A stretch of DNA of 64,000 nt from Pedinophyceae sp. YPF-701. Its lineage: Eukaryota > Chlorophyta > Pedinophyceae. The stretch covers positions 1,798,001 through 1,862,000 of the forward strand of contig CAJZHL010000028.1 in NCBI GenBank assembly GCA_916048055.1. Direction: 5' to 3'. Made by a program: the position numbers and the translations under genes. This document shows, one piece after another, positions 1-64,000 of the stretch. The first letter of the stretch is position 1. Each line of letters begins with the position of its first letter. The notes beneath the pieces are model-generated. The model was not told the origin of the DNA and searched no databases. It was given only the letters and a program-made list of their open reading frames with translations.

Positions 1-58
1 CCTGCGCTGCGCCGGCGCGCCTGTCCACCCATGCAGCCCTCACAACCCCCCCCGGGGC

Positions 59-2056
59 CTACGGCTCCGCGTCCGCGGCCGCCTCCTCGCCCATCGCTTC
101 CGCCGCCGCGGTCGACGCCCGCCGCGACGGCGCCTTGCTTCCGCCCGCCGACGCCCCGCCCGCGCGCACGCTCGCCGTCCGCAGCGCCGGCCGCCGCCCC
201 GTGGCCTGCGTCAGCGCGTCCGCCAGCCGGTCCCGCTCCGCCGCCACCGCGTCCAGCTTCCTCCGCAGCTTCTTCTTGTCCTCGTCCAGCCGGTGCGCCT
301 CCGCCTTGTACAGCTCGCGCTTCTTCTCTGACACGTCGTACTCCTTCACCGCGCGTGCCGCCGCCTCCTGCATCTCGCCCTCGCGCCGCGCCACCTCGCG
401 CTCGCGCTCCTCGATGCCCCGCACCTGCTCCTCGAGCGGCCCGATGCGCGCCCGCAGCTCGCTCTCCGTCTGCCGCTGCGCCGCCACCTTTGCCGCCAGC
501 GACTCCGCCTCGGCCACCATCGCCCGCCCGCGCCGCGCGAGCTCGTCGCGCGCGACCCGGAGCTGCTCACGGGCGCCCTCGGCCTGCTCCAGCTGCGTCT
601 TGAGGCGCGCGACCTCCTGCTGCGCCTGCGAGAGCTCCGAGCGGAGCGCGCTCTGCGCCGCCTCCGCATCGCGCTGCCTGCGCTCCGCCGCGACCATACG
701 CTGCGAGGGGGGCGCGACGTGCGCGGAGCGTGAGGCAGGGGCCCAGCGGCGCCGGAACGATCGGGTCTGTCACCCGCGAGTGAGGCGCCGAGGGGATGTA
801 GGGTGCGGCGTTGCAGCGAGGCCGTGCAGGTTCGATGAGCTGCCGCGTCGGGGTGCGGACCTGCCGGGCTGCCTCCACGCGCTCCTCCGCCTCGACCGCC
901 TGCGCGGCCACGTCGGCGGCGTCGCCGTCGGACGCAGCGGCCCTGGCTGCGACCGCCGCGCGCCGCGCAGACTCCGCCCGGGCGCGCGCGTCGTCCGCCT
1001 CGTCCTGCAGCTCCGTGAGCCGGCGCCGAGCGGCCGCGAGCTCCGCCTGTGCCTCCTTCAGCTTCGCCTCGGTCGCACGCAGCTGCTCCACACCAGCCTG
1101 CGGAAAACACCCGCGCGAGCGAGCGCGTGGGTGCGCTGGTGGCGCCGATCGCGAGAGGAGAGCCGGCGTCTCCCCGCCGAACACGGGCGTAGCTGGGGCG
1201 GCCCCAAAAGTTGGGATGGCAGTGTGACGACACATTGGGTGGTGGTCTGCGGTGGCCGCAGCGGCGGCGGCGGCCTCGGCCGCATGCAGGGACGTTGACG
1301 GGCGCGGCGTGACGGCGCACCTCGACGCGGTTGCGCAGCTCTGCCTCCGCGGACTTGTGTGCACTTTGCACAGCCTCTGCCCCACGCTTGGCCGCCGCCA
1401 CCTGGCCCTGCGCGACAGCCAGCTCCTCCCTGCGTGCACGTGGACGAACGTTCATGCTCGGCGCGGGAGTGGGCGGCGCAGGAGCGGCCCGGCGGCGGCG
1501 CTTGGCTTGGCTGCGCGTGGCCGTGCCTGATTTCCTGGACCGTGCGCTCATGCACGCCTTGCAGTCGCTCCCGCGATGCCTTCAGGTCCGCGATATCGCT
1601 GTTGCGCACAGCGAGCTCTTTCGCGAGCTCCTTGTTCGACGCCTGCGCACAGGGGGGCGGAGAAACACCTCGGTTTCAGGCTGTTGTGTCGCCGCAGCGC
1701 ACGCTCCTGGGCCGCGGCCGCGACACCGATCGCACGCTGGCGTTGGGCGCTCCCCGGCCCCTCCCCGCGTGACGCACGCGCGAGCGCCGCGCGCATTGCC
1801 GGACCCGCCCAGCGCTGCTCCGTGATGGCGTCTGCGGCCGGGCGCTCGGGCGCACCTGGAGTCGCTCGACGTTCGCCTTGTACCCGTCGACCTCCCTGAT
1901 CTCCGCCGCGGCCCTCCTGAGCCGTTCATCCTTGTCGCTGTTGTCCAGCTGCAGCCGCTGCACCTCCGCAGCGAGCTGTTGGTGCCGCCACACGTAGTAG
2001 GCCAGCCCGAGGGGCGCCAGACACGCTACGAGCACGGACACCGAGCTGTTGCTCAT
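59..2056 (-). CDS. TM-anchored coiled-coil protein, function unknown
   Basis: Predicted five-exon gene of about 434 aa with exons 2056-1856, 1642-1527, 1429-1321, 1097-861 and 700-59. Reading phase is kept at every junction. The first 30 residues hold one hydrophobic stretch (SVSVLVACLAPLGLAYYVW), which suggests an N-terminal signal anchor. Everything after it is Glu/Arg/Ala/Gln-rich with heptad-like spacing, typical of a long coiled coil. The last 50 residues are basic and Ser/Ala-rich. The second intron is best explained by a GC donor (ATCAG|GCAC). A GT donor that keeps the frame was not found, and the GC choice continues the coiled coil without a break. I do not recognise the family. Membrane tethers, golgin-like and kinectin-like proteins look broadly like this, but that is analogy only. 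The stop is at 59-61, so the gene is complete at its 3' end. Confidence 0.6.
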
Positions 2057-2619
2057 TCTTGCTCAGTCCCGAGCGGCGTCGCCTCCCTGAACCGGTCCGC
2101 CGGGCGGGCCAGCAGCTGCGGTGACTAACGCCGCTTGTGCGGCGAATGCGCTGACCTGCAGCGGCCGCGATCAGGTCTCCCAGCGGCGTCATGGTCGGTG
2201 ACGGCTGCGGGCTGGCCGATAAGTCGCCGGGACGCTGGCAGAAAGGCTGGGGGGTCCTTTGAGCCCTGACACGAGTGATGCGCTGAGCCTCGCGCGGGGC
2301 GATATGCGCGCGAGTCGATGCGCGGCGCGGGTGCTTCTGTGCGTCAGGTACCGGTGAGAGCGATCCCCCGCCTCTCAGGACTTCTCACGGTCGCTGCGAA
2401 CCACTTGGGACCCGGAGTTCGACGGTCACTCTCTGCCTCGTTGCCTCGAGCTCGCGCTCGAGAAACTGGTCGCAGCCATTTATCGCCCTCCGTGCGAATC
2501 GAGCGCGGCCTGCCCGTTGGACATTCGACCCGCCGGGCTGCATGGAGTGGAAGCCGTCTGCGTGTTCCGAGACCACGTAGGGGCCTGCCGACCACCACTT
2601 GACCCGGACGCCAGGCAAT
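2057..2619. promoter_or_regulatory. Divergent intergenic region
   Basis: This 563-base gap lies between the start of the coiled-coil gene (minus) and the eIF5 start (plus), so it should hold both promoters and 5' UTRs. I see no conserved coding segment, clear TATA box or repeat in it. Confidence 0.3.
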
Positions 2620-4481
2620 ATGAGCGGCCTCATCAACATCGGGGCGGACAACGCCGACGATGCGCACTACCGCTACAAAATGCCGAAGCTGATCGCCAAG
2701 GTGAGCCCCACCGCGGCCAGCCGCCCGCCTCCCCGCGCCCCGCACCTGCCCCCCGCGGCGCCCAACGCTCCCTGCGCACCTCCACCCTCCGCCGCCCGCT
2801 CCCACGGGCGCGCTGTCCGGAAAAGCGCGCCGTGCGGCGGCCGCCCACACAGCCATTGGGCAGTGAGCCCCGTGGCGACGCGTTGCGGCGCCGGGAGGCC
2901 GCCGCCCTGGCCGCCGCGGCCGCGCGTGGATCCCCGCAACGCCGTGGGCGCGCCCCGGCCCTCAAGTACCCTGGTGCTCAACAGAGCGCCCGCATTGGCG
3001 CTGCCTGCGGCATCACCCCCGCGTTCGGCTCCCGGCAGCGCGGAGCATTTTCCCCGGACCCTGCCCCCGCGCTCCGTCTCCCTCCCCAGCCCAGCTCCGG
3101 CACCGCCGCGCCCGCGTTCTCCGCGGCCACGGCCCGGCGCCCCGCCCTGCCCGGCGCGGTGCCGCCCGCCCACCGCGAGCGCCCCCCGCGGTGCGCGCAG
3201 ATCGAGGGGCGCGGCAACGGCATCCGCACGAACGTGGTGAACAACGTGGACATCGCGAAGGCGCTGGCGCGGCCGCCCGAGTACACTTTGAAGCACTTTG
3301 GCACGGAGCTGGGCGCGCAGACGCGGTTCGATAAGGGCCAGGGGACGTCGATCGTGAACGGCGCGCACGACGCGAAGGCGCTGTCGGAGATCCTGGAGAA
3401 GTTCATCAAGCAGTACGTGCAGTGCTACGAGTGCGGCAACCCCGAGACGGTCATGCGCGTGAAGCGCGACCAGATCACGATGCGGTGCAAGGCGTGCGGC
3501 GCCAAGTCCGAGGTGGACCCGCGGCTGAAGCTGAACACGTTCATCATCAAGAACCCGCCGCCGAAGGAGGAGTCGAAGCAGGAGAGGAAGGTCAAGGCGA
3601 AGATGGAGGCTGCGGTGGCGGGGGCGGTGAGCGAGGGCGTGGTGGTGGAGCCGAGCCCGAAGGCGAAGAAGGAGAAGAAGGAGAAGAAGGAGAAGAAGAG
3701 CAAGAAGGAGAAGAAGGAGCGGCGGAGCGCGCGGGGCGAGGACGGGGAGGGCGGCAGCGAGGGGGGCGGGTCGGGCGAGGGCAACGGCGACGCGTCGAGC
3801 GGGGACGACTCCGGCGACGACGGCGACGTCGAGTGGATGGTCGACACGTCCGAGGAGGCGGCGCGCCAGCGCGCGCAGGAGCAGCTCAGCGGCGCCGTGG
3901 CCAAGCTCGTGGGCGGCGAGGCGGCCGAGGCCGTGGCGCAGGTGGACGAGCTCGCGGCGCGGCTCGCGGAGGAGCTCACGCTCGAGGACGCGGTGCCGGC
4001 GCTGCGCGCGGTGCTGCCGACGAAGAAGCCGCTCGAGGCCGCGACGCTGGTGCAGAACCTCAAGGTCCCCGGGGGGCTGCTGGGGGCGTACCGCGCGCTG
4101 TACGAGGCGCTCTTCCTGTCGGACGACGGCACGACGACGCGCGACAACCGCGCGCTGCACGACCTGGCCGAGGAGAAGAAGCTTGTGCTGGCGGCGTGCG
4201 GGCGGGACGCGGTCGGGCAGGCGGCGCAGCTGGTGGCGCTGGAGTACCTGGTGGCGAACGTGGTGCCCGCGCGGACGGCGGAGGCGGCGCTCGTGATGAA
4301 GCTGCTGTTCGAGTACGACATCGTCGACGAGGAGACGTTCCCGGCGTGGGCGGCCAACACCAAGGCGAGCCGGAAGGCCGGGGTGGCGAAGGAGCGCGCG
4401 ATGGAGGTGCGCGAGGCCGTGCAGCCGTTCCTGACGTGGCTCGCGGAGGCCGAGTCGGACTCGGACGACGACGACGAGTAG
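2620..4481 (+). CDS. EIF5: Translation initiation factor eIF5
   Basis: eIF5 is the GTPase-activating protein for eIF2 in the 43S/48S preinitiation complex. Exons are 2620-2700 and 3201-4481, with a 500-base phase-0 intron, giving about 453 aa. The N-terminus has the conserved YRYKMPKLIAK block, whose Arg18 corresponds to the GAP arginine finger. It continues into IEGRGNGIRT and a C4 zinc finger (Cys102, Cys105, Cys123, Cys126). A lysine/glutamate block follows around 3660-3730, then a Gly/Ser/Asp linker, then a C-terminal W2/HEAT-type domain that ends in an acidic DSDDDDE tail. The W2 domain of this family binds eIF2-beta and eIF1. The start is the first ATG in frame with the conserved block. 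The KEKK-rich linker is longer and more repetitive than I would expect, but nothing is missing. Confidence 0.95.
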
Positions 4482-4993
4482 GGGGGGGTGTTGGGTGGCA
4501 TGAGGGCTGCCGGGCTGGAGGCGCGGGCGGAGCGCGAGGGCGCGCGCAGGGCACGCGTGTGACATGCTCTGACGTCCGGTCGTGTCGGAACGCCCGCCAG
4601 CGCCGCTCACGTGCGCGTGGGCGGGGGGGCGCTGGTCTACTGGACCTGCGGCACACGAGTCTGTGCGGCGGGCCTGGGTTGCCGGCGCGGGCAGGTGAGC
4701 GGCTGGCGGCACTGCGCGCAGGTGGGGGTTCGCGGGAGCTTGCGTTTGCGGCACGGGCGCGGCCGTGCTGCGTTGTGTGTTCTCAGTGTCGCACAAGTAG
4801 CAGGTGTGTGCGTGTCGAACGCAGCGCGTCTGCGCGGTGAGATGCGCGTGGACTGGCTGTACGTAGAGCGCAGCGCTGCTCCGAAGCCGCCCTCGTCGCG
4901 GCGGCGGTTTCTCTGTGGACTTCTGCACGCTGTCCTCGGCCACGTGTTGTGACTGCGGGTGCGCGCGTGCAGCCGCAAGGATTCACACGAAGA
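4482..4993. other. Convergent intergenic region, no gene seen
   Basis: This 512-base gap separates the 3' ends of eIF5 and the plastid membrane protein. It is G-rich near 4480-4500. I see no coding signal, repeat or RNA gene. It should contain both 3' UTRs. Confidence 0.3.
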
Positions 4994-5735
4994 TCAGGTC
5001 AGCGAGGTGTACGCGAACGCTCCGATCCCGCCGAGCAGAGCCAGGTAGCTGAGACCTGCGCGTCGCGAACCGAGGTTGAGACTCGTGGGCACGGAGAGCC
5101 TGGGACCACCTACGGCCATCGCAGGCCCGCACGGCGCGTTCGGCCCCTGTTCCGTCGCGTCACCGACGACAGGCGCCCCAATCATGCGTGCGCGCGGCCG
5201 CATCGCGTCGCAGGTCGCACGTTCGCGCGTGATCGCACCTTCCGCAGCGCCCAGGAGCCCTGCCGGCCCCGGGGGGAGGCCCTTGCCGGTCGACACCTTG
5301 ACGTACAGCGACCAGGCGACGATACCGACGACAACGAGGTACGAGACGCCCTCAGCGGCGCCGAGCGCGCCGCCAGGGCCCGGCGGGAGACCTGCACACA
5401 CGCACACGGCGTCACGTCGTGCCAGCCTCGACCACCGGGGCCGCGACGCGAGACGGGCGTTCCGGCGCGTATCGGCGACCGCGGAGCAGGTTCTCACCGC
5501 TGCCGGTCGTCGCGAGCGTGAACTCGCTCCAGTAGCACAGGGGGTTGGCGACGAGGCCAACCGCGGCCGCCGCGAGGGCGGCGGTGCCGACCTCCTCCTC
5601 CTCCGCGTCGTCCGCCTTCGCGCGCGGCGCGGCGGGGCCGCGGCGCAGCGGGGCGGCCGCGCGGCGCGCCGAGAGCGTCGGCGGGCGCAGGGCGGGCCTG
5701 GCCGAGGCGTGGAGCACGGGCGAACGGACCTGCAT
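4994..5735 (-). CDS. Predicted plastid membrane protein with GLPPGP repeats
   Basis: Three exons (5735-5498, 5391-5239, 5055-4994) encode about 150 aa, and both introns are phase 1. The first 40 or so residues are rich in Arg/Ser/Ala/Pro and lack acidic residues, as in a chloroplast transit peptide. An acidic stretch (DDAEEEE) follows. The mature part contains two copies of a unit that begins GLPPGPxGxLGAAEGxSYL and runs into a hydrophobic helix (SYLVVVGIVAWSLYV and SYLALLGGIGAFAYTSL). There is also a first hydrophobic segment ending in NPLCYWSEFTL. This looks like a small thylakoid or envelope protein conserved in photosynthetic organisms. I do not know its function. A two- or three-helix membrane topology is inferred, not shown. 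Confidence 0.75.
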
Positions 5736-5984
5736 TGTGGGATCTCAGAGAGTCTGCGCAGTGTGCGGAGCACGGCGGCGATGAAGCCCGGCGCGGCCGC
5801 ACGCACAGGGCTGGCGGGGGGTGGTGGGTCACCCAGCCGAGACAGGCCCCAGTGGCCCACCGTGCCCCGGGCCGCCCGCGCCATCTATGCCGGCCGCGTG
5901 CGGGCGTGCTGGGCAAAGCCTCGTCATAATTTCATAACGAGGGCGTCGGTTCGCCCGCTACACGCAGCGCGCACGATCCGCACG

Positions 5985-8642
5985 ATGGCAGTTACACGAG
6001 GGCAGGCGATGCGGGCGTCGACGGCGTGCGGTGTCGACGCCCGTGCGCGGGCCTCGCCAAAATTGCGGCCGACATCCCTGCGCGCGCACGTGCGGGCGCG
6101 CGCGAGGCACGGAACGGAGAGCGCGACCGAACCCCTTGTGCATAGGTATGCCGCCGCACATTCCGACCAAGCCGCGCCCCCTTTCCCCGCGCATACGCCG
6201 AATCCCGCTCCCGCAGTTGCCGTCCATCCCGCCTCGCGGCGCCGCGCGGCCATGCAGCGTCCCGGGTGCCCCCGAGGCCGCGCCCAGCGATCTGGACCCA
6301 CCTGGCTCTTCCCCTCGCCCGCCCCAGCGAGCCCGCGCCGTCCCTGATCCGCGCCCGCCGGGGCCCAGCACGCGCGCAGCAGCCCTGCCGGCGCGCCGCT
6401 GCGTGCGCGGAGCGTCCCCAGCTCTCTGCGGCGCTACCTAGGCCCCTTGCCAGCGCTCCCCAGGGCTGCTTGCGACGGTGTGCGGGCCGCGGCGCAGCCT
6501 GGGCGTGCGACGCGGCTGTGCTCGCCCACGAGCCCCCTCGCTCTTTGTCAGTCGCACACAGCGCGATCCGCGGGCGCACCGGTCGTGTTGCTGACCGCCA
6601 CCTTGCTGCGCCCCCGCGCGCGAGTTACGTTGCATCACCCCGCGCGCGCACGCCGACGGTCCCGCAGGTGGAACACGCGCGTGCTGAACCCCGAGGTCGA
6701 GCAGGCGCAGCGCCCGGCGCCGGCAGCCTCACCGGCACAGCCAGGCCGCCCCGCCGCGGTCAACGGCGCCACCGCAGCGCCCCTCGTCGCCCCCGAGGTC
6801 CAGGACGGCAGGAAGCTCGGCGGCGGGGTCGGTCCCGCGCCCGTGCGGGTCAACGGACGCGCAATGTCGCGGCGAGAACGCCTGGGGTCACCGGTCCGCG
6901 AGGAGGACCACTCGCTCTTCGTCCAGTTCTTCCTCCAGGTATTCGCGCCCTCCGTGCCCCGCGCAGCCCGCCGCGCGCCCCCGCGCCGCCCGCGCGCGCC
7001 CCACGCGGCGCCCCCGGCCCCCGCGTGGTGCGCGTAGTCATGGTCACGCCCTCCCCGACCCGGCCGCAGGCGTCGCCGTACATCACGGGCCACCGCGGGA
7101 AGACCTTCGTGATCGTGATACCCGGCGAAGCGCTCGACGACGAGGACACGGCGGAGTCGATCCTGGACTCGGTGGCGCTGGCAGCCTCGCTGGGGGTCAA
7201 GCTCGTGCTCGTGCTCGGGTGCTTCCCGCAGATCCAGTCGCTGATCCGCACGCAGGGCGTGCAGGCGAAGTTCGTGAACGGGTACCGCGTGACGGACCGG
7301 GAGTCGCTCGTTGCCGCCATGGAGGCCGCGGGGCAGGTGCGCCTGGAGGTGGAGGCCCGCTTGTCCCGCGGGCCCTCCGTGGCGATGATCCGGCGGCACG
7401 AGAAGTCCTCGCACCACCGCGTGCACTACAAGCCCGCGCTGCGCGTCGCGTCCGGCAACTACGTCATGGCCAAGCGCCGCGGCATCGTCGACGGCGTCAA
7501 CTACGAGCACACGGGGGAGGTGCGCTTCGTGTGCGAGGACCTCATCCAGCAGCAGATGGACCAGGACTGCGTCGTCATCCTCAACAACATCGGCTTCACG
7601 ACCAGCGGCGAGGTCCTCAACTGCAACACGTACGAGGTGGCCACGCACGTCGCGACCAGCATCAAGGCCGACAAGCTGGTGTTCTTCACGCTGCAAGACG
7701 TCGAGCGCATCGGACTGCCCAAGTGGCTCCCGCTGCTCGACGCGCAGGCGCTCGTCCAGAACATGGCCTTCAACCGACAGGTCGAACGCGCCAAGAACGG
7801 AGACTGCCCGGTAAGCCACGCACCGACCGCGGCGAACGCAGCACGCGGGCCGCTGCACGGACGACGCCCGCCTGCCTCGCGCTGCACGCCTGCGACCGCG
7901 CCCTGCGCAGCCCGCCCGCGCGCGCGCCCCTTGTGCTGCTGCTGAAGCTGCGGAGTCGTGGGTCGCTGCGTTGCAGGCGCCCATCTCCCCGGACGACCTC
8001 CAGGTCGACATGGACAGCTGGGCGGTGCAGGGGTGCCCGTGGGAGCTGTCCTCCGCGGTCGCCGCGTGCCGCGCGGGCGTGAAGCGCGCCCACCTCATTC
8101 CCGCGCGCCTCGACGGCGGGCTGCTCCTGGAGCTCTACACGCGCGACGGCGTCGGCACCATGGTCAGCACGGACTTCTACGAGGGCTGCCGGCCCGCGCG
8201 CCGCGACGACCTCGACAGCGTGGCCGACATGCTCGCTCCGCTGGAGCGCGCAGGCATCATGGCGCCGCGCAGCCGCGAGAAGCTGGCCGACGACCTGCAG
8301 TACTACTTCGTGATCGAGCGGGACCAGAAGATCCTGGCCTGCAGCGCGCTCATCCCCCTGAGCGAGCACCTGGCGGAGGTGGCGGCGTTCTGCGTGCGCC
8401 CCGAGTACCGCGGCGACGGCAAGGGGGACTCGCTGCTGGACTACCTCGAGCACGTGGCGGCGAGCCGCGGCGTGCAGATGCTGTGCTTGCTGACGACGCG
8501 GACGGCGGGGTGGTTCGAGCAGCGCGGGTTCACCAACGTCGGCCCCGCGCACGAGGCCGAGGAGCTGCCCGAGGCGCGGCGGGCGCGCATCAACGCGGCG
8601 CGCAACAGCCAGGCGTACGTGAAGATGCTGGACGAGCGCTGA
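5985..8642 (+). CDS. NAGS: Amino-acid N-acetyltransferase (N-acetylglutamate synthase), plastid
   Basis: This enzyme catalyses the first step of arginine synthesis, acetylating glutamate from acetyl-CoA. Four exons (5985-6145, 6668-6938, 7070-7810, 7977-8642) give about 612 aa. Exon 1 encodes an Ala/Arg/Ser-rich transit peptide. A second in-frame ATG at 6009 could also start it. After a low-complexity linker comes EEDHSLFVQFFLQ, then an amino-acid-kinase-like domain from ASPYITGHRGKTFVIVIPGE through the end of exon 3. A C-terminal GNAT acetyltransferase domain follows in exon 4, with acetyl-CoA loop RGDGKGDSLL and the sequence GWFEQRGF. Domain order matches the ArgA type of bacteria and plant plastids. 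Exon 1 is less certain than the others. It was chosen because its GTATGC donor is good and its phase fits. Confidence 0.9.
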
Positions 8643-9278
8643 CGCCCGGGCTGCGGCTGCGTGGCTCTGCGCGGGGGCAGGAGCTGGAAGATCGGGCTGC
8701 TTGATGCGTGAGGAGGAGTGTAGTCGAGTATTTGCTACCTGTTTGTATGGCACGGAGCACAAGCGCAGGAACTGATAGTGAGCGAGCGCAGTGCGTGGGG
8801 TCGGGCATCATCCGGCGTGCGACGCCGACAGACGGCGCGCCGGTGTTGCGCAGTGCACCAGTGTGACCGCGGGCTTCGTGGCGAGTCGATTCGCCGCTTG
8901 CCGGAGGATGCGGGCGGTAGGGAGCAGCCGCCGCGACAGCCGCCGCCAGTACGCAGCGCCCCCGGGGGTTGTTGCCTTGACTCATGTCTGACTGGGTGTG
9001 TGCCCGACGCGTTGTGGTCACCGGCTGTCCGCACGAGACGGCTCCAAGGGCCCTGTGGGCGGCCTTGCCGGCCACTGTTCGATGGACTCGTTCCCGGCGA
9101 CCCTCCAGGTGTCTCTTCACTCTTCCTGTGCCGAAGTAGTTTATAGGGCTCCCTGCGCAGCGTAGCGGCCCGCGTGGGCCGGCTCTCCACCGTTTGTCCC
9201 GCGACGGAGGAGCAGAGCAGGCGTGAGGACGCAGGGCGCGCGTGAAGAGGTGGCAGGGGCGTCGGGAGCGGGCGGACA
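8643..9278. other. Intergenic region between tandem genes
   Basis: These 636 bases lie between the NAGS stop and the CDC73 start, both on the plus strand. They should hold the NAGS 3' UTR and the CDC73 promoter. No conserved coding segment or repeat was recognised. Confidence 0.3.
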
Positions 9279-10918
9279 ATGGACCCGTTCACGCTGCTCA
9301 AGGACTATGTGCAGCGGGACGAGCTGGGGGCGGTGCGGGCGGAGGGCGGCAACATCGCCTTCGGCTCGGACTATGTGTTTCCGCCGAGCACGCTGCTGGC
9401 ATTCAAAGTGGGAGACGGGCAGGTGCGGGCGGAGCTGGGCTGATGCAAGTCCGCTGTCCCGGGAACTGTTTCGAGGCCAAGAGTGCGGGGATACCCCGCC
9501 TCCTGGATGTATGGTACTCGATTTCTGACCACGCGCACTTCTGGTCCGTTTCGTTCCTCGCAGGCGCGCGAGGACTGGTTGCAGCTGGACGTGGCACTCC
9601 ACTTTGCCCAGTTCTTCACCACACGCGACGCTGCCGGCAACACTCCTCGACTGGTCACCCCAGAGTACGTCAAGGTGAGCACCCGACCCCGGAACCTGTC
9701 CCCGACGCAACGCACCGCGCCGCCGGGCGCCTCGCCCCCAGCACGAGCCCGCCGGCCGCCCGGAGCGCGACGCACCCGCCCGGCACACGCCCCGCGCAGG
9801 CCGCCAAGGAGAGCAAGCTCAAGCCCGTCGGGGCGAGGGCGCGGCGCGACCTCCTCGACATCCTCCTCGGACGCACCCGCGAATCAACCCTCTGCGTAGA
9901 AGTGCCGCCGCAACTGGCGGCCGCCACGCTCCAGGTGCGCCCCGCGACGCGCGGCACCGCGCTCGCCGCGCCGGCATCGTCTCGCCTTGCAAACGCCAGC
10001 GACCAACCCACCGGGCCCACTCTAACGCCCCTCTCTAATGTCACACTGCGCCGCGACGCTTCGCAGGCGCCCGAGCCGGCTCCGGCTGCGCCAGAGGCTG
10101 CGCAGACGCCTGCTGCGACGGACGACGACGCGGTCCGCGGTCCGGCGCGCATCCTCGCTGACGTGCGCGCCCACCAGCGCCCTCTGCGGGACCGCAACTC
10201 CCAGCTCGTCGCGGCGCGCGGCGACTTCCGGTTCGCGATCCAGATCGCTGCGCGGTACGACCTCTTCGACTCGAAAGGCTCCGCGGGCGCCGGCGGCGCG
10301 AAGGCGGCGGCGGACCGCCCCGGGGGGGGAGTCAAGCGCCCCGCGCAGACCGACCTGGCCGGCGGGCGCGAGAAGGCGCCGCGCGGGACGCAGGTGCCGA
10401 TCATCGTCGTGCCGCAGGGGCTGCAGACGCTGATCAACATGTGGAACATCCGGAGGTTTCTCGAGGAGGGCAAATTCGAGACGTGGCAAGCCACCAAGGA
10501 GCGCATGGGCGGGAAGCCCGCGCGGGAGCTGCTGATACTGCGGCGGCAGGGGCGCGAGGAGCCCGTGCCGTACAGGATCGTGGACACGTACCCCGCGCGG
10601 CGCGACCAGCAGCGGTGCGTGGTGGCGTGCGTGATGCACGGTGCCAAGTGGCAGTTTAAGGACTGGCCGTACAAGGACAAGGAGAGCGGCGGCGTGGACC
10701 TCGCGCACGCGATGGCGGCGGTGCGGATGGTGTACTTGAAGTGGCACGACGCGCGGACCGAGCAGCTGCCGGAGCTGGTGCGCAACGGCAACGTGCGCGT
10801 GCTGGGGCTGCACCGCGACAACCGGCACTCGGACAACCTCGTGGCGGGGGACTTCTGGAAGGAGGTCGACTTGCACATCGCGCGGAACGCAGACCTCAAC
10901 CGCACCGTGAAGTACTGA
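9279..10918 (+). CDS. CDC73: CDC73/parafibromin, Paf1 complex subunit
   Basis: CDC73 is a subunit of the nuclear Paf1 complex, which travels with RNA polymerase II during elongation and histone modification. Exons are 9279-9422, 9564-9674, 9800-9934 and 10067-10918, all phase 0, giving about 413 aa. The N-terminus (MDPFTLLKDYVQRDEL, then FGSDYVFPPST) matches the conserved CDC73 start. The middle contains LLDILLGR. The C-terminal Ras-like domain begins at QVPIIVVPQGLQTLINMWN and includes YRIVDTYPARRDQQRCVVAC and the block AKWQFKDWPYKD. The protein is shorter than the human one, mainly through a shorter linker. An Ala/Pro-rich stretch near the start of exon 4 is low complexity. Confidence 0.93.
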
Positions 10919-11123
10919 CGCCGCGAGGTGCCGTGAGACACTGAACTCGTGACAAATGACAAATGTGCCTCACAGGGTGAAGGGCCTGCGACGCAGGCCG
11001 GGTCAGTGCGACCGAGTTGCAAGCCGCGATGTCAACCTCCACGGGCTCTCCGACTCTGCGCGGTCGCCCGGAGCTCATCACCACTGCCACCGCGGCCATG
11101 TGCACGTACTACAACTGCCTGCT
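10919..11123. other. Short convergent intergenic region
   Basis: Only 205 bases separate the CDC73 stop from the stop of the opposing PDZ-like gene. The two 3' UTRs probably lie close together or overlap. Confidence 0.3.
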
Positions 11124-12509
11124 CTAGGAGCTCTCTGCGCCGCCGGCCTCGCTGGCCGCCGGTGGAGCGCGCGGCACCACGCCCTGCCCGCGCTCCAGGA
11201 TCAGCGTCACGTCCCCGTCGGCCACCACGCCCTTCTGCAGAGCCGCCGACACCGCCGGCCAGCGCTCCCCGTCAGCGCCGTAGAGCACCACCGTCCGCGT
11301 CGGCGGCTTCGCTCCGAACCCGAGCGTGCCCATGCCCGTGTACACTGCAACGCGGACCGCAGGTCACGCCTTGGCGTCCCGCTGCGTAGCAGCCTGCCAG
11401 TGCAGGATGCAACAGCGCAACGCACCTCGCGTCGCGGAGGTGTGTGTTGCCTCGCACCTGTGGTCGTGCACGTGAAGGCGCGCAGCACGTCGCCCGGCAT
11501 CGGGGCGCGGACCACGCCCGAGTTGAGGCGCGCCCTCTTCAGTGCGCGGTCGGCGTTGGTCCCGGGCACCACCTCGGCCACCACCACGCGGCTGCGCGAC
11601 CGGTCCTCCTCGAACACCACGCCCATGGGCCGCGGGAGCGTGACTTGCACCAGGGCCGAGTCCGCGCCGACGGTGCGCTCGAACACGAAGGTGGTTGCGC
11701 GCTTCTTGTCGACGGGGCCGACATCGATCCTGCGCGGCGGGGCGGGGGAGAAACGGGCTCGAGACAGCAGGAACGTGGCTGCGAAGGGCGGGCGGGAACG
11801 GAAGCGCAGGGAGAGAGATGGTGCGCGGCAAGACGTAATTATGTATACTGCTGTCTGAACTAGGGTCTGTAGGGTGAGTGCCTGATGCGCTCCCCCGGCG
11901 CGCCCGCCTCGATAGGCCAGGGGGTGTAGGACCGCGCTCGGAACGCGAGCTCGCCCTTGGTGTCGCGCTCTGGCAAGACACCAGCTTCTCCAGACTGGAA
12001 GCGCACTCCTGTTCTTTCGTCGCTGAACACCTCGCCTTTCTTCTTGCCGCTGCTCTCGCCGTCGATGCCAGGGAAGCGGATGAACCCCAACAGCGCCGCG
12101 CTCCCTGCGCCAAGGGAACGGGCGCGAGGCGTGTGCGAGATGCTCTGGGCTGCGTCTGTGCGCGTGGGAGCTGCCTCCCAGAACGTGAGCGCTTACCCAA
12201 AACTCCAACCGCCGTAAGGAGGATCGTGCTGATGAGGAAGCCGCGGTCCGCCCGCTCCTGGCACACGACGTCGTCGAAGCAGTAGGACTGGACGTGAAGC
12301 GCGGCCAGTGCCGGCTGCACGTCGGGAAGCGCCGTGTTGCCGGGAGCGATGCGCTCAACGTGTTCTAGCACGTGCTGTGCGGCGCTTGCGGCGGCGTGCA
12401 GGTCCAGCGAGGGAACGGGGAGCGCCCGGGCTGGCGGAGCGCGAACACCAGACGCCCGTCCGCGCGCTACAGGCCCCCCAAGCCGGCGTACGAGTCCCCG
12501 GGACGACAT
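11124..12509 (-). CDS. Predicted plastid PDZ-like membrane protein
   Basis: Four exons (12509-12197, 12104-11882, 11729-11458, 11344-11124) give about 342 aa with phase kept throughout. The N-terminus is Arg/Ala/Pro-rich and may be a transit peptide. A hydrophobic stretch across the first junction (GFLISTILLTAVGVLG then SAALLGFIRF) looks like one membrane helix. The middle contains Gly/Glu/Lys-rich segments. The C-terminal half (FVFERTVGADSALVQVTLPRPMGV to DGDVTLILERG) has the beta-strand pattern of a PDZ-like fold, with a PMGVVFEED carboxylate-loop-like segment. The second intron appears to use a GC donor (ATCAG|GCAC). Otherwise the frame stops at once and the downstream part has no start codon. 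I do not know the function. The first exon start is the least certain part. Confidence 0.6.
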
Positions 12510-12885
12510 ATCTCTCTAATGGAACGCACGAAATGCACGACAATCGACGAGACGAGGCCGTAAGTGCGCCGTAGACCGAGTAACCTAACTGGTGGCGTGC
12601 GATCCTTGTGCCCGACTTGCGGCGATCGAAGCAGCAGGATTGGACGTGCGCGTACCGTGCACGTGTGTGCCGCCGCGTTGCGGTTGGCGGAGGCAAACAA
12701 TCGGTGGCGTTGAGAGGCAGCCTGACTCATGCTTTGCTCCCAGTCTGACTTTTTACCCACTGAGGACGTTTTCCTGGCAGGCCAAGACCCCGCTTCCGAC
12801 GCGGGCGACGCCACAGCAAGCAGCACCGGCTCTCGCCTTTTCCTGCCGCGCGAAGCGCTCACGTGAGGCAACCAGCGCCCTGTGC
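12510..12885. other. Intergenic region between two minus-strand genes
   Basis: These 376 bases lie between the PDZ-like gene start and the P450 stop. No coding signal was recognised. The region should contain the P450 3' UTR and the PDZ-like gene promoter. Confidence 0.3.
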
Positions 12886-15588
12886 TCACACCGCCGCGGG
12901 TTCCTGCACGCCGTGCCCGACCAGGCCCTCCTGGTTGCTCCGCGCGGAGAACACCGTCGGGAGGCCGTGCGCGGGGATCCCGATCGGCCCGCCCTTCCAC
13001 TTGACCGACGCGTCCTTGCACTCAAAGTCATACCCCCGCATCATCACCGCAAACAGCACCTTCATCTCCGCCATCGCCAAGTTCATCCCGAGGCACCGCC
13101 GCGGACCCAGCCCGAACTGACTGCGCGAGACCAGCACCGAGCGGGGCGCAGGTTCGTAAGACGCCGGCAGTGCACACGCACAAGGTGTGTCGCGGCACGC
13201 GGCGTGGCTGGCGGCGGCGGGGGGGGGCGGGCGCACATGATGTAGTTGGGCCGGCGGGAGCGGTCCAGCCAGCGCTCGGGGTCCCAGCCCTCGACGTATT
13301 CCATGTGTTTGGTTCCCGTGTCGTCCCCGGGCATGAACTGCTTCTTGTCGAAGTAGTTCGACGCCGTCATCGTCACCAGCAGCTTCTGCACACAAACCTC
13401 CACCGCGCGACGAAGTTCCGTGCCACGCCGACCCGCGAGCGGCTGTCGACTGCGCAACCAAGGCATGGTGACGTGATGCGTGGGCGCGAGCGGCAGGGGT
13501 GTTCGCGCCGGCGCACCTCGCCCTTGTTGATCGACCACCCGCCCATGTCGATGTCCTCCCCCGCGACGCGGAACGCCCCCGCCACGGGGCTCTTCACCCG
13601 CAGCGTTTCGCGCACCACGGCGTCCAGCTCCGCCATGTCGCTCAGGCACGCCGACGTGATCTGCGCCCCGCGCTTCTCCACGACGCGCCGCTGCTCGGCC
13701 ACCAGCCGCGGCACCCACTCCGGGTGCAGCGCCAGCTGCTGCGTGATCATCGTGATCGCCGACGTCGACGTGTCGTGCCCCGCAAACAGCAGCACGATCA
13801 TGATGTCGATCAGCGCCTGCCGCGGGATGCCGTTGCCCGTGCGCTGCGACTCCGCGACCAGGTTGTGGATGACCGTCGGCTTCTCGACCGCGCCCGACGC
13901 GAGGTCCGCCGCGACCTTGTCGATGTGCGGACCAATGCGCTTGATGACCTGCTTGCGCGCCTCCATCGCCTTGACGTACGGCGAGCCCGGAATGCCCGGA
14001 GTGACGGGCAGGAAGAGGCCCCCGACCAGCTGCGGCGACAGAAGCGGGGGGGCGAGGGTGAGAGCACCCAGGCGGAGCGCCGGTCGTGAACCGCATCATA
14101 TGCCGTCTCATGACTGTGCGTGCGCGCTGCGATCGTGCCGCTGGTGTGGCGCTCGCAGGGTGCCGCGTGACAGCAGCCCGTTGGCTTCTACCAATCACGT
14201 GTGCATGGGATCCTGAGTCTACTAGTTGCTCTTGAAGCAACTAGTTGACTCAGGATCTGGTGGGGGACTCACCGTCTTGTACTCGGCGTTGAACTCGGCG
14301 AGCTCGTCGTCGGTGAGGTCCATTCCCAGGACGACCTTGACGATGATCTCGAACGCGAACAGCTTGGCGCCGTCGTACACCTCCAGCGGCTCCCCCCCGC
14401 GCGACGACCACGACGCCAGCGTGCGCTCCGCCAGCGCCTGGATGGCCGGCAGGTACCCCGCGACCGCCGCGGGCTCGAACGCCGGCGCCAGGATCGCGCG
14501 CCGCCTGCGACTCGCATCAACGCCCGGCATCGCGGACGTCACCAACAGGCGGGCGCGCACACGAACGCACACTCCAGGACGATGTCAGGGCGTTGTGGCG
14601 CGTGGCGGCAGGCGCCGGGCGTGGGATCGGGACGCACTCTGTGTGGTTCTCTTCGTCCGCGTTCAGGCTGTCGTGCCCGAGGATGTCGTTGACGCTGTCG
14701 GGCCACGCGGCGGCCCCCGCCATGATTTTGCCCGACTCCGACCACTCCGTGCTGAGCACCTTCTTCATCTCGTCGGGGTCGGAGATCTGCATGTAGTGCC
14801 CGAAGCCCATGATGTACCCGCGGAAGTGCCGTCCGTATTTGTCGATCAGACCCTTGGCCATAAGCACTGGGTCCGCCATGAAGCTCGCCATGTGGCCCAG
14901 GAACGGCGCCCCGAGGTCCTCGGGGGCCTCGTCGAAGCCGAACGGGCACCGGGAGACGGGCTTCGCGCCCGGCCACAGCGTGCTGCGCAGCGCGGGCTTC
15001 GCGAGCTTGCCAAGCAGGAGCGCGCCGCCCACCGCGGCTGCCACCGCGACGAACGTGGCCACGGACGACGACGGCTCCGCGGCCGCTGCGAGCACCGCAC
15101 GGAAGGGAGTGCAGGTCAGGCTTCGCGCGCGAAAGAACGCGGCGTGCCGCGAACGTACGCGGCCAGTAGGGTTCGGCGGGATGACCGCGCTCGCGAGACG
15201 CGTACGGGACGCGCATCTCGGGGTGACCGTGCCGCTCGTCGCGGCTGATGTGGGGATCCCCGCCGAAGGTTCGGAAACGGGACGGGTTGCGTGGAGTCGC
15301 AGGGGGGAGCTCGTCGCTGTGGGCCACAGGCAGGCGAGGCTTTGGCCGCGACAGTGCTTGTGCGGCGCTCTCACCTGCGCCCGCTGCGATGGATGCGATG
15401 TTCTGCGCAGCGTGGTGAGCCGGCACGGCCGCGGCCGCTCCGTGGTCACGCCTGCGGCCGGTGGGGCGCGCGCCTCGTGGCACCGCAACTAGGGGGGCGC
15501 GCCTAGCTGCGCCATCGAACGCGGCACGAGCATGTTGCGCACATACGCGCGTGCGGCTGCCACTCACGGCGCTGCCCGCGGGCTTCAT
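12886..15588 (-). CDS. Cytochrome P450 monooxygenase
   Basis: Six exons (15588-15375, 15085-14638, 14504-14273, 14029-13517, 13385-13237, 13120-12886) join in phase to about 596 aa. The sequence has the P450 hallmarks: I-helix oxygen-binding motif AGHDTS at about 381-386, K-helix ExxR (ETLR, 439-442), PERW-type region (WDPERWLDR), and the heme-binding loop QFGLGPRRCLG with Cys528 as thiolate ligand. The first 70 residues are transit-peptide-like, and a hydrophobic Ala/Val-rich helix follows at the start of exon 2. A plastid membrane location is therefore likely. The general pattern resembles CYP26/CYP120/CYP85-clan enzymes that act on isoprenoids, and a carotenoid oxygenase gene lies next to it. 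Substrate remains unknown. The intron at 14030-14272 carries a strong hairpin. Confidence 0.9.
14209..14257. repeat. Intronic hairpin in the P450 gene
   Basis: Two 22-base arms (14209-14230 and 14236-14257) are reverse complements with one mismatch and enclose a 5-base loop. The outer ends read GATCCTGAGT and ACTCAGGATC. The hairpin lies entirely inside the third P450 intron, 16 bases from the donor site. It could be a small foldback element or an RNA structure affecting splicing. Confidence 0.85.
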
Positions 15589-16395
15589 GGCGCAAACAGC
15601 GACGTGCGCGCAGTGGCTGAGCGCCTGCCCGTCACACTCAGAGAAGCGCTGCGTTTGACGTCCTGCGATGGTGAACCGCGCGGGCCACTGGCCAGAACAG
15701 TCGAGTGGATCTAGAGAAGTCGGAACTACCCGCGGCGCTGCGCACCGAGAGGCCATGAAGACGCAAACTGCTTGTGCGAGACTCCCCCTGGCAGCAGATG
15801 CCGCGCGGCGCGGGTCTGACGAGTTGTTGGCGCGGGTCAGACCGCGGCACCGTCCCGGCTGCTCACCGCGAGACCGAACATGTCAGCGCGGCGGCGTCGG
15901 CGGAGCAGGCCCTCCCCTGACCCGTCAGGTCTCGGCTGTGTTGCGCGCTGCGTCGCAGGCGACGCTGGCCCCACCTGCGGCGGCAGGTTGTTAACGAGAC
16001 GACCCGGCATCCCGCCGCTGCATCTGGATCGCTCACGATCCCCGAAATGTCGCGCCAACGCCCTGCTCAGATGTACCAGCGTGGCGGTGACTCCAGCCCT
16101 CCGCTCAGGTGCCGCCGTGGCACGAGCAAACGCCGTCGATGTACGATCAGTTCGTTCGGGATCACAGGGCGGTAGCGCGCCTGCTGTTGATTGTGGCGCA
16201 TTCGGCGGCAGCTGAAAAAGCGGGCGTGTGTTGTGTTGCCGTCGCGTCGCGCCATGGTGTGGCGTGCACGCGCGGATGCATGGAAATCACGCCGGGAGAC
16301 CCCTGTGATCTCCCGACGTTGTCACGGCTCCGTCGCCGGTCTCGCAAAATCGGTTCGTCATGCTCTGTGCTGTCAGCATGCGCCCAATGGGCGCA
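15589..16395. other. Intergenic region upstream of the P450 gene
   Basis: These 807 bases lie between the P450 start and the carotenoid oxygenase stop, both minus strand. They have lower GC than the flanking exons. ORFs here have no recognisable motif or supporting splice structure. I see nothing beyond the probable P450 promoter. Confidence 0.3.
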
Positions 16396-17990
16396 TCACT
16401 GGGGACCGTCCTGCAGCGCCGGGGCGCAGAACCCGGGGACCCAAGTGCCGTGCAGCCCGTACGGCACGTGGTGCGGCAGCCGCACGCTCGCCACGGGCCC
16501 CGCTTCCAGGTCGTCCGCGTCCAGGACCACCACTTGCGTGCGCTGCTCTGCACCGTCAAACACCGTGGCCACGAGCCACCCGTCGGCCTCGCCCTCGCCC
16601 CGCGGAACGAACAGCGGCTCCTCCACGAAGCACAGCTCGCCGGCGTGCCACACGCTCGACCGCACCGCGTCGCGGAGCCGCTCCCCGGCAGCATCAGGCC
16701 TGACAGCAGGGTCGACGTCCAGGCGAGTGATGGTCTGCGGGGGCGTCCACGCGGCGCTGTCGTCGATGCCGCCCCCAGCATAGTACAGGTACCGGTGCGG
16801 CCGGCCCGCCACGGCGGGGGAGACTGTTGGGAACTCCCCCGTGCGCCGCGTCAGCTTTTCTGACGTGGCGGCGCCCGTGGCCAGGTCCAGCGTGATGCGC
16901 GTGGGCTCGGCGCGCGTCGGCCCGACGAAGTCCTCCGCGCGCCAGCTCCTCAGGTCCTTCCCGAGGTCATACTCGTCCCAGCCAACCACGTCAGCAACAA
17001 CCACACCCCCCCCCGACTCCCCCGCGAGCTGGAACGCGTTCCCGAGGTGGAACACGAAGAACGGCGGCAGCTTGAACGTCCTCCGCCGCACGCCGTCGTG
17101 CCGCGGCACCAGGTGCACCCTGGTCGGCCGCCGGCGGTCCATCCGCAGCAGAGACGCGAGCGACGCGCCGCCCGCGAGGTAGTCCGAGAGCAGCGACGCG
17201 AAGTCCATCTTGATCGGGTTCTCCACGAGCACGTAGTAGTCCTCCGTGACCGCGAAGTCGTGGAAGAACCCCAGCAGCGCGCCTGGCAGCCGCACGCTGC
17301 GCTGCCGAGCAGCGCCGGACCCGCCGGCGGGGAGCTCGAAGAACGAGACCTTGCAGTCGCGCCCGGCGTCCTGCGGGCTCATCAGCACCAGCGTGGACCC
17401 GCTGCCGCCCCCGGCGTCGGGCGCTCGGAGCACGCGGTAGTGCCCCGCGACGGGGAGGCGGCCGGTGGCGCCTGCGACGGGCGCCTCGCCGAGCGTGCGC
17501 ATTGTCGCCATGTCGATCTCGTACGGGACGCCGCGCTCGAAGAGCGTGTAGAGGCGGCCGTCCCAGGCGAGCACGCCCGTGTTGGACACATTCTTGACGC
17601 CAAAGTCCAACGGGTTTCGAGGAAACGAGTCTGCGAAGCTGCGCTTGCTGAAGGCCGTGTTGAACAGGAAGCGGCCCGACGCCTCCTCCTCCTTCCACGC
17701 CTCCGTCTCGATCTGCGCGACACATACGTTGCGCACGCGTGGGCGCAGCGATCGCTTGGCGCCGGGGCGGGAGGTGCGCGTGCGGCCTCGTGCGTGGGCC
17801 GCGAGTGCGGGGCGGACGGGCGGAGCACCTGTCTGGTCTCCACGTGCACCTGGCCGCGGCGAAAGGTGATGCGAACGAGCATGCCGTCGCCGTCGAACGG
17901 GTGCGGCACGTCCTTTCCGTTGCGTGGGACCAGGTTCGGCACGTTCCGGAACAGCGTGCCCTCCAGCCCCTCTGGAATCCGGCCCTCGAC
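16396..17990 (-). CDS. Carotenoid cleavage oxygenase (CCD/RPE65 family), 5' end unresolved
   Basis: Two secure exons (17990-17829 and 17712-16396, phase 0) encode 492 aa of a carotenoid oxygenase, an Fe(II) enzyme that cleaves carotenoids or apocarotenoids. The N-terminal block GLEGTLFRNVPNLVP and the motif HPFDGDGMLVRITF are typical. Candidate iron-ligand histidines appear in GHYRVL, FFHDFAVTEDYYV, FVFHLGNAF and the C-terminal PYGLHGTWVPG. Clear NTGVLAWDGRLYTLFERG and VENPIKMDF blocks support the call. Exon 17990 begins after a good acceptor, so at least one upstream exon with the start codon is missing. I searched 17991-18640 and found no in-phase ATG exon I could defend. Proximity to a P450 gene suggests, but does not prove, a shared isoprenoid role. 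Confidence 0.9.
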
Positions 17991-18632
17991 CTGCGGAGAG
18001 CGGCGCTGCTGGGCAGGGTGAAGGCAAGGGGCGCGCTGCTCGGAAGAGGCGCGTGGCAGGCTGGCGGGGTCGCCGAGCGGCTGTCCCTGGCTGCACTGGC
18101 TGCTCAGCGGCGCAGGCGCAAGGTCTCAGCGCCTGCTGTGGCTGGCGCGCGGTGAGTGACCGTGCTGGTCAACGTGCGGCGGTGCGCGCGGACAGGCAAG
18201 ACAGCGGCTTGTTCTTGCTCGGAATCATGCGCCAGCTGTACCCGGATCACGGAAACACGGCCAACGCGGCGCCACGCGCAGCGAGGCCGCGGTGCCCCGG
18301 GGGCAGGCTGAGCTAAGGACGATCGCGGGACGATTGCGCAGGCGGGGGAGAGCTTCGTGGAATATACAGCAAGCGCCCGGACTCCTCAGCGTCGAAAGAT
18401 CAGGGATCTTGCTCCCGCGTCGTAGGAATGGCGCAAACCGACGGACGCGGCGCTCTTGTAGCGTGTAACTGCCAGCACACGCGAATCTCCGCGCAGGCCT
18501 CCAGCCAGCGCCGCTGGTTCGAATCACGCCCAACCACGTCGCGAACACGATCGAATCTGCCTCCGTGAGGCCATCCTAGGCTCCAAGGCGCGCTGTCGGA
18601 GCCGAATTCGCGCAAGCTTGTAGCAGCAGGGT
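17991..18632. other. Region expected to hold the carotenoid oxygenase 5' exon
   Basis: No exon could be assigned here. ATGs on the minus strand near 18227 and 18574 open only short frames whose possible donors do not match the required phase 0. The stretch probably contains a short first exon plus the promoter. Confidence 0.25.
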
Positions 18633-19607
18633 CTAGGGGAGAGCCGGGCCGCGCACCTCCTCGGGCGCCACCCAGTACCTCTTGCCCTCCGCCAGCGGCC
18701 TGTACCCGCTCAGCGCTACACGCACGTCCTCGTCCCCCGGCGGAGCGCGCGTCTGGGTCGTCACAGCGCCATGCTTCGCCCACCTGCACCGCGCTCCTGG
18801 CCTGTTGTCGCTCCCCGCCTGCTCCGAGCGTCGGGAGCGGTGCGGGGTGCTCGCCGGGGCGCGCGGGAGGGCCTGTTTGCGCGGTCGACTCGCGGCGCAC
18901 CGCGGAGAGCGGCGCCTCTGCGAGGTGTGCTGTTCCGCCGGGGCGGTCCTCCCGTGAGGGAGGAGCCCGGGACAGAGTGGCGCCATCTCGCGCTGACGAG
19001 CGTGCTCGCGGGTCGCGCAGTCGCGCGGGCCGAAGTGCGCGGCCGCGGCGGCTCTACCGTTGGGATGTTTTGGGGGGGGTCCGACCGGCTGGAGAAGTAG
19101 GTGATGTCGGACAAGGGGTTCGGCCTGCGCTGCTCGAGTGCATGGCGCCCTTGGCGACAAAGGTTTTGGCGAGACTCTCGCATCTCGCAAACCCAAGTGA
19201 TCTCGCAGGGCCAAAATCGGTCTCGCGCGAGATGTGTTTTACTTTTGGTGATCTCGCCGGCATTTATCGGCAGCTCACGGAGACAATTACATGTCCCTGG
19301 CCCTAATCTACGGCAGCCTTTTGTCCCTGAAGGCCAGAAAGGCCGACTTGATTGGTTCGCGCGTGGTCGCGCACCTCTTGAACTTCAGTGTGGTCAGGGC
19401 ACGCACACGCCCTGAATCGCACAGGAGGATGTCAACAGCAATCGCACAGGCTAGCGGGCACGCAGCATGGCCTCCGGCATCAACACACTCCCCCGGCGGC
19501 GCCACGTACTCGGCGAGAATGTCCCCAGTGACAGCAGCATGCACCTCCAGGCGGCCGCGCTCGGCACTCCAGGCCAGCGTCGCGGGGTTTAGCTGCGTCT
19601 GCTGCAT
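18633..19607 (-). CDS. Doubtful small two-exon gene, unknown product
   Basis: A possible gene of about 106 aa joins an exon starting at ATG 19607 (MQQTQLNPATLAWSAERGRL) to a last exon ending GKRYWVAPEEVRGPALP at 18633. The junction I favour keeps phase 0, but the donor (GGGCGT|GTGCGT) is only moderate. The upstream exon lies inside a pair of inverted repeats, so it may belong to a small mobile element instead. No family was recognised. The final exon alone (about 18755-18633) has protein-like composition and a good acceptor. Confidence 0.3.
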
Positions 19608-19796
19608 GTTTCGTTGGTGGAGAGGCTTCGTGGCTGCTCAAACCGTCGCAATTCACGCTGCGAGATCGGTTTCGCGGCAAATCTCGCATGCGAGACCACT
19701 CAGGAGAAGTGGTCTCGGGGGCGTTTTGATCTCGCTGCTCTCGCGGGCCAAAACCGGTCTCGCACGCGAGATGCGAGACTCTCGCGTAAACCTTTG
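19158..19796. repeat. Inverted repeats flanking a small ORF
   Basis: A 31-base sequence at about 19158-19188 (beginning CAAAGGTTT and ending TCTCGCATCTCGC) recurs as its reverse complement at about 19766-19796 with few differences. The inner flanks also share related segments: GGGCCAAAATCGGTCTCGC near 19208 and GGGCCAAAACCGGTCTCGC near 19745, which are in direct orientation. Many short TCTCGC/GCGAGA palindromes lie in both copies. The arrangement resembles a small foldback or MITE-like element. I saw no transposase. Confidence 0.6.
19694..19718. repeat. Short perfect inverted repeat
   Basis: GAGACCACT and AGTGGTCTC form 9-base arms around a 7-base loop, inside the right-hand copy of the TCTCGC-rich repeat. 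Confidence 0.6.
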
Positions 19797-20081
19797 CTTG
19801 GCGAGCACGGCAACGCGCGGACCAAGCGCCTGGGTGCGTCGGCGGTGGCACACAAGCACGCCCACGCCTTTGGGCCCGTACCGGCTAGGACAGCGGTTTC
19901 GCGAGCATCCGTCCAGGCGCGTGCGGTGACACTAGGACAGCGGTGCGGGTCGGCGAGCCAGTGGGGACGAGCGTAGAGGCGCGCGAGCGGCGCTGCACAG
20001 AGCCTTCTGGGGCTCCTTGGCTCGGCGCAAGGAGCTGTGGGTGCGCATGTCGAGGTCGGCGTCGACCAAGACGGCAAGCTG

Positions 20082-21063
20082 ATGCGCAGGATGGCATCGC
20101 GGCTGGGTGCAGCGGGGCCATCCACGGCGAACGGACCACACACGTACGTGCCTGTAGGAATGTGTGACCGGTGCGTGCGGAGCTGGGCGAGATCGCGACG
20201 CACCGGCTCGCCGCGGCACGCTTTCAGCACGTCAAAGCCGTTCGCTGAGCCATCTTCGCGGTTCGTCGCGTTCGCCGCCGCAGGGAGCGCGCGAGCAATG
20301 ACACTTCGCGGGACCACCACGGCCACCTGCGGCACGAGTACGAGGCTCTCGGGCCGCAGAAGTTCTACGAGACGCACGGCAGCACGTACAGGAATCCGCA
20401 CGAGGAGGCGATCCGCGCCGCGCTGCAGCAGGCCGTCGCCACCTGGGCGCCGCGCATGGACACTGTGCTCGACCTCGCGTGCGGCAGCGGGGAAGCCACG
20501 CTCGCGCTAGAGCAGCTCGGCGCCGCGCATGTCGGTGCGCTCCTGCCCTGTGCTGGACTCGCCGCCCCGCCGGCCAAGCGAAGTCGAAAGTGCCACACGC
20601 GACGCTATCGGCTCGTCCGTTGCGTGTGTGCGCAGATGGCATGGATCCGTACACGTGCGAGGCGTACCGGGCGCGCACGGGGCGGCCCTGCGAGGCGCTG
20701 TCGTTCGAGGATGTCGGGAGGGGGGAGTTGGACGCGAGAGACCCCTGGGACCTGTGCGTGTGCTCGTTCGCGCTGCACCTGCTGGACGAAAGCTGGCTGC
20801 CCGCGACTTGCTCGCAGCTGGCCCTCAAGGCGCGCAGGTGCGCACCTTGTGCTGCGCCGCGAATCCGCAACGCCTGACTCGAGACAAGTCAACGCGGACT
20901 CTCACAAGCCTTTTGTGTGACGGCATGCAGGTTGCTCATACTGTCGCCGCACAAGCGGCCGCACATTCGGAAGGAGTGGGGGTGGGAGGAGCTGGGCGCC
21001 CTGGCGACCAGCTGCGGTCACCACCGCGTCAAAGCGCGGTTGTTTGCGTCCCTGTACATATAA
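20082..21063 (+). CDS. SAM-dependent methyltransferase
   Basis: Three exons are well supported: 20284-20534, 20636-20837 and 20931-21063, stop at 21061. A fourth, 20082-20143, is a possible first exon because its GTACGTG donor and phase fit. The product is about 215 aa. The class I methyltransferase fold is shown by motif I (VLDLACGSGEATLAL). The acidic strand-2 region follows across the next junction (AAHVDGMDPYTCEAY), then WDLCVCSFALHLLD (motif IV-like), then LLILSPHKRPHI. The last exon contains WGWEELG and ends LFASLYI. It resembles small conserved eukaryotic methyltransferases of unassigned substrate. I cannot name the substrate. The N-terminus is uncertain because the exon 20284 frame is closed upstream. 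Confidence 0.75.
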
Positions 21064-21270
21064 AGTAGTAATTGACAGTTCTTCGCTGACCTACAAGCAC
21101 CCTCACCGCGAGGACGCTTGAGCGACCGAAAATTGACCACGCGCGCACGAAACATATAGCCTGGCCGACCGCGCTTGGTCCGTGAGCCCCAGCAGACCAA
21201 CGCGCAGGCTCTTCGTGACGGCCCATCTTGTAACATGAATCCCAGCGGCGCGAGGACCCTCCCTGCCGCA

Positions 21271-23189
21271 CTAGCTCGGAACGCCGGCACCCTCCGCGTA
21301 GCTGTACACCCCGCCCCCCACGCTGCCCTTCAGGCGCTCCAGCTCCTCGTCCCCGTCCAGACCCAGCACGTCCGCCATGCTCGGGCTCTGCGGCACGATC
21401 CCGCCGGCGTTGAGCGGGAACAGCTGCCCGTAGTAGCTCCTCACCGCCGCCTCGACGTCGAACGTCTGCCACGACTGCAGCGGACAGCCGGGGGGCGCGG
21501 CGAGGCCGTACATGCGCCGCATCCACGCCTGGATGGCCGGGTAGTGCGACCCGATGCGCCGTTTGCAGCACTTGAAGATTCCGTTGTACGCAGCGTCGAA
21601 GCGCGCGGCGGTCGGGAACAGCCGCACGTCCGCGTCGGTCACGACGTCGCCGCAGAGAAAGTCCTGCTTCTGCAGCAGCGCCTCGACGCGGTCCAGCGCC
21701 GGCCAGAGCCGGGCCTGCGCGGCGTCGTACGCCTGTTGCGTCGTGGAGAAGCCCGACTGGTACACCGCGTTGTTGACGTCGTTGTACACCCACTCGTCCG
21801 TCTCGTCGATGAGCGCGACCAGGTGGGGCGGGCGGAGGTCGACCCCCGGCAGGTCCGGGGCGACCCGCTGTGCAGACAGCGCGCTGAACATGAGCATCAT
21901 GTCGCCGCTGTTGTCCGTGACGGGCCGCCTCGCGACCTGGTCAACGAGGAACGGGGCTGTGCAGCGGCCGCTGAAGCCTGCGTGGCGTGGGACGGCGGGG
22001 AGCGTGTCGAGGGTGGGTGGTGGGGGGGGACGTGGGGTGAGGTGTGCAGGAGGTGGGCGGGCATTAGGCCCCACAGCCTGGTCCCGAGTCGCACGCGGTC
22101 GACTTTCAAACCGACACACCGCGTTGGGCGGACCGCCGTCTATCAAAACTTTGCGATCTAGCTGAGCAGGTTTCGTCCGCGGTTTCGCCGCGGTTTGCGC
22201 GAGCGAGCGGAGGCTTGTGTGCCGGCGCCCCCACACACGCCATGTGCGCCGTCCCTGGGCAGCTGGGACCGAAGCAAGGCCTATGCGACCGCGTGGGTCG
22301 CTGCCAAGGTCCTCGGAAAGCCGGTGTGCGCGGTCGCGGGCGAGGCGGCGACACTCGATTTCGGCCCATCGACGCGTGGGGACCATGATGTGCTTGGGGA
22401 GTGGGGCATAATGGGCGGCGTCACCTGGGCTCAGGCCGTCGTAGACCTCGCGGAGGTCCTTCGCGCCGAAGATCGGCTCGGGCTCGTCGAAGACCCAGCC
22501 GCCGCGGCTGGCGCGCTCGGCGTCGTCGACGCAGAAGGTCACGTCGATGTGGGCCGCGAGGCCCGTGACGGCCAGCGCGAGGAGCACGCGGTGGCACCAA
22601 GGGCACGCGTTGCCGACGTACAGGCGGTAGCGCTTGGACTCGAAAGGGAATTCGGCACCAGGGGCGGTGGAAATGAAGCCGGTGAAGCTCTGCTTGGGCC
22701 GCTGGTAGGCGCCGTCCTTGCCTTGCGGGGCAAGCTCAGTCATCATGATCACCCACGCCTGCCTCCATCCCGCCTTCACGCCCTTCACCAGCACGCCCTG
22801 CGCGGCAGGACAGAGCACAGCCGCAGCAGTGTGCCCGCGTAGCCGCAGCAGGGGCTCTTCTGGCGAAGTCTGGGGATTCAATGCGCTGATGAGATCTGTT
22901 GAATGAGCTGAGGCTGTACAAAGGGGTCACGCCGCGCCCTCAAACGCGCGCACGCGTCGTGGTGTTGATTGGCTACCTGAGGAACGAGCTTCCCACCCCA
23001 CTCGAGGAGGTTGATGCCCTTGGAGACCTTCTCGGACGACGCTGCCTGCGCCCGTACGGTCCGCTGGCCTCGATGCGCCAGCCGACCGCGCGGCCGAGCA
23101 AACGGCGCCCTGCAAAGCTCTCCGTGCGGTTGGCCTCCCTGCGTCGCCTGGACCCGACCGCCACCGTGATGCAGCGCTCCTCGGTGCAT
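21271..23189 (-). CDS. Glutathionyl-hydroquinone reductase (xi-class GST), plastid type
   Basis: Three exons (23189-22977, 22797-22425, 21977-21271) give about 430 aa. Exon 1 encodes a transit-peptide-like leader followed by SKGINLLEWGGKLVPQ. Exon 2 continues GVLVKGVKAGWRQAWVIMMTELAPQ, the extension typical of plant members of this family. The thioredoxin-fold domain has the active site NACPWCHR (Cys136). The helical domain contains WVYNDVNNAVYQSGF and CGDVVTDADVRLFPTAARFD. Enzymes of this class reduce glutathionyl-hydroquinones. The usual motif is CPWAHR, and here the fourth residue is a second cysteine (Cys139). The insert between exons 2 and 3 (21978-22424) is read as an intron because both junctions are good and in phase 1. 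Confidence 0.92.
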
Positions 23190-23629
23190 CGTACGAAGCT
23201 CGCGTGTCTGCCTCACAGGAAGGGCGCCAATGTGCCGCTACGCCGTCCCCAGCGGACGAGAGAGAGACGTGACGTGGGCTGGCTCCAGTGTTCAGGTTTC
23301 GGGACGAAGTTCCCCGGCAGCTGCTGCTCGAGGGGGCGTCGGAGCACCACGCGGGAAGCGAGGCGGCGGCTCAGCGCGCCCCCCCGTCAGTTCCTGACGG
23401 ACGCCCACACCTGAGCTCATGCGTGGACACTCTCTGGAGCCTCCCACGGCCTCCTGCCCGCCGCACTCCTGCCTTTGCGCCACCAGAGCGCCCACGAACG
23501 TCTAGTCTTGCCACTCGGCGACACGAGCGACGAAGCCTTGTCGGCCCCGGTCAACCTTGAGGTCGCGCTAATTAATAAGCGCATTTCCTAAGCGCCGAGC
23601 GTAGCGTAGCGTAGCGTAGCTTCCTGGCC
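23190..23629. promoter_or_regulatory. Divergent intergenic region with GTAGC repeats
   Basis: This 440-base gap lies between the reductase start and the receptor-like gene start. An AT-richer patch (AATTAATAAG) occurs near 23570. A run of four GTAGC units occupies 23601-23620, ending 9 bases before the ATG at 23630. It should contain both promoters. Confidence 0.35.
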
Positions 23630-26295
23630 ATGCCATGGGCTTTGCACTCCGTGGTGAGCGCTGCCGCCGGGCAGGCTGGGCTCGCACTCGACGGCATGCC
23701 GTCGGCTGACGCGGAGGTGCTCCAGGAGCACGGTCCGAGCTGCGGCCTCGCTGCAGTGTTTCATGAGCCCGTCAACTGCGCGGCAGTGGAGCGCCTGAGG
23801 GCCCTCATCACGCGCTTCGAGAAGGCACTGCTGCTGTTCGGGCTGCTCACGGACTACAAATGCAGCAAGTACGCCGCACCGACGCAATGCCGCCCTCGTT
23901 GACAGAAGGAGCTGCCCACAGGCTCCGAAGACTGACATTCCCCTCGGCCTGGCGTACCTCCGCGAGTTGGTGACGCAACCACGCACCCATGCACGGCCGG
24001 TCGTGCCCCACCGCGGCCCCCGACGCGCGCCAAGAGCACAGAATGTACCTCTCGTCGCCGTTCGAGGCCCACCGTGACGCCCGCAACCACCCGCAGGAAG
24101 ATGTGCAAGTTCCGGCCGAAGGCGCAGGTCCACGACGGCGACGTCAGCGCCGAGCACGCCGCAGCACTCGCCAGTCACATGAAGGCCGACGCCGCCAGCC
24201 CGGGCGCGGAGCAGCGCGAGCCCCCGGCGGCGCCCGCGTCGAGCGCGGGGCTTGCGACGAAGTGGAGCTCAGCCAACGGAATGCGCAAACGCGCCGGAAG
24301 CGGGGATCCACACGCGCACCCAGGTCCGGACAACGACAGCGCCGGGGCGCAGGGCGGGGCCGCGCAGCCGGCCGCGAGCGCCGACGACGACCGCTCGACC
24401 CGGGCGTCGTCCACGCTGTCCCAGAACCGCCTGGAGCTGTTCCGCCTGCGCAACATGCTTCCGGAGGACGAGAGCGCCACTCCCCACGCGGGGCAGATCT
24501 GCATGTCGCACAGGTGCGCGCGCTGGACCGCTGCATGCGCCGTCGCGCGGACAGCGGCCTCGGCGCATTGCGGGACTCAGGCGGGCGTGCCGTGCTGTGG
24601 TTGCGGTGCAGGAACGTATGGGGGTGGCTGGCGCGAGGCAAGTGGGTGCTGATTCTCAACGCGTTGATGTGGGCGAACCTCGCGCGCCTAATCATCGGCT
24701 TCACCACGCAGGGGCTCGACGAGCTGGGCCTATCCTGGCAGTCAGCGCTCATCATCAGCCTATGGGTCCCCTACTGCTGCCTGTCCATGCTCATCTTCGC
24801 GTTCAGGTGCGCACCGCTCGCGAGTCCCAGAGCACCACGCGCCTCCCTGGCAGCGCATCCGAGCAGCACGAGCCCGCGTGTGCAGGTTTGGGCCCGGTGA
24901 CATGGAGGCGGTGATGCGGAGCACGCTCGTCACGGCGCACAACGCGGACCGCATCCGGAAGCGCCTCGTCAAGTTCATATGGATCGGCGGCGTGCTCATC
25001 TGCCTCAACGTCCTCACGGTGCCCATCCTGCTGCTTGTCAACTACAACGCGGACCCCATGAGTGACGCGCTCGAGGTGCGCTCGCGCCCACCCGCCTGCC
25101 GCCTGCCGCCTGCCGCCTGCCGCCTGCCGCCTGCCGCCTGCCGCCTGCCGCCTGCCGCCTGCCGCCTGCCGCCTGCCGCCTGCCGCCTGCCGTGCGCCGC
25201 CCGCGGACGCGTCCGTTCGTGCCGCGGGACTGACGTTCGTGCTCCGCGCCCCGTGTGTGTCGTTGCAGCTGGTGCGCATGATCACGTGTCCGCTGATGCC
25301 GCGCTGCACGGAGACGATGGGGATGCTGTGGGGATACACCATCCTCCTCCTTCCACTCCTCTTCCTCTTCTCCGCCGTCTGGCTCCTCCCGCTCATCGTC
25401 TTCACCCTCCTGTGCGAGGTCCTGACCAGCGAGGTGCGATGCTGGCCCCGCGCAACGCTGTTGCCGGTCCGGCCGTGCTCTGTGCGTGCTCAAGCGGTCC
25501 TGCTCCGGCCGCTTCCGGGAGCGGCGCGAGTAGCTGGTGACGCAAGGGGGCTGTCACCGCCCCCACCACCTGACTCATGCGTGCCATCATGCGCTGCGTG
25601 CAGTTCGAGGGCCTGGCCCGGAAGTTTGCGGCGCACGCGCGGTGGCGGATCATGGGTCTGGCGGTCAAGGGCGCGCACAACCCCTTGTGTCCGCGCACGC
25701 AGGCGGCAAAGAAGATCACCGTGCACGACATCAAGCTGCGGCACTCGGACCTCTCCGTGATCGTCAACAACTTCGCCGACCAGGTCCACCCGTACGTCTG
25801 CGTCCTGTACGGGTTCACCCTGCCCCTCGGCGTGTTCCTGCTTTACCAGGTGCTGGCCTTCAGCATCGACCTGTCGCCCGGCTCCCTCGCGGTCACGTCC
25901 TTCTGGCTCCTCGCCGGCCTCGCCATCCTCTTCTGCGTGTCGTACACCAGCGGGCGCCTGTACGAAAGCACCAAGTCAATCGTGCACGAGCTGCTCGACC
26001 CGCGGCTCCAGGCGCTGATGGCGCCGCTCGGCGCGAGCCAGGACGGCGCCGCGCGGTCGCTCCAGGAGCTCATCCTCTTCGCGGTCACGATCCAAGAGAA
26101 GCCGTCCGGAATCAGACTGGGATACGTGCAAGTGACTTTCGAGGTCATGGGCGCCATCGCGTCCATCCTGGTGCGTCGCGCCCCGATCGGCCGTGCTGGG
26201 GTGCGCCGCCGCGCGCATGGTCCGGCCGCTGACATGTTGTCTGTGCTCACGGTGCGCTGCAGATCACATACTTCCTCGTCGTCGTCACGATCTAG
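23630..26295 (+). CDS. Seven-TM gustatory-receptor-like (GRL) protein
   Basis: Seven exons (23630-23868, 24097-24513, 24612-24806, 24886-25075, 25269-25433, 25604-26170, 26263-26295) join in phase to about 601 aa. The first 220 residues are hydrophilic and probably cytosolic. Hydrophobic segments follow at about 231-250, 262-283, 313-336, 366-396, 466-489, 497-516 and 582-601, which makes seven. The loop before the last helix (LQELILFAVTIQEKPSGI) and the final helix (VMGAIASIL then ITYFLVVVTI, stop) follow the pattern of animal gustatory/odorant receptors, whose TM7 carries TY, five hydrophobic residues, then QF. Here the last two are TI. GRL and DUF3537 relatives are known from algae and plants. 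Membership is inferred from topology and motif. Ligand and channel activity are unknown. Exons 1-2 are less certain than 3-7. Confidence 0.7.
25093..25191. repeat. 7-bp tandem repeat in an intron
   Basis: About 14 near-perfect copies of CGCCTGC lie in tandem inside the fourth intron of the receptor-like gene. The array makes the artificial Pro/Ala/Cys/Arg-rich translations seen in all frames here. Confidence 0.9.
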
Positions 26296-26528
26296 CGCCC
26301 GGGGCGGCACAGGACGCGCGCGACGCACATGCACTCGCCTCATGTATATACACTCGGCATGCATCTTGAAAGGACCGCAGTCGAGCTCCGACAGACCTTG
26401 TGACGAACGTTAAGCTTGGCGAACGTCCTCTGTCGGCGGTGCGATGGGTGAGCCCGCGAGTACTCGTGCCGTGACCGATTCGTTTGCCTTCACACGCGGC
26501 CCAAGCCGCTCAGTGCGCTGCGCGGCGC

Positions 26529-28762
26529 TTACTTGTCGTTCAGCGCGGCCACGCCCGGCAGCACCTTGCCCTCCAGCAGCTCCAGCGACGCACCGCCGCC
26601 CGTGGAGATGTGCGACATCTTCTCGGCGACGCCGGCCTTCTCGACGGCGGCCACGGAGTCACCGCCACCGATGATGGTCGTGCAGCCCTTGGGCGTCAGC
26701 TCCGCCAGGCAGTTGGCGATGGCGATGGTGCCCGCCGCGAATGCGTCGAACTCAAACACACCCATGGGGCCGTTCCACACGACCGTCTTGCACTCCGAGA
26801 GCTCCTTGACGAACAGCTCGGTCGTGGCCGGGCCGTTGTCCAGGCCCATCCAGCCGTCGGGGATGGCGTCGACGCCCACCGTCTGCGTGTTGGCATCCGG
26901 CGCGAACTTGTCGGCCACGACCACGTCCGTGGGCAGCAGCAGCTTGACGCCCTTGGCCGCGGCCTTCTCCTCGAGCTCCTTGGCGAGGTCCAGCTTGTCC
27001 TCCTCGACGAGCGAGGCGCCGACGTTCAGGCCGCGCGCCTTGAGGAAGGTGAAGACCATGCCGCCGCCGATGATGATCTTGTCGCACTTCTCGAGCATCG
27101 ACTCGATGACGCCGATCTTCGACGACACCTTGGAGCCGCCGACGATCGCGCAGAACGGACGCGCCGGGTCCGTCACGGCGCCCGCCAGGTAGTCGAGCTC
27201 CTTCTGGAGCAGGAAGCCCGCCACCGAGGGCTTCAGGTACTTGGTCACGCCCTCCGTCGAGGCGTGCGCGCGGTGCGCCGTGCCGAACGCGTCGTTCACG
27301 AACAGGTCGGCGTTCGCCGCCAGCTTCTCGGCGAACTCGGGCACGTTCTTGGTCTCCTCCTTGTAGAAGCGCACGTTCTCGAGGATCAGCACCTCGCCGT
27401 TGTTCATCGCGCCGACCGCGGCCTCGACGTCCGGGCCGATGCAGTCGTCGACCTTCTTCACCTGCGAGCGCGCAACGACGCACAACGCGACGGTCAGGCC
27501 ACGAGCCACACGCCCACTCCCGCGTGACACGCGCGCAGCGGCGTGCGGAGCATCGGAGACCGCGCGGGCTTCAAGGGCGAGTACTGCGCCGCCGGAGGGC
27601 GGGGGGGGTGTCGCACCGGGGTGCCGAGGAGCTCGGCGAGGCGAGGCACGACGGGCGTCAGACGGAACTTGTCCTCGGGGCCGTCCTTCGGGCGGCCGAG
27701 GTGCGACGTCAGGAGGACCTTGGCGCCGTTCTCGACGAGGTACTTGAGCGTGGGCACCGCGGCGCGGATACGGGTGTCGTCCGTGATCTTCTGGTCGCCG
27801 TCCAGCGGCACGTTGAGGTCGGCACGCACGAACACGCGCTTGCCCTCGAGGTCTGCGGGGTGCGGTGGCGGGGCCGGCAGGGGTCGGGCGCGGCGCAGCG
27901 GGCTGTGCGCGGCAGTGGGTTCGGCCCGCGGGCGCGCCGTCGAACAGGAGTGTGCAGGGGCAAGCGCTTGATGCCGCCGCGGCTCATGTGAGCCTTGGAG
28001 GGCGTGGGTTTCGCAAGGACTGCGTGCGTCGTAACTTGGAAAGCCGCTGGGGGGGCGGGCAAGCGCGAATACGGCATCTAAGAGGCGCGACGGGGCAAAC
28101 GGGATGCGACTTCGTCCAGGGCTACGCGGCCGCGCGGGGATGGGTTGACGGAAGAACGCGTCCATGAAGTCGCGTAACTTCAACTGGGGGGCAGCCTGCG
28201 CGCCTCGTCGGCTGCGCGGCGTGCGTGTGCGGGCGCGTGCGGGGCACGAAACGTCCGCTCAGGAACCAGGGCGAGTGGAACAGGTTGGGTCCGGCGTCGT
28301 CGCGACCCCGATCTCCCAGACAACGATCCGTACGGCTGGTCCTAGTTGAGAGGAAGCAATCGCGCGCGCGAAGCTGCGCCGTCGTGCGTCACGCGGCGCG
28401 GGAGACGCTGGGCGAGATGGACGATCTGGATGCGACCGAAGGCGCGGTCCAGGCAGCCGCTCTTGCCGTGGTGTACGCGCGAGCGAGATGTTTGTGAACC
28501 AGCGATGCGTGAACGGGCGCGAGGACGCACCAGCCTTGGAGAGGTCGCCGACCGAGGCCTTGTTGGCAGCGGCCTGCACGAGCACGCCCTTGCGCGCGAC
28601 GCGGGTGTTGAGCGAGATCGAGTAGTCGAACGAGGCGACCGACGACTTGAACGTCAGGCGCGGGGCCGCAGCGCGCAGCGCGGGGGCACGGCGCTGAGCC
28701 CTCACGGGCGCAGTCCGGACACCGGCCACGATGCGGGTAGGAGCGAAGGCGAACGCGGGCAT
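26529..28762 (-). CDS. PGK1: Phosphoglycerate kinase, plastid
   Basis: This enzyme interconverts 1,3-bisphosphoglycerate plus ADP with 3-phosphoglycerate plus ATP, in the Calvin cycle and glycolysis. Three exons (28762-28531, 27852-27617, 27461-26529) give about 466 aa. Exon 1 encodes a transit peptide rich in Ala/Arg/Val/Ser followed by ASVGDLSKA. The catalytic protein begins [18 protein letters not shown] and includes [65 protein letters not shown] and the nucleotide motif [12 protein letters not shown], ending [12 protein letters not shown]. All PGK signature blocks are intact. An alternative upstream ATG at 28792 is in frame. The sequence looks like the cyanobacterial-type plastid enzyme of green lineages. 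Confidence 0.96.
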
Positions 28763-29176
28763 CTTGCTAGATTTGATTGGCAGACGAATCAAGCGCCGCG
28801 ACGCGCCGCGAGCGCGCCTATCGAAGCCCCGCGACCTGCCGACCCTCGGCGATCACTGAGCTGGCAAGGGCCCGGGGGTCCTTCGCGAGCGCGCGGGCCG
28901 CCGGGCGCGCAACCGCGGCGCCGGGCGCGCGGCCGCAGCACTCCGCACGGCACGGCCTCGCGATCGCGCCCCACCTCTCCGCGCCCCCCCGCCCCCGCGC
29001 GCTGCTTGGCCAGCCCGCACACAGGCCCTCTCCGTCCGCGGAACCCCGCAGTGGCACCCTCGTCCGCGGCAGGCCTCGCCGAGCTCCCCTCCGCGAGCAC
29101 AAGTCCCTCCCGTCGCGTCGGCGAGTGGGTGCTCGCGCGCGTTCACGCCGGCCCGGAAGTGCGCGCTGGCGACACT
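28763..29176. promoter_or_regulatory. Divergent intergenic region
   Basis: These 414 bases lie between the PGK and DCP1 starts. They are GC-rich, with no recognised coding segment. Both promoters should be here. Confidence 0.3.
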
Positions 29177-30637
29177 ATGGCGTCGCAGGAGGACATCAAC
29201 CGCATGGCGTTCGCGTCGCTGCGGCGCGTGGACCCCTCGATCACGGCGATCGTGGTGAGCGCGAAGCACGTGCAGCTGTACAACTTCGACCGCGGGACCA
29301 ACCAGTGGGAGCGCATGGAGGTTGAGGGGCCCATGTACGTGGTCTCGCGATCAGAGGCGCCCACGCTGCAGATGATCATCCTGAACAAGTCCAACGACCG
29401 GAACCACACCGAGGACCTGCTGAACCGCTTCACCCAGGAGCTCCAGCGGCCGTATCTGCTGTACCGCAACAACCAGGGCCTCGTGCGCGGCCTCTGGTTC
29501 CCCCAGCAGGAGGAGTGCCAGGCCATCTCGACGCAAATCACCCAGGCTATCGCCGCGCATAAGGTGAGCTCGCGCGCCCAGCCGCACACGAGGGTTCGCG
29601 GCATGAATCGAGCCGGCCCAACTCGCATTGCACGGCGCCCCCTGGTCAGCTCCGCCGTCGCGCTGCGGCCCGCGTCGCGCCAAGCGGCCACGGCGATCCT
29701 CCCCATGCGCACCGCAACGGGAACCTCCTTTTAACGGCCTACGCGAGGCGCACGCGACCCGTGTCTTCAAACACGTTGAAAGAGCCGCCCCCGCCCCGCG
29801 CAAGCCCCACTTCGGCCCGCCCCGCGCCACCAGATCGCACACCACCGCATGTCCCCGCCGAGCAGCACGCAGCGCGGCGCCACGCCCCCGCGCGCACGCA
29901 CACCCGCACCCGCGCCTCCAGCTCACCCTCCGTCCGCCGCCCCCCGCCGCGGCACCGGCCACCCCCGCCCACCGCGCGACCCCGCCCGCGCGACCCCTGC
30001 AGAGCTCCATGCAGCAGCCGGCCCCGCCGCCGCGCCCCGCGTCCCCCCCGGCCCCCACGGAGAGCGACTCCACCCACATGGCCAAGCTCATCAACAAACT
30101 CAGCATCGGGTCGCAGCAGCAGGAACAGGCGCACATGCACGCGCAGCCCCCGAGCAACATGCCCGACATGCGGCAACAGCAGCAGGGCCAGCGCCCGCCG
30201 GGCCCCATGCCAGGGCACCCGGACCAGCCACAGGGGCCGCCCATGGGGTTCGGGGGCATGATGCCGCGCATGCACCAGGGCGCGGGGCCGCCGATGCAGC
30301 AGCACCATCAGCAGCAGCACCGGCCCTCGGACGCCCCGCGGCCGCGGATCAACAGGTGCGTGTGCGCGCGCGTGTGTGTGTGTGTGTGTTTGTGTGTGTG
30401 TTTGGACTCCCTGGGCCGTGCTCGCGCCCAGGACTGTGCCGCATGTCCTGCCAGGGGCGTGGAGGAGCGGAGGTCTTGCGGGGCGTGGTGCTGCTGGGGC
30501 CGCCGGTGTGGTGTAGTTGCGATGTTCCTGTGCGTGGCTGTGCGCGCAGGGAGGTGGTGCGCAAGACGCTGCTGTCGCTCGTGGCGCGGGACGACTTCCT
30601 GGACATGCTGGCGGAGGAGCTCTCGAGGCACGTCTGA
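29177..30637 (+). CDS. DCP1: mRNA-decapping enzyme subunit DCP1
   Basis: DCP1 activates the DCP2 decapping nuclease in cytoplasmic P-bodies. Exons are 29177-29563, 30003-30355 and 30550-30637, giving about 275 aa. Residues 1-129 form the EVH1-like domain: MASQEDINRMAFASLRRVDP, YNFDRGTNQWERMEVEGPMY, NKSNDRNHTEDL and YRNNQGLVRGLWFP. Exon 2 is a Pro/Gln/Met-rich low-complexity linker that contains SDSTHMAKLINKLSIG. Exon 3 encodes REVVRKTLLSLVARDDFLDMLAEELSRHV, which fits the C-terminal trimerisation helix of metazoan and plant DCP1. The second intron carries TG-rich microsatellite tracts. Confidence 0.93.
30358..30402. repeat. GT/TG microsatellite in a DCP1 intron
   Basis: Alternating TG tracts, interrupted by TTTG and GCGC, occupy the first 45 bases of the second DCP1 intron, directly after the donor site. 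Confidence 0.8.
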
Positions 30638-31116
30638 GCGGCGCGGGGGGACTCGTAGCCGCACTCGTTGTACCTGACGCAGTCCGAAAGGAGCAGGCCA
30701 GCGCGACAGCGCGGGCCCGGCAGGACAGGCAGCTGCCGCAACCTGCCTGCCGCAGACCCGGCGAGCTCGCGTGCGCGCGCCCCCAGCAACGCACCTACAG
30801 CGCCATGTGACGTCGCCAGCCTCTGCTGGTCGCACCGACGCCCGCGCAGTCACGAATGACAACGCTCTGCTGCGTCCACGTGGCTGTGCGGCGCCGCGAC
30901 GCGTTGCGCGCGCCGTTCACTGCCTGTTCGTCAGGGGGGGAGTCTCTAGTAGAACAAGTAGAGTCAGTTGGCCCGTGGGGCGCCGCCGCGGTACGTTGCG
31001 AGACGCCGGGGCCTGTTCCGGGTAGGGCGTGTTTAGGCAGGCCGCGGCGAGGACTGTTTCGTTCCGAGCCGCGCCTGAGAAGCTGTGTGGAGAGGTGGGA
31101 GGGGCTCGAGGGGATC
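30638..31116. other. Intergenic region between tandem plus-strand genes
   Basis: These 479 bases separate the DCP1 stop from the RMD5-type start. No coding signal was recognised. The region should hold the DCP1 3' UTR and the next promoter. Confidence 0.3.
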
Positions 31117-33186
31117 ATGTCCACGCTGGGGGGGGCGACCGCGATGGAGGCGCTCGAGAAGGCGGCGAAGAAGCAGCAGACGCTCACGAAGGCCACCCAC
31201 AAGAGCCTCGACAACTTCTTGGCGGCTATTCAGAAGACGAGGGAGCGCATCCAGGTGGGGACCGCGCCGTGCGCTGAGTCAGGGGGTCGTCACGCACGCA
31301 CGGCGCGACGACGTGTCGATGCATCGCAACGAGAAGCCGCGACGGGACGCAGGGAGCGCTGTCTCGGCTCTGCGGGCCGCTTCGCAGCCGTGTTGTCTCA
31401 ATTGGGCACTCCTCGCGGCTTGCGTGCGCTGTCCAAGTCGACTGCGGTCCCCGAAGCTTCCGCATCTTGCCCGTGACGCTCTCGTCGTGCAGAATAACGA
31501 AAGTCCAGCGGAGGCAGCGCAATGGCTAGCGGGGCTGGCGAAGGAGATGGAGTCGACCGTGACCAAGGAGCAGAAGGACCTGTACAACAGTGCCAGGTGC
31601 GGGATACATCCTGACAAGGGCGCGCCGCGCAAGAGCATTGCGTCCTCCCCATCAGCAGGGGGCCTAATGCGGCACAACTCTCCGCTGCGTGAGCTCCAGC
31701 GGCCCGCTCTGCCCGTCCATGTCAGTTGCCGGTCGTGGCGTCCCGACGCACGCATATCAAGGGCACAGACACGCGCCACCGCACACTCATCTCGATGAAC
31801 ACCACGCCCGGTGACCACTCGAAGCAGATCGCGCCGCCCACGCCGCGCTGCTGCCTCGAGACTGCACCCACCCGCGCCCCCGCATCGCCCCGCTCGCAGC
31901 AAGGTCGGCAAGGTCCTCGAGGGCGCCTTCATCCCGGACCTGGCCGCCGCGACGCGCGACGCGCGCATGCCGCGCGAGGCGCTCGACCTGGTCGTCTGCG
32001 AGCATCTGTACCGCGCCGGCCACTTCGACGCGGGCGACGCCTTCGCGCGGGAGGCCGGCATCAGCCAGGCGCAGGTCCTCCGCGCCCCGTACGAGGAGAT
32101 GCACCGCATGCTGCAGAGCATGCGCGCCCGGGACCTCGACCCTGCCCTGCAGTGGTGCCAGCAGCACCGCGCAGCGCTGGGCCCGGACCGCCACCTCGAG
32201 TTCATGCTGCGGAAGCTGCAGTTCCTCCACCTGCTACAGGTGCGGCCCCGCCTCGCGAGCGAACGGTCGCGCGCCTGCTGCTCGAAGTTTCAGTCGCAAC
32301 GAGAAACACGCACCTGACCCTCGCACGCGCCGCGAGCGTTGCGCAGCCGTCCGCGTCGCGCCGTCGAGATCCGACCCCCCCGCGGTGCTTGCAGAACGAG
32401 GGGCGCAGCGCGGCGCTGCGGTGCGCGCAGCAGCACTTTGGGCCGCTCGCAGAGTCCCACCTCCCTGAGATCCGCCGCCTGATGGGCTCGCTGCTCTTCG
32501 CGGGCCGCCTCGAACGCAGCCCCTACGCGGAGCTGCTGTCCTCCGAGGCCTGGGAGGACGCCGCGGAGGACCTCCTGCGACATGCGTGTGCGCTCGTTGG
32601 CCAGTCGTCCGAGAGCCCGCTACTCGTCGCCGTCGCGGCGGGTTCCTGGGTCCTGCCCACCCTCGTCAAGATGTCGACCCTGGTTGGACGCACCGGCGTG
32701 CCGGGGACGCCCGGGCGCCCGCCGGCCGGCAGCACCGCGCCCGCCGCGGCCAGCACGGTCGCTGCGGCCGCCGGACGCGGCGACGGGCCCGAGGGGGTAC
32801 TCGAGCAGCTCCCGGTGGAGCTGGAACTAGGCAAAGAGTTCCTGTTCCGATCCGTGTTCTCCTGCCCCGTGAGCCGGGACCAGAGCAGCCCGGACAACCC
32901 TCCGATGCTGCTCACGTGCGGCCACGTGCTGTGCAAGGAGAGCATGCTCAAGCTCGCGCGCGGCATGAGTCGGACGTTCAAGTGCCCGTACTGCCCCGTG
33001 GAGGCGTCGGAGGCCACGGCCAAGGAGATCCACTTCCCGAACCTCGAGCAGGAGCGGCTGATGAGCATCCGGCACGCGCTGCATGTCGGGGACAGGATGA
33101 CGGGCGGCGCGGACCTGCACGGCGCGGCGGGGCGGAAGAACACGGTGCCGAGCGACAGGATGGAGGTGGACGGCGCGGGGAGCTAG
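31117..33186 (+). CDS. RMD5: RMD5/RMND5-type RING E3 ligase of the GID/CTLH complex
   Basis: In yeast and animals this protein is a RING subunit of the GID/CTLH ubiquitin ligase, which controls metabolic enzyme turnover. Exons are 31117-31254, 31493-31596, 31900-32239 and 32395-33186, giving about 457 aa. Exon 1 encodes an N-terminal helix (MEALEKAAKKQQTLTKATHK). Exon 3 contains the LisH-like segment (ALDLVVCEHLYRAGHFDAGDA) and the start of the CTLH region (PYEEMHRMLQSMRARDLDPA). Exon 4 carries CTLH helices and a divergent RING: FSCPVSRD (Cys351), LLTCGHVLCKESM and FKCPYCP (Cys391, Cys394). This spacing is characteristic of RMND5. The C-terminus continues about 45 residues past the usual KEIHF end, so a further intron there is possible. 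Confidence 0.9.
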
Positions 33187-33558
33187 TGGCGCGCAGCGGG
33201 AGCACATGTTTTCATCGCCCTGTACATTTCAAGCACACAGCATGTGACGACCGATGTCGACAGCGAGGCGCTGCGGGACGCGACGCGTGCGGGTACTGCC
33301 GCCGCTGTCGCTGCGGTCGGCCGCCCTGTCTCGGTCAATTCCTACGGCCCTCAGCAAGCTCTTTCGCTTGGCTGAAACTGAATCACGGAAGGGCTCACGA
33401 AGCATGCCCCGGTGACGTGGCTCACTTGATCACTCACGAACCCATCTATGCTCATCTGGTAGCCTCTCCGAGAACGGCCAGTTCCTGCTTCCACGTATCC
33501 TGTCGTTTTTCTCCCGTACAGCCACAAACACCCCCCCCCTCCCTCCTCGGGCTCGCCC
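33187..33558. other. Convergent intergenic region
   Basis: These 372 bases lie between the stops of the RMD5-type and RecQ genes. A C-rich run occurs near 33533. Nothing coding was recognised. The two 3' UTRs should lie here. Confidence 0.3.
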
Positions 33559-35666
33559 TTACGTTCCCCCCGCTTGTCGCACCGCACCCGCGTGCGGTTT
33601 CGCGGCACCGGTTTCTCCTATCCGCCTGGGCGGCTTGAACGGTTTGCTGAGTGTGGCATACGACTGCCGCTGCACGTTGCTGGTCAGCGCCGTGCGCCGG
33701 GGCTCCGCCGGCGGCCCCTTGGGCAGACACACGCGCTTCAACGGCCGCTCCGGCGCCGCTGGGGCCGCAGACGCGCGCGGCGGCGAGCACCCCTCGTCGC
33801 CGCCATCCGCGTCCCGCGCCCAGGGCGGAAGCGCAGCCCGCGCGGCCTTCGGGTCCCGGCACCAGCAGCACACTTCCTCCGCGCCCCCCTTGCACGTTTC
33901 TGCGAGCACGCGGGCACCCGTCCGCGCACGTTCAGCGCCCGCGAAAGCGCCGCTGCCGGGCACCCGAGAGCACGAACACGCTTCGCCACGTCGCATCCTT
34001 CCGCCGCGTGCGGCGCACCTGTCCGGGACTCCCCGAAGTGCTTCAGGAGCTTCGTGCGCTTGCATCCGCAGCACCGGATCCAGTCGAAGACCTTCTCGAG
34101 GGCCTTGGTCGCCACGGAGTCCCCGTCGCCGTCGTTCGAGAGGACGCGAGCGCGGGCCCTGATCGTGTCGCTCGATGCGTACAGGAGCGCGCGGCAGGGC
34201 TGGCCGTCCCGGCCGCCGCGTCCGCTCTCCTGGTAGTACTTTGTCATGGAGTCGGGCGCGTCCCAGTGGATGACGTACCTGATGTCGGGCACGTCCAGGC
34301 CCATGCCGAGCGCGATGGTGCACACCACGCACGGCACCTTGCCGGTCGCCCAGTCGTTCTGCACGCGGGCCTTGTCCGGCACGTCGCTGTGGAAGTGCGC
34401 CGCGGGGATGCCGTTCTCCCGCAGCTTCTTCGCGAGCCGCTCGCACGTCGCCTTCGTCCACGCGTACACTGCGCACGCACCAACAGCGCCGCTCGCGGCA
34501 GCGTCGGACCTGGGCAGCGCGGCCTGCGACCCATGCGAGAACGCACCCGACACACAGCAAGCGGCACGGTGCGCTCCGGCGGTGCAACGCGCCGCCACGA
34601 GCAGCAAGCTCGGCCACGCAGCTGTCTTCCTCGCGTTCCGGGCGCTCACCGATCCCCTTGGGTCCGCGCGCACCCCCCCCCTCGCTGTCGCTCGCCTCGT
34701 ACATGCCGCCCAGCGTGTCGACCAGGTGCTGCTCGTCCGCGTCGGGGTTCGCGTCGTCCTTGAATCGCACGTCGTACCTTATCTCCGGGCGGTTGACCGT
34801 GTCGGCCATGCACATCCGCGGCGCGTGCATGCGCAGCTCCGCACAGATCTTGTCGACGGTCGTCTTCGTCGCGGACGCCGTCAGCGCCATGAACGGCACG
34901 CCAGGGAGGCTGTCGCGCAGCGCTCCGAGGCGCGTGAAGGACTTGCGAAACGACTGCCCCCACTCCACGATGCAGTGTGCTTCGTCGACAGCCAGGGCCA
35001 CCAAGTTCCCGCACGCGTGGCACTCGGCGAGGATGTCGCGCAGGCACAGGCCCGTCTGCGCCTCGAGGCTCTCGGGGCACGTGTAGAGCAGGCGCAGCTT
35101 CGGCCGCGGGTCCTGGAGGTCCCTGGCAATGTCCCGCCGCTGCGTGATGCGCGTTTCAGAGGACCACAAGGCGGCGTGGATGCCGCGCTCCACGAGCCCC
35201 GCGACCTGCTCGGTTCCGAGCGCGAGGAGCGGCGTGATGACGACGACGACGCCGTTCCGCGCCAGAGCGGGCACCTGATAGCACAGCGACTTGCCCCCCC
35301 CTGCGAGAACACGCGCTCTCCGCGGCCCGATTGGTGACGCGCTCGGATTTGGAGGAGGTAGCGAAGGGTGGGATGAATGCGCTCGACTCCAGCAGGTCGC
35401 GCGGTGGCAGCGGGCGTCCCGCGCGACCTCCCTGTTCGTTTGCTGCGCCAGCTGACGCTGCCTGCTCTAGCGCGCAGGCTGCGTGTTGGCCGGCCTTGCG
35501 TCTCCCTACCTGTTGCGAGGCGCACGAAGGTGTCCTCCCCGTTGAGGACGTGCCGGATGGCCTCCTTCTGCAGCGGGCGCAGCACGCGCTCCTTGCCCCA
35601 GTACCTCCTGAAGGCTTCCTCCGGCTCGACGGGCTGGACCGGCTGTCTGACGACGAATTTGTCCAT
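33559..35666 (-). CDS. RECQ: RecQ-family DNA helicase, short form
   Basis: RecQ enzymes are ATP-dependent 3'-5' DNA helicases for repair and recombination. Exons are 35666-35510, 35300-34650, 34468-34019 and 33899-33559, all joined in phase 1, giving about 532 aa. Motif 0 is FRRYWGKERVLRPLQKEAI. Walker A is split by an intron and reads ATGGGKS (Lys56). DEAH box is at 158-161, motif III is ALTASATKTTVDKI, and motif VI is YYQESGRGGRDGQP. The zinc-binding subdomain has WIRCCGCKRTKLLKHFGES followed by CCWC in the last exon. After it only a basic, Pro-rich tail remains. No RQC or HRDC domain is visible. This is the RecQ core plus Zn, similar in layout to short RecQ/RecQ5-like proteins of plants. 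Confidence 0.92.
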
Positions 35667-36024
35667 GACTCTCCACGCGCGCTGCCCGACAAGGACCGCG
35701 GGGTCCACCGCCGCGTCACGCGCACAGCATCGCACTCTCAGCGTGCGACGAGGTCAGCACGCGCCCACGTCGCGAAACCCACCACGCAGTGCGGCTCGCG
35801 CGCGTCAGAACGTCAAAGTGTCCAGCGCCGCGGTGCGCGGACCACACGACGCACGCCGCGGCGTCTCTGCCTGCCGCAGGCTGCGTTGACTCCTACCCCA
35901 CATAGGCCCCGTGCGTGCTGTTGGCACGTCACAAGCGATCCCCGAGACCGCAAGCCGCACTGCGCTTCTCTCGAGAGTCGGGTTCCGCGCTCAACACGCG
36001 TACACGGATGCTGTGCTTGCCGTG
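35667..36024. promoter_or_regulatory. Divergent intergenic region
   Basis: These 358 bases lie between the RecQ and SurE starts and should contain both promoters. No further structure was recognised. Confidence 0.3.
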
Positions 36025-37761
36025 ATGGCCCTGCACTCTCTCGGGCTGCATAGCGTGTCGTGCACTCTGCGGTCGCTACGTTCGCGAAGCTCGACCGGTC
36101 GATGTGCGAGGGCGCTGCGTAACTGGACGACGGGCGCGGTCAACAGGGCGGCTTTCTCTGTGTCGCCGTGGCAGACGGCAGTCTTCCGTAGGCAGGGAGT
36201 GCGGGCTGCCGCGAGCGCAGGAAGCCGAGGCATGACGTCGCGACCGAAGCGGATCCTTCTCACGAACGACGATGGAGCCGACTCTCCGTTTTTCAATGCG
36301 TGGGTCGACCACTTGAGGTCTCTGGGGCTCAACATCGTCGTTGCCTCACCCTCAGGTATGCTCCCGGCAGCAAGGGGGCCTCGCGGCTTTGCTGCCTGAA
36401 CCTTCCGCGCGCCAGGCAGCATGAATACTTCTGGCGCTGCAGCATGCTGCGTTTCACGCACCTTGAGAACCCCGCATCAGCCGCTAGCCGCGTTCCCCAG
36501 GCAACCTTGGCAAACTGCCGACTGCGCGCAGGCCCGCAGTCGTTCGCGTCGAAGGCGGTGTCGAAGGGCCCGCTCACAGTCACGCAGCCGGCGGCGGACG
36601 TGTACCACATATCGGGGTCCCCCGCGGCGTGCGTGAACATCGCCCTGTACTCCCTGAACGTTGATTGCGACCTCATCATCTCGGGACCCAACATCGGACA
36701 CAACGCCGGACGCGCCGCCGTCCTCTCGTCGGGTGCGCACGTGCGGGCGGGTCTGTTGGAGGATCGACGCTCTCGTGCCTGCGGGACGGGGGTGTTTTCC
36801 TCTGGCTGACTTGGGGGCGCGGGCATGGCCGTTACGGTGCAGGGACGATCGGCGCGGCGATGGAGGGGGCGCTGGCGGACGTGCGGTCGATCGCGGTGTC
36901 GTTCCCGTTCTTCGCCGGGTTCAACAACTGGCCGGAGAACGAGATCGAGGCTTCGGTATCTGTTGCCGCGGAGATTTGTCTCAAACTGTGGGACACGTGG
37001 CCGAGCGCGCTGCAGGACGGCCCCGACGCGTGCCTCCCCGAGCACCTCGTGTACAACGTCAACGTGCCCCTGGGTGCGGGCGTCACAGACGTCCCTGCGT
37101 TGATTTTCGGAGGGGCCGGCGCCGCCCCGCAGGGCGCGCAGGGCGGGAGCGGGGCTGCGCAGAACTCGTCCTGGGAGACGTTCGACGCGAAGAGCGGGGA
37201 CGGCGGGCTCGCAGAGGTGCGCCGCTGCGAACCACCGCCGCAGTTGGCACGCACGAGATGCATCGACGCGCGCGCAACACGCCCGCACCGCAGATGCAGC
37301 GCATGTCGACGACGCTGCTTCGCCTCACAGATACAAGCGGGGCGTGGGCTCAGTGTCGGCGCAACCGGCATGACATGAACGCAAACACGCCCGGTCAGAC
37401 ACAAGGTTAATGACCCCTGCGTCCACGCACGTCGAGTTCCTCGCAGGCACTCCGGCCAACGACGGAGCCCTGGTTCGCGACGACTCCGCCGGGCGCGTCG
37501 TCCGCGGTCCCCGTGCACGTCACCACCGTGGACCCCGCCACGGGGTACCGTTCGCTGTTCGCAGAGCAGGAGCCTGAGTCAGGCCCCCCTGAGTCAGGGG
37601 CACGAACGTTCGTGTGGTCGCCCAAGGGGCTGCGCGTATTCCAGTCGCGCGAGACGATCCCGGACGGCGACGTGCGCGCCATCCAGAGCGGCGCTGCGAG
37701 CATCAGCCCCCTGCACGTCTCCTACCGTCCCATGCGCGTGGCACTGCCGCGCGAGGACTGA
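36025..37761 (+). CDS. SURE: SurE-family 5'/3'-nucleotidase, organelle-targeted
   Basis: SurE proteins are metal-dependent nucleoside monophosphate phosphatases. Exons are 36025-36355, 36532-36732, 36843-37216 and 37447-37761, giving about 406 aa. The first 70 residues lack acidic residues and are Arg/Ser/Ala-rich, so a mitochondrial or plastid transit peptide is likely. The catalytic N-terminal motif RILLTNDDG supplies the metal-binding Asp82 and Asp83. The conserved ISGPNIGHNAG loop and the SSGTIGAAMEGAL helix follow across exons 2-3, then NVNVPLG. The C-terminal exon is Glu/Pro/Gly-rich and ends with AIQSGAASISPLHVSYRP, matching the dimerisation tail of the family. An in-frame ATG at 36232 immediately before the core could give an untargeted form. 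Confidence 0.92.
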
Positions 37762-37857
37762 CGCGCCGGGTGGACGGGGCCTGCGTTCTGTGATATCGAG
37801 CGCGACCGTCAAGCCCGTTCGCGCACCGGGCTCGCCGCGATGCTGTTCGTGCCCGCG
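37762..37857. other. Very short convergent gap
   Basis: Only 96 bases separate the SurE stop from the stop of the opposing phosphotransferase gene. The 3' UTRs almost certainly overlap. Confidence 0.35.
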
Positions 37858-38799
37858 CTACGTCTGTTGCCATGCGTCCGGCAGGTCGCTCCGCTCGACG
37901 CGCTGGACGAACGCGAGCGGCAGGGGCCCCGGCGTCAGCAGAACGCCGTTCGTCGACACGAAGAACTCGTGCCCGGCGTCCATCGCTCCGCGCACGTCGA
38001 CCCGCAGCAGCACCTCGCACAGGTGGCCCGTGCGAAGGTGCCCCGGGCGCAGGGAGATGTGCACGTGCTGCCGCTCCATCCGCTGCAGGCTCCCGCTCTC
38101 CTGGATGAGCGCCCAGCTCTTCCGCGACGTGCCGTGCACCGCCACCAGCCCGTCCAGCTCCTCCGGGGGGAGTTTGCTGAGCACGGGGGCCTCCAGGTGG
38201 ATGGTGTGGCCCTGCGCCGCGCGGATACGCGCCGGGTCCGCCGCTGCGTCGAGCACGAACCGCTTCTTCTCGTTCTTCTCAATGACCTGCGCTGCGGTGT
38301 GGGGACGCAGGATCGGCATCGAGGAGGGAGAACCAATCGGCCCGGACGTGCTGCGTGCGCGGAGCTGCGGGTCCGAGGTCGCAGGCTGCGGAGGCGCCAC
38401 TGACCTCGTGGATCTCGTCCAGCGAGGGTTTGGTCTTCATCATCGCTTGCAACACGGGCAACGGCACCCAGCCCGAACTGTCCATGTCCTGCGTCGCAAA
38501 CATCGAATCATGCAAAAACGCTTCATGTTTGTTCACTGAGGATGACCGCGAGCCATCAACCGCGGTGCGAGAGCCGCTGGTGAGCGCGCGTGGGCGGAAA
38601 AGTGCCAAGGTGCTGCCATCGCCCGCCGGGCCGCCAGGCGACCGCTTCCGATGTATGAACGGGATTCTCCGTCTACCTTCGGAGGATGATGACGCAGAAT
38701 GTAGCTCATTTCCTTGGACACCTTGACGAGGCGCCCAGAAAGCGCCCCAGCTGTCCTGCTTCGGTGGCGGGCCCGGGAACCTCCTGCTGCCCCCGACAT
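37858..38799 (-). CDS. TPT1: tRNA 2'-phosphotransferase (Tpt1/KptA)
   Basis: This enzyme removes the splice-junction 2'-phosphate from ligated tRNA by transfer to NAD+. Exons are 38799-38677, 38488-38405 and 38286-37858, all phase 0, giving about 211 aa. The N-terminal signature VSKEMSYILRHHP contains the Arg-His pair of the active site. SSGWVPLPVLQAM forms the winged-helix segment. The NAD-binding half has GHTIHLEAPVLSKLPPEEL, VAVHGTSRKSW, QHVHISLRPGHL and GHEFFVSTNGVLLTPGPLP. All family blocks are present and the length is normal. Another in-frame ATG lies at 38826. Confidence 0.94.
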
Positions 38800-39006
38800 C
38801 GCACGCGCTTGTATGCTCACGCGCATGTCACGCCTGCAGGCAATTACTGCACGTCTCCCACGCATCCACGCATCAACATCCCCCCCGTCACGCCGCCGAC
38901 CACCCCTAGAGACCACAACACCACCAACTCCCCCCAGCCAGTCATCGACCCGCACGCCCGCCACCGCAGCTCCACCGCCACCACCTCGTCGTCGTCACAC
39001 GAGCAC

Positions 39007-40834
39007 CTACGTCTTCAGCGGCTTCTTCTCGCGCGCCTTGTCCTTGGCCTCCTGATGCCGCTTGGCCAGGTTCCCGCTCGTCTTGTCCTCCTCCACGCCC
39101 GCCGTCACCTTCTTCTTCACGATCTGCACCACGTCCTCGTCCTACAGGCCCACGACCGGCGAACACAGCGAGGGACGGCCTGTCTGCTCCGCCGCAACAT
39201 TGTAAGCACACGCGCATGCAGCGAGGCGCACTCGAGAGAGAGCGGGCCGGGGCGAGCCAATGCTTGCCGCTGCAGTCACCGCTCTGCGCACCGAGCGGCG
39301 ATCGGTGTGCTGCGGCTCGGTGTGCAGAGCGGTGAGTGCTGCGGCAAGCATCGGCTCGCCCCGACCCCCCCCCTACCTCAACCTGAGCTGAGAGCAAGCG
39401 GCAGCAACTTGGCGCGACGCGCGCGGATCGGGGCGTGCGCGGGTCCGGCGTGTGTCCGCACCTGCAGCGCGTGCGTCAGTCCGACGCGCTGCGGCATGTG
39501 CTTGGAGGAGGTGCCCCACACGAGGCCGTAGGAGAAGTCCCGGAGCAGCGTCTGGTGGATGTGGGAGCAGAAGTTCTCCATGAGCACGCCCCCGCGGTCC
39601 TCGCTGAGCACGACGGGTTCGTGGAAGTCGGGCTTGTGTCCCACCTTCTTGGTATAAACCCGGACCAGGGCCATCTCCTCCCACATGCGCTCGAGGAGGC
39701 CGTCGAGGTTCAGGCGGCCCGAGCACGAGATCGGGACGCTCATGGGCGTCCGCGCGATCTGGTCGACCTCCTCGATGGACAGCATGTCGATCTTGTTGTA
39801 TACGTAGACGCACTTGATGTACCGGCGGTTGCCCTCGATGACGTCGATGAGGTCGTCCACGGTGCTGTCCTCCTTGAACAGGATCTCGCAGTTGTGCAGC
39901 TTGTACTCCTGCAGCACGCGCGTGATCAGCTTGTCGTCGAGGTGCGTCAGCGGCACCGTTGAGTTGATGGTCGCGCCGCCCGTCTTCTTCTTCTTGAACG
40001 TGATCGCGGGCGGCTTCTTGTTCAGCCTGCGGCGGACGAACGCGCGCCGGCGCGAGCGTGAGCGGCGGGGTCGCGCGGGGGGCGGCAGCGGCGACGTGAT
40101 GTCGCGCCACGTGACGGGGGCCGCACCGGATGCCCATGGCCTCGAGCTCGCGCGTGAGGATGTCGCGGTGGCTCCATGGCTTGAGGGCGTCGAGGACCAT
40201 GAGGATGAGGTCCGAGGACTTGGCGCAGGCAATGACTTGCCGCCCGCGCCCCTTGCCGGACGCAGCGCCCTCGATGATGCCGGGGAGGTCGAGGATCTGA
40301 ATCTTCGAGTCGTTGTAGTGCAGGATGCCCGGAATGCACGTCAGCGTCGTGAACTCGTACGCCGCAGACTCGGAGTTGGTGCCTGCACCCGAGGTGATGT
40401 GCACAAGGTGTGCCGTTGCTGCAGCGACGCGACGGCTCGGACCTCACGCGCAGCGCAGGCCTCGTGTTTCGTTTTCGCGTCGGCGCGGCATCGACGTGCG
40501 TTTGACGCGTGGCTGGCGCGCTGCGGTCGCGCCGGCAGCCGCGCTGCTTCCGAGCGTCGCTGCGCCGCGCGAGGGCGCCCGCACCTGTGAGCATTGTGAG
40601 CAGCGTGGACTTCCCGACGGATGGGAACCCGATCAGGGCGACGCGGCCGTCGCCGTACCGCTGCACGTCGAACCCCTCGCCCTCCCCCTTGGCCGTCTTC
40701 TGGCCGAGCTGCAGCTCCGTGCGGAGCTTGGCTAACCGCGCCTTGAGCTGCCCGAGGTGGTACTCCGTGGCCTTGTTCTTCTGCGTTCGAGCCATCTCGA
40801 ACTCAATCTCCTTGATCTTCTCCTGAATCCCCAT
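39007..40834 (-). CDS. DRG2: DRG2-type developmentally regulated GTP-binding protein
   Basis: DRG proteins are conserved Obg-like GTPases that associate with translating ribosomes. Exons are 40834-40585, 40382-40127, 40026-39462 and 39141-39007, giving about 401 aa. The start [20 protein letters not shown] and the sequence [15 protein letters not shown] are diagnostic. GTPase motifs are G1 GFPSVGKS (69-76), switch region [14 protein letters not shown]3 DLPG (115-118) and G4 NKID. The DRG2-specific NSTVPLT and KKKKTGG segments are present. The C-terminal TGS domain includes [30 protein letters not shown] when exons 3 and 4 are joined. The protein then ends in a basic Lys-rich tail of about 35 residues. 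The last intron (39142-39461) contains a long hairpin and has a TAG acceptor. Confidence 0.95.
39249..39362. repeat. Long intronic hairpin in the DRG2 gene
   Basis: Arms at about 39249-39295 and 39316-39362 (47 bases each) are reverse complements with only a few mismatches or single-base offsets, enclosing a 20-base loop. The outer ends read GGGGCGAGCC and GGCTCGCCCC. The whole hairpin lies inside the last DRG2 intron. The size is compatible with a small foldback element or a miRNA-like precursor. The sequence alone does not decide. Confidence 0.85.
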
Positions 40835-41380
40835 CGCCCCTCTCCCCTACCCTCGCGCGGACGACAGCCCGATATGCCCCGTTGCCCCCCGACGCGCAAG
40901 CAGACTGGTTGGAGAACCCGGTGGCGGATCGGCCGCCTCGACCCGACCGCGTCCGCGACGTCCAGACCAGTTCCAACCCCCTCTGCGTGCTGTGCTGCGG
41001 GCCGGCGCGAAACCGACAACGACGGGGCAAGTGAGCGCTGCGAGAAACACCTCGTTGTGCCACTCGCGGGCGTCGACGCGCGGCTACAGCGATGCACGCC
41101 CATGCTGCGTCAGACGCCGTCTGCCAGGTGCGGTAGGACACAGCGGGGTGTCTCACGGCCCGCGAGATGTGTCGTCGCGCGCCGTGCGTCGTCGACAGTC
41201 AGACCGCTCGCTAGCAGTCGAGGAAAGGTGGCCAGGAACGCGCAGAGTGTTCTGGACGCTGGTGGTGCTACCTGTGGACTGTCACGGGCGGAAACCTGTC
41301 GGTGGGCGTGGTCTGGTAGGCGCTGAGCGACGCGCTGCGCGGACCTTGGAGCTGGGAGGTGCGCGAGCGTCGGTGCCAGC
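40835..41380. promoter_or_regulatory. Divergent intergenic region
   Basis: These 546 bases separate the DRG2 and FKBP-TPR starts. No coding exon was recognised. Both promoters should be here. Confidence 0.3.
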
Positions 41381-42932
41381 ATGGCGTCCTTGCCGCAGGA
41401 CGTGTCCGGCAAGGGTGATGGCGGAGTGATGAAGGTTGGCCGAGTGCCCCCTCGAGGTTGCTTGACTGTGCTGTTGCTGCGGCGCGCCTTTGTCCTCAAC
41501 CACGACACGTTCAACCGCGCACGAAACATGGCTCGTGAAATGCCGGAGGGCACACACATCCTCGGTCGTTGCTGCTGTCTGGAGCCTTCAGCGCTTCCTG
41601 CCCCGGCAAAGAGCTGCCACGAGCCCGCAACCGCCGTGGACCGTCCTGAGCGCAGACACGCATCTACAGGGAGGGCAAGGGCGATGTGCCGGAGCTGCAT
41701 TCGCGCTGCCTGGTCCACTACACCGGCTATGTTCTCTCGTCGGAAGGACAGAGCTGGGACGAGGAGATTTTCCACGACACCCGCGACGAGCCAGGCGCCG
41801 ACCCGCGCGTCATCATCTGCGGGCGCTTCGTGCTCAAGGAGGCCGCCCTGAACCTCGCCGTCGCCTCCATGCGGCCCGGCGAAAAGTGCCGCATCGAGGT
41901 GCGCATGCTGTGCCGAACTGACCCGCGCGGCGCAGCCCGACGGGCGCGCGGGCAGCTGCGCGATCGCAGACAGTCGCACGCACGGCTGCGCTCCAGCCAG
42001 GCGGCGCCGAGGGCCCCGGGATGTGCTGGCGTCCTTGACGCGAGCGTGCGAAACCCCGCACCCGCCGATATCGGCGCTCCACGCAGGTGGAGTCCAAGTA
42101 CGGTTTCGGCGAGCGAGGCAACTTCTCGTTCCCGCACGTGCCGCCGAACGCCCGCCTCGCGTACGACCTGGAGCTGGTGGCGGTGGAGCCCCCATCCGAC
42201 GAAAAGGACGTGTCGCAAATGCTGTTCGAGGAGCGCCTCGAGGCCGCGGACCGCCGGCGGCTGCGCGGCAACGCGCTGTTCGCCGAGGGCGGCGCGAAGG
42301 ACGACGAGGCCTGTGCGGCGTGGGCGTCTGGGCTGACGTTTTTGGACGACGACGTAGTGATGCAGCTCGAGGGGGCGTACCTGGAGCAGGCGCTCAAGGT
42401 CCGGCTCGCGCTGCACCTGAACACCGCGGCGGCGATGTTGCGGATGCCGGAGTACCCGAACCACCTCCAGGAGGCAGTCGAGCACACTTCGAAAGTTCTG
42501 AATTACCAAAAGGACAACTTGAAGGCGCTGTTCCGACGAGGGGTGGCGTCGTTGCGGCTGGGCGACATGGACGGCGCGAAGCGCGACCTCGAGCGCGCCG
42601 CCAAGCTCGATCCGGAGGACAAGGCGGTGCGCAGGGAGCTGGCGAGGGTGCGCCAAGAACAGCGCGCGCTGCGGGAGGCGCAGCGGGACATGTTTGCGGG
42701 GAAGTTCGGGGCGCGGGCGCCGGAACCCGCGGAGAAAAAGGCGGAGAGGCCGAGGGAAGAGGCGGCGGCGGCGGGTGCTGGAGCTGCGGATGCGGCAGTG
42801 GCGGAGGGGGGGGTGGAGGGTCAGGCGCCCGGGTGGCTTGGGTGGGTGCTGGCGGCGGGGGCGATCGTGGTGATCGCGGCGTTGCAGCTGGTGGGGCTTG
42901 TGCGCCGGCACGAGGTTTGGAAGGCGCCGTGA
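41381..42932 (+). CDS. FKBP42: FKBP-TPR membrane-anchored immunophilin (TWD1/FKBP38-like)
   Basis: Exons are 41381-41434, 41656-41898 and 42087-42932 (all phase 0), giving about 380 aa. The short first exon ends DGGVMK and joins TRIYREGKGD, which restores the usual start of an FKBP domain. The domain continues SRCLVHYTGY, MRPGEKCRIEV and YGFGERGNFSFPHVPPNARLAYDLELV. Several aromatic active-site positions of prolyl isomerases are not obvious, so enzymatic activity is doubtful. Three TPR repeats follow: RRLRGNALFAEG, LRLALHLNTAAAMLR and KALFRRGVASLRLGDMDGAK. An acidic/Ala-rich linker and a C-terminal membrane helix at about 349-369 (WLGWVLAAGAIVVIAALQLVG) complete it. This matches plant TWISTED DWARF1/FKBP42 and animal FKBP38, which are HSP90-binding chaperones on membranes. 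The exon 1 donor (AAG|GTTGGC) is weak. Confidence 0.88.
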
Positions 42933-43118
42933 CGCGCGCAGGCGCACATGTTGTTGTGAGGCACAAATTGTGCATATCACGATTACACGAGCCACCACTG
43001 AGTGGCTCAGGGCCTCTAGCCGGCATGTTCCCGGCATCAATGTCATTGTTGCGGCGGCGAAAGGCTGCCACCGCGGGCTATCGTTTCTAGTTCGGTCCTA
43101 GTTTCCCTGCCGCCGTGT
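42933..43118. other. Short convergent gap
   Basis: These 186 bases between the FKBP-TPR and dynein stops are AT-richer than average. A near palindrome (GCACAAATTGTGC) lies at about 42962. Confidence 0.3.
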
Positions 43119-46100
43119 CTAATCGCTGAGCGAGCAGAGCATGCACACCCCGCGCAGGATCCAGTGGTGCTGCGGGAGGTCGGACGGCGTGTCGATGAAC
43201 ATCAGGAAGTTGGTCGAGTGGCCCGTGGTGGCCAGCACGCCGCGGCGCTCGGCCGTGCGGTACACGGGGCACGAGTACGTCGGGCGCTCCTCGATGTCCT
43301 CGAGCACGCGCGGGCGCAGCCAGATCACGGGCGCCGACGCGAAGAGCTGCTTCGGCTTGGACTCGCACAGCTGCTTGGCGTCCGCGTCCCACGCGCAGCC
43401 CTCGAGGTAGAGCCCGTAGATGTACACGCCGTCCTCGGGCGGCTCCGTGTACTTGGCTTGGTCGACGTCGAGGAACTCGAAGTCGAACCCGACCGAGTCG
43501 ATGGCGAGCTTGAACTTCCGGGCGTAGTTCTGCAGCGCGGCCGTGGTGAACGACGGCGTGAAGAAGAAGCCCGAGATCCAGAACGTCGGCGGCTGCCCCT
43601 CCTCGTACCACGTCTGCAGCATCGACAGCCGCGCGAGCAGGTCCGACACGTAGGACGCCAGCGGCTTGAGCGACGGGTGCGACTGGCTCTTCCAGAGCTG
43701 GGGCACGCGGCCGATGCTCATGGCGCGGAACACGCCGTCCAGCTCCGCCGACATGACCTGCAGCCCCTGCAGCGCCTTGTCGAGGTCCTGCAGCGACCGC
43801 CGGATCACCCCCGTCAGGCGGTTGTACCGCAGCATCTCCTGGCACAAGACCTGGTTCATCGACTCCTCGTACCGCACCGGGTACTTGTGGTTGGCCTTCT
43901 CAATGTCAAAGTCCGGCGGGAGGCGCTCCAGGATGTCCTTGACCATGGCCGCCACGGTGGCCTCCTGCCCGCCCTCGCCGCCGCCCGTCCCGCCGCCGGC
44001 GACCAGCAGCATGCTGAGCATCTCGTCCGTCGCCTGCAAGTCCTTTGTGATGTCAGCGTTCTCGTGCAGCCCGAACGCCTCCGGCAGCGCGCTCATCGGC
44101 AGCGTGTGCACGTACTCGACGTAGTGCGCGAGCGGGCCCTCCTCCGGGATGTAGTACGTGCCGGAGGCCGACAGGTTGAACCCGGGCTCGAGGATCTCTG
44201 GCCGGTAGATGCGGCGCAGGATGGTCATGAGCAGCCGGCGGTCCTTGTCGTCCGTCACGCGCCCGCCGTAGTTGCACTCGCCGATGGCGTAGATCAGCGC
44301 CGCGAAGGGGATGTCGTCGTCGTGCTCGAGGTACATCTTGAGCTGCCGCACCGAGATGCGCAGGTCGCTGTCGTCAAAGCCGTACGGGATGTTCCACCCG
44401 ATCGGGCCGTACTTGCGGCGCTCCTGCACGAAGGCGTGCAGGAACACCAGCCCGAAGACCATGCGCTTGAGGGAGCGCAGCTTGTCCTCCTCGCCGTCGA
44501 TCTGCTCGAAGAACTCCGACGTGCAAATCGGGTCCAGCGCCAGCGACCGCCGCATGTTGGCGCGCAGGCCCGCGGGCGGCTCGTTGGTCATCTTCACGCC
44601 GTTCTGCAGCATGCTCACGGGGAACGCCGGGGACGGCATCGACGTGAGCCACAGCCGGAAGTTCGAGTCGGTGTTCTCCGTGGTGATGCCCTCGACGATG
44701 CGCTCCAGCTCGGGCATCCAGGACGCCGCCAGGTGGCAGTTCTGCAGCAGCACCCACGACCCGGCCTTGCGCCCCTCCTCGATGAGCTTCGCGGCCTTGG
44801 GGCCCTGCCCCTGCCCCATGGAGATGACCCCGATCTTCGAGCCGTACCCCATGCCGTCCGCGAACGACAGCAGCGCGGCGGTCGGGTCCGACCCGGGCGA
44901 CAGCACGAAGAGGAGCGGCACGACGCACGACGACTCCCGGTAGGACCCCTCGAGGTCGAACGGCGGCGGCTCGATGAAGCGCTGGCCCATGGTGGCGGCC
45001 ACGAACGCGCGCACCGCCGGCACGACCTTGTCCGGGCGCAGGCAGCGCAGGAGGATGATCTTCTGGAAGGTCGAGAACGAGCTGTTGTACTCCCCCGGGA
45101 AGTCCGACTTCTCGGGCTCGGGGGCGTCGTAGATCTGCCGCCAGTCCTCGGTGTTCGCGACGATGTGCTGCGGGAGCGTCTCGAACCCGGAGAGCGTCGC
45201 CGCGGCGCGCGTGATCTCGCCCCAGGACTTGGGCGACAGCCACGAGGCGTCGGGCTTGGCCACGTCGACGGGCTCGATGCCCACGCCGCCCGTGAGGAGG
45301 AAATTGTAGTCCGTGGCGGAGAGCGTCCCCGCCGCGGACATGATGCGCACGTCGAGCAGGAACGCGAAGAGCAGCTTGTCCTTCTCGAAGAGCGAGCGGC
45401 ACACGTTCTGGTAGAGGCAGTACGTGAAGTAGTCGTTGATGGTCTTGAGGCGCGCGGAGAGGTCGTCGGACTTCTCGCTCTCGCGGATCGACCGCACGAA
45501 GAGCTTGATGAACCACGCCAGGCTGTACTGGTACATCGGGTCCATCCCCGCCAGGTCGGCGATGCAGAAGAAGAGCACCGAGTTGAACGCGCCGCAGGGG
45601 GCGTACCCGCGCCGCGCCTCGTCGATCTCCCGCTGCGTCTCGTCCGCCACCTGCTGCTTCTCCTCGATCTCGTTCGACACCACCTTGGCCTCGGACAGGA
45701 TCTGAATCGCCTGCTCGTCCTCCAGGATGTTGCCCTGCGAGCTCGACAGCACGTGCAGGATGCGGTCCTCGATCTCCTTCAGCCGGCGCTTGTTCTCCGC
45801 GCTCTGCACGACGAGCTGCTGCCGCTGCTCCTCCAGGTCCGGGCGCTCCTCGGCCACCACCACGCCGAGCAGCTGGTCGCTGAGCCCGTCCTGCGTGATC
45901 ATGAAGTTCAGCAGCGTGACCTTCACGGCCGTCTCCGGGAGGTAGTGCGGGTTGCGGTACGACGTCGTGATGTAGAACCGGAACTGGTCGCTGAACTCGA
46001 TCTGGTTGTCGCCCAGCTGGATGTAGTTGATCCCGCCCTGCTTGAACACCACCTTGAGCAGCAGCGGCTCCAAGGACGGGTCGAGCTCCTCGCCGACGTT

Positions 46101-49100
46101 CTCGAGGAGGACGGGGAGGCCGAACTGGATGGCGTTCTCGAGCGGGCGCAGGTAGTCCTTGTCGGTCAGCTTGATGGTCCGCAGGTCGGACTTCTCCATG
46201 TTCTTAATCCACTTGTTGGCCTGCCCCTGCGGGTCGATCATGAGCGGCCACCGGCGCGAGTTGCTCATGATGATGGCGTTGTCGATCGAGAACGTGTCGT
46301 TCGGGAGCCCGTCGATGCCCCAGTCGCGGATCTTCACCGGGTCGCCCAGGCACGCCGTCAGACTGAACTTGGGCGAGCACGGAATCTCCATCTTCTTGCA
46401 GAGCGCGACCCACGAGACCGTCGTCTTCTCGCGGAACGGCATCGTGAACGCGCCGAGGTACCCCATCACGCCCGCGGAGATGAGCATGTCGCCCGTCAGC
46501 GCCGTGAACTGCCGCCCGAGCTCCGTCGCCGACGCCGTCCAGCGGTCCTTCTCGCCGCCGAGCCCGCCGATGAGCTTCTCCGCGCGCTCGAGCTTCTCCT
46601 TGCACAGCCCCACCTCGGCCTCGAGCCTCTCCTTCTTCGCCACGCAGTCCTCGAGCTGCTGCTCCATCACCGCCAGCTTCTCCATCACCTCCTTCAGCTC
46701 CGCCTGCTTCTCGTCGAGCGCCGCCTTCACCTCCGCGTACTTGGCCTCCGCGATCGCGAGCTCCGCCTTCTTCGGCGCCACGATCTTCGCCGCGCGGTCG
46801 TACTCCGACATGGCAAACACCCACTTGGCCAGCCCCGCGGCCGCCGCCGCTGCGTTCGCCGCCTTCTCCACGGTGAAGTCCTCCGACGCGATGTACTTCT
46901 CGCGGATCGTCGTGATCGTCTTCTCCGGGATGTTGTCGCGGTCGTACGTCTTGAGCTGCTGGATGAAGGTCGAGTCGGACAGGAGCTTCTTCGACGGCTC
47001 CCAAAAGTCCTCGATCTTCTTCCCCGTGCCCGTCGGGTCCTGCACCCGCGCCGCCTTGATCCCCATCATCACGCACACCGCCTCCATCACCAGCTTGATC
47101 GCCGCGGGCGGGTTCTTGAACGACTGCACCAGCTTGATGTCGGCGGGCTTGATCGTGTCCAGCGCCGACAGCGCGGCCTCCAGCGCCGGCATCGCCTCCG
47201 CCAGCGCGTCCTCGCACTCCTGCTTGATGCTGTTCGCCTCCTCCGCGGCCACCGACGCCTTCTGCACCTCCACGTCCACCACGGCCTTCTTCGGCTCCAC
47301 CACCTCTGTCTTCTCCTTGGCGACCTGCGCCATGAGCTGCTCCGTCTCCGCGACCGTGTCGTTCAGGACCGGGATCAGGTCCTGCAGCTCCTTCTGCATC
47401 GCGGCGACCTGGTCCGCCGCGAAGTTGAGCTTCTCGAGCCCGATCTCGTACCGCTTCTGCGCGCTGGCAACCTTCTCGCGCTGACTGCCGAGGAGCATCT
47501 TGAACATGGTGAACAGCTCGAGGTACGACGTGGGCGTGACGTAGTTAAACCGCCCCGTCTGCCGCTTGAAGTCGTCCGACAGAGTCACGATGTCCTTGTG
47601 GAAGGTCTTGCACATGACCGTCACGTCCGTGCGCTGCTTCGCCGTCAGGTCCACCTCGGCCAAGAACTTGGTCGCGACCGCCTCGAGCGCGTCGTCGGGC
47701 CACTCGGTGAACCAGTTGATCGTGCAGCAGTTGACCAGCGACGGGAACTGCCGCAGCCGCTCGCGGAAGGCGTCCCCCACGGGCGAGAAGCACAGCACCA
47801 CGTGCAGGTTCTCCTTCGTCTTGTCGATGAAGAAGCGCCACTGCTCCTCCTCGGTCTCGAGCGTGACGCCCTCCTTCTTCGCGAGCACGCGGCACTCCTC
47901 GCGCACCGCCGACCGCTCGTCGTACGGGAACATGTTGGGCACCTCGCCCACGTTGAGCAGGTTGTTGATGTCCTCCACGAACGACTCCTGCTTGATCTGC
48001 GTGTCGCTGAACAGGAAGACGCTCGGCTTGCCCTGCCCGCCCGCGGCCCGCGTGATGCGCTTCAGGTCCTCGCGCCACTCCGTCATCGTGTAAGACTTGG
48101 AAATCTCAATCTGGAAGGTCTCCATGCCGGAGATGTTGGCGGCGAGCCGCGAGAGCGACTGCCGGCCGGACCCGCCGACGCCGACGTTGAGCATGTGCGC
48201 GCCGGGCTGCTTGAGCACGCGGCAGATGCGCGACAGGTGCTCGCACGCGTACAGGAAGATGGCCAGGTTCATCGGGCGCTTCGACATCGCGTTGTAGTCC
48301 ACGAGGTGCTCCTCCATGCGCGCCGTCAGCGCGGCCACGTCCTTGACCTCGACGTACCGCCGCTGCGCCGGGTCGTCGTTCTCGTCCATGAAGTCGCCGA
48401 AGAACATGCGGCGCAGCGCCTCGGTGTTGACCTGGCCGTCGCGGAGCAGGTGCGCGAGCAGCTTCTTGCAGTCGTACCCGAAGCGCTCCTGCACGACGGG
48501 CTTGAGGTAATCGAGGAACCACGTGCGGTCCCCGGCGTCCGTCAGCCGGTCGTAGAAGATGCGCAGCGTCTCGTGCATCCACAGCCGCGTCACGTACTGC
48601 TTCCCGGCGTCGCCCGTCGGGAGCGTGTCCTTCTTGACCAGGATGAGGCCCTGGACCACGCGCGAGATGTCCCGAAGGTTGAACGTGTAGTGCGACTTGG
48701 TTGGCGTCGGCAACAGGCTGTTGGCCACCTTCTTGTAGACGTCCATCGTGGCGGTCACCACGGGCTCGGAGAGCTCCGCGATGTTGTCCGGGAGGCGCTC
48801 GCGCGCCACGAACCACTCCATGATCGTCCCGAAGATCTTGTGCAGCGTCGGGTCGTCGGCCTCGGTGATGGCCACGGTGTTGAAGTGCCGCATGTAGCGC
48901 GCCGTCACCTCGGTGCGCCCGCCGCCCGGAGGGCCCATCGCGGCGACGAACAGCACGTCCTTGATCGTGCGGAACATGTTGGACCGGTCGTACCACCCGC
49001 CGTGGTCCATCCACTGCCGCAGGAGCTCGATGGGCGGCTGCGCGCCGTACTCCTCCTTGGTCGGCATGTTGAGGTCGTCGACGAAGACGACGCCGCGCTT

Positions 49101-52100
49101 GTTCTGCGGCGGGCCGTACAGCCCCAGGCGCTTCGGCGGGCGGCGGTCGAGCTTCCCGTCGATCATGTACTGCGTCATGTTGGCCGTGGTGCGCGCCGAG
49201 AAGTTGACGATGATCGGCGGCGCGTACGTCTCCGCGGGGAGCGAGCTGATGTACTTCTCGATGTAGATCGACTTGCCCGTGCCCGTCGGCCCGACCAGGA
49301 GCATGCACTGGTTGTGCTTTACCGCCAGGTCGAGCAGGTAGGCGTAGCGCACTGTGTCGACCGTCGGGACGATGATCTTCCGGAACGTGGCCTCGCGCGG
49401 GATCGGGGAGTCGTCCATGATGTCCTGCCACTGCCGCCACGTACCCTTGTTGTGCGCGGGGTCGAAAAACCAGTCGTGCCACGACGTGCCGTGGTCCAGC
49501 AGCGGCATCGACGACGCGTCCAGCGTGATCAGGCCCTCGGGGATGTCCTCCTCCTCCTCGCCGTACACCTCGCCGCTCGGGCCCGCGAAGCCCGCGAGCT
49601 TGCCCGTCGTCGCGGCGGTGAGCATGCGCCCGAAGAGTACGCGGTGGTCGGTCAGCAGCGACGTGGCGCCGATCGACCACACGAGCGAGAACAGGAAGAC
49701 CGCCTCGACGTGGCGCTTGCGCGTGTCCGGGCTGAGCGCGGCGTAGCCGTCCGCGTCGGCCAGGTGGTCCGCGCACGACGTGAAGATGCGCATGAGCGTC
49801 GACACGAGGTTGGCGTCCAGCGTGGGGCTGGCCTCCTTGATCTCGCGGCGCACGAAGCGCAGGCACACGGGCACGAGGCCGTTGAACAGGTGCAGGAGGT
49901 GCCCCTTGATTTCCTCGTCAAAGTGCCCCGGCAGCGCCGCGAGCCACGAGTGCGTCAGCGGCTGCCACCCGAGCTGGTGCGGCTCGAGGTAGACCATCCC
50001 GCAGCGCGAGACGGTCGCCGGCGACGCGACGGCGAGGTCCATGACCTCGAACATCATCGTGTGGTTTGTCGACATCTGGATGATCTCGCCCGAGTTGAGG
50101 CAGAGCTTCTTGTTGTCGTCGAGCACCGTGTTCATGTTCTCGATCCAGATGGCGTCGACGGGGCCGTCCAGGATGAGCCACTTGCGCTTCGTCGTGCGGT
50201 CGACTGCGCACGTGCGGAACTTGACGGCGAGCACGCCGTCCGACCACTCGTGCGAGACGGGGTCGAACTGCCCGTAGAGCTGCCCCATGGTCACCGCCTT
50301 GGGGTTGATCACGTGCGTCTCGACCTGGTCCTGCCCCTCGAGGCCGCGCTCATGCATGAGCGTCAGCGCGGCGCTCAGCACGCGGATCGAGCTCGTCTTC
50401 CCGGAGAAGGGCAGGCCGACGACCATGAGGCCGTGGCGCACGATGATCATCTCGTAGAGCTGGATGCACTTGAGGAAGAAGTACGGCGTGGGCTGGAGGT
50501 TCATCTCCACGCAGGCGTCGCGCATGCACCCCTCCATGGCGTCGTAGTCGGCCTTGGGGAGGACGACGCCGGGGAAGAGGTCGCTGATGATGCCCTGGAA
50601 GAGCGGCACGTCCTGGCTGAGGAACTTGCAGAGGTTGACGTCGATGATCGAGCGCAGCATGAGCACGAACTCGTCCTCGCTGGGGTACCGCCGCTTGAGG
50701 TTGCCCGCCGCGCGCAGCACCGCCATCACCGCGCGCATGCCGTAGTCGTAGTGGTCCTGGCTCGAGAGCTGCTCCGAGCACAGCTTGTAGCACTGCACGA
50801 TCTTCTTCGCCGACTCGCGCGCCTTGAGGTACCCGTAGCTGAACAGGATGATCTCCGCGATCATCGCGTAGTCCGGCACCATCATCGCCACCGTCCGGAA
50901 CAGCGCCTTGAGGTTGTCCGGGAGCTCCGACCGCCCTGCGTACCCGGGGTTCATGGTGATGGACGCCCAGGCGCTCCACTTGAGCTGCAGCTCCGTGCCC
51001 TCGAACGTGAAGCGCGTCAGCCGCGCCCCGATCGCGCGCTGGATGTCCAGCACCTGCTGCGCCACCACCGACAGCACCTCGAGGTTGATGCGGTTGAACT
51101 CGTCAAAGCACGCCCACGCGCCCGCCGACGCCAGGCCCTTGAAGAACTTGCCCATCGCGATGTGGTCGAGCTGGTCCGAGCAGTTGAACACCACGCACTG
51201 CCGCGCCAGAGCCTTGGCCAGGTCCTTGGTCGTCTCCGTCTTGCCGGTGCCCGCGGGGCCCTCGGGCGCGCCGCCGAGCGTCATGTGGATGGCGCCCATC
51301 AGCGTGCGATAGCACCGGTCCGTCAGCGGGGTGATGACGAGGCGGGACGAGTTGCCGAGGTACTCGTAGCCGTACTCGACCTGCGCCGACATCATGCGCA
51401 TCATCACCGTCTTCTCCCGCACCTCCTCCGCGTCGTCCTCCCAGTAGCTCCGCAGCTGCGCAGTCCACTCGAAGTCCTTGTCGCTCTCCACCTTGTTCTT
51501 CACCAGCGTGGTGCACACGTCGCGCGCGTGCACGTCCATCACCACGAGCGCGCCCAGCGTCGCGCGCTGCAGCCCCGTGAGCTCCCCGCGCACGCGGTCC
51601 ACGATCTTGAGCAGCTCCGACGTGCACTTCTCCTCGTAGGCCGCGAGCTGCCCGTCGGCCAGCGCGGCGTGCACGCCCTCCGTCCAGTACGTCGCCGTCA
51701 CGACCAGCACCACCATGCCGGGCCACTGCAGCACCCACTCGTGCCGCTCCTGCGTCGCGTACGCCGCCAGCCCCTTGGCCGTCTCCTCGTGCACCGAGTC
51801 GAACATGGCCTGCTCCACCTCGAGCAGCCACCGCTCGACGGCGCCGCGCGCCTTGACGGTGTCGACGACGTCCTTGAACGGGATCTGCTCGCCCTCGACC
51901 GACACCATCGACGTGATCGTCAGGTCCTCGGTGAAGCTCAGGCGGTCGATGCCCTCGAAGCACTTGCGCAGGTGCGGCTGCACGCGCGTCGGGTCCTTGG
52001 TCTCGGACAGGATCTCCAGCATGTCGTCGTTGGAGAGGAAGAAGAACCGCGGGAAGAAGAGCCGCTTCTTCTCCAAGTACGCCGCGAGGCCCTTCTGGAT

Positions 52101-55100
52101 CTCCTCGAGCAGGGCGTTGGAGTGGATGAGCGAGTCGAGGCGCTCCTGGTCGCCCGCGATGGCGATGACGTTGGGCGCCTCGACGGTGACGCGCATCATC
52201 TCGCGCCACGTCTCGTCGACCTGCGCGAACTTCGCGCCCTCCTCGGGCATCTGCTTGACGATGTCCTCGGACGAGAAGATCGGCTCGAGGTACAGCCACG
52301 TGGCCTGCACGGCCAGCCAGTTGTCCAGGATCTCCTGCAGCCGCGCCAGGCCCACCTCCCAGGCCTTGGCGCGCTCCGCGAACGGCTTGATGAAGGGCGA
52401 CGAGTTCATGGCCTGGATCTTGACGATCTGGTCGTCCAGGATGGTCTGGATGTCGTCCGTGCCGCCGATGATGTGCGTGCCCGAGTCCTTGTAGGGGATG
52501 CACCGCACGTCCTGCCCCTCCCACTCCGCCTCCATCTTGTCCAGGTTCTTGAGCATCGAGAACTCCTTCGTCGCGTTCCCCGCGATGGCCTCGACCTCCT
52601 CCATGCGCTCGAGGACGCCCCACGCCACCAGGTCCTGCGCGTTGACCGTCGTCTCCCCCGCCGCGTACTCCTGCGACACCACCGCGAAGATCTGCGTCCA
52701 GTGCCGGTCCATGATGGCCGGGTTCGCCAGCTCCGTCAGCAGCGGCACGTAGACCTTGAACGCCTCGATCTCCTTCTTCGTCCGCACGCAGACCTCGTCG
52801 TCCTTGCGCATCTTCAGCATCTTGTAGTTGCTCTTCAGCGCCTCGTCGACCTTCGTCTGGATGGCCTCCGGGTCGAGCGTCTTCGTGTTGGCCGTCATCC
52901 ACTCCTGGCGCATCGCGTTGAACGCGTGCAGCTCGTGCCACTTGTTGCGCTGCCACGTGAGCTCGCGCCCCGCCATGTGCACGCTCGAGAAGTCCGTCAC
53001 GTCCAGGCTCAGCAGCTCCTGGTACCGCGCGAACTTCGTCGAGAGCGCCTCGATCTCGCCAAACACCTTCGCGAGCCGCTCGAGCTCGTCCACGGTCTCC
53101 GCGGGATCCGACGCGTCGTCGTCGAACCGCCCCGACCGCACGTCCGTCACCACGTGCTGCAGCCCCTCGAACAGCGTCTCCACCTCGGCGTCCAGCTCCG
53201 CGATGACGCTCTCCTTCTTGTCCTCCACGAACAGCGACGCGTCGTCCACCACGCGCGTGAACGCCACCAGCATGTCGCGCATGTCGTCCAGGAGCTGCGG
53301 GGGAGGGGGGGGGAGGACGCGAGGCGACGGCTCAGCCCGGCTACCCCAGGTGCAACGGCCAAGCGGGCAGGCGCGCAGGCGGGCAGGCAGGCAGGCAGGC
53401 AGGCAGGCGTCGCGTGCGTCGCACCAGCTTGTCCGCCTCGGAGATCTTGGCCTCGTAGGACTGCAGCATCTCGTACATCTCCTCGACGAGCGCGCAGGAC
53501 CCGCGGATCTGCTCCATGTTGCCCGTGAGCGAGACGTACTGTTCCAGGAACCCCGCGAACTCGTGCAGCCCCTTGGGTCGCTGCTGCATGCTGGTCGTGT
53601 GCGCCTGGAACGTCTCGAGCACGCCCTCGGCCTCCGAGCGCGCCGTGCTCGCCAGCATGTCGCGCATGGTGTCGAGCGCGCCCTCGATGATGCCGTGCAG
53701 CCGCTCTTGCAGCACGCTGCAGTCGACGATCAGCATGCCGCAGCGCTGCTCGCCGCGGAGCGCGTCCACCTGCTGGTGCCACGACCGCATCAGCGCCATG
53801 TCCTTCCGGAACTGCCCGACCGTCAGCGGCCGCGACCGGTACTCCTCGGCGTCCCAGCTCGCCTGGAACCGGTCGATCATCCGCAGGTCCTCAAACACCC
53901 TGGCGTACTCCGCGGCCTCCTTGAACGCCGCGGAGATGGCCCGCTCGCAGCCCATGCGCGCGGCGTTCAGCTGCTTCGACGTCAGCGTGAGCGTCGGCAG
54001 GTCCGGCCCGATCGGCGCGCGCCCGAGCTGCTTGCTGAAGAGCGCCGTGAAGTGCTCGTTGTACAGCAGCCGCGGCACGCCCTTCACGAGGTCGACGAAG
54101 CCCGTGATGAGCGCGTCGAGCGCGAGCCGCTGCACCTCCTCGCGGTCCGGCGTGAACTTCTGCGTCCCCGCGGGCGGCACCTCCTCGCCGTCCTCGTTGG
54201 TGGTCGGCTGCGCGTCCTCGGGGAGCGGCTCGAGCTCGACGTGCACGCGGAAGAGCCCGCGCTGCTTGAACACCTCGTGGAAGTCCTCGAGCGTGGACGT
54301 CACGAGCGACGTCAGCGCGGAAACGACCATGAAGTCGGACATACGCACCAAGTTGGGCAGCGAGGCCACGAGGCGCGCGAGCACGCGGTGCAGCTGCGCC
54401 TTCTCCATGTACCGCATCCGCGTCTTCACCGTGCTCTTCCCGAACCGCGCGCCCTTGCTCGGGTCCGACTCGAACTCGGCCACCTCGCGCCCGACTTCGG
54501 CCTCCTGTTTGGTCACCTCCAGTATGACGCGCAGCAGGGAGCGCTGCGCGACGGAGACCTGCGTCTCGAGCGCCCACGCGAGCTTGCCCGTGCGGTGCTC
54601 GTCCTGCTGCGCGCAGAACTCGCCGAGCAGGTAGACGCGGCCGTCCTCGAGCGGGAGCGAGGCGGTGCTGGCAATGTCCTGGCAGACGCCGCGGACGTCG
54701 TTGAGGCACTGGCAGAACGCGGGCTGCGCGACGAAGCCGCGCGTGCGGCACGTGTCGCGCAGGGCCTCGAACCGCAGGCGGTGCGTGTGGTTGCGCCACC
54801 GGCGGAAGAAGCGCGTCAGGCGGTAAAACTTGAAGAACCGCATCTGCTGCATCAGGTTGAAGATGGACTGCTCGCGGAGCCACTCCCCGACGGGCGTGTA
54901 CTCCGGGGCCGACCCGTCGGTGAAGAACTCCTCGACGCCCGCCGCGGTGATGGTGTGATGGTCCACATGCAGCACCGCGGCGCGCGGCACCGGGATGAGG
55001 TCGTACGGGCTGCCCTCGCCGCGCTGGTGCGCACGGACGAGGAAGAACACCTTGATGCGCGCGTTGTGGCCGTACCTGCGCGCGGGGCGGTCCGGCGGGG

Positions 55101-55727
55101 CGGCGGTGTGTGTGGGCGGTTGGCTCTTCGGGGGGGTGCGCGGGCGGGCGGGAGGGGGCGCGCGGCGCACCTGGCGTAATACTGGATCACGTCGTTGCCG
55201 GAGTCGATGGTCCCGACGAAGTCCTCCTCGATGGTGCCCTCGTACAGGGGCATGCCGGCGTGCCAAGGCGCCAGCACGACGCGCGGCATGCCGTACGCCG
55301 ACTCGGAGCTGGGCTCCGTGCCGGTCTCATCGTCGTGCTGCTCGAGCGGCGGCAGAAGGCGCCGCTCCAGCGACGCCGAGATCAGGTCTGCGTGCAGAGG
55401 GGCACGCGCAACGCTTAGCGTGCCGCTGCGAGGCGTCAGAGGCGCGCACGGGCGCGCCGCGGCCGCGGCGCATCCGTGAGGCAAACGAGTACGCACGGCC
55501 GGCGCGAAACCGCGGAGACGACCGCGTTCCGGCCAGGACGGGCCGTGAGCATGCAGGTGGCCAGCGCGGTGCCATATGCCACCGGCCAGCGGGCGCCCGC
55601 GCGGCGGCCGCGCGGGGATCCATGGGCGCCAGCGCCGCGCTGTACCTGGGTCGGTGCCGAAGAGCGGGGGCGCTTTGGCGGCTCCATTGAGCGGAGAGAG
55701 CTTGACGCCCTTTGCGCTCGACTCCAT
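43119..55727 (-). CDS. Axonemal inner-arm dynein heavy chain
   Basis: This is the ciliary motor ATPase. Exons are 55727-55646, 55387-55171, 55075-53425 and one 10,176-base exon 53294-43119, giving about 4041 aa, the normal length for a single-headed inner-arm heavy chain. The tail holds PRVVLAPWHAGMPLYEGT and QMRFFKFYRLTRFFRRWRNH. The linker contains LDVTDFSSVHMAGRELTW. AAA1 P-loop GPAGTGKT is near residue 1330, AAA2 GLPFSGKTSS near 1612, AAA3 GPTGTGKS near 1984 and AAA4 GVGGSGRQSLSRLAA near 2354. A coiled-coil stalk with the microtubule-binding domain lies at about 2590-2900. The C-terminus has FWISGFFFTPSFTTAALQNYARK and ends STNFLMFIDTPSDLPQHHW. It most resembles the DNAH3/DNAH7/DNAH12 group. 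Exact paralogue assignment needs a tree. All introns are in the first fifth of the gene. Confidence 0.96.
53368..53408. repeat. GCAG tetranucleotide repeat in a dynein intron
   Basis: About six tandem GCAG units, preceded by degenerate GGGCAG/GCGCAG copies, lie in the last dynein intron (53295-53424). Confidence 0.85.
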
Positions 55728-57099
55728 TGCCGCGTGCGCCCTGCGCGCCTCCTACAGCCGCGGGTGGCGCGGCGCGGTGCCCGGGGCTGGGCCCTGTGCG
55801 AAGCAGAGGACGGAGTCCGCCTCCCAGCGCCGCGCTGATGGCTCGCCTGCGTACGTGCGCGCGGAAACCGCGAGTCTGAGTGATTTGAGGGACTGCGTGG
55901 CTGGACCGCTGTGTGGCCGCGAAGGCGGGCGAGAAACGATGCCGACGCGCTGATGAGTATGTGGAGGGCGCTGCGGAAACGTCCGCGCGCCTATGTTGGC
56001 GCGCGAGGCGCCAGGGAGGCCGGAGAAGTGCACAGCGCTGGGCAGCGCTTGTTCGTCGCCCGTGCGCGGTGTCAAGCGGCTGCGGGGCGGCGCGGCTGCT
56101 GCGGCCGCCCAGCGGACGCGGACCGGATGTCAGGGCAACTCGCAAACGTCTCCTTGCGAACTGGCATGGGGCCCGCTGCGGGAATGGCATGCAGTGCAGG
56201 TGAACTGGCCCCTGCGGCAGGACCGCGCTCCGCCCGGGGGAATCGGGCAACTGTTGGATGAACACGAAATCAAAGAGGCGTCCTGGTACGATGGGCGCGC
56301 CGGTTTCGACCGGGAGGGAACGAGCAACGCGAGCGCGACGTTTCCGAGCGGCTCGCGTCGCGAGCAGCGATCCATGGCGGCAAACGAATGGCGCATTCTG
56401 CTCACCTTTTGGCCTTAATTTGTCATCTACCGCTGCACAACGGCGTCAAAGACTGTCGACGGGCGCCCGGGCTACCAAACCCTCCTTCTCTGCGCTCGCG
56501 ACTCTAGTATGCCCGCGCAGCGTCCGTCCGACGCATGTCGCGCTTCGTCATGCCCTTGGCGACGCTGCGGGCGCCGCAATGTCGCCGAAACGCGCCGCCG
56601 GCGCGCGCTCCATGGGCGGGAAGTCCCCAGGGAGTGTCGACTCCTGCTGCCGCGGGTGCTGCACGCAGCGGCCCGGGATTTCAGGCGCCGCGTGCGCCGC
56701 GGCGTCCCATGCGCAGCCAGCTTCGCGGCGGCCGGGATTGGTGGAACTAGCGGTTGAAAGGGAGCGCGCTTGCCGCCACTGAGAGAGCTCCGCTGCTCTG
56801 TCGAGGCGCGCTGAGCTCCCGAGAAGGGAAGTCGTCCGCTCGTGAGCGCCGGCTGCGTGAGCGAGCGGCACGTGCGCGTTCGCATCAGCTGGACCCGGAC
56901 GTTAGCCGCTTGCACAGTCGCGGGCGAGCGTCGCTCTTCGGACGTTGGAAAGGCGCCCGCGCTGGACGGTCGGGAGGGCTGTCCTGCGCCCGGGACGCGA
57001 CCCTCCGCCTGCGACGCCTGCGTTCGTGGACGGGGCCGTGGCCAGCACGGGCGTTATTGAAGGGAGCGACGGCTCTCCCTGCTGCTGCTCCTCTCGGGG
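55728..57099. promoter_or_regulatory. Divergent intergenic region between dynein and PRP4 kinase
   Basis: This 1372-base gap has many overlapping short ORFs on both strands but none with recognisable motifs or phase-consistent splice sites. It should contain the two promoters. I see no repeat or RNA gene. Confidence 0.3.
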
Positions 57100-59894
57100 A
57101 TGGGCGCCGGCGAACGGGGCCACGAGGCCAACGGCACGCGACGCGACGTCGATCATAATGGTACGTACCTCGCCTCACAATCGCCACACTCCCCGCTGGA
57201 CGCCTATTCAGGCGACCCACGCACGACTCCCTCTGCCCAGGCAACGCGGGTGCTGCTTGCGGCGGACCGAGCATGCAACAGCCCGTGCACCGCCGCGCCC
57301 GCGTGCAGAGGACGCCGAGGACCGCCGCGGGCCCGGGCGCAGGGCGACCGGGTCCAGAGAGGAGGGGGAGTTGAGCGAAGAAGAAGGTGCGGAACAAACA
57401 CCCCCCCCGACACGACGCCGCACCCGCCACGCGCGGCAGGCGTCGGCCGCCGCATATCCGCGGCGATGCGCTGCATTTCAGATCCCGCGAACCCCCGCGC
57501 ACGTGCACGAACACACCAGCACTTGCGTTGGTAGCACTGCCCGTCATCGGACGGCGGAGCCGATGCGGAGCGCCCTGCGCCGTGGTATCCGCGCAGGCGA
57601 GATCGTGGATGCGCAGCGCGAGGGCGGCGTCAAGGAGCGGTCCCCCCCCCGCAGGCCGCGCGACCACTCCCCACGTGCGCGCAGCCCCGGCCGCCCGGCG
57701 TCGCGCCGCAGTCCGGGCGGCGCGAGACGCACGCGGTCGCGCTCCAGGGCCCGCGAGCGCTCGCGGAGCCGCGACCGCTCCGCGAAGGACCGGCGGCGCG
57801 ACCCCGGCAGGCGTGCGGAGGGGCGCGACGTAGAGCGGGGGCGAGACCGGGGCAGGGATCGGGAGCGGGAGCGGGGGAGGGATCGCGGGCACAGGGAGCG
57901 GCACCGGAGCCGGGAGCGGCGGCGGACCCCGGAGGAGGAGGTCAGGATCGACGACGACGACGTCAGGAGGCTAGGTGGGTGTTTTTTACTCCCCGGGGGG
58001 CGTGTTCCTTGCGTTGCTGACGCGGAGGAATGGCTGCGGGTGCCAGGGAGGTCGCTGAGCGAGCGCCACAGGCCTGGCATTTGGTGTGTGTCGCGGCGCA
58101 CCTGCTCGACACCGTCGTCGATGTTGTTGCTCTGCAGAGGCCATCGCCGAGGGCGTGGGGCTGACGGCGGAGGAGGAGGAGCAGCGGCAGATCGAGGAGC
58201 GGCGGCGGCGTCGGGCGGAGATCCTGGCCGCACGCGCCGGGACGGAGCCGCCGCAGGGTGGTGCTGTGCCAGTGCCGGCGCCAGCTGCGGAGGCCCCCCG
58301 CGCCCCGGAGCCGGAGCGGGACGTCGACGCGGAGGCGGCGCAGGCGGAGCAGGAGCTAGCGGGCGTCGGCGAGGCTCTGTTCGAGGCGCGGGGCGCCGCG
58401 CAGGGGACGATGGCGGCCGCCGATGAGGTCACGGGAGGGGGGGGGTCTGCGCTCCGGCCCGACCCCGGGAACGCCGCACGGCCGCAGGAGGAGGACGCGG
58501 GCGCGGACGACGACGACGACGGCGTCGACATATTCGCGGAGACCCCCCCCGAAGCCAAGGTACGACGCAGCAACACGGCGCCGTGGCGCGAGACTGCGGT
58601 CCGCACGGTCGCTGAGCGCGTGTCCGCGCGTCTGTGGTGCAGGGAGACACGGGCGCGCCGGTCACGAAGCGCGCGCGCGGGCTCGCGGACCAGTTCGACG
58701 ACACGGAGGGGTACTACATCTGGACAGTCGGGGAGACGCTTGACGGGCGTTACGAGGTGTTTGCATCGCACGGGCGGGGCGTGTTCGGCAGCGTGCTGCG
58801 CGCGCGGGACCTGCACGCGCCGTCGCAGGTCGTGGCGGCGCCCGGCGGCGCTGCGGTGGAGGAGAAGCCGGAGGTGGCAATCAAGGTGGCGCGCGCGAAC
58901 GAGACGATGTTCCGGCAGGCGCAGACGGAGAAGCTGATCCTGTCGAAGATCGCGGCGACGGACCCGGACGGGCGGCGGCACTGCGTGCGCATGCTGGGCT
59001 ATTTCGAGCACCGCGGGCATGCGTGCATCGTGTTCGAAGCGATGGACATGGACCTGCGGAGCCTCGTGAAGAAGGTCGGGCGCAACATCGGCATCCACGT
59101 CAAGGCGGTGCGCGCGTACGCGGTGCAGCTGCTCGTCTCGCTCAAGCACCTCAGGGACACCGGCATCCTGCACGCCGACATCAAGCCGGACAACATCCTG
59201 GTCAACAAGGTGCGCCACGCCCGCGCGCCGCGCCGCCGCTCCCTCGGCCGTAGCCCCAGCGCCCACGCACCAGCCCAAGCATGACTCCCCCGGGGATGTG
59301 TTGATCATCGGTGCGCAGGAGCGCAACACGGTGAAGCTGGCCGACTTCGGCAGCGCGATGTTCGCGGGCGACAACGAGCTCACGCCGTACCTCGTGTCGC
59401 GCTTCTACCGCGCGCCGGAGGTCATCCTGGGCCTGCCCTACTCGCACGCTATGGACATGTGGGCGCTGGGGTGCGTGCTGTTCGAGCTCTACACCGGCTC
59501 GATCCTCTTCCCCGGGCGCTCGAACAACGACATGCTGCGCTGCTTCATGGACCTCCGCGGCGCGTTCCCGAAGAAGATGCTGCGCCGCGCGGCCTTCCGC
59601 GCCATGCACTTCGAAGGCGAGCCGCACATGAGCTTCCGGCACCAGGAGGTCGACAAGGTGACGGGGAAGGAGGCGGTGCGCGTGATCGGGAACCCGACGC
59701 CGAGCAAGACGATCGCGGGGCTGCTGGGGCAGCCGAGCGACCGCGCGACGCAGAAGCAGGTGGAGCTCCTGGCGGACCTGCTCGACAAGATGACGTGCCT
59801 GGACCCAGACAGACGGATATCGGTGCGAGAGGCGCTGCAGCACCCGTTCGTGCAGGGCGACGCGGCCCCTCGCGCGGGCCCGCGCGCTCGCTGA
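57100..59894 (+). CDS. PRPF4B: Serine/threonine kinase PRP4 (PRPF4B), splicing
   Basis: PRP4 kinase phosphorylates U4/U6.U5 tri-snRNP proteins during spliceosome activation. Six exons (57100-57160, 57309-57386, 57597-57974, 58138-58559, 58643-59209, 59319-59894) give about 693 aa. Exons 2-3 read SREEGELSEEEGEIVDAQREGG followed by a long Arg/Ser/Asp/Glu-rich RS region. Exon 4 is a charged, Ala/Glu-rich linker. The kinase domain begins near 340: glycine loop GRGVFGSV (357-364), Lys394 in VAIKVA, catalytic loop LHADIKPDNIL with Asp492 (HAD in place of HRD, normal for this family), LADFGSAM (DFG 511-513), and YLVSRFYRAPEVILGLPY with the activation-loop tyrosine. The CMGC insert follows. Each junction keeps phase. 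Exons 1-2 are short, but their splice sites (ATG|GTACGT, GAAG|GTGCGG) and sequence fit. Confidence 0.93.
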
Positions 59895-61483
59895 GACTGG
59901 CGCTGTGACGCAGTGGCGGGCTTGTGCGGCGCCGGCCGGCGGCGATGCGCGCGGTCGCGCGGTCGCTCTGCCCTGCGCGGACTGCTCGCGCCGTGACCGC
60001 CCCGCGGTGCGGCCCGTTCCGCCCGCGGTGCGGAGCACACTCGCGCTGCGGGTGGTCAATTACCTTCCAATGTGTCGGCCAGCACCCCGCAGCAGCCGCG
60101 CGAGCTCCGCGGCGGGGCTGCGCGTGCGGCCACGACCGCAGCCGCCGGTCGCAGGCCGGCGCCGCGGTGTCCCGCGGGCGGCGGCCGCGCGGTGCTGGCA
60201 TTGTCGCAGTCTGCGGTGCAACGCTTGATTTGCGAGGGTTGGGCGCAAGAGGGCTGGCTGAGAGGGGTGCGCCCTTCGCAGGATGTCCGTGCGCGTGCCC
60301 GGGACGGGTCTCGTGTGTGCGCGGGGGAGGCGGCTCGCATCGCCCCCTCTGTCTAGGGCACCATGAGAGCGCGATGGGAACGAGGCCTCGTGTTTCGGGG
60401 GGGGGGGCGGGCTGGCAGTGTTCTCTTGAAGAGATGTCGCCCGAACGCTTGAATCACCATGTTCTCGCCCGGTCCTTTTCTTCCTTTCCACGCGTGGGGA
60501 TGTCATGTATTACTGGTACCGTGCAGCGAGGCTGAGCGAGGTCCCGCCAGAAGGTCCCGGGCCCCCGCTGCGCCGCACCACATTCAGCTGACCTGGGCGA
60601 AGTCACCAGTATCGCTCGGCAACGCGCATAGACGTATATAGCGGCGACGTGCCCCTGGCCTGCTTTACATCCGCGCTCCTGCAAACACCTGGAAACCGGG
60701 GTGGCCTTCCTCCGGCGCGGCTGCTTGGCACGATCAAAACCTATCAAGTAAGTGCCCGGCGGCATCGCCAGGCAGCCCGACGAGCGCCCCACGGAAGTCG
60801 CATTCTCGTGTCCCGTCGCTGCGTCGCGGCACGCGGCCGGCGGGCTTTCTCACCCCGGCACGTGCACGACTGCGTCGGACTCCCGCCCCGCGGGCGCCGG
60901 CTGTTCCACGACGGCTGCCGTGCGGCCCCCGAAGGCGGCCCGTGAACGGCTTGGCTTCACCAGCCCCGCGAACGCACGTCGGTGGCCCGTTTCGGTCTCC
61001 CGCGCGCCGGGCGCGCTCACGACGCGCGTTCAGATGCGCAGGGCGCGCGACGCCACGTACTTGCCGCCTGTGTAGCAGCTCAATGGCCTACCTTGCAGCC
61101 CGCAGCAGCGAAACGGCTGCGTTGCGCGTGCTCGCGAGTAGCCGCGCGCAAAGCCGCGCGCGGGCGCATTTGTTCCGGTGTCATCATGCCGGGAAGGCCT
61201 TGCTTTTTGCGGCTCGCCGCCCCCCAAGGCCCTCGCTGAGTACTCAGCGCTGGAGCCGCACCGCCGCGCCTCTGCGCGCGACCCCAGGAGTTGGCTCCGC
61301 CACCCGGGGCGCGAACACGATGCACGAATCCGTCCAGACGATCGCCCGCGCAGCGAGGACCCCTGTCGGGAGGGCGTTCGCGCGCAACCGAAAGCTCAAA
61401 CGTTTCGTGCCGTCCCATCGGTCGCGTCGCCGCGCGGGAAGGCTGACCGGCGTTTCCGCGTTCATTCGATCTCGCAGTATCCG
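59895..61483. other. Long region without a recognised gene
   Basis: About 1.6 kb between the PRP4 kinase stop and the next plausible start. Several ORFs of 90-290 codons exist on both strands, but all are of the type produced by GC-rich sequence. None has motifs or matched splice sites. A G-run occurs at about 60398-60409 and a TATATA-like patch near 60634. It may hold regulatory sequence for the downstream gene. Confidence 0.3.
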
Positions 61484-62719
61484 ATGGACATACACGAATG
61501 CCGCGTTCGCGGCTCGACGTCGGCGCGCGACCTCCTGGTCCGACTTGGCTGCTGGTCGACCGAAGAGGCGCGTCAGGGGGACTTCGCGTGCGCGTCCCTC
61601 GGCTCTGACGGTGAGTCGCTCTCGCCCCCCGCTCCCGCCGCGCAGCTCGAGCGCGCATGCCTTGCGCGCGCCGGCGGCGGCCGCGTGACCTAGACGCACG
61701 CCAACAGGGGGGGGCTTCCCGCCCCCGGCACCCCTGCGCTTCCCGTGGGCGCGAACGGTCGTCGTCTGCGCCCGCGGTCACTCGCGCCACGCGAGGCAAA
61801 CCCCGCGGCACCTCGGCGACGCCACGCGGCCACAGAACCATCATGGGAGGCGCCCCCCTCATGTTCCGCCGCCGCCCAACGCTCCCACGCAGGCGCCGCC
61901 CGCCACGAACAGACGCAGCCGGGGACCATCCCGAACGCATCGCTGTCGGCGCGCGAGTTCCACACCATGACCTCGGCACCGCCCCCGTCCTTGAGCGTGT
62001 TCGCGGGCGACGCTAGGGCGATGGTGCGCGCCAACTCCGTGAGCGCGCTCTTCTCCGACGGCGTCCAGCGCGGCGGGCACCCCGTCCGCTCCCGCCTCCT
62101 CGCGCCCTCGGAAGACATGGACGTCGGCACCCCCCCGGGGTCCCCGCACCGCGTCAGGCCTCAGGGCGCCGCCGTGGGGCCGCGGTCGCCCCTGCGCGGC
62201 AACTCGAAGACCTGCGTGCTCCCGAACATCGCGGAGGAGCGGGGCCGCGACAGCGCCGTCGGGGAGCCCGCCGCCAACAGCCGCCCCGTGGCCCTGCCCA
62301 TGTGGGGCGCGAGCGCCGACGGCGGCGACGCGGACTTCGGGGGCACTCCGCCGAAGCAGCGCGCGCTCTCGCCGGCCACTCTCTCGTCGCCGCAGAAGAG
62401 GGCGTTCGGCGGGGAGGGGTCGGCCCGCGGCACGAGCCGCTTCCACGCAGAACTGACTCCGTCGGGCGACCGCGTGGTGGCCGTGTCGCGCTCCTTGAGC
62501 TGCCTGGCGGGCCTGGACGAATCCGGCGCGTCGCCCACGCGGTGGTCGGAGTTCCAATGCGGCCAGCCGCCCGCGAAGGTGTCGTGCGGCGCGTCGGTGC
62601 GCTACACGCGCGTGCAGACGGACGCGACGGTCGACGGGGTCGACAACGACGGCACCGGCCCGCGCGACGGCTCGGGCGGCGTCCTCTGCGACGACCCCGC
62701 GATCCGCGGCCCCAAGTGA
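61484..62719 (+). CDS. Unknown Ser/Pro-rich protein with clustered SP/TP sites
   Basis: A two-exon model (61484-61610 and 61893-62719, phase 1) gives about 317 aa. The exon 1 donor (GACG|GTGAGT) and the exon 2 acceptor (CCACGCAG) are good. Exon 1 reads MDIHECRVRGSTSARDLLVR and exon 2 continues AARHEQTQPGTIPNASLSAREFH. The rest is Ser/Pro/Gly-rich, with repeated proline-directed sites (GTPPGSPHR, GPRSPLRG, GGTPPKQRALSPATLSSPQKR, GASPTRWSEF). I recognise no domain. Such clusters are typical of CDK or MAPK substrates, which is inference. If exon 1 is wrong, the protein could start at the ATG at 61967. Confidence 0.5.
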
Positions 62720-63175
62720 CGGGCCCAATCCCGCGCGGAGGGGAGAGGAGAGCAGGCATGGCACCTGCAGGCCGCACGACGATCGCCCGTCCCCGTTTTG
62801 AATATTTTGGGCAACGTCGGAGCAGACACTACGAACGGACGCGGACAACTCTAGACTCACGCACCGGCACCATCACGTGCTGTGCGCGCACGCGCGCATT
62901 TACTTACCGCAATGCAGTCCAGCGTCCCGCCGCTCAGCGCGCGCAACCACTGTACCAAGAAGGCTCGCAAGACAACCCCCCCTGTCCCCCCACACGCCCT
63001 TCCACCGCCCCCCCTTTTCGTCCACACTCCCCCCACACACACACCCAGTGACACATGCGCGCCGCGCACCCACGCGCGCCGCGACAGCATTGTCCCAGAT
63101 AGAGGCGCGATGCGGAACCACCAACGGCCAGAGAGCCCTCGGCGTTGTGGCGGTGCATCGCGCAGTCCACCGCAC
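62720..63175. other. Region without a recognised gene
   Basis: These 456 bases contain C-rich and CA-rich low-complexity stretches (about 62976-63050). No credible exon was found, although a continuation of the minus-strand VPS29-like fragment could lie here. Confidence 0.3.
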
Positions 63176-63441
63176 CGCGATGGTCGAAGTCGCCGCGCAC
63201 CCACTGGACTTGCATACCAGCACGGGGCTCCCGACTCTCTCGCTTGATGGCGCCAGGTGGCTGACACGCCAGTGTCACGCCCGAGAATCCTACGAGGAGC
63301 CTGCAGGCGCACTCTCGCGCAGGAGCCCGCTCAGCACCCCCTTGCCCCCCCTACCCGCACGTGGACCTCGCTCAGTGTGGCCAGCGCCGAGAATCGCTCG
63401 AAGTCGTCGGCGCCGCTGCTGCCGGCGACCACAGTGACTGT
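63176..63441 (-). pseudogene. VPS29-like exon fragment, incomplete
   Basis: Two adjacent minus-strand segments (63441-63361 and 63203 to about 63176) join in phase 0. The joined text, TVTVVAGSSGADDFERFSAL then ATLSEVH and WVRGDFDHR, matches the middle of retromer subunit VPS29, a metallophosphoesterase fold in which a VHIVRGDFD block follows a TGN/KESYDYLKTL region. The first splice donor (CAC|GTGCGG) and the acceptor (GTCCAG) are acceptable. The TGN residue pattern is lost, and neither the expected N-terminal GDLHIP exon nor the GHQVVPWGD block could be found. It could be a decayed copy, a divergent gene with unrecognised exons, or chance. I label it a pseudogene only tentatively. Confidence 0.3.
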
Positions 63442-63590
63442 CTGCGCCGCGCCACCAAGCGCGCTCCCGTAAGCATGACGTGTTGCGTACAGTTTGCATG
63501 ATGCCCCTTCCCCCCCCCCCGGCGTTGCATTGTCTACATACTATCCCGCCCTTCCCTTCTCGCACACCTTTGCTCTCTCCAGCCTCTTCC

Positions 63591-64000
63591 ATGGCTTCAA
63601 TCTACGCATCCCTGACGCTCTTGCTCAACTTTGCGCTCGACTTGGACTCCTACCTCCTAACAACTGTTGCCAGTTGCCACGCCAACTTACACCAGGGACT
63701 CATGGACGCGCCCGACGCACCCCTGCCCCTGACGACCGGCAAGGAGCGATACATCACGCGCGTGAAAGCCTGCCACGTGGAACAGGAACGATCGAAGCTC
63801 CGGCTTCGAATCTGCACACCGCAGTGCTTCGCTGGCTGCATGCGGGCTCTGTCTAAAGGCTGGCATGATGTGACGAATGATCGGGATGAGGGCATGGAAA
63901 GCTGCTGCCTCTCTGCGAGCCGCTTGGTCAGCAGCTGCGCCCAGCGAGGAACAAGCCCGCAGCAGCACGGGTCTCCACCGTGCCGCGGCAGCGACGCGCA
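63591..64000 (+). CDS. Open reading frame running off the window, unknown
   Basis: From ATG 63591 a frame stays open to the right edge (136 codons), beginning MASIYASLTLLLNFALDLDS. It uses more A/T-ending codons than the real genes nearby and lies in an AT-richer patch. The N-terminus is mildly hydrophobic. The middle (KERYITRVKACHVEQERSKL) is protein-like. No family was recognised. It could be the first exon of a gene that continues beyond the window, or a chance ORF. Confidence 0.3.
   Translation, partial: MASIYASLTLLLNFALDLDSYLLTTVASCHANLHQGLMDAPDAPLPLTTGKERYITRVKACHVEQERSKLRLRICTPQCFAGCMRALSKGWHDVTNDRDEGMESCCLSASRLVSSCAQRGTSPQQHGSPPCRGSDA

What the first reader, a model, noticed from the sequence alone, without database searches (positions are those of the whole stretch)
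23630..26295. Seven-TM gustatory/odorant-receptor-like protein in a flagellated alga
Seen: seven hydrophobic helices after a 220-residue hydrophilic N-terminus, a charged loop before the last helix, and a C-terminus VMGAIASIL-ITYFLVVVTI. Known: insect GR/OR ion channels share an intracellular N-terminus and a TM7 motif of T-Y, five hydrophobic residues, then Q-F. Relatives called GRL exist in single-celled algae, and DUF3537 in plants. Inference: this is a GRL member, possibly a ligand-gated cation channel. The Q-F positions are T-I here. It could be a sensory or signalling channel in a swimming cell.
Basis: partly seen in the sequence, partly recalled or inferred. Interest (0 to 1): 0.85.

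Follow-up and report, generated by a model that had tools for sequence, protein, structure and literature searches.

The report
Possible taste-receptor-like channel in alga
A swimming green alga carries two related genes for a seven-helix membrane protein that is laid out like the taste and smell receptor channels of insects and resembles them in the key last helix, so it is probably a distant member of that ancient channel family, although its fold and activity have not been tested.

Summary
A 7-exon gene at 23630-26295 (+) encodes 601 aa, identical to NCBI protein P0001 of Pedinophyceae sp. YPF-701: a 228-residue mostly hydrophilic N-terminus, seven hydrophobic helices, N-inside charge bias, C-terminus SILITYFLVVVTI. 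A paralogue on contig C30 (592 aa, 33% identity) keeps this and ends SILLTYFLVVVTL.

No credible Pfam or PDB relative is found by sequence. Both AlphaFold models are too poor to test the fold. Profile-profile comparison with insect ORs picks TM7 in the OR register and beats class-preserving shuffles (27.06; 0 of 60 reach it; OR vs GR, a known pair, gives 28.58). GRs alone do not beat the null (40 of 60).

Best reading: a divergent member of the seven-TM ion channel (7TMIC/GRL) superfamily, probably a tetrameric cation channel with a TM7b pore. It shows no similarity to the DUF3537 protein on C11 of the same genome, which passes both the DUF3537 and 7tm_7 Pfam cut-offs. New member of a known kind; ligand and role unknown.

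The parts
23630..23868 (+). exon 1: conserved N-terminal block (aa 1-79), contains FEKALLLFGLLTD
   Evidence: 34 of 83 aligned residues of aa 1-84 identical in paralogue
24097..24513 (+). exon 2: low-complexity hydrophilic linker (aa 80-218)
   Evidence: linker aa 85-216 only 25 of 95 aligned residues identical in paralogue
24612..24806 (+). exon 3: TM1 (229-251), EL1, TM2 (261-284)
24886..25075 (+). exon 4: IL1 (285-311, 5 K/R), TM3 (312-334), start of EL2
25269..25433 (+). exon 5: EL2 with CPxxxxC shared by both paralogues (25287-25307), TM4 (364-399)
25604..26170 (+). exon 6: IL2 with KITVHDIKLRH, TM5 (464-488), TM6 (494-516), IL3 with GRLYES, first part of TM7
   Evidence: local alignment of the window protein to Orco runs through this exon to the C-terminus, at a score that 52 of 300 shuffles reach
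26263..26295 (+). exon 7: ITYFLVVVTI-stop, C-terminal part of TM7, position of the OR/GR TYhhhhhQF motif
26117..26292 (+). TM7 / putative pore helix S7b (aa 574-601), split by intron 26171-26262 (phase 0)
   Evidence: best profile match to ORs, ungapped and in OR register

Best explanation
[quoted passage not shown] Shown: seven hydrophobic segments, N-terminus-inside charge bias, long intracellular and short extracellular loops, a C-terminus that stops at the end of a TYhhhhh-polar-hydrophobic TM7, and a paralogue that keeps these. Inferred: four subunits pack through the cytoplasmic ends of TM4-TM6 and IL3/S7a; the four TM7b helices line a cation pore with a ring of Thr593 hydroxyls and a hydrophobic extracellular gate at Ile601 (Leu592 in the paralogue); a ligand in the more variable TM1-TM4 region opens it. 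The two paralogues may form homo- or heteromers. Ligand, location and role (chemotaxis, mating or nutrient sensing in a swimming cell) are guesses.
For: Topology and identical NCBI model. K+R in IL1/IL2/IL3 = 5/10/6 against EL1/EL2/EL3 = 0/2/0; paralogue 6/10/7 against 1/2/0. TM7 profile match, ungapped and in OR register: OR+GR score 24.84, z 3.0, 1 of 160 shuffles reach it; OR alone 27.06, z 4.75, 0 of 60; OR vs GR (known relatives) 28.58, z 3.65, 0 of 60; reversed query z -0.97, 53 of 60. Paralogue motif TYFLVVVTL keeps 3 of 4 motif positions, the window protein 2 of 4. Anchor-plus-pore part (394-601) 97 of 208 identical between paralogues, TM1-TM4 part (229-393) 53 of 165, Fisher p 0.0056 (residues are not independent): the pattern expected of a constant channel with a variable pocket.
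Against: No Pfam family at E<=1; the cores at E<=10 give one chance line. No PDB chain of the family by sequence. Against GRs alone the TM7 match is at null level (14.69, 40 of 60 shuffles reach it), and the C11 DUF3537 protein against the pair too (18.44, 10 of 60). The significant stretch is about 25 residues, while OR vs GR aligns over 127 columns. hhalign probabilities stay at 0.06-3.6%. Pairwise Smith-Waterman z against two ORs is 0.96-1.78 (shuffles reaching: 52, 37, 36, 19 of 300) and against two GRs -0.88, 5.06, -0.09, 2.07; known OR-GR pairs gave 2.9 and 2.36. The gating Gln is Thr in both paralogues; Ala there inactivates BmGr9 (PMC11062906, passages). AlphaFold models have mean pLDDT 45.8 and 44.0.
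Confidence: 0.68

Rival explanations
1. A different, so far undescribed N-inside seven-TM family (transporter, lipid-modifying or organelle membrane protein) whose last helix resembles OR TM7 by convergence.
For: No credible Pfam or PDB match; similarity above null is confined to about 25 residues of one hydrophobic helix; GR and DUF3537 comparisons do not exceed shuffles; no relative outside this genome found (metagenome contigs were not scanned).
Against: The match falls at the one diagnostic site, ungapped and at the C-terminus, in the paralogue pair; loop-length and charge pattern also fit; both proteins stop where OR/GR proteins stop.
Confidence: 0.24
2. A green-lineage DUF3537 protein that has drifted so far that the Pfam model misses it. 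This lies inside the superfamily reading, so its odds overlap with the best explanation.
For: Published green-algal members (Chloropicon, Micromonas) are single proteins described with the DUF3537 group (PMC7746228, section 6); this genome also has a clear DUF3537 gene on C11.
Against: DUF3537 and 7tm_7 models hit C11 and not this gene; the C11 protein shows no significant similarity to the pair (hhalign z 0.62, 10 of 60; Smith-Waterman z -0.28 and -1.16); TM7 keeps TY, whereas the paper calls the motif largely unrecognisable in DUF3537 and green-algal proteins.
Confidence: 0.3
3. A non-functional or mis-annotated reading frame.
For: No transcript evidence examined; no relative outside the genome found.
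Against: 601-aa model agrees with NCBI; paralogue with E 1e-103; all 12 introns of the two gene models begin GT and end CAG.
Confidence: 0.02

Closest known systems
Insect odorant co-receptor Orco (PDB 6c70, 9vqr) and ORs
   Same: Seven TMs, N inside, TM7 with TYFhVhV in the same register and close to the C-terminal end
   Different: 228-residue N-terminus with a low-complexity linker; Q to T at the gating position; 144 against 132 residues between the S5 His and TY (landmarks chosen by eye); no significant similarity outside TM7
Insect GRs (DmGr43a 8jm9, BmGr9 8uvt)
   Same: Topology, landmark spacing (144 against 136 residues), Gly 18 residues before the motif Thr, TM7 motif near the C-terminus
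   Different: Motif Q-F absent; profile score against GRs alone at null level
Green-algal GRL/DUF3537 proteins (Chloropicon primus CpriGRL1, Micromonas pusilla MpusGRL1; PMC7746228, PMC9998090)
   Same: Phylum Chlorophyta, seven-TM layout with large intracellular regions
   Different: Their TM7 motif is described as largely unrecognisable; this pair keeps TYFLVVV and escapes the DUF3537 model. The sequences were not compared directly: they were not obtained here
C11 protein of the same genome (L015 2680-4365)
   Same: Multi-TM protein; passes Pfam DUF3537 (E 1.3e-26, 93.9 bits) and 7tm_7 (E 4.3e-6, 26.7 bits against cut-off 26.6)
   Different: No significant similarity to the window protein; no TY motif in its last helix

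Membership tests
7TMIC / GRL superfamily (criteria of Benton et al. 2020, PMC7746228) | Seven predicted TM helices | tested here: met
   Hydropathy only; window protein directly, paralogue by alignment
7TMIC / GRL superfamily (criteria of Benton et al. 2020, PMC7746228) | Intracellular N-terminus | tested here: met
   By positive-inside count only: 21 K/R in IL1-3 against 2 in EL1-3; no dedicated topology program
7TMIC / GRL superfamily (criteria of Benton et al. 2020, PMC7746228) | Intracellular loops longer than extracellular loops | tested here: met
   148 against 43 residues (boundaries set by me)
7TMIC / GRL superfamily (criteria of Benton et al. 2020, PMC7746228) | Length about 350-500 aa | tested here: not met
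   601 aa; residues 217-601 are 385 aa. The paper asks for most or all criteria, so this alone does not exclude
7TMIC / GRL superfamily (criteria of Benton et al. 2020, PMC7746228) | Reciprocal search finds a GRL/DUF3537 member or no other family | tested here: inconclusive
   Only itself found; no credible other family either
7TMIC / GRL superfamily (criteria of Benton et al. 2020, PMC7746228) | TM7 motif (T/S)Yhhhhh(Q/K/E)(F/L/M), called diagnostic but not definitive | tested here: inconclusive
   2 of 4 positions (TYFLVVVTI), paralogue 3 of 4 (TYFLVVVTL); register match to ORs above shuffles, to GRs not
7TMIC / GRL superfamily | Orco/GR fold | tested here: inconclusive
   AlphaFold single-sequence models pLDDT 45.8 and 44.0
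7TMIC / GRL superfamily | Tetrameric ligand-gated cation channel | not testable with these tools
   needs electrophysiology or structure
Pfam 7tm_7 (PF08395), 7tm_6 (PF02949), DUF3537 (PF12056) | Score above curated cut-off | tested here: not met
   hmmscan; genome searches hit C11 only, 65 hit nothing; the 14 control genomes rang in none of these three

The most novel reading that the evidence does not exclude
A green alga carries an animal-type (OR/GR-like) chemoreceptor channel pair with a recognisable TM7 pore motif, alongside and distinct from a DUF3537 protein, so that both branches of the 7TMIC superfamily were present in an ancestor of green plants (or one was acquired horizontally), and the pair serves as chemosensory channels of a single-celled swimmer.
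Probability: 0.17. Interest if true: 0.78.

Novelty: new member of a known kind. Interest (0 to 1): 0.45.

Why it matters
The ancestry of insect taste and smell channels rests on very divergent sequences. A core chlorophyte with a TY-motif pair invisible to Pfam, in the same genome as a DUF3537 protein that also passes the 7tm_7 cut-off, is useful data for linking the DUF3537 and GR/OR branches, and gives a single-celled swimmer in which a non-animal member could be tested for channel function.

Tried and rejected
Sequence searches: P0001 residues 215-601 and the two-sequence profile A1 returned P0001 alone among 7997 and 7996 scored candidates (capped lists); residues 398-494 returned P0001 alone of 38 candidates at E<=10. 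The paralogue was returned in none of the three, so a matching public model is probably absent or of odd length. A1 patterns in viral contigs (34 stretches, none confirmed) and in prokaryote genomes (147 stretches, none confirmed). PDB by sequence at E<=10: four unrelated chains for A1 (E 1.1-4.3), nothing for the C11 protein or the paralogue.

Structure: AlphaFold of P0001 alone (pLDDT 45.8, pTM 0.31) and of exon 6 alone (44.0, 0.30) are too weak. Foldseek gave 0 hits at E<=0.001, and the 50 of 74 rows shown hold no OR or GR; the 50 rows shown in each VIA-align list hold none either. I draw no conclusion from these absences. The helix pattern (TM4 helix 358-426, TM5 449-488, short helices 522-565, TM7 573-600) looks OR-like but is low confidence.

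Weak or mixed statistics: a default HMM of five OR/GR C-terminal domains scored TM7 best in both paralogues, but shuffles within five residue classes reached it in 163 of 2000 (window) and 29 of 2000 (paralogue), and shuffles within two classes in 35 and 7 of 2000; a build with effective-number weighting off gave 807 and 257 of 2000 (five classes), 653 and 216 (two classes), and its best match in the paralogue was not TM7. The first hhalign run, on the C-terminal parts alone, aligned the wrong part (probability 0.06%). Local hhalign with 100 shuffles each: full core vs OR+GR 0, C-terminal part 3, full core vs OR+GR plus C11 protein 4, C-terminal part 2. Global mode: 4, 15, 5 and 15 of 100, and for the full core it put TM7 on an N-terminal OR helix. 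Smith-Waterman: window protein vs DmOrco runs from IL2 to within one residue of Orco's end (52 of 300 shuffles reach it), paralogue vs DmOrco covers TM7 only (37 of 300); paralogue vs Gr43a z 5.06 (0 of 300) but window protein vs Gr43a z -0.88 (257 of 300); that paralogue alignment stops at TM6 and is slightly off register, so I do not lean on it. 15 hydrophobic ORFs of the window as controls: against ORs 1 of 15 reached the window protein alone and 0 of 15 the paralogue; against OR+GR 0 and 0; against GRs 0 and 5, where the best match of neither was TM7.

[quoted passage not shown] Pfam line Pertus-S4-tox at E 0.099, 13.4 bits against cut-off 25: chance. The PHTF N-terminal model hit nothing, controls neither.

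Full report
What is there. Seven exons at 23630-23868, 24097-24513, 24612-24806, 24886-25075, 25269-25433, 25604-26170 and 26263-26295 (+) give 601 aa. All six introns are GT...CAG, 79-228 bases long. I built the model by eye before searching; the public NCBI protein P0001, 'unnamed protein product' of Pedinophyceae sp. YPF-701, is identical. The assembly is G000 (27.9 Mb, 32 contigs); the species name rests on P0001. The strain is a uniflagellate, wall-less green alga with an eyespot, described as Akinorimonas japonica (PMC12574857, passages only). The gene lies between a glutathione-transferase-like gene (21271-22770, -) and phosphoglycerate kinase (26529-27983, -), which say nothing about its role.

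Anatomy. Residues 1-84 are a block conserved in the paralogue (34 of 83), 85-216 a low-complexity linker (25 of 95), then come seven hydrophobic helices. The positive-inside count places the N-terminus inside: 5, 10 and 6 K/R in IL1-IL3 against 0, 2 and 0 in EL1-EL3. Intracellular loops total 148 residues, extracellular 43, by boundaries that I set. EL2 carries CPxxxxC in both paralogues. The chain ends at I601, the ninth residue counted from T593 in TYFLVVVTI.

A paralogue. Two genome searches, with the window protein and with the paralogue, hit only two places, the window gene and C30 about 213614-216256; the latter, joined by hand, is 592 aa in seven exons. BLASTP: 207 of 621 columns identical, E 1e-103. 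One intron coincides exactly (column 371, phase 0), one within a column (239/238, phase 2), and the first lies near in a gapped stretch (columns 98/92, both phase 2); the other three of each gene differ. Identity is 97 of 208 in the cytoplasmic-anchor-plus-pore part and 53 of 165 in TM1-TM4 (Fisher p 0.0056; residues are not independent, so the p is rough). EL2 (12 of 29) is an exception in the variable outer part.

Is it a GRL? Family profiles say no: Pfam none (one chance line for the core); the DUF3537 and 7tm_7 models ring in this genome only on C11, 7tm_6 and a PHTF model nowhere; the 14 control genomes rang in none of these four searches. Positive evidence is the TM7 profile match. With the two paralogues as one profile against DmOrco, AbOrco, DmGr43a, the 8zdz Gr and a BmGr9 piece, the single best local match is TM7 to S7b, ungapped, ending within three residues of both C-termini: 24.84 against a null of 16.4 (1 of 160 class-preserving column shuffles reach it; an earlier 100 gave 0). 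Against ORs alone: 27.06, 0 of 60. Against GRs alone: 14.69, 40 of 60, though in the same place. The known pair OR vs GR gives 28.58, 0 of 60, over 127 columns, so it rests on a longer stretch. Reversed query: 12.96, 53 of 60. 33 of 160 shuffles also had their best match at both C-termini, so the location alone is not rare (all). Other versions of the test were weaker and are listed under Tried and rejected. This is real but short-range evidence: it could be convergence of one helix.

How it would work. In BmGr9, S7b lines the pore, the motif Thr gives a hydroxyl ring, the last motif residue a hydrophobic plug, and the Gln swings into the open pore (PMC11100771, passages; PMC11062906, passages). 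Here Thr and Tyr are kept, the plug is Ile/Leu, the Gln is Thr in both paralogues. If it is a channel, its open pore and selectivity should differ. The step from family resemblance to ligand-gated channel is inference.

Known background. GRLs in single-celled eukaryotes, including single proteins in Chloropicon and Micromonas with a largely unrecognisable TM7 motif, were described by Benton et al. 2020 (PMC7746228: abstract, sections 5, 6 and 8, passages) and re-examined by structure in Benton and Himmel 2023 (PMC9998090: abstract, part 1 of section 5, section 8, passages). [quoted passage not shown] 2022, seen as a reference; not held), so I cannot say that neither lists these proteins. Searches of the held library for pedinophyte with nuclear genome and receptor, and for DUF3537 with chlorophyte, returned 0 papers.

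Verdict. A real, conserved gene pair; most likely a divergent 7TMIC. New member of a known kind, of moderate interest, raised by the TY motif in a core chlorophyte and by the C11 protein that passes both the DUF3537 and 7tm_7 cut-offs.

Noticed in passing
L015 2680-4365 (G000:C11 499179-500864): Five C-terminal exons, joined by hand, of a DUF3537 protein (93.9 bits, E 1.3e-26) that also passes the insect chemoreceptor model 7tm_7 by a hair (26.7 bits, cut-off 26.6): a sequence bridge between plant DUF3537 and GRs. Its 5' end was not modelled.
   Followed up: partly
L014 1615-4257 (G000:C30 213614-216256): Paralogue of the window gene, 592 aa in seven exons, returned by none of three protein database searches.
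   Followed up: yes
window 25287-25307: CPxxxxC in extracellular loop 2 conserved in both paralogues, a possible disulphide not known to me (recall) from ORs/GRs.
   Followed up: no
window 26171-26262: Phase-0 intron one codon before TYF in TM7; animal Grs have phase-0 introns near their 3' end, but the paralogue lacks this one.
   Followed up: partly
window 25092-25192: Perfect tandem repeat inside intron 4: 14.4 copies of the 7-base unit CCGCCTG.
   Followed up: no
window 21271-22770 (-) and 26529-27983 (-): Neighbours: glutathione-S-transferase-like protein and phosphoglycerate kinase.
   Followed up: partly
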